From: a virus
Virus record (IMG/VR): IMGVR_UViG_3300008012_000023
Span: 28,982 to 92,981 of that record
Length of the DNA: 64,000 bases
Strand: one strand, 5' to 3'
The notes beneath the pieces were generated by a model. The model had not been told where the DNA came from and did no database searches. It worked only from the letters and a program-made list of their open reading frames with translations. A program made the position numbers and the translations under genes. Shown in pieces: positions 1-64,000 of this stretch (positions within the stretch are counted from its first letter, which is position 1; each line of letters starts with the position of its first letter).

Positions 1-1325
1 ATCAAAAATGCCGGTGCTTCGGACACCACGCCAAACACAGCGTCGTCTAATGCTTTGACGCATTTAGTAATTTCTTTATCACCGCCCAATATGACAACAT
101 CTCCCGCTTCAAGTGGCGTGTCAGTTTCGTATCTTTCTGCTAGGTCGGCATATTGTGCCGCTGTCGATGTTGCGTGAACTATGTTTGCTCTAATGTCCAC
201 CAATGTAGCGGCGGATAATTCGTCATCACCACCACCTGATTTAAATGCTGTCCAGGCACCACCGGCGTTGCCGTAGATTGTGGTTCCGTCGTCTGCGAAT
301 GTTTCATCCCATACCCAGTATAGATCCTGTTCAGTGGCAGATGACGTCCTACCTCTGTTTACTTTCATACCCGTGTAATTTGGCATTCCAGCCGCTGTTG
401 AAATATTTCTGTTCAGTTCAATTATGTTATCTTCTATGGAAAGGTTTGAAGTGTTGACAGTTGTTGTTGTTCCCTGTACTTCTAGATTGCCTTTCACTTT
501 GACTGTGCCGGTACCTGTGGGGTCTATTATTATGTCTCCACCACTGTTGATGTTTTGTAATGTGACGTCACTACCGCTTACGGTAATAGTGAAATCTGAA
601 CCAGCACCCACAGTCAATCCGGAGTCGTTCAATACTCCCAAACTACCTGTAGTGGTATCATTGGCATTTGACACCAAGAAACTGGCACTGCTGTTTCCAC
701 CAAGTGCATCTGAATCGGTTGATGTGCCTGTCAACTTGTTGGACGCCACCGCCGTTGATAAATTGATACCTTGACTTATCGTGGCAAATCCTGAAATTGC
801 TGTACCTGGAGTGAATGCCTCTCCACTTACGATTGCCACCACCGTGTCGTTGGTTACAAATTTAAGTATGGATTTATTGACTCCAACATTGTCTGCGATT
901 GTTTCGCTGACCACTTGTGTCACTCCCGAACCTGCCACTGTGGTTGGTCCTATCAGTGTCCATGCAGTTCCGTTGTAGACGTACAACTGGTTGTTGGTTG
1001 TGTCGAACCATGTGTCACCTGTGTTGGCATTTGTCGGGGACGTTGATGAATTAGTGCTGGAACCTACCGGTTTCCATTTTGATCCATTCCATACGTTGAT
1101 TTGATTGGATAATGAATCATACCACAACTGGCCTTTTTGTTTGTTTTGTGGTGACGAAGTGTTTGCGAAGTTTTCTAGTAATTTTACTAGGTTTTCATTA
1201 AGCCTTTCTCCAAAGCCGGCGTATCCTTTACCAAAAAGTGTAAGGTCTGTAGTGGTCGTGTCGATCGTGCCATCGGCCAAAGTGACCAGTGTTGTTCCAA
1301 AAGTGTTGTTAATGGTATACGCCAT
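1..1325 (-). CDS. Tail fibre-like structural protein, partial (runs off left edge)
   Basis: The reading frame starts at ATG 1325 on the minus strand and is open to the window edge, so the C-terminus is missing. The N-terminal ~70 residues (MAYTINNT..., then FGKGYAGFGE, LVKLLENFANTSSP, QLWYDS) are shared with the next two large genes at 2940 and 4390. Further in is a module with VNTSNLSIEDNIIELNRN that recurs in the right-hand fibre cluster. The last visible part contains AQYADLAERYETD and VVILGG, matching the C-terminal domain of the proteins at 4390-5874 and 59980-60999. That domain resembles the peptidase_G2-type chaperone region of phage fibres (inferred). It starts 4 nt after the stop of the 59-aa gene and is probably co-transcribed from the late block. 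Role: virion fibre or baseplate appendage. Confidence 0.85.
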   Translation of the reverse strand, partial: MAYTINNTFGTTLVTLADGTIDTTTTDLTLFGKGYAGFGERLNENLVKLLENFANTSSPQNKQKGQLWYDSLSNQINVWNGSKWKPVGSSTNSSTSPTNANTGDTWFDTTNNQLYVYNGTAWTLIGPTTVAGSGVTQVVSETIADNVGVNKSILKFVTNDTVVAIVSGEAFTPGTAISGFATISQGINLSTAVASNKLTGTSTDSDALGGNSSASFLVSNANDTTTGSLGVLNDSGLTVGAGSDFTITVSGSDVTLQNINSGGDIIIDPTGTGTVKVKGNLEVQGTTTTVNTSNLSIEDNIIELNRNISTAAGMPNYTGMKVNRGRTSSATEQDLYWVWDETFADDGTTIYGNAGGAWTAFKSGGGDDELSAATLVDIRANIVHATSTAAQYADLAERYETDTPLEAGDVVILGGDKEITKCVKALDDAVFGVVSEAPAFL

Positions 1326-1329
1326 AATA

Positions 1330-1509
1330 TTAGTTTGGTGCGTTATCTCTAACGTGCACCAAGAAACTTACATCTCCAAGTAATTTTATCAAAATTTCTG
1401 CTCTCTCAGGAGTCAACATTTCATCCAATTCGGCAATCTCTTCCGAAGATAAAACAGATTGATAATTGGCATTTATGTAATCTGCCACGTTTTGTTTAGT
1501 TGTTGCCAT
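1330..1509 (-). CDS. Small conserved-looking hypothetical protein, 59 aa
   Basis: I read this short frame directly. ATG lies at 1509 and TAA at 1330-1332, giving a 59-aa product that begins MATTKQNVADYINANY and ends RDNAPN. A strong Shine-Dalgarno (AAGGAGC) sits 6-7 nt before the ATG. It fits exactly between the glycine-rich protein gene (stop at 1530) and the fibre gene (start 1325), with 4-20 nt spacing, as expected for a real operon member. Composition is mildly acidic and probably helical, with no membrane segment or recognisable motif. Function is unknown. Its position among fibre genes suggests a small virion or fibre-assembly protein, which is inference only. Confidence 0.75.
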   Translation of the reverse strand: MATTKQNVADYINANYQSVLSSEEIAELDEMLTPERAEILIKLLGDVSFLVHVRDNAPN

Positions 1510-1526
1510 TCTTGCTCCTTTTTTAC

Positions 1527-1534
1527 TATTTAAT
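1527..1534 (-). promoter_or_regulatory. Weak late-promoter-like motif (ATTAAATA, minus strand)
   Basis: The minus strand reads ATTAAATA, two mismatches from the T4 late consensus TATAAATA, 17 nt before the ATG of the 59-aa gene. It overlaps the 3' end of the glycine-rich gene. With two mismatches it could be chance in AT-rich sequence. Confidence 0.3.
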
Positions 1535-2936
1535 TGATGTCGGGATCATAAATCTCCAACCATTTTCCAAATCTTTGTTCTACAAACGGTCTTACTATCA
1601 CACCCACAGTCCAACAGAAACTTTCACCAATCAATCTTGTGAAAATTCCCAAAATATCTCTCTTTTTCTTGACTCCCATGGCATATGCCAACTCGTTTGC
1701 TCTTGCTTGGGCCAATGCCCTTATAACTCTTATGACTAATTTACCAAATTTGCTGTTGTTTTTATCGGCTTTGGTCATGTAATTGACCAACGGCACTGCC
1801 CAGAACCAATATCCTATTTTGGTATTTCTTGAAATGTATTTCACACTGTACTCTGTGTCAACCCGCAGATCTTCTGCTGAGAACATTCCTTTGTTCTGTA
1901 ACCAAGTACAGATCACACGTCCGCCACCACCACCGCCGCCACCTGATCCTGGTGTGCCCGAACTAGATCCGCCCGAAGAATCTCCAAACCCGGCCGCTGT
2001 TGATGTGAACGTTACTCCTGAATTGAACAATGCTTTCCATACTCCGCCGACCTTATAGTAGGCCGCTGTAATATTTTTCCATGCTCCGCTAACTTTGTAT
2101 TTGATTGTGTTAATATTTTTCCAATCTCCTGAAACTTTATATTTTGCCTGTACACTGATGTTCAAAACAATTACCGCTTTTCCGTTACCGCCTGTGCTTC
2201 CAGCACTGCCACCCACCGCAATTCCTGATGAATAGAAACCAGATCCTGTTCCTGATGGTGTTGTTCCTGAACCTGCGGCTCCTGTTCCGCCTAATGGTAC
2301 AAGGTTAGAACCCGAATATCCTCCAGTACCTCCATTATCTCCTGAACCACCGTTACCGCCACGGCCTCCGTCATCACCGCCACCACCGGCACCACCACCT
2401 CCACCGTCACCGGTATGATTGGCTCCGTTCTCTCCCAGTGTACCTGGAGAATTTGATGTTGCTGAATTGCTATTGATTCCGGCACTACCTGCTGAGTCAC
2501 GACCGTCACCTGCACCACCGCCACCGCCCGCGGCAATGGCTATTTCGCCACCATTGATAGTGACAACAGTGGCTCCTCCGCCACCGCCTCCAGAACCTGA
2601 TGATCCTCGAGGACCAGATGTTCCACCTGCTCCGCCTGAATAACCTGTTAAACTTTTTCCGTTGCCTCCACCTGGTGCTGATCCTCCACCGGTACCTCCT
2701 GCTCCACCGCCGCCCACAGCGACTTTTAAAATTTTGCCTATATGAGAAGTCATGTCTATGCTGGTTGCTGTGACATATCCTCCAGAAGCACCGACACGAC
2801 CAGGACCCCCTTGGTCACCACCGCCACCGCCTCCGGCGCCACCCCAAAGGTGTACGTCCATAGAAGTAGTTCCTGGCGGAATTGTTAATACTTGAGTAGT
2901 ACCTGTGTACGTGAAAGTTTTTGTAATGGTAGGCAT
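1530..2936 (-). CDS. Glycine-rich adhesin-like structural protein, 468 aa
   Basis: The N-terminus (TITKTFTYTGTTQVLTIPPGTT, then VHLWGGAGGGGGG) is the usual opening of glycine-rich phage and bacterial surface proteins. About residues 30-250 are long poly-Gly runs with Ser/Asn/Thr, which may pack as polyglycine-II helices as in receptor-binding adhesins of T-even phages (family knowledge, not shown here). Three short repeats with YKVSG.WK follow at ~265-300, then another Gly run. The C-terminal ~130 residues form a separate domain with ICTWLQNKGMFS, DTEYSVKYISRNTKIGYWFWAVPLVNYM, of a type seen at the end of many marine phage tail proteins. It lies 3 nt after the gene at 2940-4379 in the late block. 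Likely role: host-contact adhesin or fibre tip. Codons are very GGT/GGC-rich, giving long open antisense frames that are not genes. Confidence 0.8.
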   Translation of the reverse strand: MPTITKTFTYTGTTQVLTIPPGTTSMDVHLWGGAGGGGGGDQGGPGRVGASGGYVTATSIDMTSHIGKILKVAVGGGGAGGTGGGSAPGGGNGKSLTGYSGGAGGTSGPRGSSGSGGGGGGATVVTINGGEIAIAAGGGGGAGDGRDSAGSAGINSNSATSNSPGTLGENGANHTGDGGGGGAGGGGDDGGRGGNGGSGDNGGTGGYSGSNLVPLGGTGAAGSGTTPSGTGSGFYSSGIAVGGSAGSTGGNGKAVIVLNISVQAKYKVSGDWKNINTIKYKVSGAWKNITAAYYKVGGVWKALFNSGVTFTSTAAGFGDSSGGSSSGTPGSGGGGGGGGRVICTWLQNKGMFSAEDLRVDTEYSVKYISRNTKIGYWFWAVPLVNYMTKADKNNSKFGKLVIRVIRALAQARANELAYAMGVKKKRDILGIFTRLIGESFCWTVGVIVRPFVEQRFGKWLEIYDPDIN

Positions 2937-2939
2937 TGG

Positions 2940-4379
2940 TTACGCCTCCCTAACGAACCAAAAGTCCCCATCGCTTCCGTCCCCAGATGTTGGTTCTGAA
3001 GTGGAAACGGTCTTAGCAGATGAGCCCCATTTTGGTTGCTCACTGTTGATTAAGTTTACTACTGCGCCTGTTGTTGGTAAGTCTGTAACAGTAGTATTTG
3101 ATGTTGTAATACTGCCAACAGCCGGTAAGGTGAAATATGTTGCGGTAACTCTTCCATTTGAATCTGTTTTCAAAACTTTTTCTTTGTTAGAATCTCCGTC
3201 TGTTGTGGCATCCGACAAAGTTATGATTTGGGAGTATACTCCGTTTTCTCCTGCTACCCAATCGTTCTCTGATACGTCATAAAACAATCTAGCATCATCT
3301 GTGTCTGTAGTTTCAACAATGATTCCAGCGTCTGCTTCCGAATTTCCTGAATTCAATTTAATGAAAGCATTTTCGATAAGATTGATTGCCGATGATAATT
3401 GTGTGTATTCTCCTGTTACACTCAAATTACCTGTAATTTTTACGTTACCTGTCACTTCTAATGGCACTGTAGGACTTGCTGTGAATATACCAATTCTAGA
3501 ATTTGCCGCATCAATTTTGATAGGTGTCACTGTTGATCCACCATCATTGACCGTGAAACTCAAATCTTTGTCTTGTCTAGTTTGTGCTATCGTGATATCT
3601 CCAGAACTTGCCGTAATTGTTAGTTCTTGTTCGTCACCTATTATTACACCAGCATCTGCGTCAACAGTGATCGCTCCCACTGTGGTCTGGGCAGTGTCTT
3701 TCCTCATGAAATTACCGCCTGCTATCACACTGGCACTGGTGTTTGACGTGCCAGAGATGTTTACGTTAGATGTTGTAGTTGTTGAACCACTGAATGTGGC
3801 ACCTAGTGTTGAATTAAGATTGAAACCAGCACCTATTGTGCTGAAACCTGTGATTGCCACTTGAGGAGTAAAAGATTCTTTAGATAGGATCGCTGTCCTT
3901 GTGTTGGCCACATACATTGATGAAATAACTTTGGCATTACCGCCCGAGTCATTTATGGATTCTATTTTCCAACCTGAGAGTGTTTGGCCTTTTGTGTAGA
4001 CCGGACCCACTAACACCCAGGCAGAGCCTGTGTAAATGTATACCTGATCGTCATCTGTGTCGTGCCATATGTCACCGGCACTAGGTGATGTTGGTTGTGC
4101 TGACTGAGATTTAGCACCTCCGGTTGGTTTGAAACTTGTGCCATCGTATACCTTCAACTGAAGAGTCGAGGTGTCGAACCATAATTCTCCATCCAACGGA
4201 GCAGTAGGTGCCGAACTTGATGCTGAATTTTCTAGTAACTTGACGAGGTTTTCGTTTAGGCCTTCACCAAATCCCGAATATGATTTTCCGAACAACTGTA
4301 AAGAAGTGGTGTTATCCACTGTACCATCAGTGATTGTGGTGATTGCTGTGCCTCTTGTGTTGTTAATTACGTACGCCAT
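2940..4379 (-). CDS. Tail fibre-like structural protein, 479 aa
   Basis: Paralogue of the genes at 1-1325 and 4390-5874. It has the same N-terminal block (MAYVINNTRGTAITTITDGT, LFGKSYSGFGEGLNENLVKLLEN, LDGELWFDTS), then a P-S-A-G-D-I-W-HDT module, and a central trimer-type module (VTGNVKITGNLSVTGEYTQL, INLIENAFIKLNSGNSEADAGIIVE) that also occurs in the right-hand cluster. It ends WGSSAKTVSTSEPTSGDGSDGDFWFVREA and lacks the QYAD-type C-terminal domain of its two paralogues. The start ATG 4379 lies 7 nt after an ACTAAATA sequence that may be a weak late promoter. Likely role: one of several alternative or stacked tail fibre or baseplate-edge proteins. Confidence 0.85.
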   Translation of the reverse strand: MAYVINNTRGTAITTITDGTVDNTTSLQLFGKSYSGFGEGLNENLVKLLENSASSSAPTAPLDGELWFDTSTLQLKVYDGTSFKPTGGAKSQSAQPTSPSAGDIWHDTDDDQVYIYTGSAWVLVGPVYTKGQTLSGWKIESINDSGGNAKVISSMYVANTRTAILSKESFTPQVAITGFSTIGAGFNLNSTLGATFSGSTTTTSNVNISGTSNTSASVIAGGNFMRKDTAQTTVGAITVDADAGVIIGDEQELTITASSGDITIAQTRQDKDLSFTVNDGGSTVTPIKIDAANSRIGIFTASPTVPLEVTGNVKITGNLSVTGEYTQLSSAINLIENAFIKLNSGNSEADAGIIVETTDTDDARLFYDVSENDWVAGENGVYSQIITLSDATTDGDSNKEKVLKTDSNGRVTATYFTLPAVGSITTSNTTVTDLPTTGAVVNLINSEQPKWGSSAKTVSTSEPTSGDGSDGDFWFVREA

Positions 4380-4389
4380 ATACCTATAT

Positions 4390-5874
4390 TTAGTGTTTTC
4401 CTACAGATACGAAGATCACGCCCTGACCCGCAGATTTGTGGTTTTCCATAGCCTTGCCAATAATAGATCCAAGTTTTGGTTCTATTGCCTTTTTGGCGTG
4501 GCCCGCATTGTTGCCACTGGTTGTTAATAAATCTCCTTTTTCGATCATACCTTCCACTTTACAAGGCACTTTTCCCACAAGTGCGACAGCAACACCTTCT
4601 GACTTATCATTCATTAGGTAGGCTGGATTTGTGGAAACGATCCCCGCCACTCTTGTATCATTTGCGAAGTTGGATATCATGATTTCTTTTGGTCCTCCGA
4701 ATATCACAACAGTGCCGGGCTGATAAGGATAATCAGATTTATAAATCTCTGCCAAGTCAGCGTACTGTGCCGATGTTGCCTTGGCGTAGACAGTGTTGTA
4801 ACCCAATAAACTTGTTCCTATATCATACGTGGCGTCTGCCGCTGGTTTGATATCTTTTGATGTCAATGTGCTGTTCATCGACAATGTGTTCAAAGTGCTG
4901 GCTCCTGTGGTATCTGTTACTGCACCCGACAATGGTCCTGAAAATGCCGTTGCTCTTACTGTACCCGAGACATCAACTTTTGTGGCAGGACTTGTGGTAC
5001 CAATACCAATTCTTGACGAGGCTCCGTCCAGTGTCATCACAGTGGTCGTCGTGCCACCGTCGTTTACTTTGAATGTAATATCACCGTCACTGATAACGTT
5101 TTGTATCACCACTCCCGAACCGTCCACAGTGACCTTTAGATCATTGTCCGCACCAACTGTTAGACCAGAGTCGTTTACAATACCTAAAGTACCAGTGGTG
5201 GTATCATTTGCATTAGATCTTAGATAGTTTGCCGCGGCGACACCACCTAACTTGTCCGAGTCAGTGGCTGTTCCGGCAAATTTCAAATCTGCTATTGCCG
5301 TAGAAAGTGTAATTCCTTTTGTGATGGAAGCAAATCCAGATATGGCAGATTTTGGTGTGAATGAATCTTCAGAAATTATTGCTATTAAATTTCCATCATT
5401 GTACCATTTTGTTATATTTTGATCTGCGTCTGTGGAATCCTTGATAGTTTCGTATATAAATCCGTTGTTTGTTCCTGTGGATGCCGGTGGGCCCACTAAT
5501 ATATTATTTGTTCCGTTGTAAAAATATAATTGTCCAGTGTCTGAATCGATCCAAATATCTCCAGCCTGTTGATTGGACGGAGCCGTAGACTGATACCTAG
5601 CACCTCCCAATGGATTGAATGTTGAACCGTTGTATACCTTGATCCTGTTATCTGCCGAGTCATACCATAACTGTCCGATAATTGGTTTGCTAGGTGCTGA
5701 TGTGTTGGCAAAGTTTTCTAAGAGATGCAGAAAGTTTTCGGCAATTACTTCTCCATATCCTGCATAACCTTTACCCACAAGGCTTAGATCGGTTTGTGTG
5801 TTGATCACATTGTCTTGTACCGTGTACTGGTTTGGTGATGCCGATGAGTTTGTTTTGTTTACTGTGTATGCCAT
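4390..5874 (-). CDS. Tail fibre-like structural protein with C-terminal QYAD/G2-like domain, 494 aa
   Basis: Third member of the tandem family. The N-terminus is MAYTVNKTNSSASPNQYTVQ with LVGKGYAGYGEVIAENFLHLLENFANTSAPSKP and QLWYDS. Middle modules contain FTPKSAISGFASITKGI and DTTTGTLGIVNDSGLTVG. The C-terminal ~140 residues begin at ATSAQYADLAEIYKSDYPYQPGTVVIFGG and end VGKH, similar to the C-terminus of the plus-strand protein at 59980-60999. The module pattern suggests a fibre shaft with a C-terminal chaperone or autoprocessing domain (peptidase_G2-like by memory, low certainty on processing). Lies 5 nt after the structural gene at 5880 and 10 nt before the next. Confidence 0.85.
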   Translation of the reverse strand: MAYTVNKTNSSASPNQYTVQDNVINTQTDLSLVGKGYAGYGEVIAENFLHLLENFANTSAPSKPIIGQLWYDSADNRIKVYNGSTFNPLGGARYQSTAPSNQQAGDIWIDSDTGQLYFYNGTNNILVGPPASTGTNNGFIYETIKDSTDADQNITKWYNDGNLIAIISEDSFTPKSAISGFASITKGITLSTAIADLKFAGTATDSDKLGGVAAANYLRSNANDTTTGTLGIVNDSGLTVGADNDLKVTVDGSGVVIQNVISDGDITFKVNDGGTTTTVMTLDGASSRIGIGTTSPATKVDVSGTVRATAFSGPLSGAVTDTTGASTLNTLSMNSTLTSKDIKPAADATYDIGTSLLGYNTVYAKATSAQYADLAEIYKSDYPYQPGTVVIFGGPKEIMISNFANDTRVAGIVSTNPAYLMNDKSEGVAVALVGKVPCKVEGMIEKGDLLTTSGNNAGHAKKAIEPKLGSIIGKAMENHKSAGQGVIFVSVGKH

Positions 5875-5879
5875 CTAGT

Positions 5880-6539
5880 CTATTCCGTAAATGTTGTCAA
5901 ACTTTGTATTCTTATTGTGTAATCTATCTGTATCAATCTGTTCAATGATTTCTGCACCGGATGGAATATCACGTGTGTCAACAATTTGTTTGTTGTGCCA
6001 TTTTCCGTTCCTTCCCAACTCTTCAAACCCAGTTCGTCAAATACATAGTCGCCATTGAAATTTGTCGTGTTATCAAATGCCGCTTGTCCTGTTGGTTCTC
6101 CATAATCCAAAGTACAGGTTACAACAATGTCTGTATATTTGTTGCCGGCTGTGTGCCTCACTTCCATTTTGTTACGTGAGGTATCTTTATTTGTTGCCGA
6201 GTTATCATCAATTACTTTGTAATATGATTGATTATATAAAGTTGCGTTTGTTCCTGTAGAGTTTGGTGTGAGGTATGTTATTATACCTGTGGGATCAACA
6301 GTTGTGCCTCCATTTCCAAAAGCCATTTCGTGAATAAATCCTGTTGATTTATTGGCCAGGCTGTTTGCTAACGCTGTACTCATGTTTTCGTAATGAATAG
6401 CGTTCCTTTTATCTACCAGTACCTCTCCCGACTCAGGATCCCAAATTTTAATGTGTCCCTGCATCATGACTCCGTTTTCTTCTCTCATCGAATCTTTTGA
6501 ATCTTTTTGTTTTTCGTTGTTATCTGACTTTTCTTGCAT
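5880..6539 (-). CDS. Virion structural protein downstream of the giant baseplate gene, 219 aa
   Basis: I place the start at ATG 6539 (MQEKSDNNEKQKD), not the longer frame from 6563. The late-promoter-like AATAAATA at 6547-6554 would otherwise lie inside the coding sequence, and from 6539 the spacing to it is 7 nt, matching other late genes here. After a charged N-terminal ~30 residues comes GHIKIWDPESGEVLVDKRNAIHYENMS, then ALANSLANKSTGFIHEMAFGNGG, and a C-terminal VIFHPVQKSLNRLIQIDYTIRI. This layout is familiar from small structural proteins of marine T4-like phages. Its position (after gp6 and the giant protein) matches the gp8-gp10 region of T4, but I see no motif proving which. Probable baseplate or fibre-connector protein. 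Confidence 0.7.
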   Translation of the reverse strand: MQEKSDNNEKQKDSKDSMREENGVMMQGHIKIWDPESGEVLVDKRNAIHYENMSTALANSLANKSTGFIHEMAFGNGGTTVDPTGIITYLTPNSTGTNATLYNQSYYKVIDDNSATNKDTSRNKMEVRHTAGNKYTDIVVTCTLDYGEPTGQAAFDNTTNFNGDYVFDELGLKSWEGTENGTTNKLLTHVIFHPVQKSLNRLIQIDYTIRIQSLTTFTE

Positions 6540-6546
6540 CTCGTTG

Positions 6547-6554
6547 TATTTATT
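6547..6554 (-). promoter_or_regulatory. Late promoter motif AATAAATA, nearly leaderless start
   Basis: The minus strand carries AATAAATA (one mismatch to TATAAATA), followed by 7 nt and the ATG at 6539. If the start site follows T4 rules (about 6 nt after the last A), the leader is about 2 nt. No Shine-Dalgarno is visible. It lies inside the 3' end of the giant gene. Confidence 0.6.
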
Positions 6555-9500
6555 CAGGTGCATTTGTTGGTTCTCCTGCTATGAATCTGGCTTGGTAGGT
6601 ATTGGCTTTTTGTAGTCCTTTACCATTTGCGGCAGTGGAAACACCAGCATCATACCAAACTGATCCTGTTTTTTGTATTATTTTTATTTGTACTCCCGAA
6701 GCAGGAGGTGTTATCAATGTTACATTTGCTGTGGATCCATCAACTATGTAGTTTACTGTGCTACCGTCCTCGCTTGTGAGCAACAATCGTTGGCCACCAA
6801 TGAATATGTCTAACTCACTAGCGGAAGACGGAGCCGTAGTTGTGGCAAATGAAACTGTACTACCATCACCTGTATATGTTTTAGATGATATCGTATCAGC
6901 ATAAGGCACCGTTTGTTGTCCAGATGCGTCTACCACGTCTGCGCCACTGGCGTGTACCTTAATTCCTGTTCCCAATGTACCACGTCTCAGTTGTCCAAGA
7001 GTGTTACCTGTTTTTGAGAAATATTCTATTCTTTCTTTGTCGACAAAAATTACGCCAGGCATATTTGCGGAAACATTTGGTTGTCCTAGTATTGTTCCGT
7101 CCTCCACCGTGATCGTGGTGCTGTCAACAAGAAGATCTTGTGTCAATTTTGTTGTGTGTGTTTTGCTAATTCTTTTATAGAATGTCCTGTTCAACATATC
7201 TTTGAATATCCTGAATCCTGTGGCACCCGTGTTGCTCTCGATAGCGAAATACATCACATCCAATCTATCAGATGTCGTTATGGTCTTGCCAAAAATTGTT
7301 ATCTTGTTGTTTTCAATAGTGTAATCATTATTGGCAACTAAAAGTTCTTGATTCAGTGCCACGTATGTGTAATCACTGTTGAACGGATCTGCTGAAAGAT
7401 AAAATTCTCCATTTGTTCTGCCTTCGAGCACCTCTCGCCTTTGCCTCATTCCAAAAGCATTATTGAATGTGGTGACCACAAACTTGTCTCCCTGACTCAA
7501 TGAGATAGAGTCCGATGAAATTTGTGAGGTATCTATGACTAGATCGGATCCTGTGACTGTGTAGTGCTTGTCAACTTTTGTTGCTATAACAATAATGTCG
7601 CCAGATGCTGGCGCCAAAACAAAACTCACATTTTGCTGTGCGATATCAACAGTGTAATCTGTGTTGAGTAATTGTTTGCTTCCATTTTTATAAACTTCTA
7701 TCTGGCTATTTGAAGTTATTGTCTTGGCAGGATCCACTGTACTGCCATCACTTAACATAGTAGACACTCCGTAGGTGAATGTTGCTGTACTGCCATCACC
7801 TGAATAATAGGTGTTATCTGGACCTCTCAATAACGAACCGTTCAGTTCTACCAATGTAAGGCCTGCGTATGGACCAATAGCGCCGGCAGGATACGTCAAA
7901 GGATAAGTCAATGTAGAACCGTCATACTCAATTTCTTGTGTTCTAACTTCCGCGTATGCTCTGCTTGTTGAATCTTGATTGAAGCCTGCTACCTGTATAC
8001 TGTCACCTGAAGCAGGTGCTGATGTAAAAGACACAGTAATTTTTTTGTTCGATTCTGATGTTGTGTAGTCAGTACTAACTGTTTGAGGTACTCCATTTTT
8101 TGTAACATACAGAGTAGGTAATGCACTGTCTAATTGATATGTGTCTCGAGATGCTGTTTCAAAATCAGTTGTTGATCCATCACCTGTAAATTCATTTAAC
8201 ACAACATAATTTGATCCTGATACAGCAAAACTTCTAACGTTGATCACAGCACCAGTCACCGGAGTGGTTGTTAATGTTATTGTTTCATTTTCAACATCTA
8301 CAGTAAAATCAGTGTTCAATGTTTGAATTGTATTGTTCACTGTTACAAAAACACCCGCTGATGTTCCGGGTTTTTGTCCAATGCTAAATGTAATAGTGCT
8401 GTCATCACCAAAATAAGTTTTATTGACTATGAACGGCACACCCGAAAGAGGTGTTGTATAAACTTTTATGTCCAGAGTATCAAATATTGAACCAGGAACG
8501 TTCTCTTCTGGAGCAAAACTTGTTTCTGGCGTGACGAAGGCATCGCCTTCTACAATTATGTCCGATGGACTTTGACCTAACACACTGCTGAAAAGACCTC
8601 CAGATAATTGAGTGTCAAGAGTCCTGTCATCTGTTGGTGTCAATACTTTATCATCATCAAATGGAATGAATTCGACTTTAACACCATTGCCTGGTGCAGA
8701 ACTCAATGTAAATGAAGTTGTTGTTCCGTCACCTCTGAAAACTTCGCTGGTCTGTCTTGTTCCATCAAAGTACACTGTGTAAACTTCTGTGGTTGCTGGT
8801 GCGGTGTCAAAACTGAATGTTACTGTTGATCCATCGCCGTAGAATGTTTTGCTTCTGCTGGTTCCATAATTGTCCCATGGGTTTTCATACCAGTTCGATT
8901 TATCCCACCCTTGGTCATTAGTGAAGTCTAGTCCAGTGACCATCACTCCGCCATAATCTATTCCTTTCATCAACTGTGAAAGTTCGTTGCCTGGCATTTC
9001 TGTTGTTGGTGTGTAAAGTCCTAGTGTTCTTTCAGTTGCCGTGATATAACTTTCGTCACCACGTAATTTCTGCACACTTCCTTCGTTATCGTCGAAGTCC
9101 GTGGTTGAGGTGAATCTGTTCGTGGCACGGTAAAGTTCGTTGTTGAATCTAATCAATGTTCCATACTCGTAAACCGTATCGCTTGTCCAGTCAAGGACCG
9201 TGGCAGTTTTGCTGATCCTATCAAATTTGATTGTTGTCTGTATGTCTCTGACCTTGGCATTTCCTAATCTTACAGATGCCTTGGCCTGGTTTGTTGGTGT
9301 GCTTCCGCCACTCTCGCCGCCTGTTATCAACACAGTTGGTGTGCTGGTATATCCCGATCCCGCATTGGTCACCGAAATACTTTTGACACTGCCATCACTG
9401 ACTACTGCTGTTGCTGTGGCTCCTGATCCACCTCCACCGGTTATTGTCACAGTCGGAGTCTGTGTGTAACCAGATCCGGCATTTGTAATAACTACCGATT

Positions 9501-12500
9501 GAACAAATCTTTTATAGTTGTCATTCCAGAACTTCCAAGGATACTGTGTAATTCTTGTAGCGTCTGCTGGTCCATCTGGATCAATACTTCTAATCTTTCC
9601 TTCGTTTGTGTCATAGAAAGCAGGATTATCAAAATCTGTGTTTATTGAATCTTGTGTATCAAGAGATGTGTATCCAAGATTATACTCTCTTACTTTAGTG
9701 TGGAAAGGTTTAACCTCATTGATGTAACTCTCAACATATGAATCTGTGCCCACAGTGTATGTTTTACGCTGATCCAAAGATCTAAAAGAGTTACGGACAT
9801 TGATAAAACTAGATTTGAATAGCCAATCAACATAGTTCGATTGTTCTAAAACCTCCCTCAGAGATATGAAGAAAATGTTGTTGTATTCAATTTTCAGGTC
9901 TCCGACAAATATGTCATCTCTCAGTGCCTTCAACACATTCCTTGTTTCTATAGATGGTTCTGCGTCAAAGAAATTTTCATCAAACGTGTCGTCTCCGGCG
10001 TATCCAGTGTTAAGAACGGAATAGTCATACAGACTTGCTTCTAACTGTATCGTTCCGTTTTCTGTTCCTACGTTCTCCCAACCTTGATTGGTCTTCATGT
10101 ACAACTTCCAGCCACCAGTATCTGCATTGGTCACTTTGGCGTGTTTACCTACTTCCAAATCTAGTTCATCTAGCTCATATTCGTACTTGACCTGCTTGTC
10201 TATAAATGTGTTTTCGTCGTGTGTCATCGAACCGTCGACTTTGTACCAGTCAACTAGTTTATAGTAGGTATCTGTTTTGTATGTTTGAACTCTGGTACGA
10301 CTAAATGATGTTCCGTCCCATCTATAGATTGCCCAATACCCGTTTGAATTTTCATCTGCACTAACCAAGAAGTCAACGGTTCCACTGATGTCTCTGGTGT
10401 CTTTGTAAGTTAGATCAGCATATGTGTCAACTTTTTCGTCCCATAGTCCCGATTGTGCTGTGGGCTCTGGTTCTTTGCTGTCAAGATTGGTGTAAGAAAT
10501 ACTGTTTGCTATCTGATTTTTCTTCAACACAGAATTGGTATATGTTATGATCTCTTTGAGAGGTCTGAACCTATCAACGTACCAACTCTGCCTTGGTCTC
10601 AAATTGTTTCCGTAACGTTGGTTTACCGGAAGGTCGATGTCAGGCACACTGTCTCCCGCTTCGTTCTTGCCTACCAGGCTGTTCCACCATCTAGTTTCTA
10701 TTTCTAGATTAGGCCTGTCGTCCTTGTTGCCTTCCTGCACTATCTTCCAGACAGCATTTGATTCTGCCTCACTCAAATTTTCTTTGTAATCTATGTTCAA
10801 GATAATATTATCATTGAACAAGATGTTTTTTACATTGAATGTCAGCAATTTGTTGGTGTCTGTGATAGCATAAAACTTTTTGCCTGAAGTTAACGGGTCT
10901 CTTATAATGTTGCTTACAAAAGAAGTTGTGTTCTTCCTGACCACTGATGATTTATTTGGATCCGGTAGATTGACACTGTTCTTGACCCAAAAATAATAAT
11001 AATTGACCAATGTGTCAATTTTAGAATCATATTTTTGTTTTATACTGTACACAGTGTCATCTGAATTCAGAGGCTGACCTGATATGTTCTGTGCCAATCC
11101 TTGAGGTGTGTCTGCCAATATGGCCCATTGCGAAGGCAGTATAGTTGATTCTGTCCATTCGTACACATCTATTTGCGACCCAGGAAAAATTTTACCCCAG
11201 TTCTTGGTCCTATATTCTTGGGAGCCTTGCTCATACCATAACCATTTTACTGTAGATAGGTCCCACCACACTTCACCGATGTGATCGTCTGTCCATGATA
11301 TCGAATCATTGACATTATTGGTTTCACCTCCCACATTGTACACAGCAGGATCCCATTCGGACTTAACATTTATTTCTCTATCTGCTATTCCCAATATGTT
11401 TCCTTTCACAGGATCATACAAATCCAAGTAATCTATAATTTGGCTTTTGGCTTTGTCGAAAACGAATGCCGATGTTAATTTCCTGTCGTCGATTAAATTT
11501 TGTTCAGTTACTATAGGTTTCCAGGCATAGACTCCTAGTTCGTTAAGATCAAAACTAGACACCGTTCCGTCGTTGCTTACTCCACTGTCGCTATCGTCTG
11601 ACGGTGATCCGGCGAACACACATCCGTCTATGGCAAAAACAGATTTTCCAAATTCATCATTTGCTGTGACCTTTGCTGTGACCAACTTGTCATCTATCAC
11701 ATAGTCTGTGTCATACATCGTGGCTGTGAACACACCGCCCGATTCTTTGTTGATGTCAACAATGTGAGTGTCTTGTAAGTCGAAAGTGGTCGCACCGTTG
11801 TCAAATTTCATGTTTCTTTTTGTATTGAATTTACTAGCGCCAATTATAATCCTACTGCTGTCAGGAGTGATATCGATTGACGTTCCGAATTTCATGTTAG
11901 TCTGTGTTTCGGGAGCATTCAGGGTCTGTTGTAATGTATATGTGTTCGTAGAACCATCGGCGTTCCATTTGTAATAGTAAACAACACCCGCATCGTCTTG
12001 TAGATCGTTGTCAAAACCAGGAGCAGTTATCAAAAGTTTGGTTCCGTCTCTGCTCATGGCAAGGTCAAAACCGAACTGATTGTTCTGACTGCTACCGTCC
12101 GAACTTACCGCTGTCAATGTTTGCCTATGTGTCCAGGTGTTCTGTGTGCTACCATCATTGCTCGTGCCACCTCTTGTGAAAATTTCTACCTTGCCGGCTG
12201 TGCCAGACGAAACCGATGCTACTGCTAAGATATCACCATTATCATTCACTGCGATCTTGTTTCCAAAACGTTTGCCAGAACCTGGATCGTTACTTGTTAT
12301 AGTAACATCCTGAGTCCAGGTATCATATGTTGAACCATCATTTCCTGTACCCCACGTGTACATATAAACTGCACCTGAATCTGAAGTCTTGCCCGGAGCA
12401 CTCACAAAAAGGTATTTCTGTTGTGTGGAACGGGTGCTGTTGGCTCCCGGTTCTGCCATGGCAATGTCCCAACCAAAATTCTGTCCTGTTTCATCCGAAG

Positions 12501-15500
12501 GCGGTGTTATAGTGTTAAGTTGTGCGTAATTCTTTGCTGTGGTGTTCCACAGATAAGTTTTGACCAGACCCGAGTCGGAGAACCTTGTGCTTCCGTCTAG
12601 ACCAATAGTGTTTGTATATGGCGCTCCTGCCATAATGAAGTTTTCATCTGTGCTTATCCTTAAACTCTCACCCAGTCTGCTGGTGTTATCGTTGTTGTCT
12701 GTCATGGTCAGAGACGATTGTATCTGAAAAGCGTCACCGGGAATATTGTCTCTCCTAAATAAGAAATGAATTGTTCCTTGTCCTGTATTAGGTGCACTGA
12801 TTGCCATAAATCTTCCATCATTTCTTGCCACAACTTTGTATCCAAATTCTTGGTCATTTGTTGTCGAAGGACTTTCGATTACTTTTAATGTATATGGATC
12901 ACACTTTTCATATATCGACCATTTGCTGTTGCCGTTATTGTCTACAAAAACTCTGTCACCGTTTACTGAGTTCAAATCGTCTTTGTCTTGGTATTCGCTA
13001 TAGCTCAACAAAGAGTTCACGTTGTTCATTGACGACAACCTTACTGAAACAAATTTGTACACATTGCCATATGAGTCCAAAGTCGATCCGTCTGCCAGCG
13101 TGCCAAATGTTTGTATTCCTGTTTCTTCAAAATCAAAAACAATATTTTTATGGTCTGGAACCGAAGTTATTTTGTATACTCCGTTAAGTTCTGTGAACTG
13201 ACTGTTACTGATCAGTACAAAATCGTTTTTGCTGAAGCCATGGCTGTCACTGAAGGTCAATCTCAATTCGGTCTGATTATTCAAAGGTTGTATAGAAATA
13301 ATGTTGACGCCTGTGTTTGTGATTCGTTGCACGTCCCAATCTGTGTTTTCTTTTTTAGCAATCCATATTAGATCGTTGTTTGATATTCTATTGACATCTA
13401 AATTCAACAAGTCATTGATATTGAATGCTGTGTGCTGTACATCTTCCTGTCTGGCATATCCGGCAGTTTTATATTTTTGAACAACATCGCTGTCAAACCC
13501 TTCTTTGGTATAATCGTATTGAGCAAAGGTTGTTCCTGCTGTGTAATCTATTGGTTTTTGATAAAAATTTTCTTTCAATACAACAGCAGATCTGGCAAAA
13601 TTTTTACTTTCCGTATCCGAATCTAAAAGTTCGATTGATTGAGTGTTGTAAAGGAATTTGTTGTCATCCATTTCAAACTGTATTGATTTTTTATTATCAA
13701 CATTTCCTATTTCGCCGGTCTTGATCATCCATTCAGGATAGATGTCTAAACTGATATTTTCGCCATTGAACTGTGCTTTGACCAATTTGTCTATGGCATT
13801 AAGAGTTCCTTTTTCTCTTATAAAGCCTTGATAAAATTTATATTGCGTAACATCATTGACAAAAAGGTTTTCTAAATAATCTCGAGATTGATAGCCTATC
13901 AAATGTTGGGCGAGTGTTTGTTGTGACTCATCAAAATTGTTTGTTTCCAAATTATAGAAATCGTTGAACTGCGAAATTTTGTAGTCGAAATTTGGTATCA
14001 ACTGAGCATTTGGTTTCTCTTTTTTGATTTGCCAATTTTCGTTCTCGAAACTGTCTCTACTGTTGTGGTTAACTTTTGCTACATAGAAATTATTTTGGTA
14101 CTCTACTGTGTCTCCAATATTGTAATCTTTGTTGTTTGTCCATAAATTTACTTTCGCCTCATCAAAAACAAATCCCGGAGAATAATAATCACCGTTCCAG
14201 TCTCCGGTCTTCCATCCTACCAATTTCAATCTCTGCTGTCTGAAACCCGTGGCAGGATCGTATATGATATCACTGAACACAGTTTTATTGTCAAAAAGTA
14301 TTAGGTGTTCTTTCTGCACAGCATTCATTACAATATTGAATATGCCTTGTTCAACGTTGGTTGATTTTATCTCGAAATTTGTTCCTACTCGTTTAGTGCT
14401 GATATCTTTTGTTGATAGATTCCTTCCTTGCGAATCAAGGACTGTGTACTCGCCTACTAAATTATTCAACTTGTTGACCACAGAATTTTTTGTGGTAACA
14501 CTAAAACCATCTGCTCCAGCGGACATTGTAATAGCCGAACCTGCCGCCCACCCCTGTGTGGTCCAGTATAAAAATTCTCTAGCGGATGTTTTCCATTCAT
14601 TTACTTCTTTCAATTCTCTGCTATATGACTCAAACGCAAATCCTCGACTTTTCAAATATGCCTCATATCCAAGCAAGAAATCAACCACGTCCTGTTTGGT
14701 TTTCAAGACAGATCCGTAAGTTAGTTGCTTTGCGGTAGTATCAAAGGTGTTATAGAATATTGCCTCTGTACTTCCTATAACAAATTTTGTGCTGTTGCTG
14801 TTCTTGATGGGAGAAAAATATTGGAAATATGGTCTTAATTTATTGTAACCTATCACTTTGTATCCACCAACTAAAGTTGACCCATCGTCTGCAATATCAG
14901 TGTTCGCTTCGATCAAGACACCCGAATAATCAAATCTGTCAACAGGGTTCGAGGTTCTAAATATTATTTTGTAATTTTCGTCTGGCACGAACTGTGACCC
15001 ACTAGTGGAAGCAGGAGACACCGAATCGGTCAAAATCTTTATATTTTCTTTGTCTGTGAATCCTCCTAGTTTGTAGGACAACTGGACATTCAAATTTTTC
15101 ATTTTGTCGTAAAAGAAAACAGCAGGATCCAAATTATTTTTTATGAGATAGTTCACAACAAAAGGTTGATAACCCGCTGTCTGATATCTTGTTGTGATCC
15201 CCGTTACAGTATCGGTAACTGTTTCAAGGTGGTATCTGCTAGTGGATAATCTTTGTCTTATTCCTGTTCGAGAGTCTACTAGGTTTCCAGCGGTGTTAGT
15301 GCTCAGTGCTGAATTGTCCAAATACTGCCCAAAGAATTGTGCTGGTTTTGTAAGAGCCAACATCCTCATCACAGCAAAAGGATATTGAGCACTTCTCCTC
15401 CAGGCTGTCTCGCCCGGACCTTGGTCTCCAAATACCCAACTTTTCCTAATGCCTATAGCATCATATGATTGTAAAAGTTTTGCTTTTATAGGATTTAAAA

Positions 15501-18500
15501 GATTGCCGTTTTCGTCTACGGGAATGTAATTTGTCAAACCTTCACGTATATAACGTTCCTTGGTTGTTTGAGTATGCTTGTCAAACCCTGCCTCTAGATC
15601 TTGCCACATCACAGTATTTCCTGCAGAATATGGCGCCGGGCCGTAGTTTGTTTCCCACGAAGAAGGTTTTTCTGAATACCCTAACATCTCCCATGGATGA
15701 GTATGCGGCCTATCTGTGTCATAAAAATATTTAAAAATGCCTCTCCAATGTCCCGGAAGGAATTCATTTGCCAAAGAACTCTTTGCTGTAGAATAATTGT
15801 AAGTGAAAGGATCACCGTCAACAAAGTTCTGTTTCTGATATTGTACGGCATTTATTCCTGCCCAATTGTAAAAATCCAAGGCAAGAATACTATCGACTTC
15901 GTTGTTGCTGTATTCTGTTTCGGTAAAGGCGGATGGTTTGACATCGCTCTCATCTAACAGAGTCGGGTCGTGCTCTACTTTTATATTGTTGTAAATTCTT
16001 TTTTCAAATTCTAATAGCAAGTCGTCTCTGTAGTCACCATAGGCAATAGTCCTCGAACCGTCGTGACCGATGATCACATTCTTTGTGGTTGTGTAGGTGT
16101 TGTCGCTAACCAACTCAGGTTTGTATTTTGGATACATACCCATTTTTGTAGGAGTAGGTGGAACAAAACTTGCGGTTGTGTCTGCATAATCCTTTATCAC
16201 TATCTTGTCACCCACAGCGAGCGTGGTCGTGATGTTTATGCTATCGTCGGTTGTGTCAAAAGTAAAGTCATGATCCCTGACCAACTGTGTGTCATTCAAG
16301 TAAACATACACTGCCCTGTTGGAAAGTGATGTCACATCAAACTGGCTGTCTATCGCATAATCCACTTCTGACGAATCCTGCACCGTGTACGTTCTAACAG
16401 ATACGTTTTCGCCATACCCCATCATGTCTTCATAAAAGAATGGAAAGGTATTATTTTTATTTTCTTTAAGTTTTTCAATTATTTCATCTAGTCTTTGTGA
16501 TATGGTTCCGTCATAATCGGTTCCAACCTGATAATTCAAAATACTTTCTTTGAATTTTTGATATGATGAACTACAATAATCCAAGGCACTGATAAAATTG
16601 CTAGGTGTATCTATCAAACTGAACAGAGCATTTGTCAAAGGTGACGAATGCTGAATAATTGTTCCACCCTTTAGTCTTACATCTGGCAAATCTCTTAGGT
16701 TGGTGTTTCCCGGAAACTCCGCGCCAACTATATCAATATTTTTCTCATGAATGTCATGCAGATGATTTAGTATCTGTCCGTATGTCAATTCATCAAGACT
16801 TGCGTTCAAAGGATTAGTAGAAAGGTTTTCGGGCACCTCGTATACACCCTTGCCTGATAATTTTTTTGAATTACTATGTGTCGTAATTTTTACTAGATTG
16901 CCAACCGCAAGTGCTTTAGTAAATTTAACATATTTGTTGACAGTTCCATCGACTAGTGTGTAGTCTGTGTTTAGATCTTTTCTTTGATGGTCGACATCAA
17001 CACTGACTTCCAGGTCGGTCAATGTTTTGCTGTCTTTGTAAACGTCAATAGCAAAAAGTTGTTTTTCATCCGCTGTGACATCATATGTTCTTATCACCCG
17101 TTGTTTACTTTGTTCCGATCTTTTTATCCATCCATTTTTGCTGTTGTGAGTTGTCAGTCCTGTCGTATAGTGTAAGTGCCCGGATCCAAGAAATTTGCTT
17201 ACAAACTGGTCACCACTTTTATATTTGAATGTACCTGATAGAAGATCAGATGTAAAAACAATATCACCCACATTCTGCACTGTGTTGTATTTTACCCTCA
17301 ATCCCAACACTGTGTCTAATGGTGCCGAATCAGAAATTTTATATTCAAAAACCTTGGCTCCAATGAAATCACTGTTTGGATATGTTGTTGAATTATCAAA
17401 CGAAATGTGAGAATTATCAAACATACCAAACAACGGTTGTTGATTCAGTTTTGTTTTTTCCTGTCCAGTGGCCCACTCGGTTGTAGCAGACTTGTAATAG
17501 AATGTTTTTCCTTGATTCACAGTACCAAATTCTACAAACACATTGTCACCATTTGTTGGTGTACCATCTGACTCTAAAGTAAGATTGATTACACTTGTGG
17601 AGTTGAATGTAACAAAATTCACTTTGTAAATTTTATTTTTATATTGGCTGTCTGGATCTGCTGTGAACAAAACTCGCATTCCGTCTGTGAGGGTGATGCC
17701 ATCCACAATGTAACCTGTGTTGTTTACGATTGTAGACCCAACATCTGTTGTCACAGAATCAATAACTGTTACACTGTTCTTGGCAACTACTCCATGGTCA
17801 TACAAAGAGAGTCCAGAATCAAATTCAATTATGGGTCTCTTGGCCCTGTTTTGTTCCAGAAGGTCCAGTTCCAGGCCGTTAATGGTCGCTGTGTCTTCTA
17901 TCATTGCTCTATGGAACCATCGATTGTACCTGCTCCAGGCATTGCCGTCTATGCTATCTCTTTTGATAGTGATGTAATCAGGATCGGTTGGCCTATAAAA
18001 TGCAATCGAATAAGGTCGAGAATCATAGGCGCTCTCGTCGTACAATGTTGTTGTCTCTTCTGCATAGGATTCTGGTGTTATCAATTTGGTCGTGTCGGTT
18101 AATGTAATTTTTTCTCCAACACCCTCGACATAAAATTCTTTGTTAGCGTAGGTTTCTGTGTCTAAGACATTGTTGCCAAATTTGATCTTCATTCCATTGG
18201 ACAATGCTGTGCCGCCGCTGAAAGTATAATTTTTAAGATTTACTATCTGCTCTGCTACATCTATCTTGGTTGCATCATTGATATCCTTAATTTTTATGAT
18301 GCCGTTCATGGCAGAATGAGAACCACACTGATAATGTAGTGTATCTGGAGCATTTTCCGGAACCACAAAAGTTAAAGTGCCTTTTTTTACCCCATTGTTT
18401 GTAACACCATTATCATACAGCACACTTGTTGAGCCATCGACAGCAATACCTGTCTTGAATGGTTCCGTCATGATGTAAAAAGGATGAGATGTGGTATCTT

Positions 18501-19146
18501 TGACAAATTTGTAAGTGTTTCCTCTGTAAAGTGTTATCTGGGGATTGTCGGTGTTGCCGTGTGTTCCAAATCTGTATGATGTCGAACCGTTGGCAGTGAC
18601 ATCTATCTCATAACTGATACCTGGTCCTATCGTTGACACAAGGATAGGATTTGGACCTTCTGGCAACCAATAGTATTCTCTATAATTGATCAACTTATCT
18701 AGGTCGACCGCAGAGTTCCAACTGTATACATCTTCTTTGGTCAATCTGTCATGGTTGTCAACTATACCGCCTAGGTATTCGATTTGATTGATAAAGTCAT
18801 CATAAGTTGCTGTAAATTTTACTCTATCTTCAGGATTCACACTGCTTGTATCTTTGTCGATATACGTGACAGTAGGTTCTAATTGATAATTTTTCCTTAG
18901 TTCACTTGTGGCACTTACGTATTTGTCAGCACTTTGTCTTGTGTAAGCATATGGCCTTCCAATATAACCGTCTAACCTTTGTAGATTGCCTTTCTGGACC
19001 AAAGGATCAAGTGTGCTTGATAAAAATCGTTGGTTGGCATCTGTCCTGTAGTAGGCAGGTAGATGAGCCACTGTTCTTCTGTAGTTCCTACCCTCTTTGT
19101 CTGTGACTACTTCTAGATTTCTTGATGATTTGTTATCTTCCGCCAT
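6550..19146 (-). CDS. Giant multi-domain baseplate-position structural protein, 4198 aa (gp7 position)
   Basis: A single open frame of 12.6 kb, starting 2 nt after the gp6 stop, where T4 carries gene 7. T4 gp7 is about 1030 aa, so this is about four times longer, and I assign it by position rather than by sequence. Visible parts: N-terminal region with [21 protein letters not shown]; a cupredoxin-like domain at ~180-290 with His221, Cys274, His277 and Met280 in copper-ligand spacing; a long unassigned middle; seven FG-GAP-like beta-propeller repeats at ~2090-2530; two NAGSGYT..PTV.ITGG repeats near 3215-3300; then a series of GDGST..F modules from ~3430 to the end, the same module found in right-hand fibre genes. 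Probably a baseplate wedge and peripheral adhesion scaffold. Confidence 0.85.
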
Positions 19147-19148
19147 CT

Positions 19149-22100
19149 TTAGTATCCTGTACCACTACTGCCGGAACTGGAGTTGCTTCCAGAACCGTAT
19201 GTTGTCGAGGTAACCGATGATACTGCCGATGATGATCTTGTTGTGTTTGTTATTGACGTGGTCGATGTTACAACTGTTCCAGAAGCCTCTAGTTGGTTGG
19301 CTCCTAGAGCATCTATGATTGTAACATCATCAACGGTGGCCCCACTGATGAAAATTTCGTCTGATGCTGAACTGATTTGGAACAGAGAACCAAATCCTTG
19401 TCCTGATTGATTAGGCACGATGACCACCGTGAGTAGGTCTGGTGCCAATTGATTGTGTATGTAAGCCGCAAGTTCCGTAAAATAGAAAGTGTCACCAAAG
19501 TTCCAATTTTCTAAGGCAAAAAATCTATTGATTGCCTGAATGACTTTTGTTTTGATTATTGCATTGCTTACATTTGTTTCGGGATTTTTGACAACCTTGA
19601 ATGTTGACTGTAATTCTTCGTTGGCATTTGTGCCAAATAAGATTTTATATTTTACCGGACGGTATATAATTTGATCACTCAAACTTTTTACAGGATTAAG
19701 TTTGCTTCCATAACTTATTCTCAACTGATCACTTGTGCTTGGTGTAGGCCGTGTTCCACCTTCAGAAAGCCAATTTCTAAAATTGATATCATAAGTTCTT
19801 TCCAACATGAAAATATCTATCACGTTGCTTACACTTGGATCTATTCTCGATCCTTGCCCTGCATGATGCTTGTACTGGAAATCGATAGTAGATCTACCAG
19901 ATCTGGCAATATAGTCTGTGGTTGTGTTTAAAGTTTGTGTGGACGAATCATATTTTTTGATCACGTCTTCGCTGGGATCTCTAAAATAAAAAAGTTGGCC
20001 ATTTTCGTATGTTCCGGGTAAAGTTATATCTGACTCATTTGCTGTCACAATAAAATTAGTAGAAGCGTAAGGTCTGAATCTTTCTATGTTGTTGTAAGAC
20101 AAATATTTTTCAAAGAACACATACTTTGTGTTGGGAGATGTTGTGGGTTCAACAATAATATCAAAAATTTCAGGATTATCTACAACGCCATCGTCGTCGC
20201 TATCGAAAAAGCCAACTTCAACTTTTCTATTGTCCTGGTAACCGTCTGCTTCTTGTATGGTGTTTACAACTTGCCAATATATAGGATACCCTACAGATGT
20301 TGAACTTGATAATATCAAATTATTTTTTAATATTTTTACAAAATCTTTTACTAATCTTCCAGTTTTATAATCATAGATTCTTTCATCTATATCGTAATGA
20401 AATTTGTTTTGACCTTCTGATTCGAAAATATATTTCAAAGATCTGTACTCAACTGTGTATGTATTTCCGTCATTTGTAAATTTAAACCACCAACTGGCGT
20501 CCAAACTAGTTTCGGAAGTGTCGCCCTCGTTGTCGAGACTGAAATCATCTGAGGTGTTCAAGTTGGATGATGTGATCACCTTCCATTCTGTGTTTTCTGA
20601 ATCAAATCTCAAACCAAATGTCTCATACGCTTCTATTCTATTTTGTATGTCTTGCTTCAACGCTGTGGTGAATGTGTTAAGGAAAGGTGGTATGACCGCA
20701 TTTGCCACGGCGTTTGCTGGAATAATATTCGCTAAAGTAACCGGACCAACCCCTGACTCTAGATTTCCAACTCCGCCATTTGCTCCGTCTGCCACTACCG
20801 AAGTAACTTTGGCCCATGACCTATCTTCTGCATTGTCTGTGCCACTGGTGACCAACTTGCCGTTTAAAAATTTTCTTGTATCTGGCGAAGTGAATTTCAC
20901 CAAAGATCCAGGTTTTACATACTGCAGATTGCTTGTGCTGAATTCCCCAAGAACCAGAGGCCCGCCTGCATTAAAATAACCTGTGTTTGTATTTGTTCCG
21001 GTTGTTGTGCTTACCCAACTCGCAGTAAGGCTTGATAAATCTTTTGCATCATATTTCAAGTAATAGAATTGCCTCGAATACGCATTTTTTAATTTTGCCT
21101 CAACGCTGGTGTTTATTGTGTTGAGAATATCATTCCTGTTTGTGAAAGTAAAAGTAAAAGTAGGTGATGTTTCTTCTCTGTAAACTATGCCATCTTCAGC
21201 AATAGTGCTTACCTGAGAATATGCACCAGTTGGATCAATGATATCCTTGGCCCTGGAAATGCCAGATGCTGTTCTGTTCACTGATTTTATTTTCACTATT
21301 TCCTGGGATGCACCCAAAGGAACTATGTTGTAATCCTCTGCCGTAATCATTCTATTCTGTGAATAATAAACCTGAGGTGCCTTCTCCCTGATAGAATCGT
21401 TTGATTCTGTGGCCGATGAATTATACACTGATTGTTTCAGGCTGACACTTATTGTTGCCACCTGACTGCCACCATTTTTGTCAAGATACGGAAGATCTAT
21501 TTGAACGTTTTGTATGTCTGTTGCCTGGATAGAATACTTTTCGTTGTCGCTAACTCTGTGGTACACCCTAAAAGCACCCGATGGCAAGTTAGCAAAATTG
21601 CCATCACCGAAGACCAAATCAACTGCGTCGTTATTTTTCGTAATGACATTGTAAACATCTCTTTCGCTTTTAGACAAACTGTTGTATATTGTGTTGTTTC
21701 CGGCAACGCTCGGAACCTTGGTCCATAATTTTGAAACCTGATTGAGGTTGTCAAGACTGTATAACCAAACATCTGTGTCATTGATGCCATTGACATTGAT
21801 GTTCTGCACAAAATTTGTAATGCCTTGTTCGATAGAAAATTCGGTGTTTGTCAATCCTCCCTGTTTGAACAACACAAAGAAGCCTGTATTATTCGAACTG
21901 TCTCCTGCGCCATCTGTTCTGTATAGATAACTGAAACCATCACCCGGTAGAGGTGCCTTTTCATATATAGATTCGCTCGAAGATACAGTTGCGGGCACAA
22001 CTTCGAAATTTCTAGTTACTCCGTTGACCGGTTTTATGAATTTGAAAATTGGAAGGTCTGTATTGATACTGTTGGATGTGTATACTTCAGTAGTGATACC

Positions 22101-22640
22101 ACCAATTATGGCCGACTCCAAAGGCTTTCCGAATTTTTGATCTGTAAAATTTAATGCGTTGAAAATGCTGATAAACTGTTCTCTGTAATTGGCATTTGTT
22201 GGATCATTCCATACCACTGTGGTATTGGCTAAATTAGTGCCTGACGAATCTGTCACTGTTTCTGTTGTTGAAACAGAATCTATCTTTAACAAACCAGATG
22301 CACACTGGTTCCTACGAGCATTGTAATTTATAAGTCTTGCCAATCTTAATACAGAATTTCGTCTTTCTGCGGTTTCTAAAAAATTTTCTCTGGCATTCAA
22401 ATCAACTCTGAACGATAGGGACTGTGCCACATAGGCTATCAGATCGATCAGGGCAACATATTCAGAACTCTCAACAAAATCATTGAAATCATCTGGATAG
22501 TTTTCCTTGATGTAGGACACCATGGTCCTTCTTATGGTCTCAAAATCGTATGATTTGAAATCTGCTTTTTGAAACGCCTGATAGATCTTACGCCAATCTT
22601 CTGCAATCAATAATCTATTTTGTCTATCTGTAGTGGCCAT
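19149..22640 (-). CDS. 6: Baseplate wedge protein gp6, 1163 aa
   Basis: The N-terminal ~110 residues carry the gp6/J-protein signature: [78 protein letters not shown]4 gp6 is 660 aa, so this is longer, as is usual in marine relatives. The C-terminal third ([37 protein letters not shown]) is the conserved baseplate J-like part, followed by a Ser/Thr/Gly-rich tail that ends SGSSGTGY. gp6 dimers form the inner ring that holds the wedges together. The gene sits directly after gp25, as in many contractile systems, and has its own late promoter at 22656. Confidence 0.93.
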
Positions 22641-22655
22641 TATGTATAATGTAGA

Positions 22656-22663
22656 TATTTATA
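22656..22663 (-). promoter_or_regulatory. Late promoter TATAAATA for gene 6
   Basis: Perfect TATAAATA on the minus strand, 15 nt before the ATG of gp6 and inside the 43-nt gap after gp25. T4 late promoters have only this -10 element and need gp55. The predicted leader is about 10 nt with no clear Shine-Dalgarno. Confidence 0.75.
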
Positions 22664-22683
22664 TGATTATAAATGTGCGTATA

Positions 22684-23088
22684 TTAAGATAGACGTATCG
22701 TGCTATTTTGATCAAAATCTAACTGTAACTTTTCGGTGATATTGTAAGGAAGATAACTGATTGTGGCCTGTATTGATATGCCATGATCTTCTTCGGATAC
22801 CAATATTTCTTCTGTGTTGATCCTGGGATCGGCGTTTAAATTTCTGGTGATATCATCGGCTATGGCCTGTCTGAGATCCTCGGTCAGAGGTTCAAACAGT
22901 ACATCATATATTATAGTGCCAAATTCGGGGTTTTCCACACGCTCTCCCTTACGAACACTCAAACGGTTCAACAAGTTTTGTTTGACCAATTCAAAATCAT
23001 ACAGTTTGTAATTGGTCCTTGACGCCTGACTGCTAAAACCTTTGAATGTTTTGGATTTTGGTATTGTGTTTTTTCCTGTGTCTGCCAT
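22684..23088 (-). CDS. 25: Baseplate wedge protein gp25, 134 aa
   Basis: T4 gp25 is 132 aa and this product is 134 aa. It contains the conserved gp25/GpW block RKGERVENPEFGTIIYDVLFEPLTEDLRQAIADDI and the downstream sheet (RINTEEILVSEEDHGISIQATISYLPYNITEKLQLDFD). gp25 is the sheath-initiating wedge component related to TssE of type VI secretion and binds gp6 and gp53. It starts 2 nt after the gp5 stop, so the two are translationally close. Assignment is firm from motif, length and position next to gp6. Confidence 0.95.
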   Translation of the reverse strand: MADTGKNTIPKSKTFKGFSSQASRTNYKLYDFELVKQNLLNRLSVRKGERVENPEFGTIIYDVLFEPLTEDLRQAIADDITRNLNADPRINTEEILVSEEDHGISIQATISYLPYNITEKLQLDFDQNSTIRLS

Positions 23089-23090
23089 TT

Positions 23091-25652
23091 TTAGTTCAAT
23101 CTCCTAAACTCAACATCTGTTTTACTATAGTCTACTTTATAGTATCCTGTATCAGTCATTACACTTGCCCATGGAACCTCTTGTGCCATTACGCCCTGAT
23201 ACGTTCCAGGCTGTTGTTTGTATTTAAACTGATAGATGTTAATTCCACGTGGTGATTTTCCAACAAGTGTAATTTCTTCTTTTAACCTTTTGTCGCTCCA
23301 TTTAGAGAAAAAGCCTCCAACCGCTGATGTAACAGATGCAAAAGTTTTTCCTATATTTGTGCCAAGGGTGCTGACCATTGATTTGACATTTGTGACCGCA
23401 GTCACTTTGCCTCCCATGATATTCTTGTAAGTGTTTTGTACAAATGAAGCACCTTTTGAATATATTTCTAATTGTGATTTTCCTGTTATGGCACTTGCTA
23501 CTTCTACACCTTTGGCTCCGATCTGCAGACCTGTGTTCACGGCATTGTACGCTTTATTGAATTTGCTAGAGTTGGATCTGAGTATTCCTAGTCCGGCCTG
23601 TGTGAGTCCAATTTTGTCAATTTTGCCTGCACCTGCGGCTGTGTCAACGAAACTCAAAGCAGTATCTGGAATTCCCGCATTGTCCTGGAATATTCCTGCG
23701 ATGGTGCTTGTCGACGACGTGGGAGACGAAAGGCTCTCAATCACCTTGCTGGCAGTGTTGCTGACTTTCTGAGAAAGATTTCCTGCCGTGAAAAGCACAC
23801 CGGAATCTTTGACAAATATTTGGTCTTTCAAAGTTTTGGATACCTCGCCTTTTATCGAACTTATGGTCTGGTCGATGGCATCGTTTACTCCTGCCGTTAT
23901 CGGAGACATGGGATTGTTGGTCACACTATAAAGTGTATTGTAACTGTTTGTGAAATCGTCGGCGGCTTTTTGTATTTTTGCTATGGTGCCCACACTGGTT
24001 GATTTTTTTGAAATTTTGCTTGTGGCAGAATCTACTGTTCCTAATCCTATGCTTTCGAGGTGCGCCTGGAGATCTGCCTGGAACTGTCCTATCCTGATTG
24101 TGGGATTTTCGCTGGTTCTATTTCTCTGAGCGATAAATTCTGCTGTGCCAGGAATTTTGTCATTTAGGCTTGGCCCCAATCCAACGAATGAAACAATTTT
24201 ATCGTAGTGATAAGGAAAAGGTTCGTGCGTTGGCACTCTCATACCCGACATTGAAACGTTTCCTTCCACAGTCACTTCCAATGGACCTGCTTGATATTTT
24301 TCCATTGGGTTGACATCTGGCACGAACACGTGTCGCGTTCCTGTTCCAAACGGATTTGTATCTGTGGCATTTGTCCTTTCAAGGTTATTGAAAAGACTAG
24401 AATTGGTTCCAATACTGTTGAAATGCACCTGACCACCCGTCAAGTGATGTTGGCCTGATGCCATGTGTATCTGTTGTTGTCCTGCGTAACTCAATATAGA
24501 GCCGTTGGGTGCTTTTTCAGTGATGCTACCTGTGGTTGCCTGTAACTGAATGTCTGTGTCTGAGTATTGCTGTATCGCTCCGCCGTCTATAACCATTTTG
24601 TTCAGAGAACGTAATTTTATCTGATTCCTGGCAAACATATTGATGTCAGAATCACTGTGAAGATTTAGATCTCCGCCTGCCCTGATGTTTACCGAGTTTC
24701 CGGCGTATATGTCAATTGCTCCGTTGGCGGAAAATTCCATCCAAACATTTCCTGATCCATTTGCTAGATATACAACACCGGCCGAGTCATTCAAAAGCAA
24801 TTGATGTCCTGAAGCACTTCTCATCCTGACTAGTTGATTTTCTCCGGCACTGTCACCATCGTCCATGACGAAAGTGTGACCAGTCAGTCTATCCACTATC
24901 TCCTGCTTGATCGAATCAACACCGCCTATTTTTCGTTTTTTGCCTCGCGGGTCTTTCCTTCCCGGTGTGCTTATTCCGTAGACCTGGCTTGGAGATTCTC
25001 TTCTGGCGCTAGATGTGGTTGTTCCCCTGACCGCGTCCTGTATAAGTCCTTCCTGCCTTAATGTTTCAGCGAAAGGATGCACAGGCTGTTTGATGTTGCC
25101 GGGGGAGTCCGCCAAAAGACGTGTGTTGATTTCTCCGGCCGGAACCTTGTCTGTGCCATACAAGTCTTCTTTGGATAATTGAAAATCACCCATGGCATCA
25201 ACTTGCGTATTGGTGGATGCCGCTATTCCAGGAGTCATAAAATTGTTGTTTGGTTCTGGTATACACCCTATCCAGTAGGCCTGGCTGGCGTCGCCCTCGA
25301 CGAATAAAACCATGACTCTGGTTCCCACATCTGGTGGTACCATCCACATTCCATATGAGTGCCTGGATTGGCTGTAACTACCGGGTGCATCACTGTTGTT
25401 ATAACTGCCTTCTGTGTGTTCGGCACCTTTGGTTCCATAAAAAGGAGTCATATATCTGCATATAACTTCGTGCGATTGGTAGGTTTTTGTTGTTCCCACC
25501 GATGCTTCTATTATTATCGCTATTCTACCCAATCTTTCTGGGTCTCTGTTATTTGTAACCAACCCCACATAAGGACCAGAGTTTTTTTCCACCATCTTCT
25601 GTAACTGAAGACTTGGTTTAATTGTTGAAAAATCTCCGAATTGAGTTGACAT
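23091..25652 (-). CDS. 5: Baseplate hub/needle protein gp5-like with C-terminal S74 chaperone-like domain, 853 aa
   Basis: N-terminal OB-fold region (~27-150) with GLVTNNRDPERLGRIAIII and MVPPDVGTRVMVLFVEGDASQAYWIG is the gp5/VgrG type. Residues ~235-420 (MRSASGHQLLLNDSAG, then many short NVWMEFSANGAIDIYAGNSVNIRAGGDLNLHSD-type strands) fit the triple-stranded beta-helix needle. I see no T4-type lysozyme domain between them. The middle third is helical and unassigned. The last 68 residues match peptidase_S74 intramolecular chaperones: S786-D-K-R-L-K791 keeps the Ser and Lys of the SDxRxK motif, followed by GINIYQFKY and GVMAQEVP. In that family the C-terminal domain trimerises the protein and is cut off at the Ser. 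Forms the membrane-piercing hub tip. Confidence 0.9.
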   Translation of the reverse strand: MSTQFGDFSTIKPSLQLQKMVEKNSGPYVGLVTNNRDPERLGRIAIIIEASVGTTKTYQSHEVICRYMTPFYGTKGAEHTEGSYNNSDAPGSYSQSRHSYGMWMVPPDVGTRVMVLFVEGDASQAYWIGCIPEPNNNFMTPGIAASTNTQVDAMGDFQLSKEDLYGTDKVPAGEINTRLLADSPGNIKQPVHPFAETLRQEGLIQDAVRGTTTSSARRESPSQVYGISTPGRKDPRGKKRKIGGVDSIKQEIVDRLTGHTFVMDDGDSAGENQLVRMRSASGHQLLLNDSAGVVYLANGSGNVWMEFSANGAIDIYAGNSVNIRAGGDLNLHSDSDINMFARNQIKLRSLNKMVIDGGAIQQYSDTDIQLQATTGSITEKAPNGSILSYAGQQQIHMASGQHHLTGGQVHFNSIGTNSSLFNNLERTNATDTNPFGTGTRHVFVPDVNPMEKYQAGPLEVTVEGNVSMSGMRVPTHEPFPYHYDKIVSFVGLGPSLNDKIPGTAEFIAQRNRTSENPTIRIGQFQADLQAHLESIGLGTVDSATSKISKKSTSVGTIAKIQKAADDFTNSYNTLYSVTNNPMSPITAGVNDAIDQTISSIKGEVSKTLKDQIFVKDSGVLFTAGNLSQKVSNTASKVIESLSSPTSSTSTIAGIFQDNAGIPDTALSFVDTAAGAGKIDKIGLTQAGLGILRSNSSKFNKAYNAVNTGLQIGAKGVEVASAITGKSQLEIYSKGASFVQNTYKNIMGGKVTAVTNVKSMVSTLGTNIGKTFASVTSAVGGFFSKWSDKRLKEEITLVGKSPRGINIYQFKYKQQPGTYQGVMAQEVPWASVMTDTGYYKVDYSKTDVEFRRLN

Positions 25653-25657
25653 ATGAA

Positions 25658-28024
25658 TTACTTACTAAAAAATTTTTTAATTTTTTGGGTTATTGAGTTG
25701 AAAAGATCACGTATGCTAGGTCCTTCGGGAATCTCGCTATCGTCCACGATGCCCCGCCATGCGTCTAAATATTTGTCTTTGCTGGTTGGTACGTTACCAA
25801 AATTAGTTTTAGTAAACTCGTCTGGCAATGGATCTTTGACCTTGATTCCTTGGTTCCTAAATCTTGCCATGTGAAGCATTTGTCTAAATTGTCCCCTATC
25901 AAATATATTTTCTATTCTAAAAATCCTGTACAACCCACTGAACGGTATTCTGTCTCCCTGATTCAATTTGTAAGTACCTGATTCGCTGTCTATGTCGACA
26001 GGAAATCTAAAGTCCAGTGCCACATATGGTTCTGCCATGTTCAAATTATAACTTTGAGAATTTTCATCGAACGCATTGTATGACCCATCGTTTACGCTTC
26101 TGTTTTTGTTGTTCCATACTCCCGGTCCAGAAAGATCATTTATGCTTGGTGTAAGCAAGGGTGCGAATTGGTTGTTACTTAGATAGACAGGATCACCCAA
26201 TATTTCCATCTCTATCTTGACCATGTCACCTTCGGGGTTACTGAATGCATCCTGGAATTGTACTAAACTTTCATTTACTCCCGACACTCCTGTTCCTGCT
26301 GTTTTTCCTCCGCCGGGATATGCGGCATTTGGCAAGTCGGGTTCAACATTTTCTGTGTCATCGGACAAGTTTCCCGTCTGTCCCGATCCTGGCTTGACCA
26401 CTGTGGCGTACTGTTGCGGAGCAAGTGCCTTGTATCTCGGATTGTAGTATGCCACATTGTATCTTAAATTTAGATTTAATATTTCTGTATTTTCTCCAGT
26501 GAAAACATATTGATATTTTTTCCTTGCTAAAAATTTGTTATTGATAGCAACAAAGTTCCTAAATTTAGAATGCAGACCAGGCTGTGTGTAATTCAAAATG
26601 TGTATTTTGATCGGCTCAATATGGAAATGAATTATTTTTGAATGCTGTTTTGTTTTTATGTCTATTGTTGATTTTTGTTTTAGGTTTGTAGTGACCTTGA
26701 AATACCTGACATAAAATTTGTCCTCATTATCCATTATAAATTTTGCTTTGGCCTCTTCGCTTACTAATTTGTCAATGGTGTCACCTAGTTCACCGTTTGC
26801 CTTGACTGCCCAATCTCTCAATCTTTCTTTATCATTGTTGTATGGTGGTATCAATTTCATTACTTCGATAAGATGCTGACTAATACCCGTGCCCTTGTCG
26901 ATGGTCGCTAATCTGTTGGCCAGTTGTTTGTTTGTGTTAAATTTTTTTTCATCTGCATTGTTTTCGGTCAAAGAGTCGTCGTCTACATCTGTGGGTGAAA
27001 GTCTCGTGTAATTGATGTTGCTGGCTTTGTCAATAACAAAACTTGCGTCTAGTGTGGGATCGCAGGTCACCAAATACTGGTCTGCTGTGTCTGGTCCAAA
27101 TTGTTTCTGGTCTATTTCAATTTTTATCATTTCATTAAGTGCTTTTGTTAGGTCTTTGCAGTAATCGGAAAGTTTGCCCCCACTTTTGATGTCAACACTA
27201 ATGGGACTTCTTGTGTAATTGAATCTATTCATGAATGCGTATTCGTTGATAGGCACGGCATTCACGTTGTATTGTGCGCCTCCTTGATTGACGTCGATCT
27301 GCATCTGGGTTATATGAATCGGTATTGAACGTTTAAGGTTATCGCCGTTGACCAAAGGTTTTCCGTGACTGTCGTACCCTTTGTATTCCACTGTCAACAG
27401 GAACGGTGCTGTCACGTGATCCTTGAATCCCGAAGCGTTTGCGGCGCCTCTGACCTTTGTCACTAGGCTGAGACCATATGGTTCTGCGATGCTCATTTCA
27501 ATATTTGTCACTGACGTAAATTGCCTTGATGGGTCGGCAACAGGCACTGTTGTGATATTACAGGTTTCAATAAAAAAATCATGAGCCCTTGTAAGGACTG
27601 ATTTGGCAAAGTCAGTAATCTGTCTCTGTTCTACTGTTCTTGCCGATGCGTCGCTGGTCATGGCATCCGAGTTCTCGTTGACCTGTGCTTCTGGAAAAAT
27701 GCTGTTAGACTGATCAATAAAGTTTAGACTGCCATTTATACCACCGGTCCTTGCTATTACATTCCTGGGCCTGTATCCTCCCTTCAAATAGGCCACCGAC
27801 TCCAGTTCTTCTCTGGTCAGGGCACTCAGGGTGAATATGCTGGAAAAACTAGAAAAACGTGCCAGCGGATTGTCGTAATTTATTTTTGCTCTTTGTTGTG
27901 TCGAATCTACTTTTACAACTGTCTTGCTCGAGAAAGCATTTTCGTTGAAAGTATTGATTTCTTCTTGAATCTTGATCTTTTGTTGATCTTTTATTTTCTG
28001 TCTTTTTTCGTAACGTGTAACCAT
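25658..28024 (-). CDS. Large baseplate structural protein, 788 aa
   Basis: Lies between gp53 and gp5 with 5-6 nt gaps, in the baseplate operon. It begins with a short charged helix (RYEKRQKIKDQQKIKIQEEINTF). The central region has SIAEPYGLSLVTKVRGAA and TVEYKGYDSHGKP. Near the C-terminus are NMAEPYVALDFRFPVD and RIPFSGLYRIFRIENIFDRGQFRQMLHMARFRNQ, a pattern like the final beta-domain of hub proteins of the gpD/gp27 group. A hub role equivalent to gp27 is therefore plausible, since no other gp27 candidate is visible, but T4 gp27 is only ~390 aa and I cannot show homology. It ends FFSK with a lysine/phenylalanine-rich helix. Confidence 0.75.
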   Translation of the reverse strand: MVTRYEKRQKIKDQQKIKIQEEINTFNENAFSSKTVVKVDSTQQRAKINYDNPLARFSSFSSIFTLSALTREELESVAYLKGGYRPRNVIARTGGINGSLNFIDQSNSIFPEAQVNENSDAMTSDASARTVEQRQITDFAKSVLTRAHDFFIETCNITTVPVADPSRQFTSVTNIEMSIAEPYGLSLVTKVRGAANASGFKDHVTAPFLLTVEYKGYDSHGKPLVNGDNLKRSIPIHITQMQIDVNQGGAQYNVNAVPINEYAFMNRFNYTRSPISVDIKSGGKLSDYCKDLTKALNEMIKIEIDQKQFGPDTADQYLVTCDPTLDASFVIDKASNINYTRLSPTDVDDDSLTENNADEKKFNTNKQLANRLATIDKGTGISQHLIEVMKLIPPYNNDKERLRDWAVKANGELGDTIDKLVSEEAKAKFIMDNEDKFYVRYFKVTTNLKQKSTIDIKTKQHSKIIHFHIEPIKIHILNYTQPGLHSKFRNFVAINNKFLARKKYQYVFTGENTEILNLNLRYNVAYYNPRYKALAPQQYATVVKPGSGQTGNLSDDTENVEPDLPNAAYPGGGKTAGTGVSGVNESLVQFQDAFSNPEGDMVKIEMEILGDPVYLSNNQFAPLLTPSINDLSGPGVWNNKNRSVNDGSYNAFDENSQSYNLNMAEPYVALDFRFPVDIDSESGTYKLNQGDRIPFSGLYRIFRIENIFDRGQFRQMLHMARFRNQGIKVKDPLPDEFTKTNFGNVPTSKDKYLDAWRGIVDDSEIPEGPSIRDLFNSITQKIKKFFSK

Positions 28025-28030
28025 GACATC

Positions 28031-28330
28031 TTATATTCCCAGATCGTCTTTTAGACTAGACAATTTTGGCAGTTGTATGGTCACTCCTGGAGAGAAGTCA
28101 TATATGGGATCTTCTATCTCGTCTGGATTCCTTTGTGCAAAAACCCACCACAATCTCGGAGATCCATACAAGTCATATGCCAACAAGTCCGGCCTGTAAG
28201 CATAAATTCTGTCTATGGTATAACTGACGTCGTCGTCTCTCGCAGTTATTGGTCTAGGAACAAAAAAATCTAAATTTAAATTGTTCTGTGGCGTGACAGC
28301 GTACGGTGAGGTATTGCTATACTTTGCCAT
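28031..28330 (-). CDS. 53: Baseplate wedge protein gp53, 99 aa
   Basis: Short protein with the conserved gp53 signature YAYRPDLLAYDLYGSPRLWWVFAQRNPDEIEDPIYDFSPGVTIQLP, a LysM-like fold that clamps wedges onto the hub. T4 gp53 is 196 aa, and marine relatives are often shorter. Its ATG at 28330 overlaps the upstream stop by one base (TAATG), implying translational coupling with gp48/54. Assignment by motif and neighbourhood is strong. Confidence 0.9.
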   Translation of the reverse strand: MAKYSNTSPYAVTPQNNLNLDFFVPRPITARDDDVSYTIDRIYAYRPDLLAYDLYGSPRLWWVFAQRNPDEIEDPIYDFSPGVTIQLPKLSSLKDDLGI

Positions 28331-29229
28331 TAAATGAATCCTATTTGTTCTATGTTGTTTCCAGAATCTTTACCTGTAAGTTTTCCATTTGCGAACTCCT
28401 GCAGACTGAATCCTTTTACTGCTTCCCTGCTGTAGATAGGTTGTATCTGCACTGTGAAGATGCTAGAAGTTGGTGCCCAGGTTTCTGGAATCCTTGTAGA
28501 AGTAGACGAATACGATCCTTCACTTGCTTCGGGTAGATCTGCGCCTTGCGAGGTGCAGATATAATCAACGTTGTTTGTCATTTCAACCGTGAAGTTAGTG
28601 ACCACCACTGGTATATTTTTGAACACGTGTTGACCGTAACCGTTTAACAACAATATAGGCGGTGGACTTCCTTTGAAATTTTCTTCTCCTCCAAAAAACA
28701 TTTTTGTTACTGTTCTTAGAAAGTGCAGTGTTGCTACCCAATGCTGGGCATCGTCTTGATTTTGTACTGGAAACTCTCCAACTATTGTCATGTTGCTGGT
28801 TTCTGAATTTTGGTATGCGTAAAAAGGATAATTGTTGTGGACCATCGCCATTGGATTGTAAGCGGCCTGGTGCTGTATAATCACGTTTGGCGTCAATGGA
28901 AAAATAATTCCTCCAGTATCTGATAATCTAGAAAGTATGCTGTATTTGGTGCCACCGGTTGTCTTGTCCTGTTTCTGTCCGTCTCCAAACATTACCTGTC
29001 GCAGATATGTGTTCGCTGTAGGAACTGTAAGTCTTACACGCCAGTCTGTCTGAAAATCTCTTCGGGTCCATGACGCATCCGCTCTCTGCCTCAAAGGCGA
29101 TTCTGCGCCTTGCTGTAATCCGGCACCCAGTAACCTGCCCAATGTTCTGTTGAAAACATTCGAGGCTACACCGCCTATCACATTGGCTAGTGATTTACCA
29201 TCTGGGTTTGTCAAATTTGATTCACTCAT
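28330..29229 (-). CDS. 48: Baseplate tail-tube cap protein, gp48/gp54-like, 299 aa
   Basis: The longest frame opens at 29283 but would include the late promoter at 29271-29278, so I start at ATG 29229 (MSESNLTNPDGK). Features: WRVRLTVPTANTYLRQ at ~60, IIFPLTPNVIIQHQAAYNPMAMVHNNYPFYAYQNSE in the middle, HWVATLHFLRTVTKMFFG at ~155, and IFTVQIQPIYSREAVKGFSLQEFANGKL near the end. T4 gp48 and gp54 are 364 and 320 aa. Both cap the hub and start tube assembly. I cannot decide between them, and this gene may serve both roles, as only one copy is visible. First gene of the leftward late block. Confidence 0.75.
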   Translation of the reverse strand: MSESNLTNPDGKSLANVIGGVASNVFNRTLGRLLGAGLQQGAESPLRQRADASWTRRDFQTDWRVRLTVPTANTYLRQVMFGDGQKQDKTTGGTKYSILSRLSDTGGIIFPLTPNVIIQHQAAYNPMAMVHNNYPFYAYQNSETSNMTIVGEFPVQNQDDAQHWVATLHFLRTVTKMFFGGEENFKGSPPPILLLNGYGQHVFKNIPVVVTNFTVEMTNNVDYICTSQGADLPEASEGSYSSTSTRIPETWAPTSSIFTVQIQPIYSREAVKGFSLQEFANGKLTGKDSGNNIEQIGFI

Positions 29230-29235
29230 TTTTCG

Positions 29236-29264
29236 TTGACTTAAATGTTTAAATTTTGTATAAT
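29236..29264 (+). promoter_or_regulatory. Sigma70-like promoter for the gp55-gp47-gp46 block
   Basis: TTGACT at 29236-29241, exactly 17 nt, then TATAAT at 29259-29264, on the plus strand. This is near-consensus for the host sigma70 holoenzyme. It precedes gp55 (ATG 29342) by about 70 nt. It overlaps the first codons of the leftward gp48/54 gene only at its leader, and lies beside the minus-strand late promoter, so early rightward and late leftward transcription share one short divergent region. Confidence 0.75.
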
Positions 29265-29270
29265 CAATAG

Positions 29271-29278
29271 TATTTATA
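29271..29278 (-). promoter_or_regulatory. Late promoter TATAAATA for the leftward baseplate block
   Basis: Perfect TATAAATA on the minus strand, 41 nt before ATG 29229. It is the first late promoter of the block that runs from gp48/54 to the fibre genes, and its position argues against the longer start at 29283. Confidence 0.8.
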
Positions 29279-29341
29279 GGCACAATTATAGGCGCACTTT
29301 ATATCCCCTTCAGGCTCTAATCGTTAATAAAACGGAGAAAT

Positions 29342-30280
29342 ATGAAAAAAGTAAACTATTTGAACAATCGAGACCTGATGCTCGAAATCCACAGGAGCAA
29401 GAACACCTACTGTTCATACGTCGGAGAAGGCGACGACCAATACGATATTATCTTGACCGATGTGAAAAAAATTAATCAGCCAAACATCGCCAAAGCCAGA
29501 AAAGCACGTGCCAAAAGAATGACGCAACAGGCATGGGAAGAAGCCAAGTCTCAAGGCATCAAGAGAGCAAAAATGAGCGACTACGAAGTTTCTCCCAGAA
29601 AAATAGACAAGACTGATCTAATTTTTAGGGTGATGTCTTTTGATCACATTCCGGTCGATTCCGAAAGGAAGAAAAATCCAAAAACACGTGCGGACCATCA
29701 CGTGAAGATAAACTTTCCTCCATTCCAACACTTCAAACTTGACAAAAAAGGAAAACCAAGATGTGTGGGGAAAAGTCACTGGGTGGGAGGAATGAGCAAC
29801 GGAGAATTTAAACACGACCACGGTAAAATTACTAACAAACTGGCATTGATGTTCATGAAACTGTGCGAAAGATATGGCACAAGGTCAAACTGGAGAGGTT
29901 ATACCTACAATGACGAAATGCAGTCACAAGCGTTGATGCAATTGAGCCAGATAGGACTACAATTCGATGAATCAAAATCTGAAAATCCATTTGCGTACTA
30001 CACCGCCGCAATCACAAATTCATTTACTCGAATACTGAATCTTGAAAAGAAAAATCAAAATATCAGAGACGACATAATGGAGATGAATAATTTGATGCCT
30101 AGTTTCACAAGACAGAATCAAAACGAAGTAGAGGCAAAAAAATTTGCCGGCAAGTACAGAAAAGAAAAGCAAGAAGTTGCGCCTGTGAAAACTTACACAA
30201 AAAAAGCAATTAAAGAGTTGAATAAGAGGTTAAAAAATACAGGTAAAATTTCTGCTAACGATTTCGAAGAGGTAAAATAA
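29342..30280 (+). CDS. 55: Late-transcription sigma factor gp55, 312 aa
   Basis: The C-terminal half matches gp55 of marine T4-like phages: KLALMFMKLCERYGTRSNWRGYTYNDEMQSQALMQLSQIGLQFDESKSENPFAYYTAAITNSFTRILNLEKKNQNIRDDI, the sigma region-2-like core that recognises the TATAAATA late promoter. T4 gp55 is only 185 aa. Here a basic N-terminal extension of ~140 residues (many Lys/Arg, KARKARAKRMTQQAWEEAKSQ, RKNPKTRADHHVKINFPPF) has no T4 counterpart that I know. An AACGGAGAAAT ribosome site precedes the ATG. First gene after a sigma70-like promoter, followed 3 nt later by gp47. It would turn on the late promoters annotated on both strands. Confidence 0.92.
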   Translation: MKKVNYLNNRDLMLEIHRSKNTYCSYVGEGDDQYDIILTDVKKINQPNIAKARKARAKRMTQQAWEEAKSQGIKRAKMSDYEVSPRKIDKTDLIFRVMSFDHIPVDSERKKNPKTRADHHVKINFPPFQHFKLDKKGKPRCVGKSHWVGGMSNGEFKHDHGKITNKLALMFMKLCERYGTRSNWRGYTYNDEMQSQALMQLSQIGLQFDESKSENPFAYYTAAITNSFTRILNLEKKNQNIRDDIMEMNNLMPSFTRQNQNEVEAKKFAGKYRKEKQEVAPVKTYTKKAIKELNKRLKNTGKISANDFEEVK

Positions 30281-30283
30281 ACT

Positions 30284-31306
30284 ATGCCATTATTCAAAAA
30301 GGCGGCCTGTTTCACAGACATACATTTTGGGCTAAAAGGAAATTCTCGTGTACACAACGACGACTGTGAATCTTTTATCAAATGGTTCATACAACAGGCC
30401 AAAGCACAAGGTTGTGAAACCTGTATTTTTCTAGGCGACTGGCATCACCACAGAAGTTCCACAAATGTATCCACAATGAACTACACAGTGTCAAACATGG
30501 AAAGACTAGGTGCGGCATTTGAAAAAGTTTATGTGATAATGGGCAATCATGATCTTTTCTACAGAGAAAAAAGAGAAATCAATTCCATGGAATTTATAAG
30601 ATATATTCCAAATGTGCATATTGTCAACGAGTGGCTTGTCGACGATGAATGTGCTATTATTCCTTGGATAGTCGAAGACGAATATAAAAAAATACCCGAA
30701 ATGAAACAGAAATATATCTTTGGACATTTTGAATTGCCATATTTCAAAATGAATGCCATGGTAGAAATGCCGGACGTGGGCACAATCCAGGCCGATCATT
30801 TTGTTAACCAAGAATATGTTTTTACAGGACATTTTCATAAAAGACAAATTAGGAAAAACATTCACTACATTGGTAATGCTTTTCCGCACAACTACGCAGA
30901 TGCCGGTGACGACGAACGTGGCATGATGATTCTTGAGTGGGGCGGTCAGCCCAAATACTTTAATTGGCCCGGAATGCCAAAATATAGACACTATAAAATA
31001 AGCAACCTACTAGCAGACACCGACAGGATGTTGGAAGAAAGGATGTATGTAAGGGTGGGTCTAGACATAAAAATTTCCTACGAAGAAGCCAATTTCATAA
31101 GAGAAACATTTATCGAAAAATACAAATTGAGAGAACTACAACTGATACCCGAACAATTGGATCAGGCAGAGGCAAAACCTGTAAAAGTTGAAAAATTTGA
31201 CTCAGTTGACCAGATTGTGATCAAACAGTTGGAAAGCGTTGATTCAAAAACTTTTGATAAAAATATTTTAATGGCAATTTACAACAACTTAGATGTCAAC
31301 AACTAA
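30284..31306 (+). CDS. 47: Recombination endonuclease subunit gp47 (Mre11-like), 340 aa
   Basis: Calcineurin-like metallophosphoesterase motifs in order: Asp12/His14 (FTDIHFG), Gly51-Asp52 (LGDWHHH), GNHD at 87-90, and later GHFHKRQ and NAFPHNYAD. T4 gp47 is 339 aa. It forms the nuclease subunit of the gp46/gp47 complex that resects double-strand ends for recombination-dependent replication. It follows gp55 by 3 nt. Its last 14 nt overlap the start of the 58-aa gene. Confidence 0.95.
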   Translation: MPLFKKAACFTDIHFGLKGNSRVHNDDCESFIKWFIQQAKAQGCETCIFLGDWHHHRSSTNVSTMNYTVSNMERLGAAFEKVYVIMGNHDLFYREKREINSMEFIRYIPNVHIVNEWLVDDECAIIPWIVEDEYKKIPEMKQKYIFGHFELPYFKMNAMVEMPDVGTIQADHFVNQEYVFTGHFHKRQIRKNIHYIGNAFPHNYADAGDDERGMMILEWGGQPKYFNWPGMPKYRHYKISNLLADTDRMLEERMYVRVGLDIKISYEEANFIRETFIEKYKLRELQLIPEQLDQAEAKPVKVEKFDSVDQIVIKQLESVDSKTFDKNILMAIYNNLDVNN

Positions 31307-31469
31307 AAAAAGAATAACAAAAAAGAAATTAATGGAGATATTAAAAAAAACTCCAGAAGAACACAGGTTCATTGACGATTTTTTCACACGTAAAAGAACA
31401 CACAAAGAGTGGTTACAGGAATACTGGAGATGGAGAGCAAAAAAGGAAAGACACGATGCTGACAATTAG
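31293..31469 (+). CDS. Small basic protein overlapping gp47 and gp46, 58 aa
   Basis: A short frame that I read directly: ATG 31293 to TAG 31467-31469. It overlaps the gp47 end by 14 nt and the gp46 start (31456) by 14 nt, filling the gap between them. The product starts MSTTKKRITKKKLMEILKK and has WLQEYWRWRAKKERHDADN at the end. It is very basic and rich in aromatic residues in its C-terminal helix, as in small nucleic-acid-binding or adaptor proteins. The double overlap implies coupled translation with the nuclease subunits. Function unknown. Without it the gp47-gp46 gap would be an unusual 149 nt of empty sequence. Confidence 0.7.
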   Translation: MSTTKKRITKKKLMEILKKTPEEHRFIDDFFTRKRTHKEWLQEYWRWRAKKERHDADN

Positions 31470-33225
31470 GACTCTCACTGTAAAGAATTTCTTGTCTGTT
31501 GGCAATCAGGCTCAGGCCATCAATTTTGACAACAAAAATTTAGTTTTAGTAATAGGTGAAAACATGGACCTCGGCGGTGATGACGCAGGGGCCAGAAACG
31601 GAACAGGAAAAACCACAATCATTAATGCGATAAGTTATGTGTTTTTTGGCGATGCTCTCACGCAAATCAGGAAAGACAATCTAGTCAACAAAACAAACAA
31701 CAAAGAAATGCTAGTGGCAGTGGAGTTTGAAAAAAATGGTACCAAATACAAAATCGAAAGAGGCAGAAAACCTCAGGTTTTGAGGTTCTACGCAAACGAC
31801 ATCGAGCAGGCATCCAACGAGGCACAAGGAGAGAACAGGGAGACTCAGGCAGAGATCAACAAACTTTTAGGTATGACTCACGCTATGTTCAAAAATATAG
31901 TGGCTCTAAATACCTATTCCCAACCGTTCCTGTCTACAAAACAAGCAGAACAAAGAGAAATCATAGAACAATTATTGGGAATAACACTTTTGAGTGAAAA
32001 AGCAGACATACTCAAGGAGCAAATGAAAGCAACAAAACTTCAATCAACCGAAGAAAAATATAAAATAGATTCCACCATTGCTTCAAATGAGAAAATAGAA
32101 GACTCGATAAAAAATTTGAAATTAAGAAATTCGGCATGGCAGTCAGCACAGAAAGAGGACATTAAAAAGTTTAATTCTGCTATTGAGGAATTGGAAAAGG
32201 TTGATATAAAGAACGAACTAGAACTACACAAAAAAATACAAAAGCAACAGGATGATCTCAAATCCCTTAGAAGTCTTGAAAAAGAACGTGCATACCACGA
32301 AGATAGCCTTACTAAGACTGTAAGACAACTGGATCTAAAAAAGAAAGACATAGATTATGCAAATGATGCCAAGTGTCCAACCTGTGAACAGTCACTGCAC
32401 GACGAGAAACACCAACAACTGTTAAAAAAACTTAATACCGATCTAGAAGAACTACAGAAAGACGAACAAAAACTATCTAATGAATTGAAAGAAATAAACA
32501 GTTCGATAGAAAAAATAGGTGATGTTGGTCCTTTACCAGACACTTTTTATGACTCAATCGATGAAGCATACAATCATCAGGGTACCTTGAAGGATTTGAA
32601 AAGACAACTGGAGCAAACAGAAAAAAAAGAAAATCCTTATCAAGAACAGATAGACGACCTAACAGATTCTGCCTTGCAGAAAATAGATTACACCAAACTA
32701 AATGAGTTGGAAGACCTATCGAGACACCAGGATTTCTTATATAAACTACTGACGGCGAAAGATTCTTTTGTGAGAACAAGAATAATAGAGCAAAACCTAA
32801 CATATCTAAATCAACGTTTGGCTTGGTACCTCAGTCAAGTAAAACTGCCACACACAGTAATTTTCCAATCCGACCTCACAGTGCAGATAGAAGAGCTAGG
32901 CAGAGAATTAGACTTTGACAATTTGAGTCGAGGCGAAAGGAACAGATTGATTCTAAGTATGAGCTGGGCATTCAGAGACGTATGGGAGAGTCTGTATCAA
33001 CAGATCAACTTGCTGTTCATAGACGAATTGATAGACGCAGGTATGGATACATCGGGCGTGGAAAGTTCAATGGCAGTGCTAAAAGAAATGGCACGTACAC
33101 AACAAAAAAATATATTCCTTATCTCACACAAAGACGAACTGGTAAGCAGGGTCAATTCTGTGCTTAAAGTGATCAAAGAAAACGGTTTTACAAATTACGC
33201 CAATGACGTGGAAATTGTCATATGA
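31456..33225 (+). CDS. 46: Recombination endonuclease subunit gp46 (Rad50-like ATPase), 589 aa
   Basis: I choose ATG 31456 (MLTIRTLTVKNFLSVGNQ), because the frame upstream from 31372 has no conserved content and overlaps the small gene. SMC/Rad50-type layout: Walker A GARNGTGKTT at 45-54, long coiled coil ~170-480 interrupted by the zinc-hook CPTC near residue 305, signature LSRGERNRLILSMSWAF, Walker B LLFIDELID, and an ISHKDEL switch. T4 gp46 is 560 aa. It works with gp47 in end resection and recombination-dependent replication. Its stop overlaps the next start by 4 nt (ATGA). Confidence 0.95.
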   Translation: MLTIRTLTVKNFLSVGNQAQAINFDNKNLVLVIGENMDLGGDDAGARNGTGKTTIINAISYVFFGDALTQIRKDNLVNKTNNKEMLVAVEFEKNGTKYKIERGRKPQVLRFYANDIEQASNEAQGENRETQAEINKLLGMTHAMFKNIVALNTYSQPFLSTKQAEQREIIEQLLGITLLSEKADILKEQMKATKLQSTEEKYKIDSTIASNEKIEDSIKNLKLRNSAWQSAQKEDIKKFNSAIEELEKVDIKNELELHKKIQKQQDDLKSLRSLEKERAYHEDSLTKTVRQLDLKKKDIDYANDAKCPTCEQSLHDEKHQQLLKKLNTDLEELQKDEQKLSNELKEINSSIEKIGDVGPLPDTFYDSIDEAYNHQGTLKDLKRQLEQTEKKENPYQEQIDDLTDSALQKIDYTKLNELEDLSRHQDFLYKLLTAKDSFVRTRIIEQNLTYLNQRLAWYLSQVKLPHTVIFQSDLTVQIEELGRELDFDNLSRGERNRLILSMSWAFRDVWESLYQQINLLFIDELIDAGMDTSGVESSMAVLKEMARTQQKNIFLISHKDELVSRVNSVLKVIKENGFTNYANDVEIVI

Positions 33226-33707
33226 AAACTCTAGTCACGGGTGGTAACGGCAGGTTTGCCTCTCAACTAAAAAAATACCTCAACGGTGATTATCTTGGCA
33301 AAAACGAACTTGACCTGGGTAACATAAAAGATATTGCTAAATTAAGTGAATACGATTGTGTAATACACACGGCCACGGGCACACCATCGGTCAATCAGAA
33401 TTTACTTTTTTTGATTTATAAAACCAAGGCCAAAAAAGTTTTTCTCTTTACCAGCAAACAAGGCACATTTTTGAATTGGAAACAACCCGGAAACATGATG
33501 TATGGTATAGAAAAACTTGTGATGAATTTTATGATTTACAGATTCAACATGGAACACGAAAACTGCCAACTAGTCGAACCCGGACATATGGGCACCGAAC
33601 AGGATTACGACACCATGGCCCAAAAATTCAAGAATTATATAGATACTTGGAAATATTCTAAAAATCAAATATACGATCTTGCCAGAGACCGTTTCATTGC
33701 TTATTGA
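33222..33707 (+). CDS. Short NAD-dependent epimerase/dehydratase-like (SDR) protein, 161 aa
   Basis: N-terminal Rossmann glycine motif TGGNGRF (residues 6-12) and a visible SDR-type catalytic set: Ser78 (FTSKQG), Tyr94 and Lys98 (YGIEK). At 161 aa it is about half the length of ordinary epimerases and lacks most of the C-terminal substrate lobe, so it may be a minimal sugar-nucleotide enzyme or a degenerate remnant. It overlaps the gp46 stop by 4 nt, so it is coupled to a recombination gene although its role looks metabolic. Its end overlaps the convergent oxygenase gene by 7 nt. Substrate unknown. Confidence 0.7.
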   Translation: MKTLVTGGNGRFASQLKKYLNGDYLGKNELDLGNIKDIAKLSEYDCVIHTATGTPSVNQNLLFLIYKTKAKKVFLFTSKQGTFLNWKQPGNMMYGIEKLVMNFMIYRFNMEHENCQLVEPGHMGTEQDYDTMAQKFKNYIDTWKYSKNQIYDLARDRFIAY

Positions 33708-34264
33708 TACCTAACGTACAAACTCTTCCTATCGCCGGATTTTACAGGATAGGCCGTGGAATGATAGGTATTTTTGCCGCACAACAAACTGTATCCTCTG
33801 TTTACCTTGTAATCAAAAATTTTGAAAGGCATGTCGTCTTCGCTGTAGTGGAGTGCAGTGCCTGGATGCACACCTGTAGACAGGTAGATCTGCAGGCTTA
33901 ACTTTATTGATGGGTCATCCACATGAGTTTTCAATACGTAGGGCGGTTGATCATACCAAATGTCCAAAGAGGACAATGTCAACTCTGTTTCAAACGCCTC
34001 TTCCAGTGCCTTTATAAGTTTTGCGTTGGAAAAAATTATTGTCAATTCTCTTACCAGCAAATTGGAATAGTCTGCCTTGTGCCTGTTTTGGTTTTCTTGC
34101 CCGCGAAGTTTTGATTTTTCCAAATTGTCAACGTTGGAATTGATGTGTTCCAGCATCTTTTCATCGAAAAAGTTTTCATATTCTTGGTAAACAAACTGTG
34201 ATTTTTTGGTAATTGGTGTTTTTTGTATTGACTCGACCAAGAATTTAGTGCTATCATTGTTCAT
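33701..34264 (-). CDS. 2-oxoglutarate/Fe(II)-dependent oxygenase-like protein, 187 aa
   Basis: The double-stranded beta-helix oxygenase motifs are in order: His114-x-Asp116 (LKTHVDD), a strand region LSLQIYLSTG, His168 (TYHSTA) and Arg179 (GDRKSLYVRY), 11 residues after the last His. These are the iron and 2-oxoglutarate ligands of the prolyl-4-hydroxylase group (PF13640-like). Such genes are common in marine T4-like phages, with unproven substrates (proteins or nucleic acids). Convergent with the SDR-like gene, and divergent from the Hc1-like gene across a 39-nt gap that contains an imperfect 18-nt palindrome. Confidence 0.8.
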   Translation of the reverse strand: MNNDSTKFLVESIQKTPITKKSQFVYQEYENFFDEKMLEHINSNVDNLEKSKLRGQENQNRHKADYSNLLVRELTIIFSNAKLIKALEEAFETELTLSSLDIWYDQPPYVLKTHVDDPSIKLSLQIYLSTGVHPGTALHYSEDDMPFKIFDYKVNRGYSLLCGKNTYHSTAYPVKSGDRKSLYVRYQ

Positions 34265-34303
34265 ACGTTAATTAATTAGCGTGAATAACAAAGGAGATCA
34301 AAA
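34265..34303. promoter_or_regulatory. Divergent 39-nt intergenic region with near-palindrome
   Basis: Between the oxygenase-like gene (leftward) and the Hc1-like gene (rightward) lies ACGTTAATTAATTAGCGT, an inverted repeat with one imperfect pair position on each arm, followed by a strong AAAGGAG ribosome site for the Hc1-like gene. The palindrome could be an operator for both genes. No clear -10 is visible on either strand. Confidence 0.4.
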
Positions 34304-34501
34304 ATGTCTGAGACACATGATCAAATAATGTCTACAATTCAAACCTACTCTGAGGAGAACTCAAAGTTCACAGATAAAGGTGTGAAGGCTAGTGCCACAA
34401 GAGCAAGAAAGGCACTTGCAGAATTAGGCAAATTAATAAAAGCAAGAAGAAAAGAAATCCAAGAAGTAAAAAACGCGGCGAAAGAATCAGCGTCTGCGTA
34501 A
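34304..34501 (+). CDS. Histone H1-like (Hc1-type) DNA-binding protein, 65 aa
   Basis: Small, Lys/Arg/Ala-rich helical protein. The core VKASATRARKALAELGKLIKARRKEIQEVKNAAKE resembles the Hc1 histone-like family (PF07432: ...N.AA.TRAR....ELAK..KA.RKEI...K), known from chlamydiae and also in marine phages. The N-terminus (MSETHDQIMSTIQTYSEENSKFTDKG) is acidic or neutral. A strong AAAGGAG ribosome site 8 nt before the ATG and a strong factor-independent terminator right after the stop suggest a short, highly expressed single-gene message. Likely role: compaction of phage or host DNA, or change of host nucleoid structure. Confidence 0.75.
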   Translation: MSETHDQIMSTIQTYSEENSKFTDKGVKASATRARKALAELGKLIKARRKEIQEVKNAAKESASA

Positions 34502-34526
34502 CTTATTTTAATTGGATCCAATTTAG

Positions 34527-34561
34527 AAAGCCTCTACAATTTTTTTGTAGGGGCTTTTTTT
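34527..34561 (+). terminator. Factor-independent terminator after the Hc1-like gene
   Basis: Arms 34527-34538 and 34546-34557 form a 12-bp stem with one G-U pair and a T-rich loop, followed by a run of T. It ends plus-strand transcription. The same bases encode the last residues of the convergent GIY-YIG-like gene. Confidence 0.9.
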
Positions 34562-34956
34562 ATCACATTACCATGAATACGAACTCTTATGTGTCCGTTG
34601 TAATATTCGTCGCTTTCAAGAACTTTCCTGGAAAATTGTTCTCTGGCCTCGATGTAATTGCACTCTCCTCTGGTCCTACAGAAAAATAATATTTCTCTTA
34701 CAATGTTGTTTGTTCCTTGCGACTCTATGTCTTTGAGCAACTCGTCGTTACTGCCGTAATAATCTCTCCAGTCTGATTCTATCTTGAACCTTCTCTTGTT
34801 TTTTCTACCTTTCAACGGCGGTCTTGATCTTTTGAATTTTGCCAGTTTTTTACCAATATATTTCCGTCCATTGTTTTTGTTCAGTATTTCATAGACAAAA
34901 CCTTCACAATCTTTTGGTAATTCTTCCACTGCGTTTCCTTTGTAAATCCAAGACAT
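34534..34956 (-). CDS. GIY-YIG-like nuclease-domain protein, 140 aa
   Basis: I start at ATG 34956 (MSWIYKGN), because the extra 26 residues of the longest frame run into the promoter region of the divergent RNA. GIY-YIG pattern: FVY at ~20, ten residues, then YIG (GRKYIGKK), basic residues (KFKRSRPPLKGRKNKRRF), and a Glu-containing helix NYIEAREQF that would hold the metal-binding Glu. The first motif is FVY rather than GIY, as in several phage families. It could be a free-standing homing-type or repair endonuclease. The last eight residues (KKAPTKKL) are encoded within the terminator hairpin of the convergent gene. A TTTAAATA motif lies just upstream on this strand. Confidence 0.65.
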   Translation of the reverse strand: MSWIYKGNAVEELPKDCEGFVYEILNKNNGRKYIGKKLAKFKRSRPPLKGRKNKRRFKIESDWRDYYGSNDELLKDIESQGTNNIVREILFFCRTRGECNYIEAREQFSRKVLESDEYYNGHIRVRIHGNVIKKAPTKKL

Positions 34957-34979
34957 CGTGGTATTTAAAGCCAAAAAGA

Positions 34980-35006
34980 TTGACTCGGAAAGAAAACTCA
35001 TATAAA
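34980..35006 (+). promoter_or_regulatory. Promoter for the candidate non-coding RNA
   Basis: TTGACT at 34980-34985 and TATAAA at 35001-35006, 15 nt apart, a little short for sigma70. The same -10 reads TATAAACA, one mismatch from the late consensus, so use by gp55 is also possible. Predicted start near 35013. No open frame begins downstream for 450 nt. Confidence 0.5.
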
Positions 35007-35012
35007 CAAGTG

Positions 35013-35435
35013 CGATAGGCACACTATTTTTCAAAACAAAAAAACTTCATTAGGCACACATAGCATCTCAGAAGTGAGCAGGGAAATGCGGCAGTAATGC
35101 GACAGGTGAATCCCTTGATGCGAAAGGCAAAAACGATGGGGCTCTGAGCAAAAAGCAACCCCAGGTCCGTCCAGGATGATCATGCATAGATTGGACAGGC
35201 TCGCGTTGTATGAATAAGCGAACGGGTACAGCACAACCGCCCGGTTACGACAGCGTTGCATGGTGACTGCGATACTCGCCACACGGGGATCAAGTCAGTT
35301 CGGCTAGAAATAGCCGAATTGTGACTGCTCATCTGCCACAGCAGGCGCAAACGTTTTTTTGTTGCTTTAGCGTAAATTAAGAAATAGGAAACGAGCGTAA
35401 GCGAAGTTTCAGATGGCTGTAAGCCATCTTTGTTT
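35013..35435 (+). ncRNA. Candidate structured non-coding RNA, about 420 nt, family not recognised
   Basis: Gene-free stretch with its own promoter-like and terminator sequences. Base-paired elements: an extended hairpin 35293-35326 with outer arms AGTCA/TGACT, inner 8-bp arms TTCGGCTA (35299) and TAGCCGAA (35311), and a GAAA tetraloop; a possible long-range 7-bp helix TGAGCAG (35075) with CTGCTCA (35325), alternative to part of that hairpin; GTCCAG (35169) with TTGGAC (35191); GGGG/CCCC around 35138-35162; and AAAC/GTTT near 35389-35409 capped by GTAA. GC content is visibly higher than in the flanking noncoding DNA. I looked for tRNA, tmRNA, RNase P, SRP and group I/II intron signatures and found none. 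Large phage-associated RNAs such as GOLLD or IMES types are candidates that I cannot test by eye. Confidence 0.6.
35411..35435 (+). terminator. Factor-independent terminator of the candidate RNA
   Basis: AGATGGC (35411-35417), loop TGTAA, GCCATCT (35423-35429), then TTTGTTT. A perfect 7-bp stem with a T-rich tail on the plus strand only. It sits 25 nt before the next start codon, separating the RNA from the downstream gene. Confidence 0.7.
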
Positions 35436-35459
35436 GGCCTTAAGTATTGTGAGAAACAC

Positions 35460-36215
35460 ATGGAATTGATATTCAATCACCTTTTCGGCAAACAGGAACA
35501 CCAGGATCTGGTACTGTGCCATCCCATGGCCCGCGTGTCTCCGGACGAAGAGGAAGAGGCGATCGCCACTGGTTGGCTGGCGCTGGACCATCCCGTGGAT
35601 GGCAAGGAGATGTGGTACCAGAGCCGTAGCACACGTGTGGACCTTTCGGCATACAAACCCAGATTCGCCAGGCACGAATACCAGGGCAAGAGGATAGAGT
35701 TCAAGATAATAGACGCCAACGAGATGGTGACCCTGTTGGGACTGCCCAAGATATACAGGGACTACATGAAAAAGAAAAATTTCACCGCGGACTACAATCC
35801 ATTTGAAAATTTCCACCGCAGGGACCAGTTCATGATCTTCTACGTGGACCGTGCGGACCACATAGTGGGTTTCACCAAACAGAAACGCTATGGCGGGGAC
35901 GACGGATACGGGTTCTCGGAGGGAATGGCCAGCGGATACGAGAGCGTGATACACGCCTGCTCGTTGCCCATCAGCCACATCACCCTGGACATCGAACTGA
36001 ACTGGGCGAGGACCACCGGAGTGGACTACTATATGCTGGGCAGTGGCTACGAGAACAGTTCGGCCTACAAGAGCAAGTACAAGGGTTTTGAGTGGTGGAC
36101 CGGCACACAATGGAGCACCAGCCGTAAACAGTACAACAAGTTGTGCAGGCGAGATTCGCGTGTGCAGACTATTTCCGAGATCTCCAACCTTTCACAGATT
36201 CCAGATAGGTCTTAG
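35460..36215 (+). CDS. GNAT-fold, arginyltransferase (ATE)-like hypothetical protein, 251 aa
   Basis: I start at ATG 35460 (MELIFNHLFGKQ), since the earlier TTG lies inside the terminator. The N-terminal half has ARVSPDEEEEAIATGWLALD and IEFKIIDANEMVTLLGLPK. The C-terminal half, FSEGMASGYESVIHACSLPISHITLDIELNWARTTGVDYYMLGSGYENSSAYKSKYKGFEWWTGTQW, resembles the end of arginyl-tRNA-protein transferases (pattern YYLGY....Y K..F.....W), which are GNAT-fold enzymes using aminoacyl-tRNA. The gene is much richer in G and C than its neighbours, suggesting separate origin. It overlaps the convergent gene at 36169 by 47 nt. Enzymatic activity is not shown. It could be an unrelated GNAT protein. Confidence 0.65.
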   Translation: MELIFNHLFGKQEHQDLVLCHPMARVSPDEEEEAIATGWLALDHPVDGKEMWYQSRSTRVDLSAYKPRFARHEYQGKRIEFKIIDANEMVTLLGLPKIYRDYMKKKNFTADYNPFENFHRRDQFMIFYVDRADHIVGFTKQKRYGGDDGYGFSEGMASGYESVIHACSLPISHITLDIELNWARTTGVDYYMLGSGYENSSAYKSKYKGFEWWTGTQWSTSRKQYNKLCRRDSRVQTISEISNLSQIPDRS

Positions 36216-36672
36216 ACCAATTCCGGTAGTAGGGACCTGACTCCAGCATCTTCGAGAACCTGTTGAGTTTGCTCAATCTCTGTGCCAGGAACAGTGTGTA
36301 ATGACCGTTGTTCAATTTCACACCCTTCACCGATTCCTCCACGTCGGGATGATCCTCGAGGACAACAATGTCTTTGTCCATGAAATGGTTGTTCAACTGT
36401 TCGGCCAACTGCTGGGTCTGTGCGGCCGTGAACCAGGCAGGTTCCGCTATCAAGACCAAAACATCTTTCTCGTCAAAATCGCAATCCAAGATGTGTTGAC
36501 ACAGTTGTTCGTAGTTGTCCGTGTCGTTCAACTCGACGAATTTCACTTTTCGATCCACCATGGCCTTCTGGGCAAACGGACAGGGAGGTAGATTGCCAAA
36601 CACCGGATTGGGTTTGGTCACAAAATTATTGATCCAGTGCTGTATCTTCTGTGTTGGTGTCGTCGATGTCAT
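36169..36672 (-). CDS. Hypothetical protein with CPFA motif, 167 aa
   Basis: Begins MTSTTPTQKIQHWINNF and has NLPPCPFAQKAMVDRKVKFVEL at ~27-48, a proline/cysteine block found in conserved hypothetical proteins of phages and bacteria, then DVLVLIAEPAWFTAAQTQQLAEQLN and a C-terminal RFSKMLESGPYYRNWSKTYLE. No transmembrane segment. The single Cys in CPFA could be catalytic or metal-binding. Its 5' end overlaps the upstream coiled-coil gene by 47 nt and its 3' end overlaps the convergent ATE-like gene by 47 nt, so the region is tightly packed. Function unknown. Confidence 0.7.
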   Translation of the reverse strand: MTSTTPTQKIQHWINNFVTKPNPVFGNLPPCPFAQKAMVDRKVKFVELNDTDNYEQLCQHILDCDFDEKDVLVLIAEPAWFTAAQTQQLAEQLNNHFMDKDIVVLEDHPDVEESVKGVKLNNGHYTLFLAQRLSKLNRFSKMLESGPYYRNWSKTYLESVKGWRSRK

Positions 36673-36922
36673 CTTCCTGATTTACTCTTTCCTTGATCGA
36701 TTCAAGTTTTTGTAATTTTTCTTTCAGGACTGATGCTTGTTCTTGTGCCTCCACCATTTTTTTGGCACAGGCCTTGGTCTCTGTGTTGGCCTGGTCCAGT
36801 TTCACGAGCAACTGCTTGATACGAGATTCTTTGTTCGCAATGGCAGTGTTTAGGGACTGCTTCTCGTCGGTGAGGTCCTTGATGTGGTAACGGAGTTCCT
36901 GTACTAGATCTCGGTCTGACAT
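36626..36922 (-). CDS. Coiled-coil hypothetical protein, 98 aa
   Basis: Residues ~3-80 are a continuous heptad-like helix (LVQELRYHIKDLTDEKQSLNTAIANKESRIKQLLVKLDQANTE), followed by an acidic tail EDDIDDTNTEDTALDQ. No cysteine pair or enzyme motif except one Cys. A TATAAT at 36953-36958 (minus strand) could be its -10, but the matching -35 is poor. It overlaps the downstream gene at 36169-36672 by 47 nt, implying coupled expression. Possibly a scaffold or inhibitor-type small protein. Function unknown. Confidence 0.7.
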   Translation of the reverse strand: MSDRDLVQELRYHIKDLTDEKQSLNTAIANKESRIKQLLVKLDQANTETKACAKKMVEAQEQASVLKEKLQKLESIKERVNQEDDIDDTNTEDTALDQ

Positions 36923-36970
36923 ATTCTTTAATTATCCTGAATTTTTATCATCATTATATTGTACTATAAT

Positions 36971-37198
36971 CTAGAAGAAAGGTTGACCGGTTTTTTTGGC
37001 TGTTTCCAGATTGTCTTTTATTATGTCCGCACACATTTTGCGTTCTTCGTTGCTCATGTTGAGTGCTTCTTGGTAAGTGACGCCACCCCTCATATACCAG
37101 CATATACGCAGTATCTCGTGTTTGAGATTTTTTCCTTCGTTTTCGAGATCTTTGAGGTAAGTGACAATTTCAGAATCCGACAGTGATAGAAGTTTTAT
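36971..37198 (-). CDS. Small hub-locus protein (gp51-like candidate), 75 aa, apparent ATA start
   Basis: A frame that I read directly, ending TAG at 36971-36973. The protein (KLLSLSDSEIVTYLKDLENEGKNLKHEILRICWYMRGGVTYQEALNMSNEERKMCADIIKDNLETAKKTGQPFF) resembles a small conserved protein found next to gp26 in marine T4-like phages, recalled from memory. In frame there is no ATG before residue 36, and an in-frame TAA lies a few codons upstream. The natural start is the ATA at 37196-37198, overlapping the gp26 stop as ATAA, exactly where an ATGA overlap would be expected. CTG (residue 6) is another option. T4 gp51 is larger, so the name is tentative. Likely a hub-assembly helper. Confidence 0.7.
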   Translation of the reverse strand: MKLLSLSDSEIVTYLKDLENEGKNLKHEILRICWYMRGGVTYQEALNMSNEERKMCADIIKDNLETAKKTGQPFF

Positions 37199-38052
37199 CC
37201 GAAAAAATTTGAGTTATCGAAAGTTACGGGTACCTCGTATGTTGCAGGAGCACCTTTTTTGATCTGCTCTTCGTTGGCCTTGACAGTGAGAGGCTTGAGG
37301 TTTCCCTGGGTTCTCAGTTCTCCCAGTCCCTCCTGTATGTCATTTGTTATCTTGACATCGGCATTGTTGATGAATTCCCTGATCTGTTCCTTGTCCGTGA
37401 CGGCAGTTCCGTCCGGGGTGGTGATACTGACTATGCTGGATACCAACACATCAAAGTTTAACTCACTCAACTTTCTAAAACTCTCGGCAAATGTCTTGCT
37501 CTTCTGCGTTTCGTCCATTTGTGTCTGCGACACAGTGGCATAGATCTTCTGTTGCTCGAACGTTGCCAATTGATTTTTTGTCAACTCCTTGTAGGTAAGC
37601 GGAGACACCTTGACCTTGAATCCCGACTTGGTGGAAAATTCGTCCTTGATATCTATGTTCTTCAATGTTTCAAGCATCTGTGGTAGATTGACCGTGTGTA
37701 CCTGCATCTCGTTTGCCTTGGGCACGGGTGCCTCGATATCCATGGTCTCACCAAAAGTGGCTATCCTTATGGCCAGCAATATGGTGTCCAGGTCGTGATT
37801 CACTACCTGCCAGGCATCCTTGATGTTGGGCATACAACTCTGTATCACGTCCACCGTGCTCTGCCCGTTAAGGAGTGCGTCCGGTGTCTTGAAATTGAGT
37901 TCATCTTTGGCTGTCATTGGAAGCACAGGCAGTTCGCCTGTCTCTGTTTTTTCAAATCCCTTGTCGTCAAAATACTTGCCCTGTGACGGCAATGTGATGT
38001 ACACAGCCGGCTGTCTGTAATATTTGCTTAATGGTTTTGTGTTTTCTGTCAT
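37195..38052 (-). CDS. 26: Baseplate hub protein gp26-like, 285 aa
   Basis: The N-terminal block YRQPAVYITLPSQGKYF, ELPVLPMTAKDELNFKTPDALLNGQSTVDVIQSCMPNIKDAWQVVNHDLDTILLAIRIATFGETMDIE matches the protein annotated as hub subunit gp26 in marine T4-like phages. In those relatives a cysteine-rich segment (ECSNC type) follows, but here it is replaced by APVPKANEMQVHTVNLP without cysteines. The C-terminal half is helical with TTPDGTAVTDKEQIREFINN. Located between the gp51-like gene and, divergently, the tape measure gene, so hub genes are grouped. It has a perfect minus-strand late promoter at 38098. Confidence 0.75.
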   Translation of the reverse strand: MTENTKPLSKYYRQPAVYITLPSQGKYFDDKGFEKTETGELPVLPMTAKDELNFKTPDALLNGQSTVDVIQSCMPNIKDAWQVVNHDLDTILLAIRIATFGETMDIEAPVPKANEMQVHTVNLPQMLETLKNIDIKDEFSTKSGFKVKVSPLTYKELTKNQLATFEQQKIYATVSQTQMDETQKSKTFAESFRKLSELNFDVLVSSIVSITTPDGTAVTDKEQIREFINNADVKITNDIQEGLGELRTQGNLKPLTVKANEEQIKKGAPATYEVPVTFDNSNFFG

Positions 38053-38062
38053 AATTTTTGTC

Positions 38063-38070
38063 TATAAATA
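38063..38070 (+). promoter_or_regulatory. Late promoter TATAAATA for gp29 (rightward)
   Basis: Perfect TATAAATA on the plus strand, 65 nt before the ATG of the tape measure gene. It lies upstream of, and points toward, the opposing minus-strand late promoter at 38098, so the two transcripts cross. Confidence 0.75.
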
Positions 38071-38097
38071 TACACTAAAAGTATCAGTGTGTCTATA

Positions 38098-38105
38098 TAT
38101 TTATA
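38098..38105 (-). promoter_or_regulatory. Late promoter TATAAATA for gp26 (leftward)
   Basis: Perfect TATAAATA on the minus strand, 45 nt before ATG 38052. Together with the plus-strand element at 38063 it makes a face-to-face pair of late promoters in an 83-nt gap. Confidence 0.75.
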
Positions 38106-38135
38106 TAGGCGCAGATAATGGATTTTTAAAACCGT

Positions 38136-40334
38136 ATGGCCATAGATCGAGAAGACGCAAAAATAATAGCAGATGAGTTTGCCAAGGCACTCAGGATACC
38201 CACTTCCGGCATCTCGGCCAGGAATCTGCTCGACAGGGCTCCCGAACAGTTCAAGGAAGAACTAAAAAAACAGATCAGGTCACTCCAGGACCTAGCCAAA
38301 CAGCACGGCGCCACTGAACAGCAGTTGATAAAATTCAGGCTCCAGGCGGAGGAAGCAACCGAAGGGCTTACAAGAAATGCAAGGGCCTATAGAATTGTGT
38401 CCCGAGTGCTGGACACAACAGAGAAAGCGATCAGAGGTTTTGCGGATTCTGGCAGGAAAGGTGCCGACACCTTCAGCACTTTTACCAAAGCATTCGAGGG
38501 AATGCCTCTATTGGGTAACTTCAATGACCTGGCCAACAGTTTTGATTTCAACATTGGCATATTCCGAGCCCTTTCCAGCCAAGGAGCCGATTTTGGACAA
38601 AGTCTAATACGGCTTAGACAGGCCGCGGCAGATGCCAGATTGCCTCTATTGGAATTCGTTGACCTCACATCTTCGAACGCAGTCACTCTTGCCGCATTGT
38701 TTGGAACAGTCAACCAAGGCATACCATCGTTGACGAGGTTTACAGAACAACTGAGAACGCAAGGCATACCACAGTTGGCCGCTCTGGGTTTGACCACAGA
38801 AAACCTAAACGAATTTTTAACAACCTATCTCGACATACAAAGAGTTCAACAGAGATTCCAACGACTTTCCGATCAAGAGATAACGGCAAACACTATATCA
38901 TATGCCAAGGAACTGGACAGACTGACAAGATTGACCGGTATTCAGAGAGAACGGTTAGACGAAGAAATAAAAAGACAGAACGCAGATGCCATATTTCAAA
39001 CATATCTACAAGGTCTGGATGAAAAACAGGCCATGGCCAGCCAACAATTAGTGGCAACAGTGAGCCAACTTAATCCGGCACTGGGCACCAGCCTGAAAAA
39101 CTTCCTGGCAACAGGTGTACAGTTTGACGAGTTGTCGCAACAGGCATCGGCATTGGTGCCAGGATTCAGTGATGCGGTGTTGGCATTCCGATCGGGACAG
39201 ATAGGAATCGACCAGGTGCTGACAACCCTGAGAGATGGGGCTAGAAATTTCAGATCACAATTCAATGAACCTGCGGTATTGTTGGGCGGAGGACTAGAAA
39301 ATTTAGCCAATGCCTTCTTGCCATTAAGCACATTGACCTTGGACACAGCCAAGGCATCCGAAGAACAACTGCTGGCACAAGAAAGTTTGACAAAAAATTT
39401 AGCAGAATTTAATGAATCCGCGAAGAGATTGAAAGCAGGGTTCGAAACGATACAAACATCGATCCTGATAGGACTGGGTCCACTTGTCAGTGGACTGGTC
39501 GGAGGAACCAACGAGGGATTCATCATGATAGGCAACGCCCTGGCAAACTTCAGCAAGGACTTTCCGGGAGTTGTGGCCGGGGGATTCGTGGGAGCGTTGG
39601 CAGGCAAATATCTTTTTGACAAAGCGGCCCAGATACTGATCATAGCCACAGGTGTAAGGATAGGACAAACCAGCCTCACAAGTTTCATGAAAGGCATCAC
39701 CGGCACATTCATGAGAACAACAGGCACCATGCTGGGACTGTTTACGAGGATAGCAGGTCCGCTGGCATCGATTGTTACGATCTTGAGCAGTCTTTCAATG
39801 ATCTTTAACGAGGAGACAAGAGCAAGAGGTGTTGGAGGAGTAGCAGGAGGAGTGGCCGGTTACCTGGGAGGCAGGATGGCGGCCAGAGCAATTGGTGCCG
39901 CGATTGGCGGAACCGTGGGTACATTTATCGGTGGACCTATAGGCACAGCGTTAGGTACTGCCCTTGGTACTGTGATAGGTACCATAATTGGCCAGATGAT
40001 GGGAGGTTCGTTTGACAGCAGATTGACAGGTACCGACGGTGAAACAGGCAGATTGCTTGAAACCAAAGACACTCTGACAAAAGTTCACAGAGGCGAAATG
40101 GTACTGCCGGCCAAGACCGCCAAAAAAGTGGCAGATGCTATCCAGGAAGAAGCAGTTACAAGTGTTGTGGATCAGGATATGATCAAAAACAATAAGTACC
40201 TTGAAGAATTAATAACAACAAATAAAAAAGTGGAGAGATATCTATCAACAGTGGCGGCGGCAACAGTCAAAACAGCAGATAACACTGGTAAAACAATCAG
40301 TAACATCAAAGCATTGGGAGGAATAATCCAATAA
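38136..40334 (+). CDS. 29: Tail length tape-measure/hub protein gp29-like, 732 aa
   Basis: Long, mostly helical protein with an amphipathic N-terminal half (EFAKALRIPTSG, KEELKKQIRSLQDLAKQ), repeated Gln/Leu-rich helices to ~460, then hydrophobic Gly/Ala segments (GVVAGGFVGALAGKYLF, GTMLGLFTRIAGPLASIVTIL, GGVAGGVAGYLGGRMAARAIGAAIGG, GTALGTALGTVIGTIIGQMMGG). A C-terminal GEMVLPAKTAKKVADAIQEE is typical of tape-measure ends. T4 gp29 is 590 aa. It sits divergently from gp26 and just before the portal gene, unlike T4, where the hub genes are far from gene 20. In this family the extended protein sets tail length and its hydrophobic end may enter the host membrane. Confidence 0.82.
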   Translation: MAIDREDAKIIADEFAKALRIPTSGISARNLLDRAPEQFKEELKKQIRSLQDLAKQHGATEQQLIKFRLQAEEATEGLTRNARAYRIVSRVLDTTEKAIRGFADSGRKGADTFSTFTKAFEGMPLLGNFNDLANSFDFNIGIFRALSSQGADFGQSLIRLRQAAADARLPLLEFVDLTSSNAVTLAALFGTVNQGIPSLTRFTEQLRTQGIPQLAALGLTTENLNEFLTTYLDIQRVQQRFQRLSDQEITANTISYAKELDRLTRLTGIQRERLDEEIKRQNADAIFQTYLQGLDEKQAMASQQLVATVSQLNPALGTSLKNFLATGVQFDELSQQASALVPGFSDAVLAFRSGQIGIDQVLTTLRDGARNFRSQFNEPAVLLGGGLENLANAFLPLSTLTLDTAKASEEQLLAQESLTKNLAEFNESAKRLKAGFETIQTSILIGLGPLVSGLVGGTNEGFIMIGNALANFSKDFPGVVAGGFVGALAGKYLFDKAAQILIIATGVRIGQTSLTSFMKGITGTFMRTTGTMLGLFTRIAGPLASIVTILSSLSMIFNEETRARGVGGVAGGVAGYLGGRMAARAIGAAIGGTVGTFIGGPIGTALGTALGTVIGTIIGQMMGGSFDSRLTGTDGETGRLLETKDTLTKVHRGEMVLPAKTAKKVADAIQEEAVTSVVDQDMIKNNKYLEELITTNKKVERYLSTVAAATVKTADNTGKTISNIKALGGIIQ

Positions 40335-40339
40335 TGTTC

Positions 40340-40368
40340 TTGATCTTTGCTCGTGAAAAAGGTATAAT
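40340..40368 (+). promoter_or_regulatory. Sigma70-like promoter before gene 20
   Basis: TTGATC at 40340-40345, 17 nt, TATAAT at 40363-40368. The ATG of gp20 follows only 7 nt later, so a transcript from here would be almost leaderless. No Shine-Dalgarno is visible. The -10 reads TATAATATA, which may also serve late transcription. Confidence 0.65.
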
Positions 40369-40375
40369 ATAACGT

Positions 40376-42112
40376 ATGGCTTGGAAAAAATATTTTAAAG
40401 ATGCTAATATGTCGCCCATAGCAGGTGACAGAAATCCCCAGTTCGCTAAAAGAAACTACAGTTCCTATCTACCGGACGTGTACACAGGACACCCTAACAG
40501 AATACAGAGGTATTTCCAGTACGACCAAATGGACACTGACTCAGAAGTAAATGCCGCTCTTGATATTTTGGCAGAATTCTGCACACAAACCAATCAAGAA
40601 AACGAAACACCATTTGACATCGTTTTCAAAGATGATGTTGTTGAATCGGAAGTCAAACTGTTGAAGAAAGCGTTACAGCAATGGACAAAAACAAATCACT
40701 TTCAGAAAAGAGCATTTAGAATTTTTAGAAATGTTTTGAAATACGGAGACTGTTTCTTTGTCAGAGATCCGGAAACAAACAAGTGGTTGTACATCGATGC
40801 CGCCAAGGTAGACAGAATTATTGTAAATGAATCAGACGGCAAAAAACCGGAACAATATATTGTAAGAGACATAAATCCAAACCTCGAAAGATTGAGTGCC
40901 ACACAGGTTACACCAAACCAGGTGTATGGTGGTACAGGCACAACATCCGGTCCTTATCACGCAAACTATTCGTCGGCTGGATACGGATACAACATCAATT
41001 CGGGTGCCGGCGCCGCCGGCGGACAAGGTGGAAGATTCTATCGTACCATGAATCAGTATGCGATCAACGCCGAACACGTGGTTCACATGAGTATGTCAGA
41101 TGGTCTAGACAACTTGTTTCCGTTTGGACAATCCATACTAGAACAGATTTTCAAAGTTTACAAACAAAAAGAATTATTGGAAGATGCCATAATCATCTAC
41201 AGGGTACAGAGAGCGCCAGAAAGAAGAGTGTTTTATATTGATGTGGGTAATATGCCAACACACTTGGCAATGCAATTCGTCGAGAGAGTGAAAAACGAAA
41301 TCAACCAAAGAAGAATTCCTTCAACATCGGGTGGTGTAAACTACGTGGACGCCACATATAACCCAATGAGTATCAACGAGGATTACTTCTTTCCACAAAC
41401 AGCAGAAGGTAGAGGATCTAAAGTTGACACACTGCCAGGCGGTACTAATCTAGGTGAGATTGATGACTTAAAATTTTTTACAAACAAACTTTTCAGAGGT
41501 TTAAGGATTCCGAGTTCTTACCTGCCCACTGGACCAGACGATTCGCAACAATCATTCAATGATGGAAGAGTAGGAACAGCATACATCCAAGAATTGAGAT
41601 TTAACAAATATTGCCAAAGATTACAGTCAATGGTAGCACCCATATTTGACGAAGAGTTTAAATTATGGATCAAAGCAAAAGGTTACACATTGGATAACTC
41701 TATGTTTGAAATCAAAATGAATCCGCCACAAAACTTCGCACAATACAGGCAGACAGAAATGGACCAGGCCAGAGTCCAGACATTCACTCAAGTGGCAGAA
41801 CTGCCATATATGAGTAAAAGATTTGCTCTAAAACGTTTCTTGGGATTATCTGAAGAGGAAATGGCAAGAAATGCGGAACTATGGGCACAAGAAAACAATG
41901 TGGCACAGAAACAACAGACAAAATCAACACAGATGAGATCGGCAGGAGTGAGTCAGTCGAACATTTCATCCGATCTAGATCAATTTGAAGAGCCTACAGC
42001 AGACGCCGAGGCACCCGAACCAGGTGGACCGGGAGCAACCCCCGGAGCGGCAGGACCGACCGGTAACACAGGCACACCAGGAACAACCCCCGGTGGCGGA
42101 GGCACAACGTAA
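40376..42112 (+). CDS. 20: Portal vertex protein gp20, 578 aa
   Basis: Conserved T4 portal text: NRIQRYFQYDQMDTDSEVNAALDILAEFCTQ near the N-terminus, FRIFRNVLKYGDCFFVRDPETNKWLYID, DGLDNLFPFGQSILEQIFKVYKQKELLEDAIIIYRVQRAPERRVFYIDVGNMP, and RGLRIPSSYLPTGPDD. T4 gp20 is 524 aa. Two odd parts: a Gly/Tyr-rich insertion at ~180-225 and a Gly/Pro/Thr collagen-like tail in the last ~45 residues. The portal forms the dodecameric DNA gate and starts head assembly. First gene of the head cassette. Confidence 0.95.
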   Translation: MAWKKYFKDANMSPIAGDRNPQFAKRNYSSYLPDVYTGHPNRIQRYFQYDQMDTDSEVNAALDILAEFCTQTNQENETPFDIVFKDDVVESEVKLLKKALQQWTKTNHFQKRAFRIFRNVLKYGDCFFVRDPETNKWLYIDAAKVDRIIVNESDGKKPEQYIVRDINPNLERLSATQVTPNQVYGGTGTTSGPYHANYSSAGYGYNINSGAGAAGGQGGRFYRTMNQYAINAEHVVHMSMSDGLDNLFPFGQSILEQIFKVYKQKELLEDAIIIYRVQRAPERRVFYIDVGNMPTHLAMQFVERVKNEINQRRIPSTSGGVNYVDATYNPMSINEDYFFPQTAEGRGSKVDTLPGGTNLGEIDDLKFFTNKLFRGLRIPSSYLPTGPDDSQQSFNDGRVGTAYIQELRFNKYCQRLQSMVAPIFDEEFKLWIKAKGYTLDNSMFEIKMNPPQNFAQYRQTEMDQARVQTFTQVAELPYMSKRFALKRFLGLSEEEMARNAELWAQENNVAQKQQTKSTQMRSAGVSQSNISSDLDQFEEPTADAEAPEPGGPGATPGAAGPTGNTGTPGTTPGGGGTT

Positions 42113-42118
42113 TAAATA
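42111..42118 (+). promoter_or_regulatory. Late promoter AATAAATA with exactly leaderless spacing
   Basis: AATAAATA overlapping the gp20 stop codon, followed by 5 nt and the ATG at 42124. By T4 late-promoter geometry the first transcribed base would be the A of the ATG. No ribosome-binding sequence precedes the ATG. Confidence 0.6.
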
Positions 42119-42123
42119 TTGTT

Positions 42124-42366
42124 ATGAAACTAAATGAAATGTTTGGATATGGTGAATCGGGTTTTGAACAACAGAAAAATTACGACGCTGACCAAGATAT
42201 TTCCATACTAGACTCAGAAGACACTAGAAAAACAAGGCTAACACTCAAAGACATCAACAAAATGAGATTGGCCTCGGAGCATCACGACCAAGAACAAAAG
42301 GCAGAATCCGAATTTGTTCAAAAGATGTATGCTCAACCACAGGCAGAAGATAATATATCTCTGTAA
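42124..42366 (+). CDS. Small prohead-core-position protein (gp67-like by place and size), 80 aa
   Basis: 80 aa, as T4 gp67 (Pip, 80 aa), and directly after gene 20 as in T4. Sequence: MKLNEMFGYGESGFEQQKNYD, DISILDSEDTRKTRLTLKDINKMRLASEHHDQEQKAESEFVQKMY. The LTLKDINKMR segment recurs in the short gene after gp20 of marine T4-like phages (memory). Acidic and helical. gp67 is an internal core peptide precursor cut by gp21. I cannot show sequence homology to T4 gp67. Stop and next start overlap (TAATG). Confidence 0.65.
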   Translation: MKLNEMFGYGESGFEQQKNYDADQDISILDSEDTRKTRLTLKDINKMRLASEHHDQEQKAESEFVQKMYAQPQAEDNISL

Positions 42367-42989
42367 TGACCACAGCATTTGTACTAGGAAACGGCGAATC
42401 CCGTAAAGGCATACTCATAAACGACCTTAAGCAACACGGCAAGGTGTTCGCCTGTAACGGTGTCTACAGAACAGAGACGCCTGATTTCCTTATAGCAGTT
42501 GACCCAAAAATGATATTTGAAATTTTTGAATCAGATTATGCTGTCAAAAACCCAGTTTGGTCCAATTACAATCATCAATATGACAAAAATCCTAAAATAC
42601 TGGACCACTGCAACTGGTTTCAGCCGTCTTTGGGATGGTCCAGCGGCCCCACAGCACTTAGGTTTGCGGCGGAACAAGGGTTTGACAATATATATGTGTT
42701 AGGTTTCGACTATCAAGGACACATTAATAATAGTAAAAACAAAAATTATATGTTCAACAATGTGTTCAAAGACACACGAAATTACAAAAAATCCGTAGAC
42801 ACAGCGACTTTTTACGGCAACTGGATGAACCAAACCAAACGGGTGCTACAGGATTTTCCTAAAATAAATTTCCATAGAGTTGTTCCTAACAATGGCTTCA
42901 AACCCCATGATTTGGAATTCAATCAGAACTTTAAGCACGTACATATCGAAGAATTTCTCAAGATATATAACTTACAGATAAAAATCTAG
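42366..42989 (+). CDS. Glycosyltransferase/sialyltransferase-like Rossmann protein, 207 aa
   Basis: Starts MTTAFVLGNGESRKGI, a nucleotide-binding-type loop, then KVFACNGVYRTETPDFLIAVDPKM, WSSGPTALRFAAEQGFDNIYVLGFDYQGH, close in layout to the DUF115 and alpha-2,3-sialyltransferase (GT42-like) proteins, where a GNG loop and a late G-F-D segment bind a sugar nucleotide. The smaller protein at 57003 has the same plan. Inserted between core genes 67-like and 68-like, coupled to the first by a TAATG overlap. It may modify virion or host surface glycans. The assignment is by pattern only. Confidence 0.6.
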   Translation: MTTAFVLGNGESRKGILINDLKQHGKVFACNGVYRTETPDFLIAVDPKMIFEIFESDYAVKNPVWSNYNHQYDKNPKILDHCNWFQPSLGWSSGPTALRFAAEQGFDNIYVLGFDYQGHINNSKNKNYMFNNVFKDTRNYKKSVDTATFYGNWMNQTKRVLQDFPKINFHRVVPNNGFKPHDLEFNQNFKHVHIEEFLKIYNLQIKI

Positions 42990-43039
42990 AAAAAATAACC
43001 TTTTTTGGCCGCTTTTTGCCACCATTTTCGCAAGGTCAT

Positions 43040-43047
43040 AGTAAATA
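43040..43047 (+). promoter_or_regulatory. Late-promoter-like AGTAAATA
   Basis: AGTAAATA (two mismatches to TATAAATA) 39 nt before the acidic core gene, which also has an AAAGGAGC ribosome site. The gap 42990-43086 holds nothing else that I can recognise. Confidence 0.4.
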
Positions 43048-43086
43048 CCTACACTTTAAAGTACAAATCTAAAAGGAGCACGTGCA

Positions 43087-44046
43087 ATGTCAAATAAATT
43101 TGAACAATTATTAGAATTGCTAATCAATGAAGAAAACGAAAAAGCGGAATCTTTATTCCACGAAATCGTTGTAGAGAAGTCAAGAGACATCTACGAAGGG
43201 TTAGCAGAAACAGACGAGACTAAAGCAGAAGAAAAAGTAGAAGAAACTACAGAAGAAAAAGTAGAAGAAACTACAAAAGATGAGAAAGTTGAAGAAACTT
43301 CAGAAGAAAAAGTAGAAGAAACTTCAGAAGAGATCAAAGAAGAACAAGTCGGTGAAGAAGTTGAAATCGAAGACGAAGCAACTGAATCTGAAACTACAGA
43401 AGAAGAGTCAATCGAAGAAGTTGGTGGCGACGCTACTGATGAATTAGTGAAAGACATTTCGGCTGAAGAAGAAGGTGAAGCAGAACAGGCCGCTGACGAC
43501 ATGGGTGACGAAATGGATGCCGATGCTGAAGCAGGCGATGATGCTGAAGACACTGAAGAAAGAGTTTCTGACTTAGAAGACGCTTTAGACGAACTAAAAG
43601 CAGAATTCGAAAAAATGATGGCTGGCGACAATGACAAACCAGAAATGGAACCAGAAATGGAACCAGAAATGGACAAAGAAGAATCATTGGAACCGGTTGC
43701 TGACCAAACACAGCCAATGGAAGCGAAACACGACGACAAGAAAAAAGAAAAAATGGATGAATACAAAATCCAAAAGTCGGCGGATAACGCAGACCATTCA
43801 GACAAAGGCGCAAAATCACCAGTTAACTCATCTGTTAAATCAGCAGGTGGTACTACTGCCAACATAGCAAAAGGCGGAGCAGAAGACAAAGGAAGACCGG
43901 CTCCAACTGCTCAAAAAATGGCAGGTGACTTTGAAAACACAGGCGGAAAAGACAAATCTACTTCTTTCAAGAAGCAAGAGAAGGCTAACACTGCCGATGG
44001 TTCAGACAAATCAGCAAAATCTCCAATTAACGCAAAAGCGAACTAA
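43087..44046 (+). CDS. Acidic prohead core protein (gp68 position), 319 aa
   Basis: The N-terminal ~40 residues (KFEQLLELLINEENEKAESLFHEIVVEKSRDIYEGL) are like the helical start of T4-family core protein gp68, and the gene lies just before gp21. The rest is low complexity: tandem EEKVEETT/S units (~48-80), an acidic stretch to ~180, three P-E-M-E-P units, and a basic/Ser-rich C-terminal part with two related blocks (SADNADHSDKGAKSPVN and TADGSDKSAKSPINAKAN). T4 gp68 is 141 aa. Expansion by repeats is evident. Likely an internal scaffold that is degraded or packaged on maturation. Confidence 0.75.
   Translation: MSNKFEQLLELLINEENEKAESLFHEIVVEKSRDIYEGLAETDETKAEEKVEETTEEKVEETTKDEKVEETSEEKVEETSEEIKEEQVGEEVEIEDEATESETTEEESIEEVGGDATDELVKDISAEEEGEAEQAADDMGDEMDADAEAGDDAEDTEERVSDLEDALDELKAEFEKMMAGDNDKPEMEPEMEPEMDKEESLEPVADQTQPMEAKHDDKKKEKMDEYKIQKSADNADHSDKGAKSPVNSSVKSAGGTTANIAKGGAEDKGRPAPTAQKMAGDFENTGGKDKSTSFKKQEKANTADGSDKSAKSPINAKAN
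43228..43335 (+). repeat. Tandem DNA repeat coding EEKVEETT/S
   Basis: Four units of about 24-27 nt built on GAAGAAAAAGTAGAAGAAAC. Near-identical at the DNA level for neighbouring units, so recent expansion by slippage or recombination is likely. Confidence 0.85.
43639..43672 (+). repeat. Short 12-nt tandem repeat coding PEME
   Basis: CCAGAAATGGAA repeated nearly three times in a row, in frame, coding PEME units. Confidence 0.85.
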
Positions 44047-44070
44047 TTGAGATTTTAGGAGAAGGTCGGG

Positions 44071-44700
44071 ATGTCATTATATCTTAGAGAACACTTAACC
44101 TTTGATCAGGCTAGAGTACAGGTTTTGCACGAGGGAAAAGACGGCAAGGATTTGTACATGAAGGGGATCTGTATTCAAGGCGGCATCAAAAATGCCAATC
44201 AAAGAGTTTATCCTGTTAATGAAATTCAAAAAGCAGTGAAAACACTCAATGATCAGATCAGTTCTGGTTACAGCGTACTAGGTGAAGTGGATCATCCAGA
44301 CGATTTAAAAATTAATTTGGACCGTGTGTCTCATATGATTACTGAGATGTGGATGGACGGTCCAAATGGATACGGCAAGATGAAAATCCTGCCAACACCG
44401 ATGGGTCAACTTGTCAAGACTATGTTGGAATCAGGTGTGAAACTGGGCGTATCGTCAAGAGGAAGTGGCAACATTTCCGAATACGGTGGCGGCGAAGTTT
44501 CAGACTTTGAAATCATCACAGTCGATGTTGTGGCCCAACCTTCGGCACCAGGTGCTTACCCTACGCCAATTTACGAACACCTAATGAATACAAGAGGTGG
44601 AATCGTGGCCAAGGGTCTGGCGGCAGAAGTTGCAAATGACAAAAAAGCACAAAAATACCTCAAAGAGGCACTAACCAACATAATAAAGGACTTGAAATAA
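44071..44700 (+). CDS. 21: Prohead maturation protease gp21, 209 aa
   Basis: T4 gp21 is 212 aa. The S78-type catalytic blocks are visible: GEVDHP with His75, GVSSRGSG with Ser128/129, and downstream VSDFEIITVDVVAQPSAPGAY. It cuts core and capsid proteins after (L/I)-x-E during head maturation and then itself. The gene starts after an AGGAGAAGG ribosome site. The gp22 ATG follows the stop with one base between. Confidence 0.94.
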   Translation: MSLYLREHLTFDQARVQVLHEGKDGKDLYMKGICIQGGIKNANQRVYPVNEIQKAVKTLNDQISSGYSVLGEVDHPDDLKINLDRVSHMITEMWMDGPNGYGKMKILPTPMGQLVKTMLESGVKLGVSSRGSGNISEYGGGEVSDFEIITVDVVAQPSAPGAYPTPIYEHLMNTRGGIVAKGLAAEVANDKKAQKYLKEALTNIIKDLK

Positions 44701-44701
44701 A

Positions 44702-45790
44702 ATGTTCGATGCTATAACAAAACTAGTTGAGTCAGGCGTTATCGGAGAAGATACTAAAAAGTCAATCGAAGAAGCGTGGGATTCAAAAATAAAGGAAAAC
44801 AGAGAGCAAGTGACTGCTGAACTGAGAGAAGAGTTTGCCAAAAGATACGAGCACGACAAATCAAACATGATCGAAGCAATTGACAAGATGATGACTGATA
44901 AGTTGAGCGAAGAAATCAGCAAATTCGTTGAAGACAGAAAACAACTTGCTGTTGAAAAAACGAACTACAAGAACAAAATGGGCGACCATTCTAAAAAAAT
45001 GGAAGCATTTGTACTTGATAGATTGACAAACGAAGTTAAAGAACTACACAGCGACAGAAAAACTGTTGGTGAGAATTTTGCTAAATTGGAAGAGTTTGTT
45101 GTAAACGCTCTTGCCAAAGAAATCAAAGAATTCTCAGAAGACAAAAAAGGTGTAGTTGAGACTAAAGTTAAGTTAGTGAAAGAAGCCAAAGCACAATTGG
45201 CAAAATTAAAAGAATCTTTCATTAAGAAATCAGCCAAAGTGGTAGAGAATGCTGTTACTAAAAAGTTAGGTGAAGAAATCAGCCAACTTCAAGAAGACAT
45301 CACATCTGCTAGAGAAATCAACTTTGGTAAGAGAATTTTCGAGGCGTTCGCTTCTGAGTATCAGGCTTCTTACTTAAATGAGAAATCTGAGACTGCGAAG
45401 TTAATGAAAGTTGTGGATGAAACCACTCTTAAGTTAAAAGACGCCGAGAAATCCATCGAAGAGGCAAAAACGGTGATTGAATCTAAAGAGAGAGAAATTT
45501 CTCAACAAAAAGATTTGATGGAACGTAAGGCGACGATGGCTGAGATGCTCAAACCTTTGAGCAAAGACAAGGCAGAAGTTATGAGTCAGTTGTTAGAGTC
45601 AACTCAAACTGACAAATTAAAATCTGCTTACGACAAGTATCTTCCTGCTGTGATGGAGGACGCACCAGTAGCCAAAGCAAAGAGAATTATTTCTGAAGCG
45701 TCAGGCGACAAAACAGGTGCTCCAAGATCCCAAAGAGGAGATGCTGAAATGATAGAGTTCCGTAAATTAGCGGGTCTCTCAACAAACTAA
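44702..45790 (+). CDS. 22: Prohead scaffold protein gp22, 362 aa
   Basis: Lys/Glu-rich, almost wholly helical (for example ESGVIGEDTKKSIEEAWDSKIKENREQVTAELREEFAKRYEHDKSNMIEAIDKMM), with repeated FVxxxLxxE.KE segments at ~95-145 suggesting internal duplication. T4 gp22 is 269 aa. It forms the core around which gp23 assembles and is then cleaved by gp21. The C-terminus ends EFRKLAGLSTN. Tight spacing: 1 nt after gp21 and 19 nt before gp23. Confidence 0.92.
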   Translation: MFDAITKLVESGVIGEDTKKSIEEAWDSKIKENREQVTAELREEFAKRYEHDKSNMIEAIDKMMTDKLSEEISKFVEDRKQLAVEKTNYKNKMGDHSKKMEAFVLDRLTNEVKELHSDRKTVGENFAKLEEFVVNALAKEIKEFSEDKKGVVETKVKLVKEAKAQLAKLKESFIKKSAKVVENAVTKKLGEEISQLQEDITSAREINFGKRIFEAFASEYQASYLNEKSETAKLMKVVDETTLKLKDAEKSIEEAKTVIESKEREISQQKDLMERKATMAEMLKPLSKDKAEVMSQLLESTQTDKLKSAYDKYLPAVMEDAPVAKAKRIISEASGDKTGAPRSQRGDAEMIEFRKLAGLSTN

Positions 45791-45809
45791 ACTAAAGGGG
45801 AAACGAATA

Positions 45810-46982
45810 ATGTCAGAACTATTCGAATCAAAATGGGGCGAAACTAAAGCCGCATTAACAGAAGGTTTAGAAGGCAACAAGAAAAAGACTATGGATGTAG
45901 TCTTAGAGAACACTAAGAAGTACTTGGCTGAGCAGGCAACTGCTGGTGCCACTTCTGCAGGTAACGTTGCTACTCTAAACAGGGTTATCCTACCAGTAAT
46001 CAGAAGGGTTATGCCAACTGTGATCGCTAACGAGATCGTAGGTGTACAACCAATGTCTGGTCCTGTAGGACAAATCCACACATTAAGAATAAGATATGCA
46101 GACACAGTTGCTTCAAACACAACTGCTGGTGAAGAAGCATTATCTCCGTTCAAAATTGCGAAAGCATACTCTGGTAACCAGAACAACACAACTCCTAAAG
46201 CGGCTTCTACAGCATCTTTAGAAGGTACTCCTGGTAAGAGATTATCGATCCAAATCTTGAAACAACCGGTTGAAGCGAAATCTAGAAAATTAAGTGCTAG
46301 ATGGACTTTCGAAGCGGCTCAAGATGCTCAAGCACAGCAAGGTATCGATGTAGAAGCAGAAATCATGGCGGCATTAGCTCAAGAGATCACTGCTGAGATC
46401 GACCAAGAGATCATTGGTTCATTAAGAACATTAGCCGGTTCGGCTTCTGAGACTTTTGACCAATCTGCTGTATCTGGTACAGCAACATTCGTTGGTGACG
46501 AACACGCGGCATTGGCTGTGTTAATCAACAGAGATGCAAACAAAATCGCAACAAGAAAAAGAAGAGGCGCTGGAAACTACGCTGTAGTATCTCCAACTGC
46601 TTTAACTATTCTTCAATCTGCTACAACTTCAGCATTTGCTAGATCAACTGAAGGTACTTTCGAAGCACCTACTAACACAAAATTTGTTGGTACGTTAAAC
46701 GCTTCTATGAGAGTATACGTTGACGCATATGCTTCAGACAACACAAGCATACTAGTTGGTTACAAAGGTGCTAGTGAGGCAGACGCTCCGGCGTTCTACT
46801 GCCCTTACATTCCTTTAATGTCATCAGGCGTTGTGTTAGATCCATCTACTTTCGAACCAGTAGTAGGCTTCTTAACAAGATACGGATACGTAGAGTTAAC
46901 AAACACTGCGTCTTCACTTGGTAACGCGGCTGACTACGTTGGATTAGTAGGTGTTAACAGCACAAACTTAAAATTCAAGTAA
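45810..46982 (+). CDS. 23: Major capsid protein gp23, 390 aa
   Basis: Recognisable T4-family capsid text: NTKKYLAEQATAGATSAGNVATLNRVILPVIRRVMPTVIANEIVGVQPMSGPVGQIHTLRIRYAD and a C-terminal SSGVVLDPSTFEPVVGFLTRYGYVELTN. T4 gp23 is 521 aa, and shorter forms are usual in marine relatives. A gp21-type site L-A-E (residues 39-41) predicts a mature protein starting at Gln42. Codons are biased to A/T-ending forms compared with neighbours, as in a very highly expressed gene. AAAGGGGAAAC ribosome site. Followed by a strong terminator. Confidence 0.96.
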   Translation: MSELFESKWGETKAALTEGLEGNKKKTMDVVLENTKKYLAEQATAGATSAGNVATLNRVILPVIRRVMPTVIANEIVGVQPMSGPVGQIHTLRIRYADTVASNTTAGEEALSPFKIAKAYSGNQNNTTPKAASTASLEGTPGKRLSIQILKQPVEAKSRKLSARWTFEAAQDAQAQQGIDVEAEIMAALAQEITAEIDQEIIGSLRTLAGSASETFDQSAVSGTATFVGDEHAALAVLINRDANKIATRKRRGAGNYAVVSPTALTILQSATTSAFARSTEGTFEAPTNTKFVGTLNASMRVYVDAYASDNTSILVGYKGASEADAPAFYCPYIPLMSSGVVLDPSTFEPVVGFLTRYGYVELTNTASSLGNAADYVGLVGVNSTNLKFK

Positions 46983-47001
46983 TCATTACTTCAATTTTCA
47001 G

Positions 47002-47030
47002 AAAGGGCGGCTTCGGTCGCCCTTTTTTTT
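47002..47030 (+). terminator. UUCG-loop terminator after gene 23
   Basis: Arms 47002-47011 and 47016-47025 (10 bp, one G-U) close a TTCG tetraloop, then eight T. Identical in stem and loop to the terminator at 61025. Confidence 0.95.
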
Positions 47031-47057
47031 GACTTCTTTTCCGCTATAATATAAAAT
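47029..47057 (+). promoter_or_regulatory. Sigma70-like promoter for the sulfotransferase gene
   Basis: TTGACT at 47029-47034, 17 nt, TAAAAT at 47052-47057. Another possible -10 (TATAAT at 47045) is too close. The -35 overlaps the T-tract of the preceding terminator. The ATG follows 6 nt after the -10, so the leader would be near zero. Confidence 0.5.
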
Positions 47058-47063
47058 AGCAGT

Positions 47064-47777
47064 ATGGAATACTGTTTTCATCACATACCAAAGACGGCCG
47101 GATCTTCACTGCAACTTAGATTGGCACACAGAGAACACGCAGGTCAACTGCCAAAAGGAAGCACCATGGTAGTGTATCCTCTATTCGGCGACATGAGATT
47201 TTACAGGGTGTCTGAGGATTCCGGATTTGATCCCAACCAACCGATCAAAGAGGCATTTTTAAGAACACACAAACAGCCAAGGACAGAAGGCAATGCCTCT
47301 ATCGTGTGTGGACATTACACCACATCCGCCCAGCCGGGAACCCACTACACTTGGTTAAGAGAACCACTGGCGAGAGACATCAGTCATTTCAACTATGACT
47401 GCAATTACGGTCACGAACTTTCAAAAGATTTCACTGAACACCTGAGCCAGATGGCAGGAAATTTCATGGTGCTTTGGTTATGGGGCAAATACATGAGCAA
47501 TGACGTCAATGCCCCCATCCAAGAAAAATATGAGGGCGTGAGACAATGCCTGAAAACAAAATTCGCCAAGGTTTTTGATTCAGATAGGTTTGAAGAATCC
47601 TGGACTGAATTGTCTGCCATACTGAAAGTGGACACAGAACCAAGACTCAATTCCAACGAAGGAGGATCTAGTTATAAAAAAGTCATAACAAAAAAAGATC
47701 TTGATGAAAAATTTATCTCATGGCACAAGTCATACAATCAATATGATTATCTGTTGTATAAAGAATTTTGTTTGTAG
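47064..47777 (+). CDS. Sulfotransferase family protein, 237 aa
   Basis: PAPS-binding motifs of Golgi-type carbohydrate sulfotransferases: 5'-phosphosulfate loop HHIPKTAGSSL (residues 6-16) and 3'-phosphate site LREPLARDISHF (98-109; Arg99, Arg104, Ser107). Length and C-terminal ESWTELSAIL...R(L)N fit PF03567/sulfotransfer_2. It would transfer sulfate from PAPS to a hydroxyl of a glycan or similar acceptor. It stands alone between the head cassette terminator and a membrane protein, with its own sigma70-like promoter. Unusual cargo for a phage. Acceptor unknown. Confidence 0.85.
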   Translation: MEYCFHHIPKTAGSSLQLRLAHREHAGQLPKGSTMVVYPLFGDMRFYRVSEDSGFDPNQPIKEAFLRTHKQPRTEGNASIVCGHYTTSAQPGTHYTWLREPLARDISHFNYDCNYGHELSKDFTEHLSQMAGNFMVLWLWGKYMSNDVNAPIQEKYEGVRQCLKTKFAKVFDSDRFEESWTELSAILKVDTEPRLNSNEGGSSYKKVITKKDLDEKFISWHKSYNQYDYLLYKEFCL

Positions 47778-47847
47778 TTAATGGCATTTTTTTCTTGGTC
47801 ATACGAAGCACAAACAATTTAATATGTTTTAATCAATAAAAAACTGT

Positions 47848-47878
47848 TCTAAATATTTTACCGATTCAACAAGAATCG
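47848..47878 (+). promoter_or_regulatory. Late-like TCTAAATA and 6-bp hairpin before the two-TM gene
   Basis: TCTAAATA at 47848-47855 (one mismatch) followed by CGATTC/GAATCG arms (47862-47867, 47873-47878) just before a GGGAGG ribosome site. The rest of the 118-nt gap shows nothing else. Confidence 0.5.
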
Positions 47879-47895
47879 TACAAGGGAGGTCCAAT

Positions 47896-48129
47896 ATGGA
47901 TATCATGATGAAAGTAAAAGGATGGGCCAAGGCCATCGCCGACGTGGGAGTTAGTCTTATCGCGTTGGGGATCGTATTAGAGATCCTTTTCAAAGGTCAA
48001 GGTGTTCCGTTCTGGCCAAATATTTCTGTAATAGGAAATATCCAGGGCGTTGTGCAAGGTTTCTCAGATCAAGGTCTGTTGGGACTTGTAGCAATTTGGA
48101 TTTTATATCATATCTACAACAGGAAATAA
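47896..48129 (+). CDS. Small two-transmembrane protein, 77 aa
   Basis: Two hydrophobic helices, about 14-32 (AIADVGVSLIALGIVLEIL) and 60-74 (GLLGLVAIWILYHIY), joined by FKGQGVPFWPNISVIGNIQGVVQGFSDQ. Short basic ends. A closely similar small protein lies near gene 23 in other marine T4-like phages (memory). Size and topology would fit a holin or virion-membrane protein, but there is no lysis gene beside it. Strong AAGGGAGG ribosome site. Followed by a terminator. Confidence 0.8.
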   Translation: MDIMMKVKGWAKAIADVGVSLIALGIVLEILFKGQGVPFWPNISVIGNIQGVVQGFSDQGLLGLVAIWILYHIYNRK

Positions 48130-48155
48130 TATAAAAATCTAAAAGCACATATCCG

Positions 48156-48200
48156 CGGAGGGCGGTTGAATAATTTTTTCTATCGCTCTCCGTTGTTTAA
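48156..48200 (+). terminator. Terminator after the two-TM gene
   Basis: CGGAGGGCG (48156-48164) pairs with CGCTCTCCG (48184-48192), 9 bp with one G-U, and a T-rich loop, followed by TTGTTT. The tail doubles as a late-like promoter for the next gene. Confidence 0.75.
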
Positions 48201-48203
48201 ATA
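48196..48203 (+). promoter_or_regulatory. Late-like TTTAAATA with leaderless spacing
   Basis: TTTAAATA (one mismatch), then 5 nt and the GTG start at 48209, the same geometry as at 42111. No Shine-Dalgarno is visible. Confidence 0.5.
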
Positions 48204-48208
48204 TCTTT

Positions 48209-48853
48209 GTGAAATATCTCTTGTCATCAGGATGCAGTTTTAGTATTCCCAGACCTCATTTGGGTATCCATACCTGTGTAGGAAAGGAAATTGCCAATTA
48301 CAAGCAACTGCAACATTTAAACATAGCAGAACCCAGTTCCGGTAACACTAGGATAATCGCCAATACAAAAATTTTTTATGAAAAGTATCCAGAACGCAAA
48401 AAAGATACGTTCGCCCTTGTACAATTTAGTTACGGTGGTAGACTCGACTATATCAAGAAATCAGACAACAACAATCTGAAAATGAATACCGTCAACATTG
48501 TACGAGAACATCTATCCACTTCCAAGATTTTTACAGATGCTGACCTTGTGGAATGGACGGCATTCAACTTTTATAACTCTGTGTTGGATATGCAGAACTA
48601 CCTAAAACAGAATGACATACCTTATTATTTTTACAACGGAATGCAGAGTGTTGTTAGAAAACCTAAATCCTATCTTAATAACATAATTGATGCGATAGAC
48701 CAAAATTATTTTTTCAATTTACATGATCAAGACACTGTGCATTACAAATGGTGTGAAGATCGTGACTTCCTAATACCCAACGACCTGCATCCCAACAATG
48801 ATGGCGTACAACAGTATGCCAAATTACTCCAGGATAAAATCAAACACATATAG
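48209..48853 (+). CDS. SGNH/GDSL hydrolase-like protein, 214 aa
   Basis: GTG start. Block I is SSGCSFS (nucleophile candidate Ser10 in GCSFS), block V is NDLHPNNDG with Asp192 and His194, and the middle has GNTRIIANTK (block III-like Gly/Asn). This is the usual plan of phage SGNH-type proteins, which act as esterases or acetylhydrolases on glycans or as modules of structural proteins. It lies in a group of accessory genes between the head cassette and the fibre cluster. Substrate unknown. Confidence 0.75.
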   Translation: MKYLLSSGCSFSIPRPHLGIHTCVGKEIANYKQLQHLNIAEPSSGNTRIIANTKIFYEKYPERKKDTFALVQFSYGGRLDYIKKSDNNNLKMNTVNIVREHLSTSKIFTDADLVEWTAFNFYNSVLDMQNYLKQNDIPYYFYNGMQSVVRKPKSYLNNIIDAIDQNYFFNLHDQDTVHYKWCEDRDFLIPNDLHPNNDGVQQYAKLLQDKIKHI

Positions 48854-48861
48854 TATAAATA
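48854..48861 (+). promoter_or_regulatory. Late promoter TATAAATA
   Basis: Perfect consensus just after the SGNH gene stop and 102 nt before the next ATG (48964). The leader it would make is rich in hairpins, including one that covers the ribosome site. Confidence 0.75.
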
Positions 48862-48881
48862 CCAACAGTTCAAACGTGCTT

Positions 48882-48956
48882 CGACACAGTGTCGGAGACT
48901 TATGCGGAAACAAACCGCGTACCCAGGAGAACTGGGATTGGACTCCTAAGAAGGAG
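48882..48956 (+). promoter_or_regulatory. Structured leader with sequestered ribosome-binding site
   Basis: Four stems in 75 nt: CGACAC/GTGTCG (48882, 48889), GCGG/CCGC (48904, 48915), CCCAG/CTGGG (48922, 48932), and CTCCT/AGGAG (48943, 48952). The last AGGAG is the Shine-Dalgarno. A second AGGAG at 48925 can pair with the same CTCCT, so two exclusive folds exist. Confidence 0.5.
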
Positions 48957-48963
48957 AAAACAA

Positions 48964-49377
48964 ATGGGAAGACCGATCAAAAAATCAAGAATGTTATCTG
49001 ATTTCAATCCAGGATCAACTGCAACACTGGCTGTAACAACTTACAGAACTGGTGATTCAAACGTGACTGGTACAGGTTCATACATCGTGTCTCAGAGAAG
49101 TTCAAGAAGTTTCAAAATTCACTTGAACGATTCTTCTGAAACAGTAATGAAACTGGTTGCCAAAGCAACACTTACAGATAACGACACATTCAACGTTAAA
49201 GTCATACTTGACGACTCGACTGTGGCATACGTGGAGAAGTTCTACAACGGCACTATTCACTATGTTCAGTCAGACGGTACGACTACAGGAACGGTACCTT
49301 ACACGCTACAAACATCTGAGTCCGCGGACGAAGGTCAAGTTAGTAACAAAGGAAACATTGACATTAGAACTCACTAA
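48964..49377 (+). CDS. Small virion structural protein, 137 aa
   Basis: I start at ATG 48964 (MGRPIKKSRMLSDFNPGSTATL), directly after AAGGAG. The longer frame from GTG 48889 lies within the hairpin leader. The product is a basic short N-terminus followed by beta-rich sequence (VTTYRTGDSNVTGTGSYIVSQRSSRSFKIHLND, AYVEKFYNGTIHYV, DEGQVSNKGNIDIRTH). Similar small proteins follow the capsid genes in marine T4-like phages. Its role could be capsid decoration or fibre base. No motif decides this. Confidence 0.65.
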   Translation: MGRPIKKSRMLSDFNPGSTATLAVTTYRTGDSNVTGTGSYIVSQRSSRSFKIHLNDSSETVMKLVAKATLTDNDTFNVKVILDDSTVAYVEKFYNGTIHYVQSDGTTTGTVPYTLQTSESADEGQVSNKGNIDIRTH

Positions 49378-49397
49378 TAGTCAAGACACGTGCTTTA

Positions 49398-49425
49398 TGG
49401 GGGAGATTTTGCACTCCCCCATTTC
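49398..49425 (+). terminator. Probable terminator
   Basis: TGGGGGAG (49398-49405) pairs with CTCCCCCA (49414-49421), 8 bp, but the tail is only TTTCC, so efficiency is uncertain. A late promoter follows directly. Confidence 0.6.
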
Positions 49426-49427
49426 CA

Positions 49428-49435
49428 CATAAATA
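49428..49435 (+). promoter_or_regulatory. Late promoter CATAAATA, nearly leaderless
   Basis: CATAAATA (one mismatch), 6 nt, then ATG 49442. No Shine-Dalgarno. Predicted leader of about 1 nt. Confidence 0.6.
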
Positions 49436-49441
49436 ACACAA

Positions 49442-50308
49442 ATGGCAAAGACTCTCAGAACATCAGGTGATTACACAATCAAGACCGGCACAGGATTTAC
49501 TGGTGACAACTCGGTAATTTTAGATTCAAAGTTCACAAGAGTCAAGGGCGACCTAATAGTAGACGGCACTGAGGTAACTGTAAACACCACAAATATCACA
49601 GTCGAAGATCAATTCATGGAATTGAACAGAAACAACTCCACAGCGGGTATAGAAGATTCTGGAATTGTATTCAATCAGGGCACGGCGGACCACGCGGTTC
49701 TCTACTATGATGCCAGTTCAAACGAATTCAGGATAGGAACGACACCAACCGTAGATATTGCGGACGGATCAACTATCAAGACAGAGATACAGGACGGCGC
49801 CTTCACTTTGGCAAATATCAAAGTTGCAACAACACCATCAGATTCTAATCACGCCGCATCAAAGAGTTATGTTGACTCACAGGTTTCAGGCGGAGGATTT
49901 GCTATAGGATTCAGAGGAGATGATTCTGCTGTTGTAGATGTTGCTTCAGGAAACAGTGTTTTAATAGCAGGTGGTTCAAATATTTCAACAGCGGCAACCG
50001 AATCAGATACGGTGACAATAACTTTGGATAGAGATCTAAACGGGATAGACACAATTTCAACCGATAGATCAAATCAAGATTTAACATTAACAGCAAACGG
50101 AACAGGATCGGTCGTGATCGAGGATGTATTGACATTCTCGGGCGCCGCTTCAACACCAACAGCCACAACAGTAACCAAATTATACAACAAAACAGCGGCA
50201 GGTGGCGGCACAGGATTATACTTCATTAACTCAAACATCAGCTCTGGTTCAGAGGGAGAACTGATAAGTAAAAAGAAAGCAACTGCTTTGGCAATTGCGT
50301 TAGGATAA
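49442..50308 (+). CDS. Fibre-type structural protein, 288 aa
   Basis: N-terminal RTSGDYTIKTGTGFTGDNSVILDSKFTRVKGDLIVDGTEVTVNTTNITVEDQFMELNRN, the shared fibre module also present at 1-1325, 51964, 57640 and 59980. Then RIGTTPTVDIADGS, HAASKSYVDSQVSGGGF (a common fibre linker of the type ATKKYVD), and a beta-rich end ELISKKKATALAIALG. Opens a run of three close plus-strand structural genes (3-nt and 2-nt gaps). Confidence 0.8.
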   Translation: MAKTLRTSGDYTIKTGTGFTGDNSVILDSKFTRVKGDLIVDGTEVTVNTTNITVEDQFMELNRNNSTAGIEDSGIVFNQGTADHAVLYYDASSNEFRIGTTPTVDIADGSTIKTEIQDGAFTLANIKVATTPSDSNHAASKSYVDSQVSGGGFAIGFRGDDSAVVDVASGNSVLIAGGSNISTAATESDTVTITLDRDLNGIDTISTDRSNQDLTLTANGTGSVVIEDVLTFSGAASTPTATTVTKLYNKTAAGGGTGLYFINSNISSGSEGELISKKKATALAIALG

Positions 50309-50311
50309 AAT

Positions 50312-50626
50312 ATGGCTATTACAAATTTTCAAGTCACAGCAAACACGGCATCAGCCGCTTTCACGGCCTCAGCAGACACGGCAGTTACAGTGATTTATGT
50401 CACAAACAAATCTTCATCAGACGGTAACATTAATATATATGTTGTTCCGTCAGGAGACTCTGTTTCAGAAAACTTTAAAATTTACAACAACGTGTTGGTC
50501 CCAGCACAGGACACATACATCGTTGACACAGAAAAATTAATTCTTGAAAACGGTGATGCGATCTACATCGAAGCACCAGACTCTGCGGCGCAGTTCAATG
50601 CAACAATCTCAACAATAGGATTATAA
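50312..50626 (+). CDS. Small structural protein, 104 aa
   Basis: Beta-rich throughout (AITNFQVTANTASAAFTASADTAVTVIYVTNKSSS, NINIYVVPSGDSVSENFKIYNNVLVPAQDTYIVDTEKLILENGDAIYIEAPDSAAQFNATISTIGL), of the small beta-sandwich type found beside phage fibres in marine phages. No enzyme motif. Between two fibre genes with 2-3 nt gaps, so co-translated. Possibly a fibre connector or decoration protein. Confidence 0.75.
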   Translation: MAITNFQVTANTASAAFTASADTAVTVIYVTNKSSSDGNINIYVVPSGDSVSENFKIYNNVLVPAQDTYIVDTEKLILENGDAIYIEAPDSAAQFNATISTIGL

Positions 50627-50628
50627 TC

Positions 50629-51054
50629 ATGGGCAGGCTTTTGAAAAACAGAGAGCTAGACCACGGAGCTCTTGCAGTCAGCGTACCGCCGGTGACTTCT
50701 GATCAGAGACCATCGGGCATCAATGGGCAATTGATCTACAATACACAGACAGGCACTCTACAAGCCTACGACAATGGTTGGTTCAATATTTCAACTGCCA
50801 ACTCTGCTCCGGCAACAATCACACAAGACAACCTAACAGGCGACGGTTCAACTGTGGCTTTCACGATGAGTCTATCGGTTACGGATCAACAGGACGTTTT
50901 GGTTTTCGTTGGCGGTGTATATCAAATACCGGGCACGAACTATTCTGTGTCTGGAACAACAATAACATTTGGTTCTGCTCCACCGGCAGACAACTCAATA
51001 GACAACTCACACCTTATCACTATACTTCACGGTTTTGATTCAATTGGCGCTTAA
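50629..51054 (+). CDS. Fibre-type structural protein with GDGST module, 141 aa
   Basis: Two recognisable pieces. The first is DQRPSGINGQLIYNTQTGTLQAYDNGWFN, a QRP..G..RYN..T module as in the larger fibres. The second is LTGDGSTVAFTMSLSVTDQQDVLVFVGGVYQIPGTNYSVSGTTITFGSAPP, the GDGST module that ends the genes at 55635 and 57640 and recurs in the giant protein. It ends HLITILHGFDSIGA. A minimal fibre protein made of two exchangeable modules. Its stop overlaps that of the convergent gene by 4 nt. Confidence 0.78.
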   Translation: MGRLLKNRELDHGALAVSVPPVTSDQRPSGINGQLIYNTQTGTLQAYDNGWFNISTANSAPATITQDNLTGDGSTVAFTMSLSVTDQQDVLVFVGGVYQIPGTNYSVSGTTITFGSAPPADNSIDNSHLITILHGFDSIGA

Positions 51055-51899
51055 TTGATGTGTCCGAATGATCTCCAAGCACCCGGCTGACCGCCTTTGA
51101 TGCAGATCCAACCCAACACTTCGCCTATGTCTGGTTCTGAATTCCAAACTATAGATCCCTTGGTCCATGTGCCCGTTGTTGGTATGCCGGAAGCGGAAGA
51201 AAAAATCCTATTTTGAAATGCGATGTTGCCAGCGACCTCTAGGTCGTGATCGGGGTTTTGTATACCAACTCCTAATCGACCTTTAACATTTACATCTTTT
51301 TCAAATGATACCTTGCCGTTTGTTGCAACTACAATTCTTTTGGTATCATCGGTTGATATGGCAAACGGTCGTGCTTCGTGTGTGCCTACAAATCCTGTAG
51401 CATCATCACTGCCGATAACGATCTCGACTCCTTCGGCATCGACAGCAAATGTTTTAGATGGTACTGTGGTGTTGATTCCCACTCTTCCATCCGCTACATA
51501 TAAAGTGTCTTTGACTTGTAAATTTTCTAACACACCAACTTTGGTCAGAGAACTTTCTTTGACACTCTTGCCCAGTTTGGTTCTCCATACAACTTCATTG
51601 CCATCAATTCTCAGTGCTTCTTTGACATCCAACACAGGCACTTGAGCTCGATTATATTGTAGAGTTTGGCAATTTATCTTGCCTTGAATAAAAACATCAT
51701 TGTTGATATTTGTTACGTCGTCTGCGATTTCTAATATGTTGTGTGTTGCTGAATCTTTGATACCGGTGCTGGAAAAATTTGTGATTGTGCCCCCGTTGAT
51801 CACGTCTCCAGAGATGGAATCTTTTTTAAAATCTATGTCAGACACCTTGACAGATTTAGCGGTGATTTTTTGTTGGATGTTGATAGGTTTGAGTGCCAT
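51051..51899 (-). CDS. Minus-strand fibre-type structural protein, 282 aa
   Basis: I start at ATG 51899 (MALKPINIQQKITAKSVKVSDID). The longer frame passes through a late promoter at 51908. Contains INNDVFIQGKINCQTL, LQVKDTLYVADGRVGINTTVPSKTFAVDAEGVEIVIGSDD, VSFEKDVNVKGRLGVGIQNPDHDLEVAGNIAFQN, the repeated beta-strand text of fibre shafts, and a C-terminal TGTWTKGSIVWNSEPDIGEVLGWICIKGGQPGAWRSFGHIN, a small capping domain. It is the only minus-strand gene inside this stretch, with its own promoter. Confidence 0.78.
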   Translation of the reverse strand: MALKPINIQQKITAKSVKVSDIDFKKDSISGDVINGGTITNFSSTGIKDSATHNILEIADDVTNINNDVFIQGKINCQTLQYNRAQVPVLDVKEALRIDGNEVVWRTKLGKSVKESSLTKVGVLENLQVKDTLYVADGRVGINTTVPSKTFAVDAEGVEIVIGSDDATGFVGTHEARPFAISTDDTKRIVVATNGKVSFEKDVNVKGRLGVGIQNPDHDLEVAGNIAFQNRIFSSASGIPTTGTWTKGSIVWNSEPDIGEVLGWICIKGGQPGAWRSFGHIN

Positions 51900-51907
51900 A
51901 ATAAGAG

Positions 51908-51915
51908 TATTTATT
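51908..51915 (-). promoter_or_regulatory. Late promoter AATAAATA, nearly leaderless (leftward)
   Basis: AATAAATA on the minus strand, 8 nt before ATG 51899. Predicted leader of about 3 nt. Confidence 0.6.
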
Positions 51916-51942
51916 GATTGATCCATAGGTATGTGATATGTT

Positions 51943-51950
51943 GGTAAATA
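51943..51950 (+). promoter_or_regulatory. Late-promoter-like GGTAAATA (rightward)
   Basis: GGTAAATA, two mismatches, 13 nt before ATG 51964. The same variant occurs at 59906. With the minus-strand AATAAATA it forms a divergent pair in a 64-nt gap. Confidence 0.4.
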
Positions 51951-51963
51951 CGAAAGTAGTATT

Positions 51964-54900
51964 ATGGCATTTAATAAAATTGGTGGAGATCTATTAGAAT
52001 CTAATCTGTTGAGAGCAACAGATATAGCCTTCCAAACGGATTTACTATACATAGATGTAGACAACAATCGGGTCGGTATCAAAACAAATTCGCCGGGCAA
52101 TTTCGCACTTGATGTCAACGGAGCAGTAAGAGTACAAAACGATTTGACTGTTGTGGGAGACCTTATTGTAGAAGGCGAAACCACACAGTTGGACACACAA
52201 AATTTAGAAGTGGAAGACAATATCATTGTCTTGAACAAAAATAACTCAGCGGCAACAGATGCCGGCATAATGATCAACAGAGGAGACGCCCTCGACGACG
52301 CTGTCTTCTATTGGGACGAAACGGTAGATAAATTCCGGTTAGGCACGACTCCGCAAGACGGATCAACTGTCACAGATTTTTCTAACGTCACATTGGCAAA
52401 ACTACAGATAGGTGAGCCAGTTGCAGACGCGGATGCAACAACAAAAAAATATGTTGACGATCAAATTTCTTCTGTGTCATCAAGCGGTGTTACAGGTGAC
52501 AACGTCGAACTCCGTTTACCCGATGATTCAACGTTTGGTGATGGTGCTTATCTAGGACTTACCTCTACAACGTCGGTTACACAGGCAATCGACGATTTAA
52601 ACGAGACCATGGACAATATCAGGGCAGGAACATATTTGAAATCTGTTTCGTTTGTCGCTGACCAAACATCTATCAGTTTGAACGACACAGTCACCCTAAC
52701 AATCACTACCACACCGACAGCAGGAGCAAACACTAGATACACAATCACGTGGGGAGACGGCGACGTTACAACGGCAACATCGGATTCAACACCAAGTCAC
52801 ACCTACGCAGAAAATTCGGGATCACCGTACACAGTCACAGTTAAAGCATTTGAAAACGATGCGGCAGTAACCGACTCGTCGGGATCTTTTGCTACATCAA
52901 CAAGGACAAATTATATTACAGTGGCTACAGCAGAACCTGTTGTAAACTTTTTCATGTACTCGGCCGCATCGGGCGGATCACCTATAACTTCCGCCGACAA
53001 CGGGGCAACAGTTTATTTGGAAAACACAACCACAAACACAAACGGGGCCACAGTTACCTATGAAGTGGACTGGGGAGATACAACCACGAGCACAATCGCC
53101 TCTGATTCAGCGGCGGGAGGGGTATCTGGTTCTAGATTATCTCATACCTATAACAACTCAGCGGCAGATGATGGTTCAAGTATAGGTACAGGGAGCGGAG
53201 ACACAAGATACACAATCACTTTGAAACTTCTCACTCACTCGACAGCAGACCCGGCCGTGATACCTGCCACTGAAAATAAAAATTTTGATGTGTACAGTGA
53301 TCACACTGTGGAATATTCTGTCACTGACTCTACTATTAGAGGAGTAAATGAGGAAAGCACTTCGGGATTTCCAGTCACATTCACGAACGACACAGCAACA
53401 AATCCAGGACCACAATCGACATTTTCGTCAAACATTTACACCTGGAATTTTGGAGAAGGTGATGCCAATACCAACGTCAATGTTGGATCAGGAGCATCGG
53501 GTGACACAGGAAATACAATCGCAAATACATTTAATTTGAGTTCAGGACAGCAATCCGGTGGCACGACACAGACATACACAACCAGTTTAAGTTTGGCTAA
53601 CGGACACTCCAATTCACCTTTCACATATAACATGAACATTATCGTTGAACCGGATGTCAGAGCAAATATTGCCGCGACTGCTGTGACAGTTTCAACCGGA
53701 TCTGGTGATAACCAATACACATTGTATGACACAACAGACCTGGACAGCAACAACAGAGCACTTGCTAGATTCACAAACACATCACAGAACGCCGACGACT
53801 ATGATTATGACTACTTTGATGATTCATCTGACATTGTAAACATAGTGGAAGACGGAGCATCCGCGGGAACTATAGCCGCCACGCTTGACAAAAATTTCAC
53901 AGGAACAAGTAATGGTGCGTTTACAACGAGATTCAGAGCACATGGTACTCCAGATACTATAGAACAAGACGACGAAGAAACCATCACGTGGACAATGAAG
54001 GCAGTGCCGGCGGCACCCGCCGACCTGTCAACTAAATCATTAACTTTGAGTGATTCGGCTCAGGGCACTTCGCCAAAATTATGTGCAGGATTTGACGACA
54101 ACACATCATCATTCGCCACGTTGACTGCGGGTGATTCCTTGAATACAACAACTGCCAGAAGGTATACATCGGGAACAATTGACACAAACACCGTGACCAA
54201 TTTTTACAACGGCGCCACAGGCACACTGTCAGCGGCAATCAATGCCTCAGCGGATGGATCAAAGGCATTCACCACAGCAGAAAACGAAACAGGCACATTC
54301 ACAAGTCTTGTCGTGACATCCAACGTGGATTATGACACGGTAGTAGCCACATATCCTCAAAGACTGTATCTTGTTGCCTCGGCAAGAATTACAAAAGCAT
54401 TGTCGGGATACACAGTTGGCGTAAATGCTCAGAGACTTGAGCACACAACAACCGGAAACACAAATCTAGTTCATGTTGTTAGGGATGACATAACCGCAAC
54501 ACCTACCACTACAATAGGTACTGTGACAGAAAATGTCGCGGGTACATACGAATATGTGTCGGGAATACCGTACTATGACACCAGTTCACCCAGTCTCACT
54601 GTGTCAGGCACCTCGGTTGCTAATTTTACTGGACAGGCCTATGCAGACATTGTTGATCCGCACGAAATTGATCCCGGAACCAATCAGGAATCAACTTCTG
54701 GGTCAATTATTTCCAACTTAAATTTCACTTATGCCAATGTTGATGGCACAAGTTCATTCTTGACAGGCGGGATTCCTAATACAGACACAGGAGTAGCATC
54801 CGCTTATACCTTGGGCGACTTAACGGTACCCCTAACATCAAGTCCTATTATGAGTATCCAAACTATCAAAGCAAGGAGTAAAAATGCTAATGGTACAGGA

Positions 54901-55635
54901 TCTTATTCAGAAACATCAACAAAAATACAAGTTTTCACAGCAACACCGGGAGGTCTTAACAAAGATCAGGGTGGCATTGTTGTCAGCGACTCCCTTGGAG
55001 CCACGTATGACGATGATGCTGTGCGAATTGCGGGATTTGGTTCCTTGTCAGGTGACACTCCATCACTGTTTGACTCGTCAAATGCCAACTACTACACCGA
55101 TCATGCATGGTCCGGAGCAGTCACAGTGGCAGGAACCAACGAAGCAATAGTCAGACCAAGTGCTTCCAGCACCGGTTCAATCAAACATTTCACAACAGAT
55201 CTAAGTTCGGGATATCTCCCATCAGGTCCAGACCTGGCAACAGGTAGATCTGGAGCACAATACTACACATTCGCATTCAGACGAACTTCGGTAGCAAACT
55301 TCACAGTGACACTGACAGGAACAGTTTCGGGATTCTTTATTGCGGCACCAGGCACAGCGATAGATTCCGCTTCGACCTTGAACGGTTGGCTGGATGCCAG
55401 CATACAATATGCGGGATCGGGTGTACCAGGAGCAGACACAGGCAACGGAGGAAACGGTTCCAATGGTTGTGCATTCACAGGCGGAGATATTATTTCAGAC
55501 GGAACAAGTTATTCAAATCAATCATTTACTTTGACGTTGGGATCTGAAAATGCTTCCAATGCCACTGGAAATGTTATTTTGTGTAGAGTAAAATTAAATT
55601 CAGGAGACAGTGTGACAGCACTGAGCATAAGTTAA
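51964..55635 (+). CDS. Large structural protein with PKD/Ig-like domains, 1223 aa
   Basis: N-terminal virion-type block (FNKIGGDLLESNLLRATDIAFQTDLLYIDVDNNRVGIKTNSPG) shared with the genes at 57640 and 61153, then the LIVEGETTQLDTQNLEVEDNIIVLNKN module and a KKYVDDQISS linker. From ~225 come at least three PKD-like domains: TITWGDGDVTTATSDSTPSHTYAENSG, YEVDWGDTTTSTIAS...LSHTYNNSA, and YTWNFGEGD...IANTFN. Further beta-rich repeats run to ~1080, then YTFAFRRTSVANFTVTLTGTVSGFFIAAPGTA and GNGGNGSNGCAFTGGDI at the end. PKD domains bind glycans or act as spacers in surface proteins. Likely a long host-contact fibre. Stop overlaps the next start by one base (TAATG). Confidence 0.83.
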   Translation: MAFNKIGGDLLESNLLRATDIAFQTDLLYIDVDNNRVGIKTNSPGNFALDVNGAVRVQNDLTVVGDLIVEGETTQLDTQNLEVEDNIIVLNKNNSAATDAGIMINRGDALDDAVFYWDETVDKFRLGTTPQDGSTVTDFSNVTLAKLQIGEPVADADATTKKYVDDQISSVSSSGVTGDNVELRLPDDSTFGDGAYLGLTSTTSVTQAIDDLNETMDNIRAGTYLKSVSFVADQTSISLNDTVTLTITTTPTAGANTRYTITWGDGDVTTATSDSTPSHTYAENSGSPYTVTVKAFENDAAVTDSSGSFATSTRTNYITVATAEPVVNFFMYSAASGGSPITSADNGATVYLENTTTNTNGATVTYEVDWGDTTTSTIASDSAAGGVSGSRLSHTYNNSAADDGSSIGTGSGDTRYTITLKLLTHSTADPAVIPATENKNFDVYSDHTVEYSVTDSTIRGVNEESTSGFPVTFTNDTATNPGPQSTFSSNIYTWNFGEGDANTNVNVGSGASGDTGNTIANTFNLSSGQQSGGTTQTYTTSLSLANGHSNSPFTYNMNIIVEPDVRANIAATAVTVSTGSGDNQYTLYDTTDLDSNNRALARFTNTSQNADDYDYDYFDDSSDIVNIVEDGASAGTIAATLDKNFTGTSNGAFTTRFRAHGTPDTIEQDDEETITWTMKAVPAAPADLSTKSLTLSDSAQGTSPKLCAGFDDNTSSFATLTAGDSLNTTTARRYTSGTIDTNTVTNFYNGATGTLSAAINASADGSKAFTTAENETGTFTSLVVTSNVDYDTVVATYPQRLYLVASARITKALSGYTVGVNAQRLEHTTTGNTNLVHVVRDDITATPTTTIGTVTENVAGTYEYVSGIPYYDTSSPSLTVSGTSVANFTGQAYADIVDPHEIDPGTNQESTSGSIISNLNFTYANVDGTSSFLTGGIPNTDTGVASAYTLGDLTVPLTSSPIMSIQTIKARSKNANGTGSYSETSTKIQVFTATPGGLNKDQGGIVVSDSLGATYDDDAVRIAGFGSLSGDTPSLFDSSNANYYTDHAWSGAVTVAGTNEAIVRPSASSTGSIKHFTTDLSSGYLPSGPDLATGRSGAQYYTFAFRRTSVANFTVTLTGTVSGFFIAAPGTAIDSASTLNGWLDASIQYAGSGVPGADTGNGGNGSNGCAFTGGDIISDGTSYSNQSFTLTLGSENASNATGNVILCRVKLNSGDSVTALSIS

Positions 55636-56657
55636 TGGCAATCACAGACGCAAAAAAAGTTGACTATTTGTGGAAGAAGATAGGTTATGGTGTTGCCAAG
55701 ACCGATACCAATGCCAACAAGAAGGCACCCAATGAATCTATTGCGTCACCATTGTTATTGAACGGAGCAAACACTTGGAACAGGGCAGACCAAATTCCTG
55801 CTGTGTTGCCGGGATCGACAACAGGTGTTGTTACAGTTTATCCAACCAGCACACCCACAGAAGCAGTGGTCGACAACACAACAGTCGAAGCAAACAGGAC
55901 CTGGAAAACCAATTTGATCGACTGGATACCACCAGAATTTGGTTCCACATATCAGGTAAAAGTTTACATCCATACTTCTTCAGATGCGGCCAATGCCGCG
56001 TCTTCGGGAACACAGGTGTTTGCCACAGGTTCGGGCAATAACGACGAGTGGTTCTTTGACTATCAGGCAGGTGTTCTACACTTCATTGGCAGTAACTTGC
56101 CCAACGGTGTAGATTTCACAGGAAAATCTGTCTATATAGCAGGTGGTCGATACACAGGCACAAAAGGTTTACAAAACATTACTTCTAACACAGGAAACTT
56201 TGAATTCAGTGGTTCCACAATGAACCAAACTGTGACCGATGCCGATGTCACGTTTGACACGGCAGGATCGGGCAGTTTCACATTTAGTTCAACAACCGCA
56301 GTGAATCTTCCTTCGGGAACAACAGCGGAGAGGCCGACTGCTACTGCGGGTATGTTGCGTTTTAATTCTGAAACCGGCAAATACGAAGTTTCGGAAGATG
56401 GCTCAACATTTACAACACTAAGAACCGGATCAGAAGCAGGTGACATCACTAAAGATATTTTTACTGGTGACGGCTCAACGACCAATTTCACAATGTCAGT
56501 ATCACCCACAGATGAAAACACAATCATTGTGTATATCGATGGCGTCATGCAGGAGCCAGATACCAACTACACCATTTCGGGAACCACTGTGACCACAGTG
56601 GGAGAAGCCGCACACCCGGGTGCCAGGATCGTGATAATGCATGGATTCGCCGACTAG
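55635..56657 (+). CDS. Fibre-type structural protein, 340 aa
   Basis: N-terminal AITDAKKVDYLWKKIGYGVAKTDTNANKKAPNESIASPLL, followed by TWKTNLIDWIPPEFGSTYQVKVYIHTSS, DEWFFDYQAGVLHFIGSNLPNG and GKSVYIAGGRYTGTKG. The C-terminal half is LPSGTTAERPTATAGMLRFNSETGKYEVSEDGSTF, then [44 protein letters not shown] and IVIMHGFAD. The same terminal order of two modules is found in the genes at 50629 and 57640. Coupled to the PKD-protein gene. Its stop overlaps the convergent gene by 4 nt. Confidence 0.8.
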   Translation: MAITDAKKVDYLWKKIGYGVAKTDTNANKKAPNESIASPLLLNGANTWNRADQIPAVLPGSTTGVVTVYPTSTPTEAVVDNTTVEANRTWKTNLIDWIPPEFGSTYQVKVYIHTSSDAANAASSGTQVFATGSGNNDEWFFDYQAGVLHFIGSNLPNGVDFTGKSVYIAGGRYTGTKGLQNITSNTGNFEFSGSTMNQTVTDADVTFDTAGSGSFTFSSTTAVNLPSGTTAERPTATAGMLRFNSETGKYEVSEDGSTFTTLRTGSEAGDITKDIFTGDGSTTNFTMSVSPTDENTIIVYIDGVMQEPDTNYTISGTTVTTVGEAAHPGARIVIMHGFAD

Positions 56658-57013
56658 GCTATTGTGATTCCTGTGGGAGTGTACACCACTTGCCATTTCT
56701 TCAACTCACCCGTCAGTCTGTTCACAGTGGACAATTCTGGAACGATCTCCCATTCAAATTCTGGTTGTCGGATGATAAAATCATACACATCCTGTCCACT
56801 CTCCAACCACATATTCACTCCCTGTAGATCGTGGTTGCTGTCTATCCTGTACGATTTCCTTAGTATCAGTCTGCACACTCTTTCTACTTTTTGCCTAAAC
56901 AGATTCATCTGTTCCACTAGATCTGGTCTTTCTTGTAAAACATCGTAGGACCTGTTTCGGCAAGGAGCGGGCCATCTAACGGTCAAGTGATACTTGAAAT
57001 TTTTATTTGCCAT
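56654..57013 (-). CDS. Hypothetical protein, 119 aa
   Basis: I start at ATG 57013 (MANKNFKYHLTVRWPAPCRNRSYDVLQERPDLVEQ), inside the last codons of the upstream gene (11-nt overlap). Basic, helical middle (MNLFRQKVERVCRLILRKSYRIDSNHDLQGVNMWLESGQDVYDFIIRQPEFEWEIVPEL) and an end TGELKKWQVVYTPTGITIA. No membrane segment or known motif. Not fibre-like. Forms a two-gene minus-strand unit with the Rossmann-type gene. Function unknown. Confidence 0.65.
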   Translation of the reverse strand: MANKNFKYHLTVRWPAPCRNRSYDVLQERPDLVEQMNLFRQKVERVCRLILRKSYRIDSNHDLQGVNMWLESGQDVYDFIIRQPEFEWEIVPELSTVNRLTGELKKWQVVYTPTGITIA

Positions 57014-57545
57014 TTTTGATTTCTCCAAATTGGTTGTAATCGATAACCTCCATGTTGTCGTATGCGTCAAACAGATGGATCTTAGAAGGATTTGGTTTCC
57101 TTACATAAAAAATATTGCTGAAATGGTTGGCTCCCAGTATCAACATTAGTGTCGCCCTCTCGTCTAGGTTCTCTATGTCGTATCCGAAAAGATAGATATT
57201 TTTCTTTTCCAACCATAGAGCCAACATCAAGGCCAGGCTCTGATCGCTGAGATTTTCTGTGGTTTTGCCGGTGCTTTTGACATAGGGCAAAGAAGGCAAG
57301 TTGTCTATCTGTTCAAAAAAAACATATTTTTTGTAAAGTTTGTCGGGAGCAAGTATGATTGTATCCCTGAAACTGGGTGTGTTTAGCATATCCTGAAGCC
57401 TTGTTTCACTGGCCACAGTTGCGTAGGTAAAACTGTTGTTTTTGTGCGTGTTTCCTGCCACCACGGTGTCGCTGAAAGAGACCAGTTTTTGAAGGTCATA
57501 TCGCACGGGAGCGGGTCCGATAACTACGCAGTTTTCTGGGTTCAT
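57003..57545 (-). CDS. Rossmann-type, sialyltransferase-like protein, 180 aa
   Basis: N-terminal NCVVIGPAPVRYDLQKLV, then DTVVAGNTHKNNSFTYATVASETRLQDML, and ALMLALWLEKKNIYLFGYDIENLDERATLMLILGANHF. The plan (short N-terminal nucleotide loop, second short VVAGN strand, late Y-x-x-G-Y-D strand) is the same as in the protein at 42366 (VLGNGES, FACNG, YVLGFDY). The two may be distant paralogues of a glycosyltransferase or DUF115-like group. Shorter than typical GT42 enzymes. A GTTAAATA late-like motif lies 12 nt before the ATG. Confidence 0.55.
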   Translation of the reverse strand: MNPENCVVIGPAPVRYDLQKLVSFSDTVVAGNTHKNNSFTYATVASETRLQDMLNTPSFRDTIILAPDKLYKKYVFFEQIDNLPSLPYVKSTGKTTENLSDQSLALMLALWLEKKNIYLFGYDIENLDERATLMLILGANHFSNIFYVRKPNPSKIHLFDAYDNMEVIDYNQFGEIKNGK

Positions 57546-57557
57546 AGTGTATTGTAC

Positions 57558-57565
57558 TATTTAAC
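57558..57565 (-). promoter_or_regulatory. Late-promoter-like GTTAAATA (leftward)
   Basis: GTTAAATA on the minus strand, two mismatches, 12 nt before ATG 57545. Modest support. Confidence 0.35.
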
Positions 57566-57586
57566 GGGCACAAAATCAAGTTTTAC

Positions 57587-57594
57587 AATAAATA
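57587..57594 (+). promoter_or_regulatory. Late promoter AATAAATA
   Basis: One mismatch to consensus, 45 nt before ATG 57640. The leader contains a TTTGGAG ribosome site, so this is an ordinary leadered late gene. Confidence 0.6.
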
Positions 57595-57639
57595 CTGACG
57601 TTATAACACAAAAAAAAACAAACGTTTGGAGATTAAACA

Positions 57640-59874
57640 ATGGCAATAGGTAGAATATCAGGACAGATGTTGAAGTCTAACCTTTTAAGGTCGGGCACGG
57701 ATTTAGCATTCGAGACAACATTATTGGTCCTTGACGTAACAAATTCAAGAGTGGGTATTGGTACAGCCAGCCCAGCAACAACTTTTCACGTATCGGCGAC
57801 TGACGCATTAAGATTACCAGCAGGTTCAGATGCACAAAGACCTGGTTCACCAGCAAACGGTGACATCAGATACAACTCAGACCAGGCAAGGATCGAAGGT
57901 TATTCCAACGGTGCTTGGGCCAACCTGGCATCGGGCACACTGATCAAGGATTTAGACGAGGACACATCAGTCGACGTTGAACCTTCATCGGATCTAGATG
58001 AAATACATTTCTCGGTAGCAGGCACAAAGCGAATGAAAATCGCGGGAGCAACTATCGAAGCAGGTGTCACAGGAATCTCGACAACAGCATCGACAATCAC
58101 AAGTTTGACCACTAACGGCGACATCACGTTCACTCCAAACGGAACTGGTAAAGTGATAGTGACAGATGGTACAACATTACAGACTAACACAGCAGACATC
58201 AATGGTGGTGCAATCGACGGTGTCACAATTGGTGCGGCTTCGGCGGCGACACACTTGAATGTAAGCGGTGGTACAGTTACAATTACTGACACTGGCGGCG
58301 ACGGTACTATGGACGGTGTGATCATCGGTGGTACAACAGCGGCGGCTGGTACTTTCACAACTGTAACTACAACAGGTAACGCTACCATTGGCGGTAACTT
58401 GACAGTACAGGGTACAACCACAACTATCGATTCAACAACATTAGTGGTTGAAGATCCACTTATCCAATTAGCCAAAAACAACTCAGGCGGAGCGGCGAAC
58501 ATATTTGACCAAGGTCTATTCTTCAACAGGGGATCGTTGGACAACGTTTCTTTCCTATGGGACGAATCAGCGGACCAATTCGTGTTCGCGGTGACATCAG
58601 CAGAGGATGGTACAACAGCAGGTAACGTTACTATTGACAGTTACGCAGATCTTCAGATCAAAAACTTAACCGCAAATGAAATTACTGTAGACGGACTATT
58701 ACTGTCTGATAACCAGATCGGCGGAACAAGATCGAACGACGACATCTTGATCGTGCCATCGGGTACAGGTTCAGTGAGAATTGACAAAGTCGACATCAAC
58801 GGTGGTGCCATCGATGGCGCTATCATAGGTGCCAATTCGGCGGCGGCTGGTACTTTCACTACATTAGAAACATCACAAACAATCACGGTAAATGCAGATT
58901 CACAAGCAGTAAGAATTGGTGCTGGTAATGACCTGCAGTTATCACATGACGGCACAAACTCTATCATAAGCAACGCAACTGGTGACTTACAGATCACTGG
59001 TGTCGCTGGATCAGAAGTTGTGTTCAACGAAGCAGGTGCCAACATCGACTTCAGAATAGAAGGTGACACAGACACTGATCTATTCGTAGTTGACGCATCA
59101 GCAGATGGTATTGGTATATCCACAGCGGCTGGTTCGGTCAGTTATGTATTAGATGCTTCTGGAAGCACTGACGCATTTAGATTACCATCAGGTAACACAT
59201 CGGCTAGACCTACAGCGGCAACTGGTATTATTAGATTCAACTCACAGACAGGAAAATACGAAGGTTGTACAGACGGATCAACTTACGTCGAGTTCGCAAC
59301 TGCGGGCGACACACCGATCTTCTCAAAAGTTTCTGCGACAGGTGATGGATCTACAACTACTTTCACTGGTTTCTTTGGCTCTGCTCCGGCAAACGCCAAC
59401 AACGTGTTCGTTTACATCGACAACGTTTACCAGGAACCAACTGAAAACTACACAGTATCATCAACAAACATCACGTTCACTAGTGCTCCTCACTCGGGTG
59501 CGAGAATATTCGCAATCTCAGGTGCTGACAACACAGCACTGGTATCGGGAGGAGTTGCGAGATCAGAGACAAGTTCGACCAACTTCACGTCGACTGCTAC
59601 TACACTCATGAGTTTCAATGCCACGACTTACAGATCAGCAGAAGCATTTATCACAACAACTGATAGTTCGAACGCTGAATACGAAGTGGCCAAAGCATTG
59701 ATTGTACACGACGGCTCAACTGCCTATGTCACAGTTTATGGTCAGACTTCTTCTACAGGATCAGACCTATCAACTTACTCAGCGACACTGTCAGGTGGCT
59801 CTGTGCTGTTACAGGGAGTATCAGCAGGCGGTCAACAGTCAGCCAAGGTACAGTACTCGTTATCAGGCGTATAA
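57640..59874 (+). CDS. Tail fibre-type structural protein, 744 aa
   Basis: N-terminal AIGRISGQMLKSNLLRSGTDLAFETTLLVLDVTNSRVGIGTASP, nearly the same as in the gene at 61153, suggesting the same attachment site on the virion. Modules follow: LPAGSDAQRPGSPANGDIRYN; a repeated DINGGAIDGVTIGAASAATHL type; LTVQGTTTTIDSTTLVVEDPLIQLAKNNSG; RIGAGNDLQLSHDGTNSIISN; LPSGNTSARPTAATGIIRFNSQTGKYEG; GDGSTTTFTGFFGSAPANANNVFVYIDNVYQEP. The last ~100 residues (ATTLMSFNATTYRSAEAFITTTDSSNAEYEVAKALIVHDGSTAYVTVYG) are one copy of the unit that is tandemly repeated in the next fibre gene. Ended by a terminator. Confidence 0.85.
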   Translation: MAIGRISGQMLKSNLLRSGTDLAFETTLLVLDVTNSRVGIGTASPATTFHVSATDALRLPAGSDAQRPGSPANGDIRYNSDQARIEGYSNGAWANLASGTLIKDLDEDTSVDVEPSSDLDEIHFSVAGTKRMKIAGATIEAGVTGISTTASTITSLTTNGDITFTPNGTGKVIVTDGTTLQTNTADINGGAIDGVTIGAASAATHLNVSGGTVTITDTGGDGTMDGVIIGGTTAAAGTFTTVTTTGNATIGGNLTVQGTTTTIDSTTLVVEDPLIQLAKNNSGGAANIFDQGLFFNRGSLDNVSFLWDESADQFVFAVTSAEDGTTAGNVTIDSYADLQIKNLTANEITVDGLLLSDNQIGGTRSNDDILIVPSGTGSVRIDKVDINGGAIDGAIIGANSAAAGTFTTLETSQTITVNADSQAVRIGAGNDLQLSHDGTNSIISNATGDLQITGVAGSEVVFNEAGANIDFRIEGDTDTDLFVVDASADGIGISTAAGSVSYVLDASGSTDAFRLPSGNTSARPTAATGIIRFNSQTGKYEGCTDGSTYVEFATAGDTPIFSKVSATGDGSTTTFTGFFGSAPANANNVFVYIDNVYQEPTENYTVSSTNITFTSAPHSGARIFAISGADNTALVSGGVARSETSSTNFTSTATTLMSFNATTYRSAEAFITTTDSSNAEYEVAKALIVHDGSTAYVTVYGQTSSTGSDLSTYSATLSGGSVLLQGVSAGGQQSAKVQYSLSGV

Positions 59875-59895
59875 TAGATAACAAACACTAAATTC

Positions 59896-59938
59896 AACCC
59901 CCTGCGGTAAATAACAACACTGCAGGGGGTTTTCTTTT
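59896..59938 (+). terminator. Terminator with long loop
   Basis: AACCCCCTGC (59896-59905) pairs with GCAGGGGGTT (59922-59931), a perfect 10-bp stem, then TTCTTTT. The 16-nt loop contains GGTAAATA. Confidence 0.88.
59906..59913 (+). promoter_or_regulatory. Late-like GGTAAATA inside terminator loop
   Basis: Two mismatches to consensus. Predicted start near 59919, so the new transcript would not contain the upstream arm and could not form the terminator. ATG 59980 follows after a GAGGGAGAAA ribosome site. Confidence 0.4.
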
Positions 59939-59979
59939 GCAGGAGTATATCAAACATAACATGAGGGAGAAATGGAACC

Positions 59980-60999
59980 ATGACAACTAGAAATTTTAGA
60001 GTCAATAATGGTATATCGGTTGGTGACGTAACAATAAGTGCTTCATCTAACACGATCACAGGAATGTCCGCATCAGCGCCATCGAGCGACGGTGACGCGG
60101 CAAACAAAAAATATGTGGATGATCAGATCTCGGCGATATCGCAAACAGCGATCACGTCTGGGACCACTAATGCCACAGTAAACGCAACAACATTCACAGT
60201 CACAGCATCTGGAAACACAGAACTTACAGTTGACGACGGTGGTGTAAGGATTTACGGTAACCTGACAGTGGACGGCACAGAGTCCATCATCAACACACAG
60301 AACTTGTCGGTTGAAGATGCGATCATCTCAATGAACAGGAACCTTTCAAGTTCAACGGAAATGCCAAGATTCACTGGTATACACGCACACAGGGGATCAG
60401 GTTCAACACTGACAGAACAGGACCCTTACTTTGTGTGGGATGACGCTTTCGCGGACGACGGTACGAGTATCTATGGAAACACAGGTGGTGCCTGGACTGC
60501 CATGGTGTCAACTCACAACGAAGGCTTGGAGACTCCAAACTCGGACTTCACACTAGCGGACATGAGATGTAACGTGATGCACGCCACGTCAACTTCGGCC
60601 CAATACGCCGACGTTGCTGAAAGATTTGCCGCTGATGCTCCAATGGCTGAAGGTGCTGTTGTAATGTTAGGTGGAACACAAGAAATCACAGAAACAACTG
60701 AAGACAAATCAGATTCTGTATTTGGTGTTGTTTCTTCTAAACCAGCATATGCCATGAATGCACTAGCAGGCAACAACGAATCACACCCGTTTGTGGCAAT
60801 GACAGGTAGAACTCCAGTGAGAGTATCTGGTACTGTACAAAAAGGTCAAAGATTGGTAACTTCATCCATCAAAGGAACTGCCAGAGCAGTGGAAGATGGT
60901 GAAACTATCAACCCATTCCACGTTATTGGTAGAGCACTTGAAAGCAAAACCGATGCGGATATTGGCATGGTAAATTGTGTGGTGAGAACCAACAACTAA
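59980..60999 (+). CDS. Fibre-type structural protein with QYAD/G2-like C-terminal domain, 339 aa
   Basis: Starts TTRNFRVNNGISVGDVTISASSNTITGM, with a KKYVDDQISAIS linker, LTVDGTESIINTQNLSVEDAIISMNRN, and PYFVWDDAFADDGTSIYGNTGGAWTAM, the last also present in the gene at 1-1325. The C-terminal ~140 residues begin ATSTSAQYADVAERFAADAPMAEGAVVMLGGTQEI and end VNCVVRTNN, matching the C-terminal domain at 4390-5874. It is thus a plus-strand relative of the left-cluster fibres with a different N-terminus. Confidence 0.83.
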   Translation: MTTRNFRVNNGISVGDVTISASSNTITGMSASAPSSDGDAANKKYVDDQISAISQTAITSGTTNATVNATTFTVTASGNTELTVDDGGVRIYGNLTVDGTESIINTQNLSVEDAIISMNRNLSSSTEMPRFTGIHAHRGSGSTLTEQDPYFVWDDAFADDGTSIYGNTGGAWTAMVSTHNEGLETPNSDFTLADMRCNVMHATSTSAQYADVAERFAADAPMAEGAVVMLGGTQEITETTEDKSDSVFGVVSSKPAYAMNALAGNNESHPFVAMTGRTPVRVSGTVQKGQRLVTSSIKGTARAVEDGETINPFHVIGRALESKTDADIGMVNCVVRTNN

Positions 61000-61005
61000 T
61001 AAATA
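60998..61005 (+). promoter_or_regulatory. Late-promoter-like AATAAATA before a terminator
   Basis: One mismatch, but it is directly upstream of a strong terminator at 61025, so any transcript would be about 40 nt long. Probably fortuitous or relict. Confidence 0.3.
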
Positions 61006-61024
61006 TTACAACTTTTTAGTAGTA

Positions 61025-61054
61025 AAAGGGCGGCTTCGGTCGCCCTTTTTTTTT
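61025..61054 (+). terminator. UUCG-loop terminator, copy of the gene 23 terminator
   Basis: Arms 61025-61034 and 61039-61048 with TTCG loop and nine T. Stem and loop identical to 47002-47025. Confidence 0.95.
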
Positions 61055-61059
61055 AGGCG

Positions 61060-61067
61060 TATAAATA
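61060..61067 (+). promoter_or_regulatory. Late promoter TATAAATA
   Basis: Perfect consensus 6 nt after the terminator, 85 nt before ATG 61153. The leader holds a 14-nt perfect palindrome AGAGCATATGCTCT (61108-61121), CGGCC/GGCCG arms (61081, 61100), and an AAAAGGAG ribosome site. Confidence 0.78.
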
Positions 61068-61152
61068 CTCATACTGCTGTCGGCCGGCAATGACAACGAG
61101 GCCGTGTAGAGCATATGCTCTGCTAACAAAATTATAAAAGGAGTACCAGAAT

Positions 61153-64000
61153 ATGGCCATTGGTCGTATATCGGGTTCGGTTTTAAAGTCCAATCTGACT
61201 AGGAATGGCACGGACCTTGCATTTGAAACAAACCTATTGTATCTCGATGTCACGAACTCACGTATAGGTATTGGTACTTCAGAACCCACATCGACACTAC
61301 AGGTTTCGGGCCTGGTCACTGCCACAAATCTTGTATCAACACAAAATATAACATCGGGTGCCAACATACTTCTGGCAGACAACGGCATACTGTACGCAGG
61401 ATCAGGAAACGACCTGCAGATATATCACAACGGGACCAACAGTTACATAGACAATTCAACAGGAAGTCTCTACATCAGGGATACCAGTGGAGGCGACGTA
61501 AGGATACAGGGCAAGTCCGGCGAGGAATCCCTCGTGGCAAACGCGGACGGCAGTGTGGAAATCTATCATGACAACAGCAAAAAAATAGAGACCACATCAA
61601 CAGGAGCCACTGTGTTTGGAGATGCCTCGATACAGGGATCACTGTACACAGACACCATTGTAGCATCAACTTCGAATTCAGACTTAACCATCGATGCCAG
61701 CGGTACAGGTGAAGTAAGGATCAACGGTATAACAATGCCGTCAACAGATGGATCAAACGGACAAATACTTCAGACAAACGGATCTGGGGTACTATCGTTT
61801 GCGGATGCATCTGGGGGTGGGGGTGGAAACAACACAGCAGTCAGACAGTTCAACTACTACAAACTAGACACAACATCGGCAGTCATAGACCAATTTAACA
61901 TAGCAGAATATCGAGGTGCCATATATGACATAGTTCTCGAAGACCAGGCAAACGGATTCGTGGGACATCTAAAAGTCTCTGTGGTGCATGATGATTCTAC
62001 TCCGTATGTTTCGACCTACAATGTCAATGAAGATTCTACCAGGATTGCGGATTTCACAGTTGCCATATCGGACGGAATGGTGCAGTTGTCGGGTGCGACC
62101 AACACCTCATCACACACCAACCTGAGGATATACAGGATAGCACTGGGAGATCATCATGAAACGGTCTCTAACACAAATTCCAAAATTATAAAAACCACTA
62201 GCAACATTGGATCAAGTGCGACCACATTGGATCAGTTCACTAAAACAGATATCAGAGGTGCGAAATATGTGATATTGATAAAAGACGACACAGCAGGTGA
62301 CTACCAGATATCGGAGACCAGTCTTACACATGATGGCACAACTGTTTACCACAATGACTATGCCTATGTGTCAAGCAGAGGAGCACCATTACACACCTTC
62401 AGCGGTTCGATATCAGATGCCACAGTGACCTTAAGTTCGTCATCGGCAGGAAACACCACAGGCACAGCAATACTATACAGGCAAGACTTGGGTACAAAAA
62501 CCAAACTGGGAGAGTTTGACAAATTCCTTTACGGAATAAAAGAAGACATTGACAGTGCGATCGAAACTGTTGATTCCTTTGATGTTTTTCAATACAAAAC
62601 GGCCAGATATTTTATAACGCTGGAATCTGGTTCGGAATATCAAAATTCCGAAGTGACAATGACCGTAAACAATGCTGGCACAGATGCCACAATTTCAGAA
62701 AGTTTTGTGATCACAGGCAATAATACCCTAGCCACATTCACGGCAGACGTCTCCGCGGGTAAGGCCAGATTGAGAGCAAGTTGTAACCCCAACACCAAAG
62801 TTTATTACGCTAGACTGGCAATAGAAGCCGACAATATCTATAGGGCGAATGGCCAGACATTGGATAATGTCTTCATAAGACACAACAATTTTGATTTGAC
62901 CGACACACAAGCAAATTTTTCTGGCACAACTGGATCATTGACACTGCCCAACGGTACCACGGCACAGAGACCAACCGGTGCCAATGGTATGTTGAGGTAC
63001 AACACATCTCTGTCAAGGTACGAGAAATGGGATGGTTCGGAATTCGTGGACATATTGGCCACAACCACAGCGGCCGCGGACACAGACAACACAACTTCAC
63101 CGACTCCAGATACCGGCATAGGAACAGCACAGTCGGTAATAGATCAATTTTCAACATCAAGTTTTGACAGTGCCTACTACTATGCTGTAACCAGAGACGA
63201 GATCAACAATGATGTAGCGACGGAAAGATACACCTTGGTTCACAATGACTCACAGGCATTTGTGTCATCATCAAACGGTGTTCAGTCGGGATCGGCAGAC
63301 CATATGAGTGTCGACGCCGACATATCCGGTGGCAACGTTAGGTTACTGGCCACGGGAGCCAGTGTGGTCAACTCCGTGTCTTTGTTCAGAATAGGTCTGG
63401 GAGATTCGACAACAGCATCAAGTTCTGGCAACACATCAACCATACTCAACACAGACGTAGACAGTGCTGTAGAAAATTTAGATACCTGGAGTGCAACCAC
63501 ATACAGAGGCGCCAAATATTTCATATCAGTCAATGCCGCCAACGGAGAACTTTCAAACCTTGAGGCGGTGGTTGTAACAGATGGTTCAGATGCCTACATA
63601 TCAATTTACAATGAAATTTTCACAGGCAATGATTCCTTGCTGACCTTGTCGGCGGATGTTTCTTCGGGTTCGGTGAGATTGAGGGCATCCGGCAACACAC
63701 CAAACTGCAATGTCAAGATGTACAGGATACTGCTGGGAGATTCAGAAACAACAGCAACAGGTGACACTATCAAGACAGTGGGAGCATCCAGTGTCAGCAG
63801 TAGTGCCACATCAATAGACACTTTCTCAACCGAATCTGTGACAGGTGCCCAGTACGTTGTTGTTGGATACAATTCAGCGGAAGGTGCCGCCAGCATCTCT
63901 GAAGTACACGTGGTCACTGATGGTTCCGACGCATATGTCAGTTCTGGACCAATAGTTTCCAGTAAAGATTCAGATCAATTGACATTCACTGCCGCGTTAT
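61153..64000 (+). CDS. Large tail fibre with tandem ~105-aa repeats, partial (runs off right edge)
   Basis: Start ATG 61153 after AAAAGGAG. The N-terminal AIGRISGSVLKSNLTRNGTDLAFETNLLYLDVTNSRIGIGTSEP matches the gene at 57640. Then come a shaft region (GILYAGSGNDLQIYHNGTNSYIDN), a short poly-Gly, and from ~61830 a unit with features I-D-x-F, Y-R-G-A-K-Y, (V/L)xHDGT, a beta-hairpin, S-G-x-(V)R-L-x-A and Y-R-x-x-L-G-D. I count six units before the edge, with a LPNGTTAQRPTGANGMLRYN module between units three and four. The frame is open at 64000, with more than 940 residues visible. Likely a long distal fibre whose length varies by repeat number. Confidence 0.83.
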   Translation, partial: MAIGRISGSVLKSNLTRNGTDLAFETNLLYLDVTNSRIGIGTSEPTSTLQVSGLVTATNLVSTQNITSGANILLADNGILYAGSGNDLQIYHNGTNSYIDNSTGSLYIRDTSGGDVRIQGKSGEESLVANADGSVEIYHDNSKKIETTSTGATVFGDASIQGSLYTDTIVASTSNSDLTIDASGTGEVRINGITMPSTDGSNGQILQTNGSGVLSFADASGGGGGNNTAVRQFNYYKLDTTSAVIDQFNIAEYRGAIYDIVLEDQANGFVGHLKVSVVHDDSTPYVSTYNVNEDSTRIADFTVAISDGMVQLSGATNTSSHTNLRIYRIALGDHHETVSNTNSKIIKTTSNIGSSATTLDQFTKTDIRGAKYVILIKDDTAGDYQISETSLTHDGTTVYHNDYAYVSSRGAPLHTFSGSISDATVTLSSSSAGNTTGTAILYRQDLGTKTKLGEFDKFLYGIKEDIDSAIETVDSFDVFQYKTARYFITLESGSEYQNSEVTMTVNNAGTDATISESFVITGNNTLATFTADVSAGKARLRASCNPNTKVYYARLAIEADNIYRANGQTLDNVFIRHNNFDLTDTQANFSGTTGSLTLPNGTTAQRPTGANGMLRYNTSLSRYEKWDGSEFVDILATTTAAADTDNTTSPTPDTGIGTAQSVIDQFSTSSFDSAYYYAVTRDEINNDVATERYTLVHNDSQAFVSSSNGVQSGSADHMSVDADISGGNVRLLATGASVVNSVSLFRIGLGDSTTASSSGNTSTILNTDVDSAVENLDTWSATTYRGAKYFISVNAANGELSNLEAVVVTDGSDAYISIYNEIFTGNDSLLTLSADVSSGSVRLRASGNTPNCNVKMYRILLGDSETTATGDTIKTVGASSVSSSATSIDTFSTESVTGAQYVVVGYNSAEGAASISEVHVVTDGSDAYVSSGPIVSSKDSDQLTFTAAL
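61832..64000 (+). repeat. Protein-level tandem repeat, about 105 residues per unit
   Basis: Units begin near 61832, 62165, 62491, 63105, 63436 and 63769. Diverged at the DNA level. Conserved residues include Y-R-G-A, H-D-G-T/S and the closing R-I-x-L-G-D. Confidence 0.7.

Follow-up and report, generated by a model that had tools for sequence, protein, structure and literature searches.

The window analysed here, a 64,000-nucleotide stretch covering bases 28,982–92,981 of a 92,981-base IMG/VR virus record, belongs to a 93-kb contig of a phage of the T4 superfamily and holds T4-superfamily head genes for the portal, prohead protease and major capsid protein. The closest major capsid protein from a cultured phage is that of Sinorhizobium phage Phosso (73%); a search of the phage collection for nucleotide relatives of the head region returned none. 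At several genes a box of the T4 late-promoter type lies only a few nucleotides ahead of the start codon. These sites, with the other promoters and genes to which we refer below, are as follows (spacing is the number of nucleotides between the final A of a box and the start codon; SD, Shine–Dalgarno sequence):

42111–42118, plus strand: late box AATAAATA with a 5-nt spacer to the ATG at 42124, without SD; +1 is predicted to fall on the A of that ATG
42124–42366, plus strand: gene for 80 aa, immediately behind that of the portal (PHROG 13986, of unknown function)
49428–49435, plus strand: late box CATAAATA with a 6-nt spacer to the ATG at 49442, without SD
49442–50308, plus strand: predicted leaderless gene for a virion structural protein (PHROG 6002, a weak match)
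6547–6554, minus strand: late box AATAAATA with a 7-nt spacer to the ATG at 6539, without SD; position 6 after the box is A
5880–6539, minus strand: predicted leaderless gene (PHROG 11259, function unknown)
51908–51915, minus strand: late box AATAAATA with an 8-nt spacer to the ATG at 51899, without SD
51051–51899, minus strand: predicted leaderless gene with a tail-fibre-like C-terminus; the open reading frame is listed from a TTG at 52277, the likely start being 51899
48196–48203, plus strand: variant box TTTAAATA, tentative, 5 nt before the GTG at 48209
48209–48853, plus strand: GTG-start gene, possibly leaderless, no PHROG match
40340–40368, plus strand: sigma70-type promoter TTGATC-17-TATAAT with a 7-nt spacer to the portal ATG at 40376
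40376–42112, plus strand: portal protein gene, gp20 (PHROG 213, 1.7e-115)
47029–47057, plus strand: sigma70-type promoter TTGACT-17-TAAAAT with a 6-nt spacer to the ATG at 47064
29342–30280, plus strand: gp55-type late sigma factor gene (PHROG 12791, 1.3e-80; PHROG 234, 2.4e-23)
45810–46982, plus strand: major capsid protein gene, the contrast class, with a strong SD at its start in orthologs
48854–48861, plus strand: late box TATAAATA, with +1 predicted at 48867 and a long leader behind it; an example, in the same phage, of a late gene that has a leader

Rechecking reproduced all five box-to-start distances given in the initial annotation (42111, 48196 and 49428, and 6547 and 51908 on the minus strand), and NATAAATA is present at all four main sites. 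The sigma70-like elements that it had placed at 40363 and 47052 are real, each with a -35 element at 17 bp and lying 7 and 6 nt, respectively, from the ATG, and the genes at 57640, 61153 and 34304 are SD-led, as it had stated. At 48196 the distance to the GTG is right, but the box is the variant TTTAAATA and stays tentative. It is weaker than the main boxes, yet plausible because the homologous gene in one relative (L263) has TTAAATA-5-ATG, and because two others (G001 and L003) have TTTAAATA-5/4-GTG at another gene. By synteny, the 42124–42366 gene would occupy the position of T4 gene 67; just upstream of the box at 49428–49435 lies a GGGGGAG...CTCCCCC hairpin.

We counted an ATAAATA as a close site when 4–8 nt separated it from an ATG at the head of a reading frame of 60 or more codons. 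Four of the 12 ATAAATA sites in the window do so, for a random-position probability of 0.016 (P(≥4) ~3e-5), the remaining boxes having longer leaders. TATAAATA is seen six times in the window against 1.9 expected in a shuffled window; the motif count is by itself modest evidence, and the argument turns on spacing. The comparison of motif-to-ATG spacing across related genomes that the initial annotation had proposed gave a very large excess: in the window's phage and 18 related contigs (19 contigs, 1.3 Mb, all told; contigs incomplete, genes called by a simple ORF method, orthologous sites not independent events), 57 of 248 ATAAATA copies lie 4–8 nt before an ORF ATG, against 3.6 expected. The distances are bimodal, with none at 0–3 nt, 57 at 4–8 nt, few at 9–13 nt and a broad mode at 14–32 nt; the modal close spacing is exactly 5 nt (26 sites), and the close class comprises 55 genes from 23 protein families. 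Among the 128 A/T-only 7-mers ATAAATA ranks first (23% against 1.3% pooled), and among its anagrams, leaving aside those that share most of the box, the highest value is 2.7%. Upstream of the box there is no strong per-position consensus, that is, no conserved -35, although the sample is small. Start codons 4–8 nt from an exact box are ATG in 57 cases, GTG in none and TTG in one, an AUG preference that is weakly informative, since non-AUG starts are rare at leadered boxes too.

The close class also differs in how its genes would be translated. An SD of at least 4 nt precedes 0 of its 55 genes, compared with 33% of the 76 genes having a box at 14–32 nt in the same 19 contigs, a share that becomes 70% when AGGA/AAGG is counted; the lack of an SD that the initial annotation had remarked on at the close boxes is thus borne out, both at the four main sites and in the relatives. 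In T4 the late box spans -13 to -6 (PMC2988020), which agrees with the late promoter adenines at -12, -9 and -8 (PMC7892883). Since the box ends at -6, +1 is the sixth nucleotide past its last A, and a 5-nt spacer puts the A of the AUG at +1, a geometry taken from T4 and assumed to hold for a divergent gp55. Polymerases favour a pyrimidine at -1 and a purine at +1. Behind 7–8 nt spacers, position 6 is a purine in 93% of cases and position 5 a pyrimidine in 87%; with 5-nt spacers, position 5 is a pyrimidine in 96%. Relative to strong-SD genes, pyrimidine at -1 is enriched with an odds ratio of 5.9 (P 5e-8). Intrinsic terminators finish 17–18 nt upstream of the ATG at four tail-tube-type genes of the clade, and 15–16 nt upstream at two genes of HTVC008M, a cultured phage of Pelagibacter, and therefore leave little room for a leader at these six genes.

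The sigma70 promoters of the same phages provide an internal comparison. In the related contigs, TTGACA-16/18-TANNNT promoters peak 6 nt from the ATG (11 sites, against a total of 4 at 4, 5 and 7 nt). Because the sigma70 -10 box ends at -7 (-12/-7 geometry), the spacing expected of a leaderless gene is 6 nt, one more than for the late box; if both promoter classes start transcription at the AUG, just such a one-nucleotide shift would be expected, as is seen. The sigma70 element of the portal gene is conserved in three relatives (G001, G016 and L263), and the gene has this sigma70-leaderless layout in the window's subclade but is SD-led in most other relatives. The gene at 47064 has a sigma70 promoter of leaderless type in the window and in L002, and a late-type box, TTTAAATA-5/4-GTG, in G001 and L003, so that here the promoter class has switched while the leaderless layout persisted. 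A host assignment from MAG-binned phage contigs was discarded: the sigma70-leaderless sites of G019 sit on apparent binned phage contigs, and G019's own family is without them.

Pelagibacter is an abundant ocean bacterium, and in its phage HTVC008M nine boxes stand at exactly 5 nt and three at 7–8 nt; in the two annotated regions compared, its deposited gene starts agree with the predicted ones. Across 80 environmental relatives of this phage we find 63 sites at 5 nt and none at either 4 or 6 nt. The HTVC008M-like set comprises 70 genes from 15 families, with a pyrimidine at -1 in 70/70 and an SD in 1/70. Melnitz (Methylophilales) has three boxes at 5 nt, Mosig has several sites of the 5-nt class, and the class occurs also in some Phosso-like and more distant environmental contigs, among them a 453-kb Phosso-like contig (G054) with 16 box-5-ATG sites against 1 for the control. 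In T4, Phosso, Vibrio phage 2.275.O, S-PM2, 121Q, Syn9, P-TIM40 and S-SKS1 it is either missing or no commoner than background; close relatives of Syn9 have 0/85 in the class, and in T4 none of 65 boxes lies 4–8 nt before an ORF start. Relatives of T4 show a single recurrent internal coding match and three scattered single sites. We discounted 16 sites at 4 nt in T4-like phages, which are copies of a single orthologous site; it has the look of sequence inside a gene, and most copies carry a purine at -1.

Individual genes keep the arrangement over considerable divergence. Orthologs of the 42124 gene in about 40 contigs retain NTAAATA-4/5-ATG without SD at protein identities down to 32–50%, and close orthologs of the 49442 gene mostly have ATAAATA-6/7-ATG, with the hairpin side conserved. 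For the minus-strand gene starting at 6539 the box lies at 4–7 nt in four orthologs (G001, G002, G003 and G005), and in the Phosso ortholog it lies 23 nt upstream and is followed by AAGGAG; for the minus-strand gene starting at 51899, the G013 ortholog reads CTAAATA-8-ATG. As read from the sequences, then, box, spacing, lack of SD and initiator signature recur across independent genes and lineages. The close-class genes encode tail tube, head–tail adaptor, baseplate wedge, neck and other virion proteins, and the major capsid gene is SD-led among the orthologs listed; the coexistence of two translation modes suggested by the initial annotation holds to this extent, SD-led genes standing beside close-box genes.

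Could the boxes simply be ordinary late promoters crowded against start codons by genome compactness, with initiation by coupling or read-through and a spacing devoid of functional meaning? Some boxes do overlap or abut the upstream stop codon, as at 42111, where the 42124 gene directly follows the portal gene. Crowding, however, would yield neither a peak one nucleotide wide (63, 0 and 0 sites at 5, 4 and 6 nt) nor an empty 0–3 nt range; it leaves unexplained the pyrimidine at -1, the one-nucleotide offset of the sigma70 promoters and the terminators 15–18 nt upstream; and the genomes of T4 and Syn9 are compact yet without the class. We regard it as very improbable. We give equally little credence to the idea that the A/T-rich stretch is a translation element, such as an S1-binding site or start-site context, and not a promoter. 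A/U-rich leaders can aid SD-independent initiation, and the stretch occupies the usual place of an SD; but the same strand-specific 7-mer stands 14–32 nt upstream of SD genes, which is unexpected for such an element, the box is the known recognition sequence of gp55, which the phage encodes, and ATAAATA is the sole standout of the 128 A/T-only 7-mers besides overlapping and sigma70-like words.

These are, we believe with considerable confidence, gp55-type late promoters placed so that the mRNA starts at, or 1–3 nt before, the AUG, giving messages that lack an SD and are predicted to be leaderless. The initial annotation had proposed late promoters spaced for leaders of 0–3 nt, and box geometry and spacing both support this. 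In the mechanism that we propose, the box NATAAATA, at -13 to -6, stands 4–8 nt ahead of the start codon, with exactly 5 nt the commonest spacing, and host RNA polymerase with the phage gp55 sigma would initiate on, or 1–3 nt before, the A of the AUG. The resulting mRNAs, being without SD, would presumably be read by the known leaderless route, with a 70S ribosome and fMet-tRNA on the 5'-terminal AUG. By this route 70S ribosomes read leaderless mRNAs at a 5'-terminal AUG, with AUG the preferred start and with high IF3 inhibiting some of them (PMC9031893). The same phages have two further kinds of start: late promoters whose transcripts carry an SD leader, and promoters of the sigma70 type, many of them leaderless in geometry themselves. 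We infer the RNA 5' ends, the use of gp55 at the boxes, 70S translation and the host's tolerance of leaderless mRNA. In the window's subclade the spacing is often 6–8 nt rather than 5, so some leaders may be 1–3 nt long, or the start may shift; genes without an upstream terminator could be read also from longer transcripts.

Tolerance of leaderless mRNA by the host is the simpler assumption, and we favour it over a phage-imposed switch because the sigma70 promoters of the same phages also have leaderless geometry. A switch would entail ribosomes or initiation factors altered late in infection to the benefit of leaderless messages; the initial annotation had likewise raised altered ribosomes as a possibility for late messages. 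In favour of a switch, phiYS40 of Thermus is reported to raise IF2 and lower IF3, its middle and late mRNAs being leaderless (PMC3594737). IF3 is, moreover, encoded by the SD-only relatives Phosso, Vibrio 2.275.O and 121Q, and by Atu_ph07, and not by the window clade or the pelagiphages. The absence of phage IF3 as a permissive condition gave a clean pattern at first, which was then broken by G054, where the 16 box-5-ATG sites and IF3 occur together; whether a phage encodes IF3 does not tell the leaderless and the leadered phages apart. Phage S21 fared no better as a ribosome modifier: no S21 gene was found in the window's phage and its relatives (G000–G018), and S21 is present in leadered (Phosso, Vibrio 2.275.O) and leaderless (HTVC008M, Melnitz) phages alike. 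With no IF3 gene found in the window's phage or its relatives either, the clade offers nothing for the altered-ribosome proposal in these two genes. A late-only leaderless switch also sits badly with leaderless geometry at sigma70 promoters and with the coexistence of SD-led late genes, the major capsid gene being SD-led. We consider such a switch a most unlikely explanation. Among the jumbo T4-superfamily phages, IF3 (PF00707) is encoded by Phosso, Atu_ph07, Vibrio phage 2.275.O and 121Q, and by contigs G052–G054; Phosso and Vibrio 2.275.O have S21 in addition.

The arrangement can be set against several known systems. With T4 late promoters (gp55/gp33/gp45) it shares the box NATAAATA, the lack of a conserved -35, an encoded gp55 homolog and virion genes as targets, but T4 boxes lie mainly 14–32 nt upstream whereas the window clade has a distinct 5-nt class. 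PhiYS40 likewise has later-class messages without leaders (PMC3594737), a property predicted from sequence in the window clade; it differs in host phylum and phage lineage, and the window clade uses gp55-type promoters, its sigma70 promoters sharing the feature. Leaderless genes are also found in bacteria, with 171 leaderless starts in Sinorhizobium meliloti (PMC3616915), and TA-led bacterial leaderless genes start with AUG, have no SD and carry their -10 element some 12 bp ahead of the start codon (PMC3160421). These three properties are found in the window clade too, with the difference that the sigma70 Pribnow box ends at -7 and the phage late box at -6, making the spacing one nucleotide shorter. 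A survey of pelagimyophages reported that late-promoter prediction was unsuccessful (PMC7029224); HTVC008M and its relatives share the 5-nt geometry, and the lack of success in that survey may stem from the boxes lying no more than 12 nt upstream of the ATG. In the related CBB/GAP32 jumbo phages the same motif, ATAAATA, has been described upstream of structural genes (PMC5259590), and the part of that report considered here makes no claim as to spacing or leaderless messages; their relative 121Q shows no 5-nt peak. Leaderless late phage mRNA is itself already known, from phiYS40. The new part is the predicted leaderless promoter of gp55 type, of which a search of open-licence papers found no earlier report.

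The predicted leaderless layout, found at many late genes, points to an unusual, testable translation of virion genes in a large group of uncultured T4-related phages and in cultured phages of Pelagibacter. If our reading is correct, the best-studied phage late-transcription system has a widespread leader-free form, Pelagibacter phages included; gene finders and promoter predictors could adopt a box-5-ATG rule, which they now miss, and start codons could be corrected; and cultured phage–host pairs would allow direct measurement of the leaderless translation of essential virion genes. More speculatively, in several branches of the T4 superfamily, uncultured and marine, each late gene might be fixed in one of two translation modes: the virion parts made in few copies (neck, tail tube and baseplate) leaderless and the major capsid protein SD-led, with promoter-to-AUG spacing acting as a dose control suited to hosts with relaxed initiation such as Pelagibacter; we think this possible but doubtful.

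Several further features of late boxes in these phages deserve mention. Downstream of the box at 48854 is a freshwater-2 RNA (Rfam RF02980, 48880–48966, 76 bits), which makes up most of the predicted 97-nt leader and is followed by AAGGAG and the ATG at 48964. This late gene would carry a structured element in cis, and about 25 relatives keep the stretch 48854–48964 on the plus strand. Two TATAAATA boxes lie close together on opposite strands at 38063–38105 of the window, between the divergent genes at 38052 (minus) and 38136 (plus), with long leaders. Back-to-back late boxes at divergent gene pairs, both predicted leaderless, occur in G001 (45645 minus and 45689 plus) and G013 (21445 plus and 21401 minus), an arrangement conserved in these two contigs. 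Finally, the preferred box-to-ATG spacing differs between subclades, being 5–8 nt in the window's (G001, G000, G013 and G016) and mostly 4–5 nt in other relatives, which may reflect a different start-site geometry of gp55.
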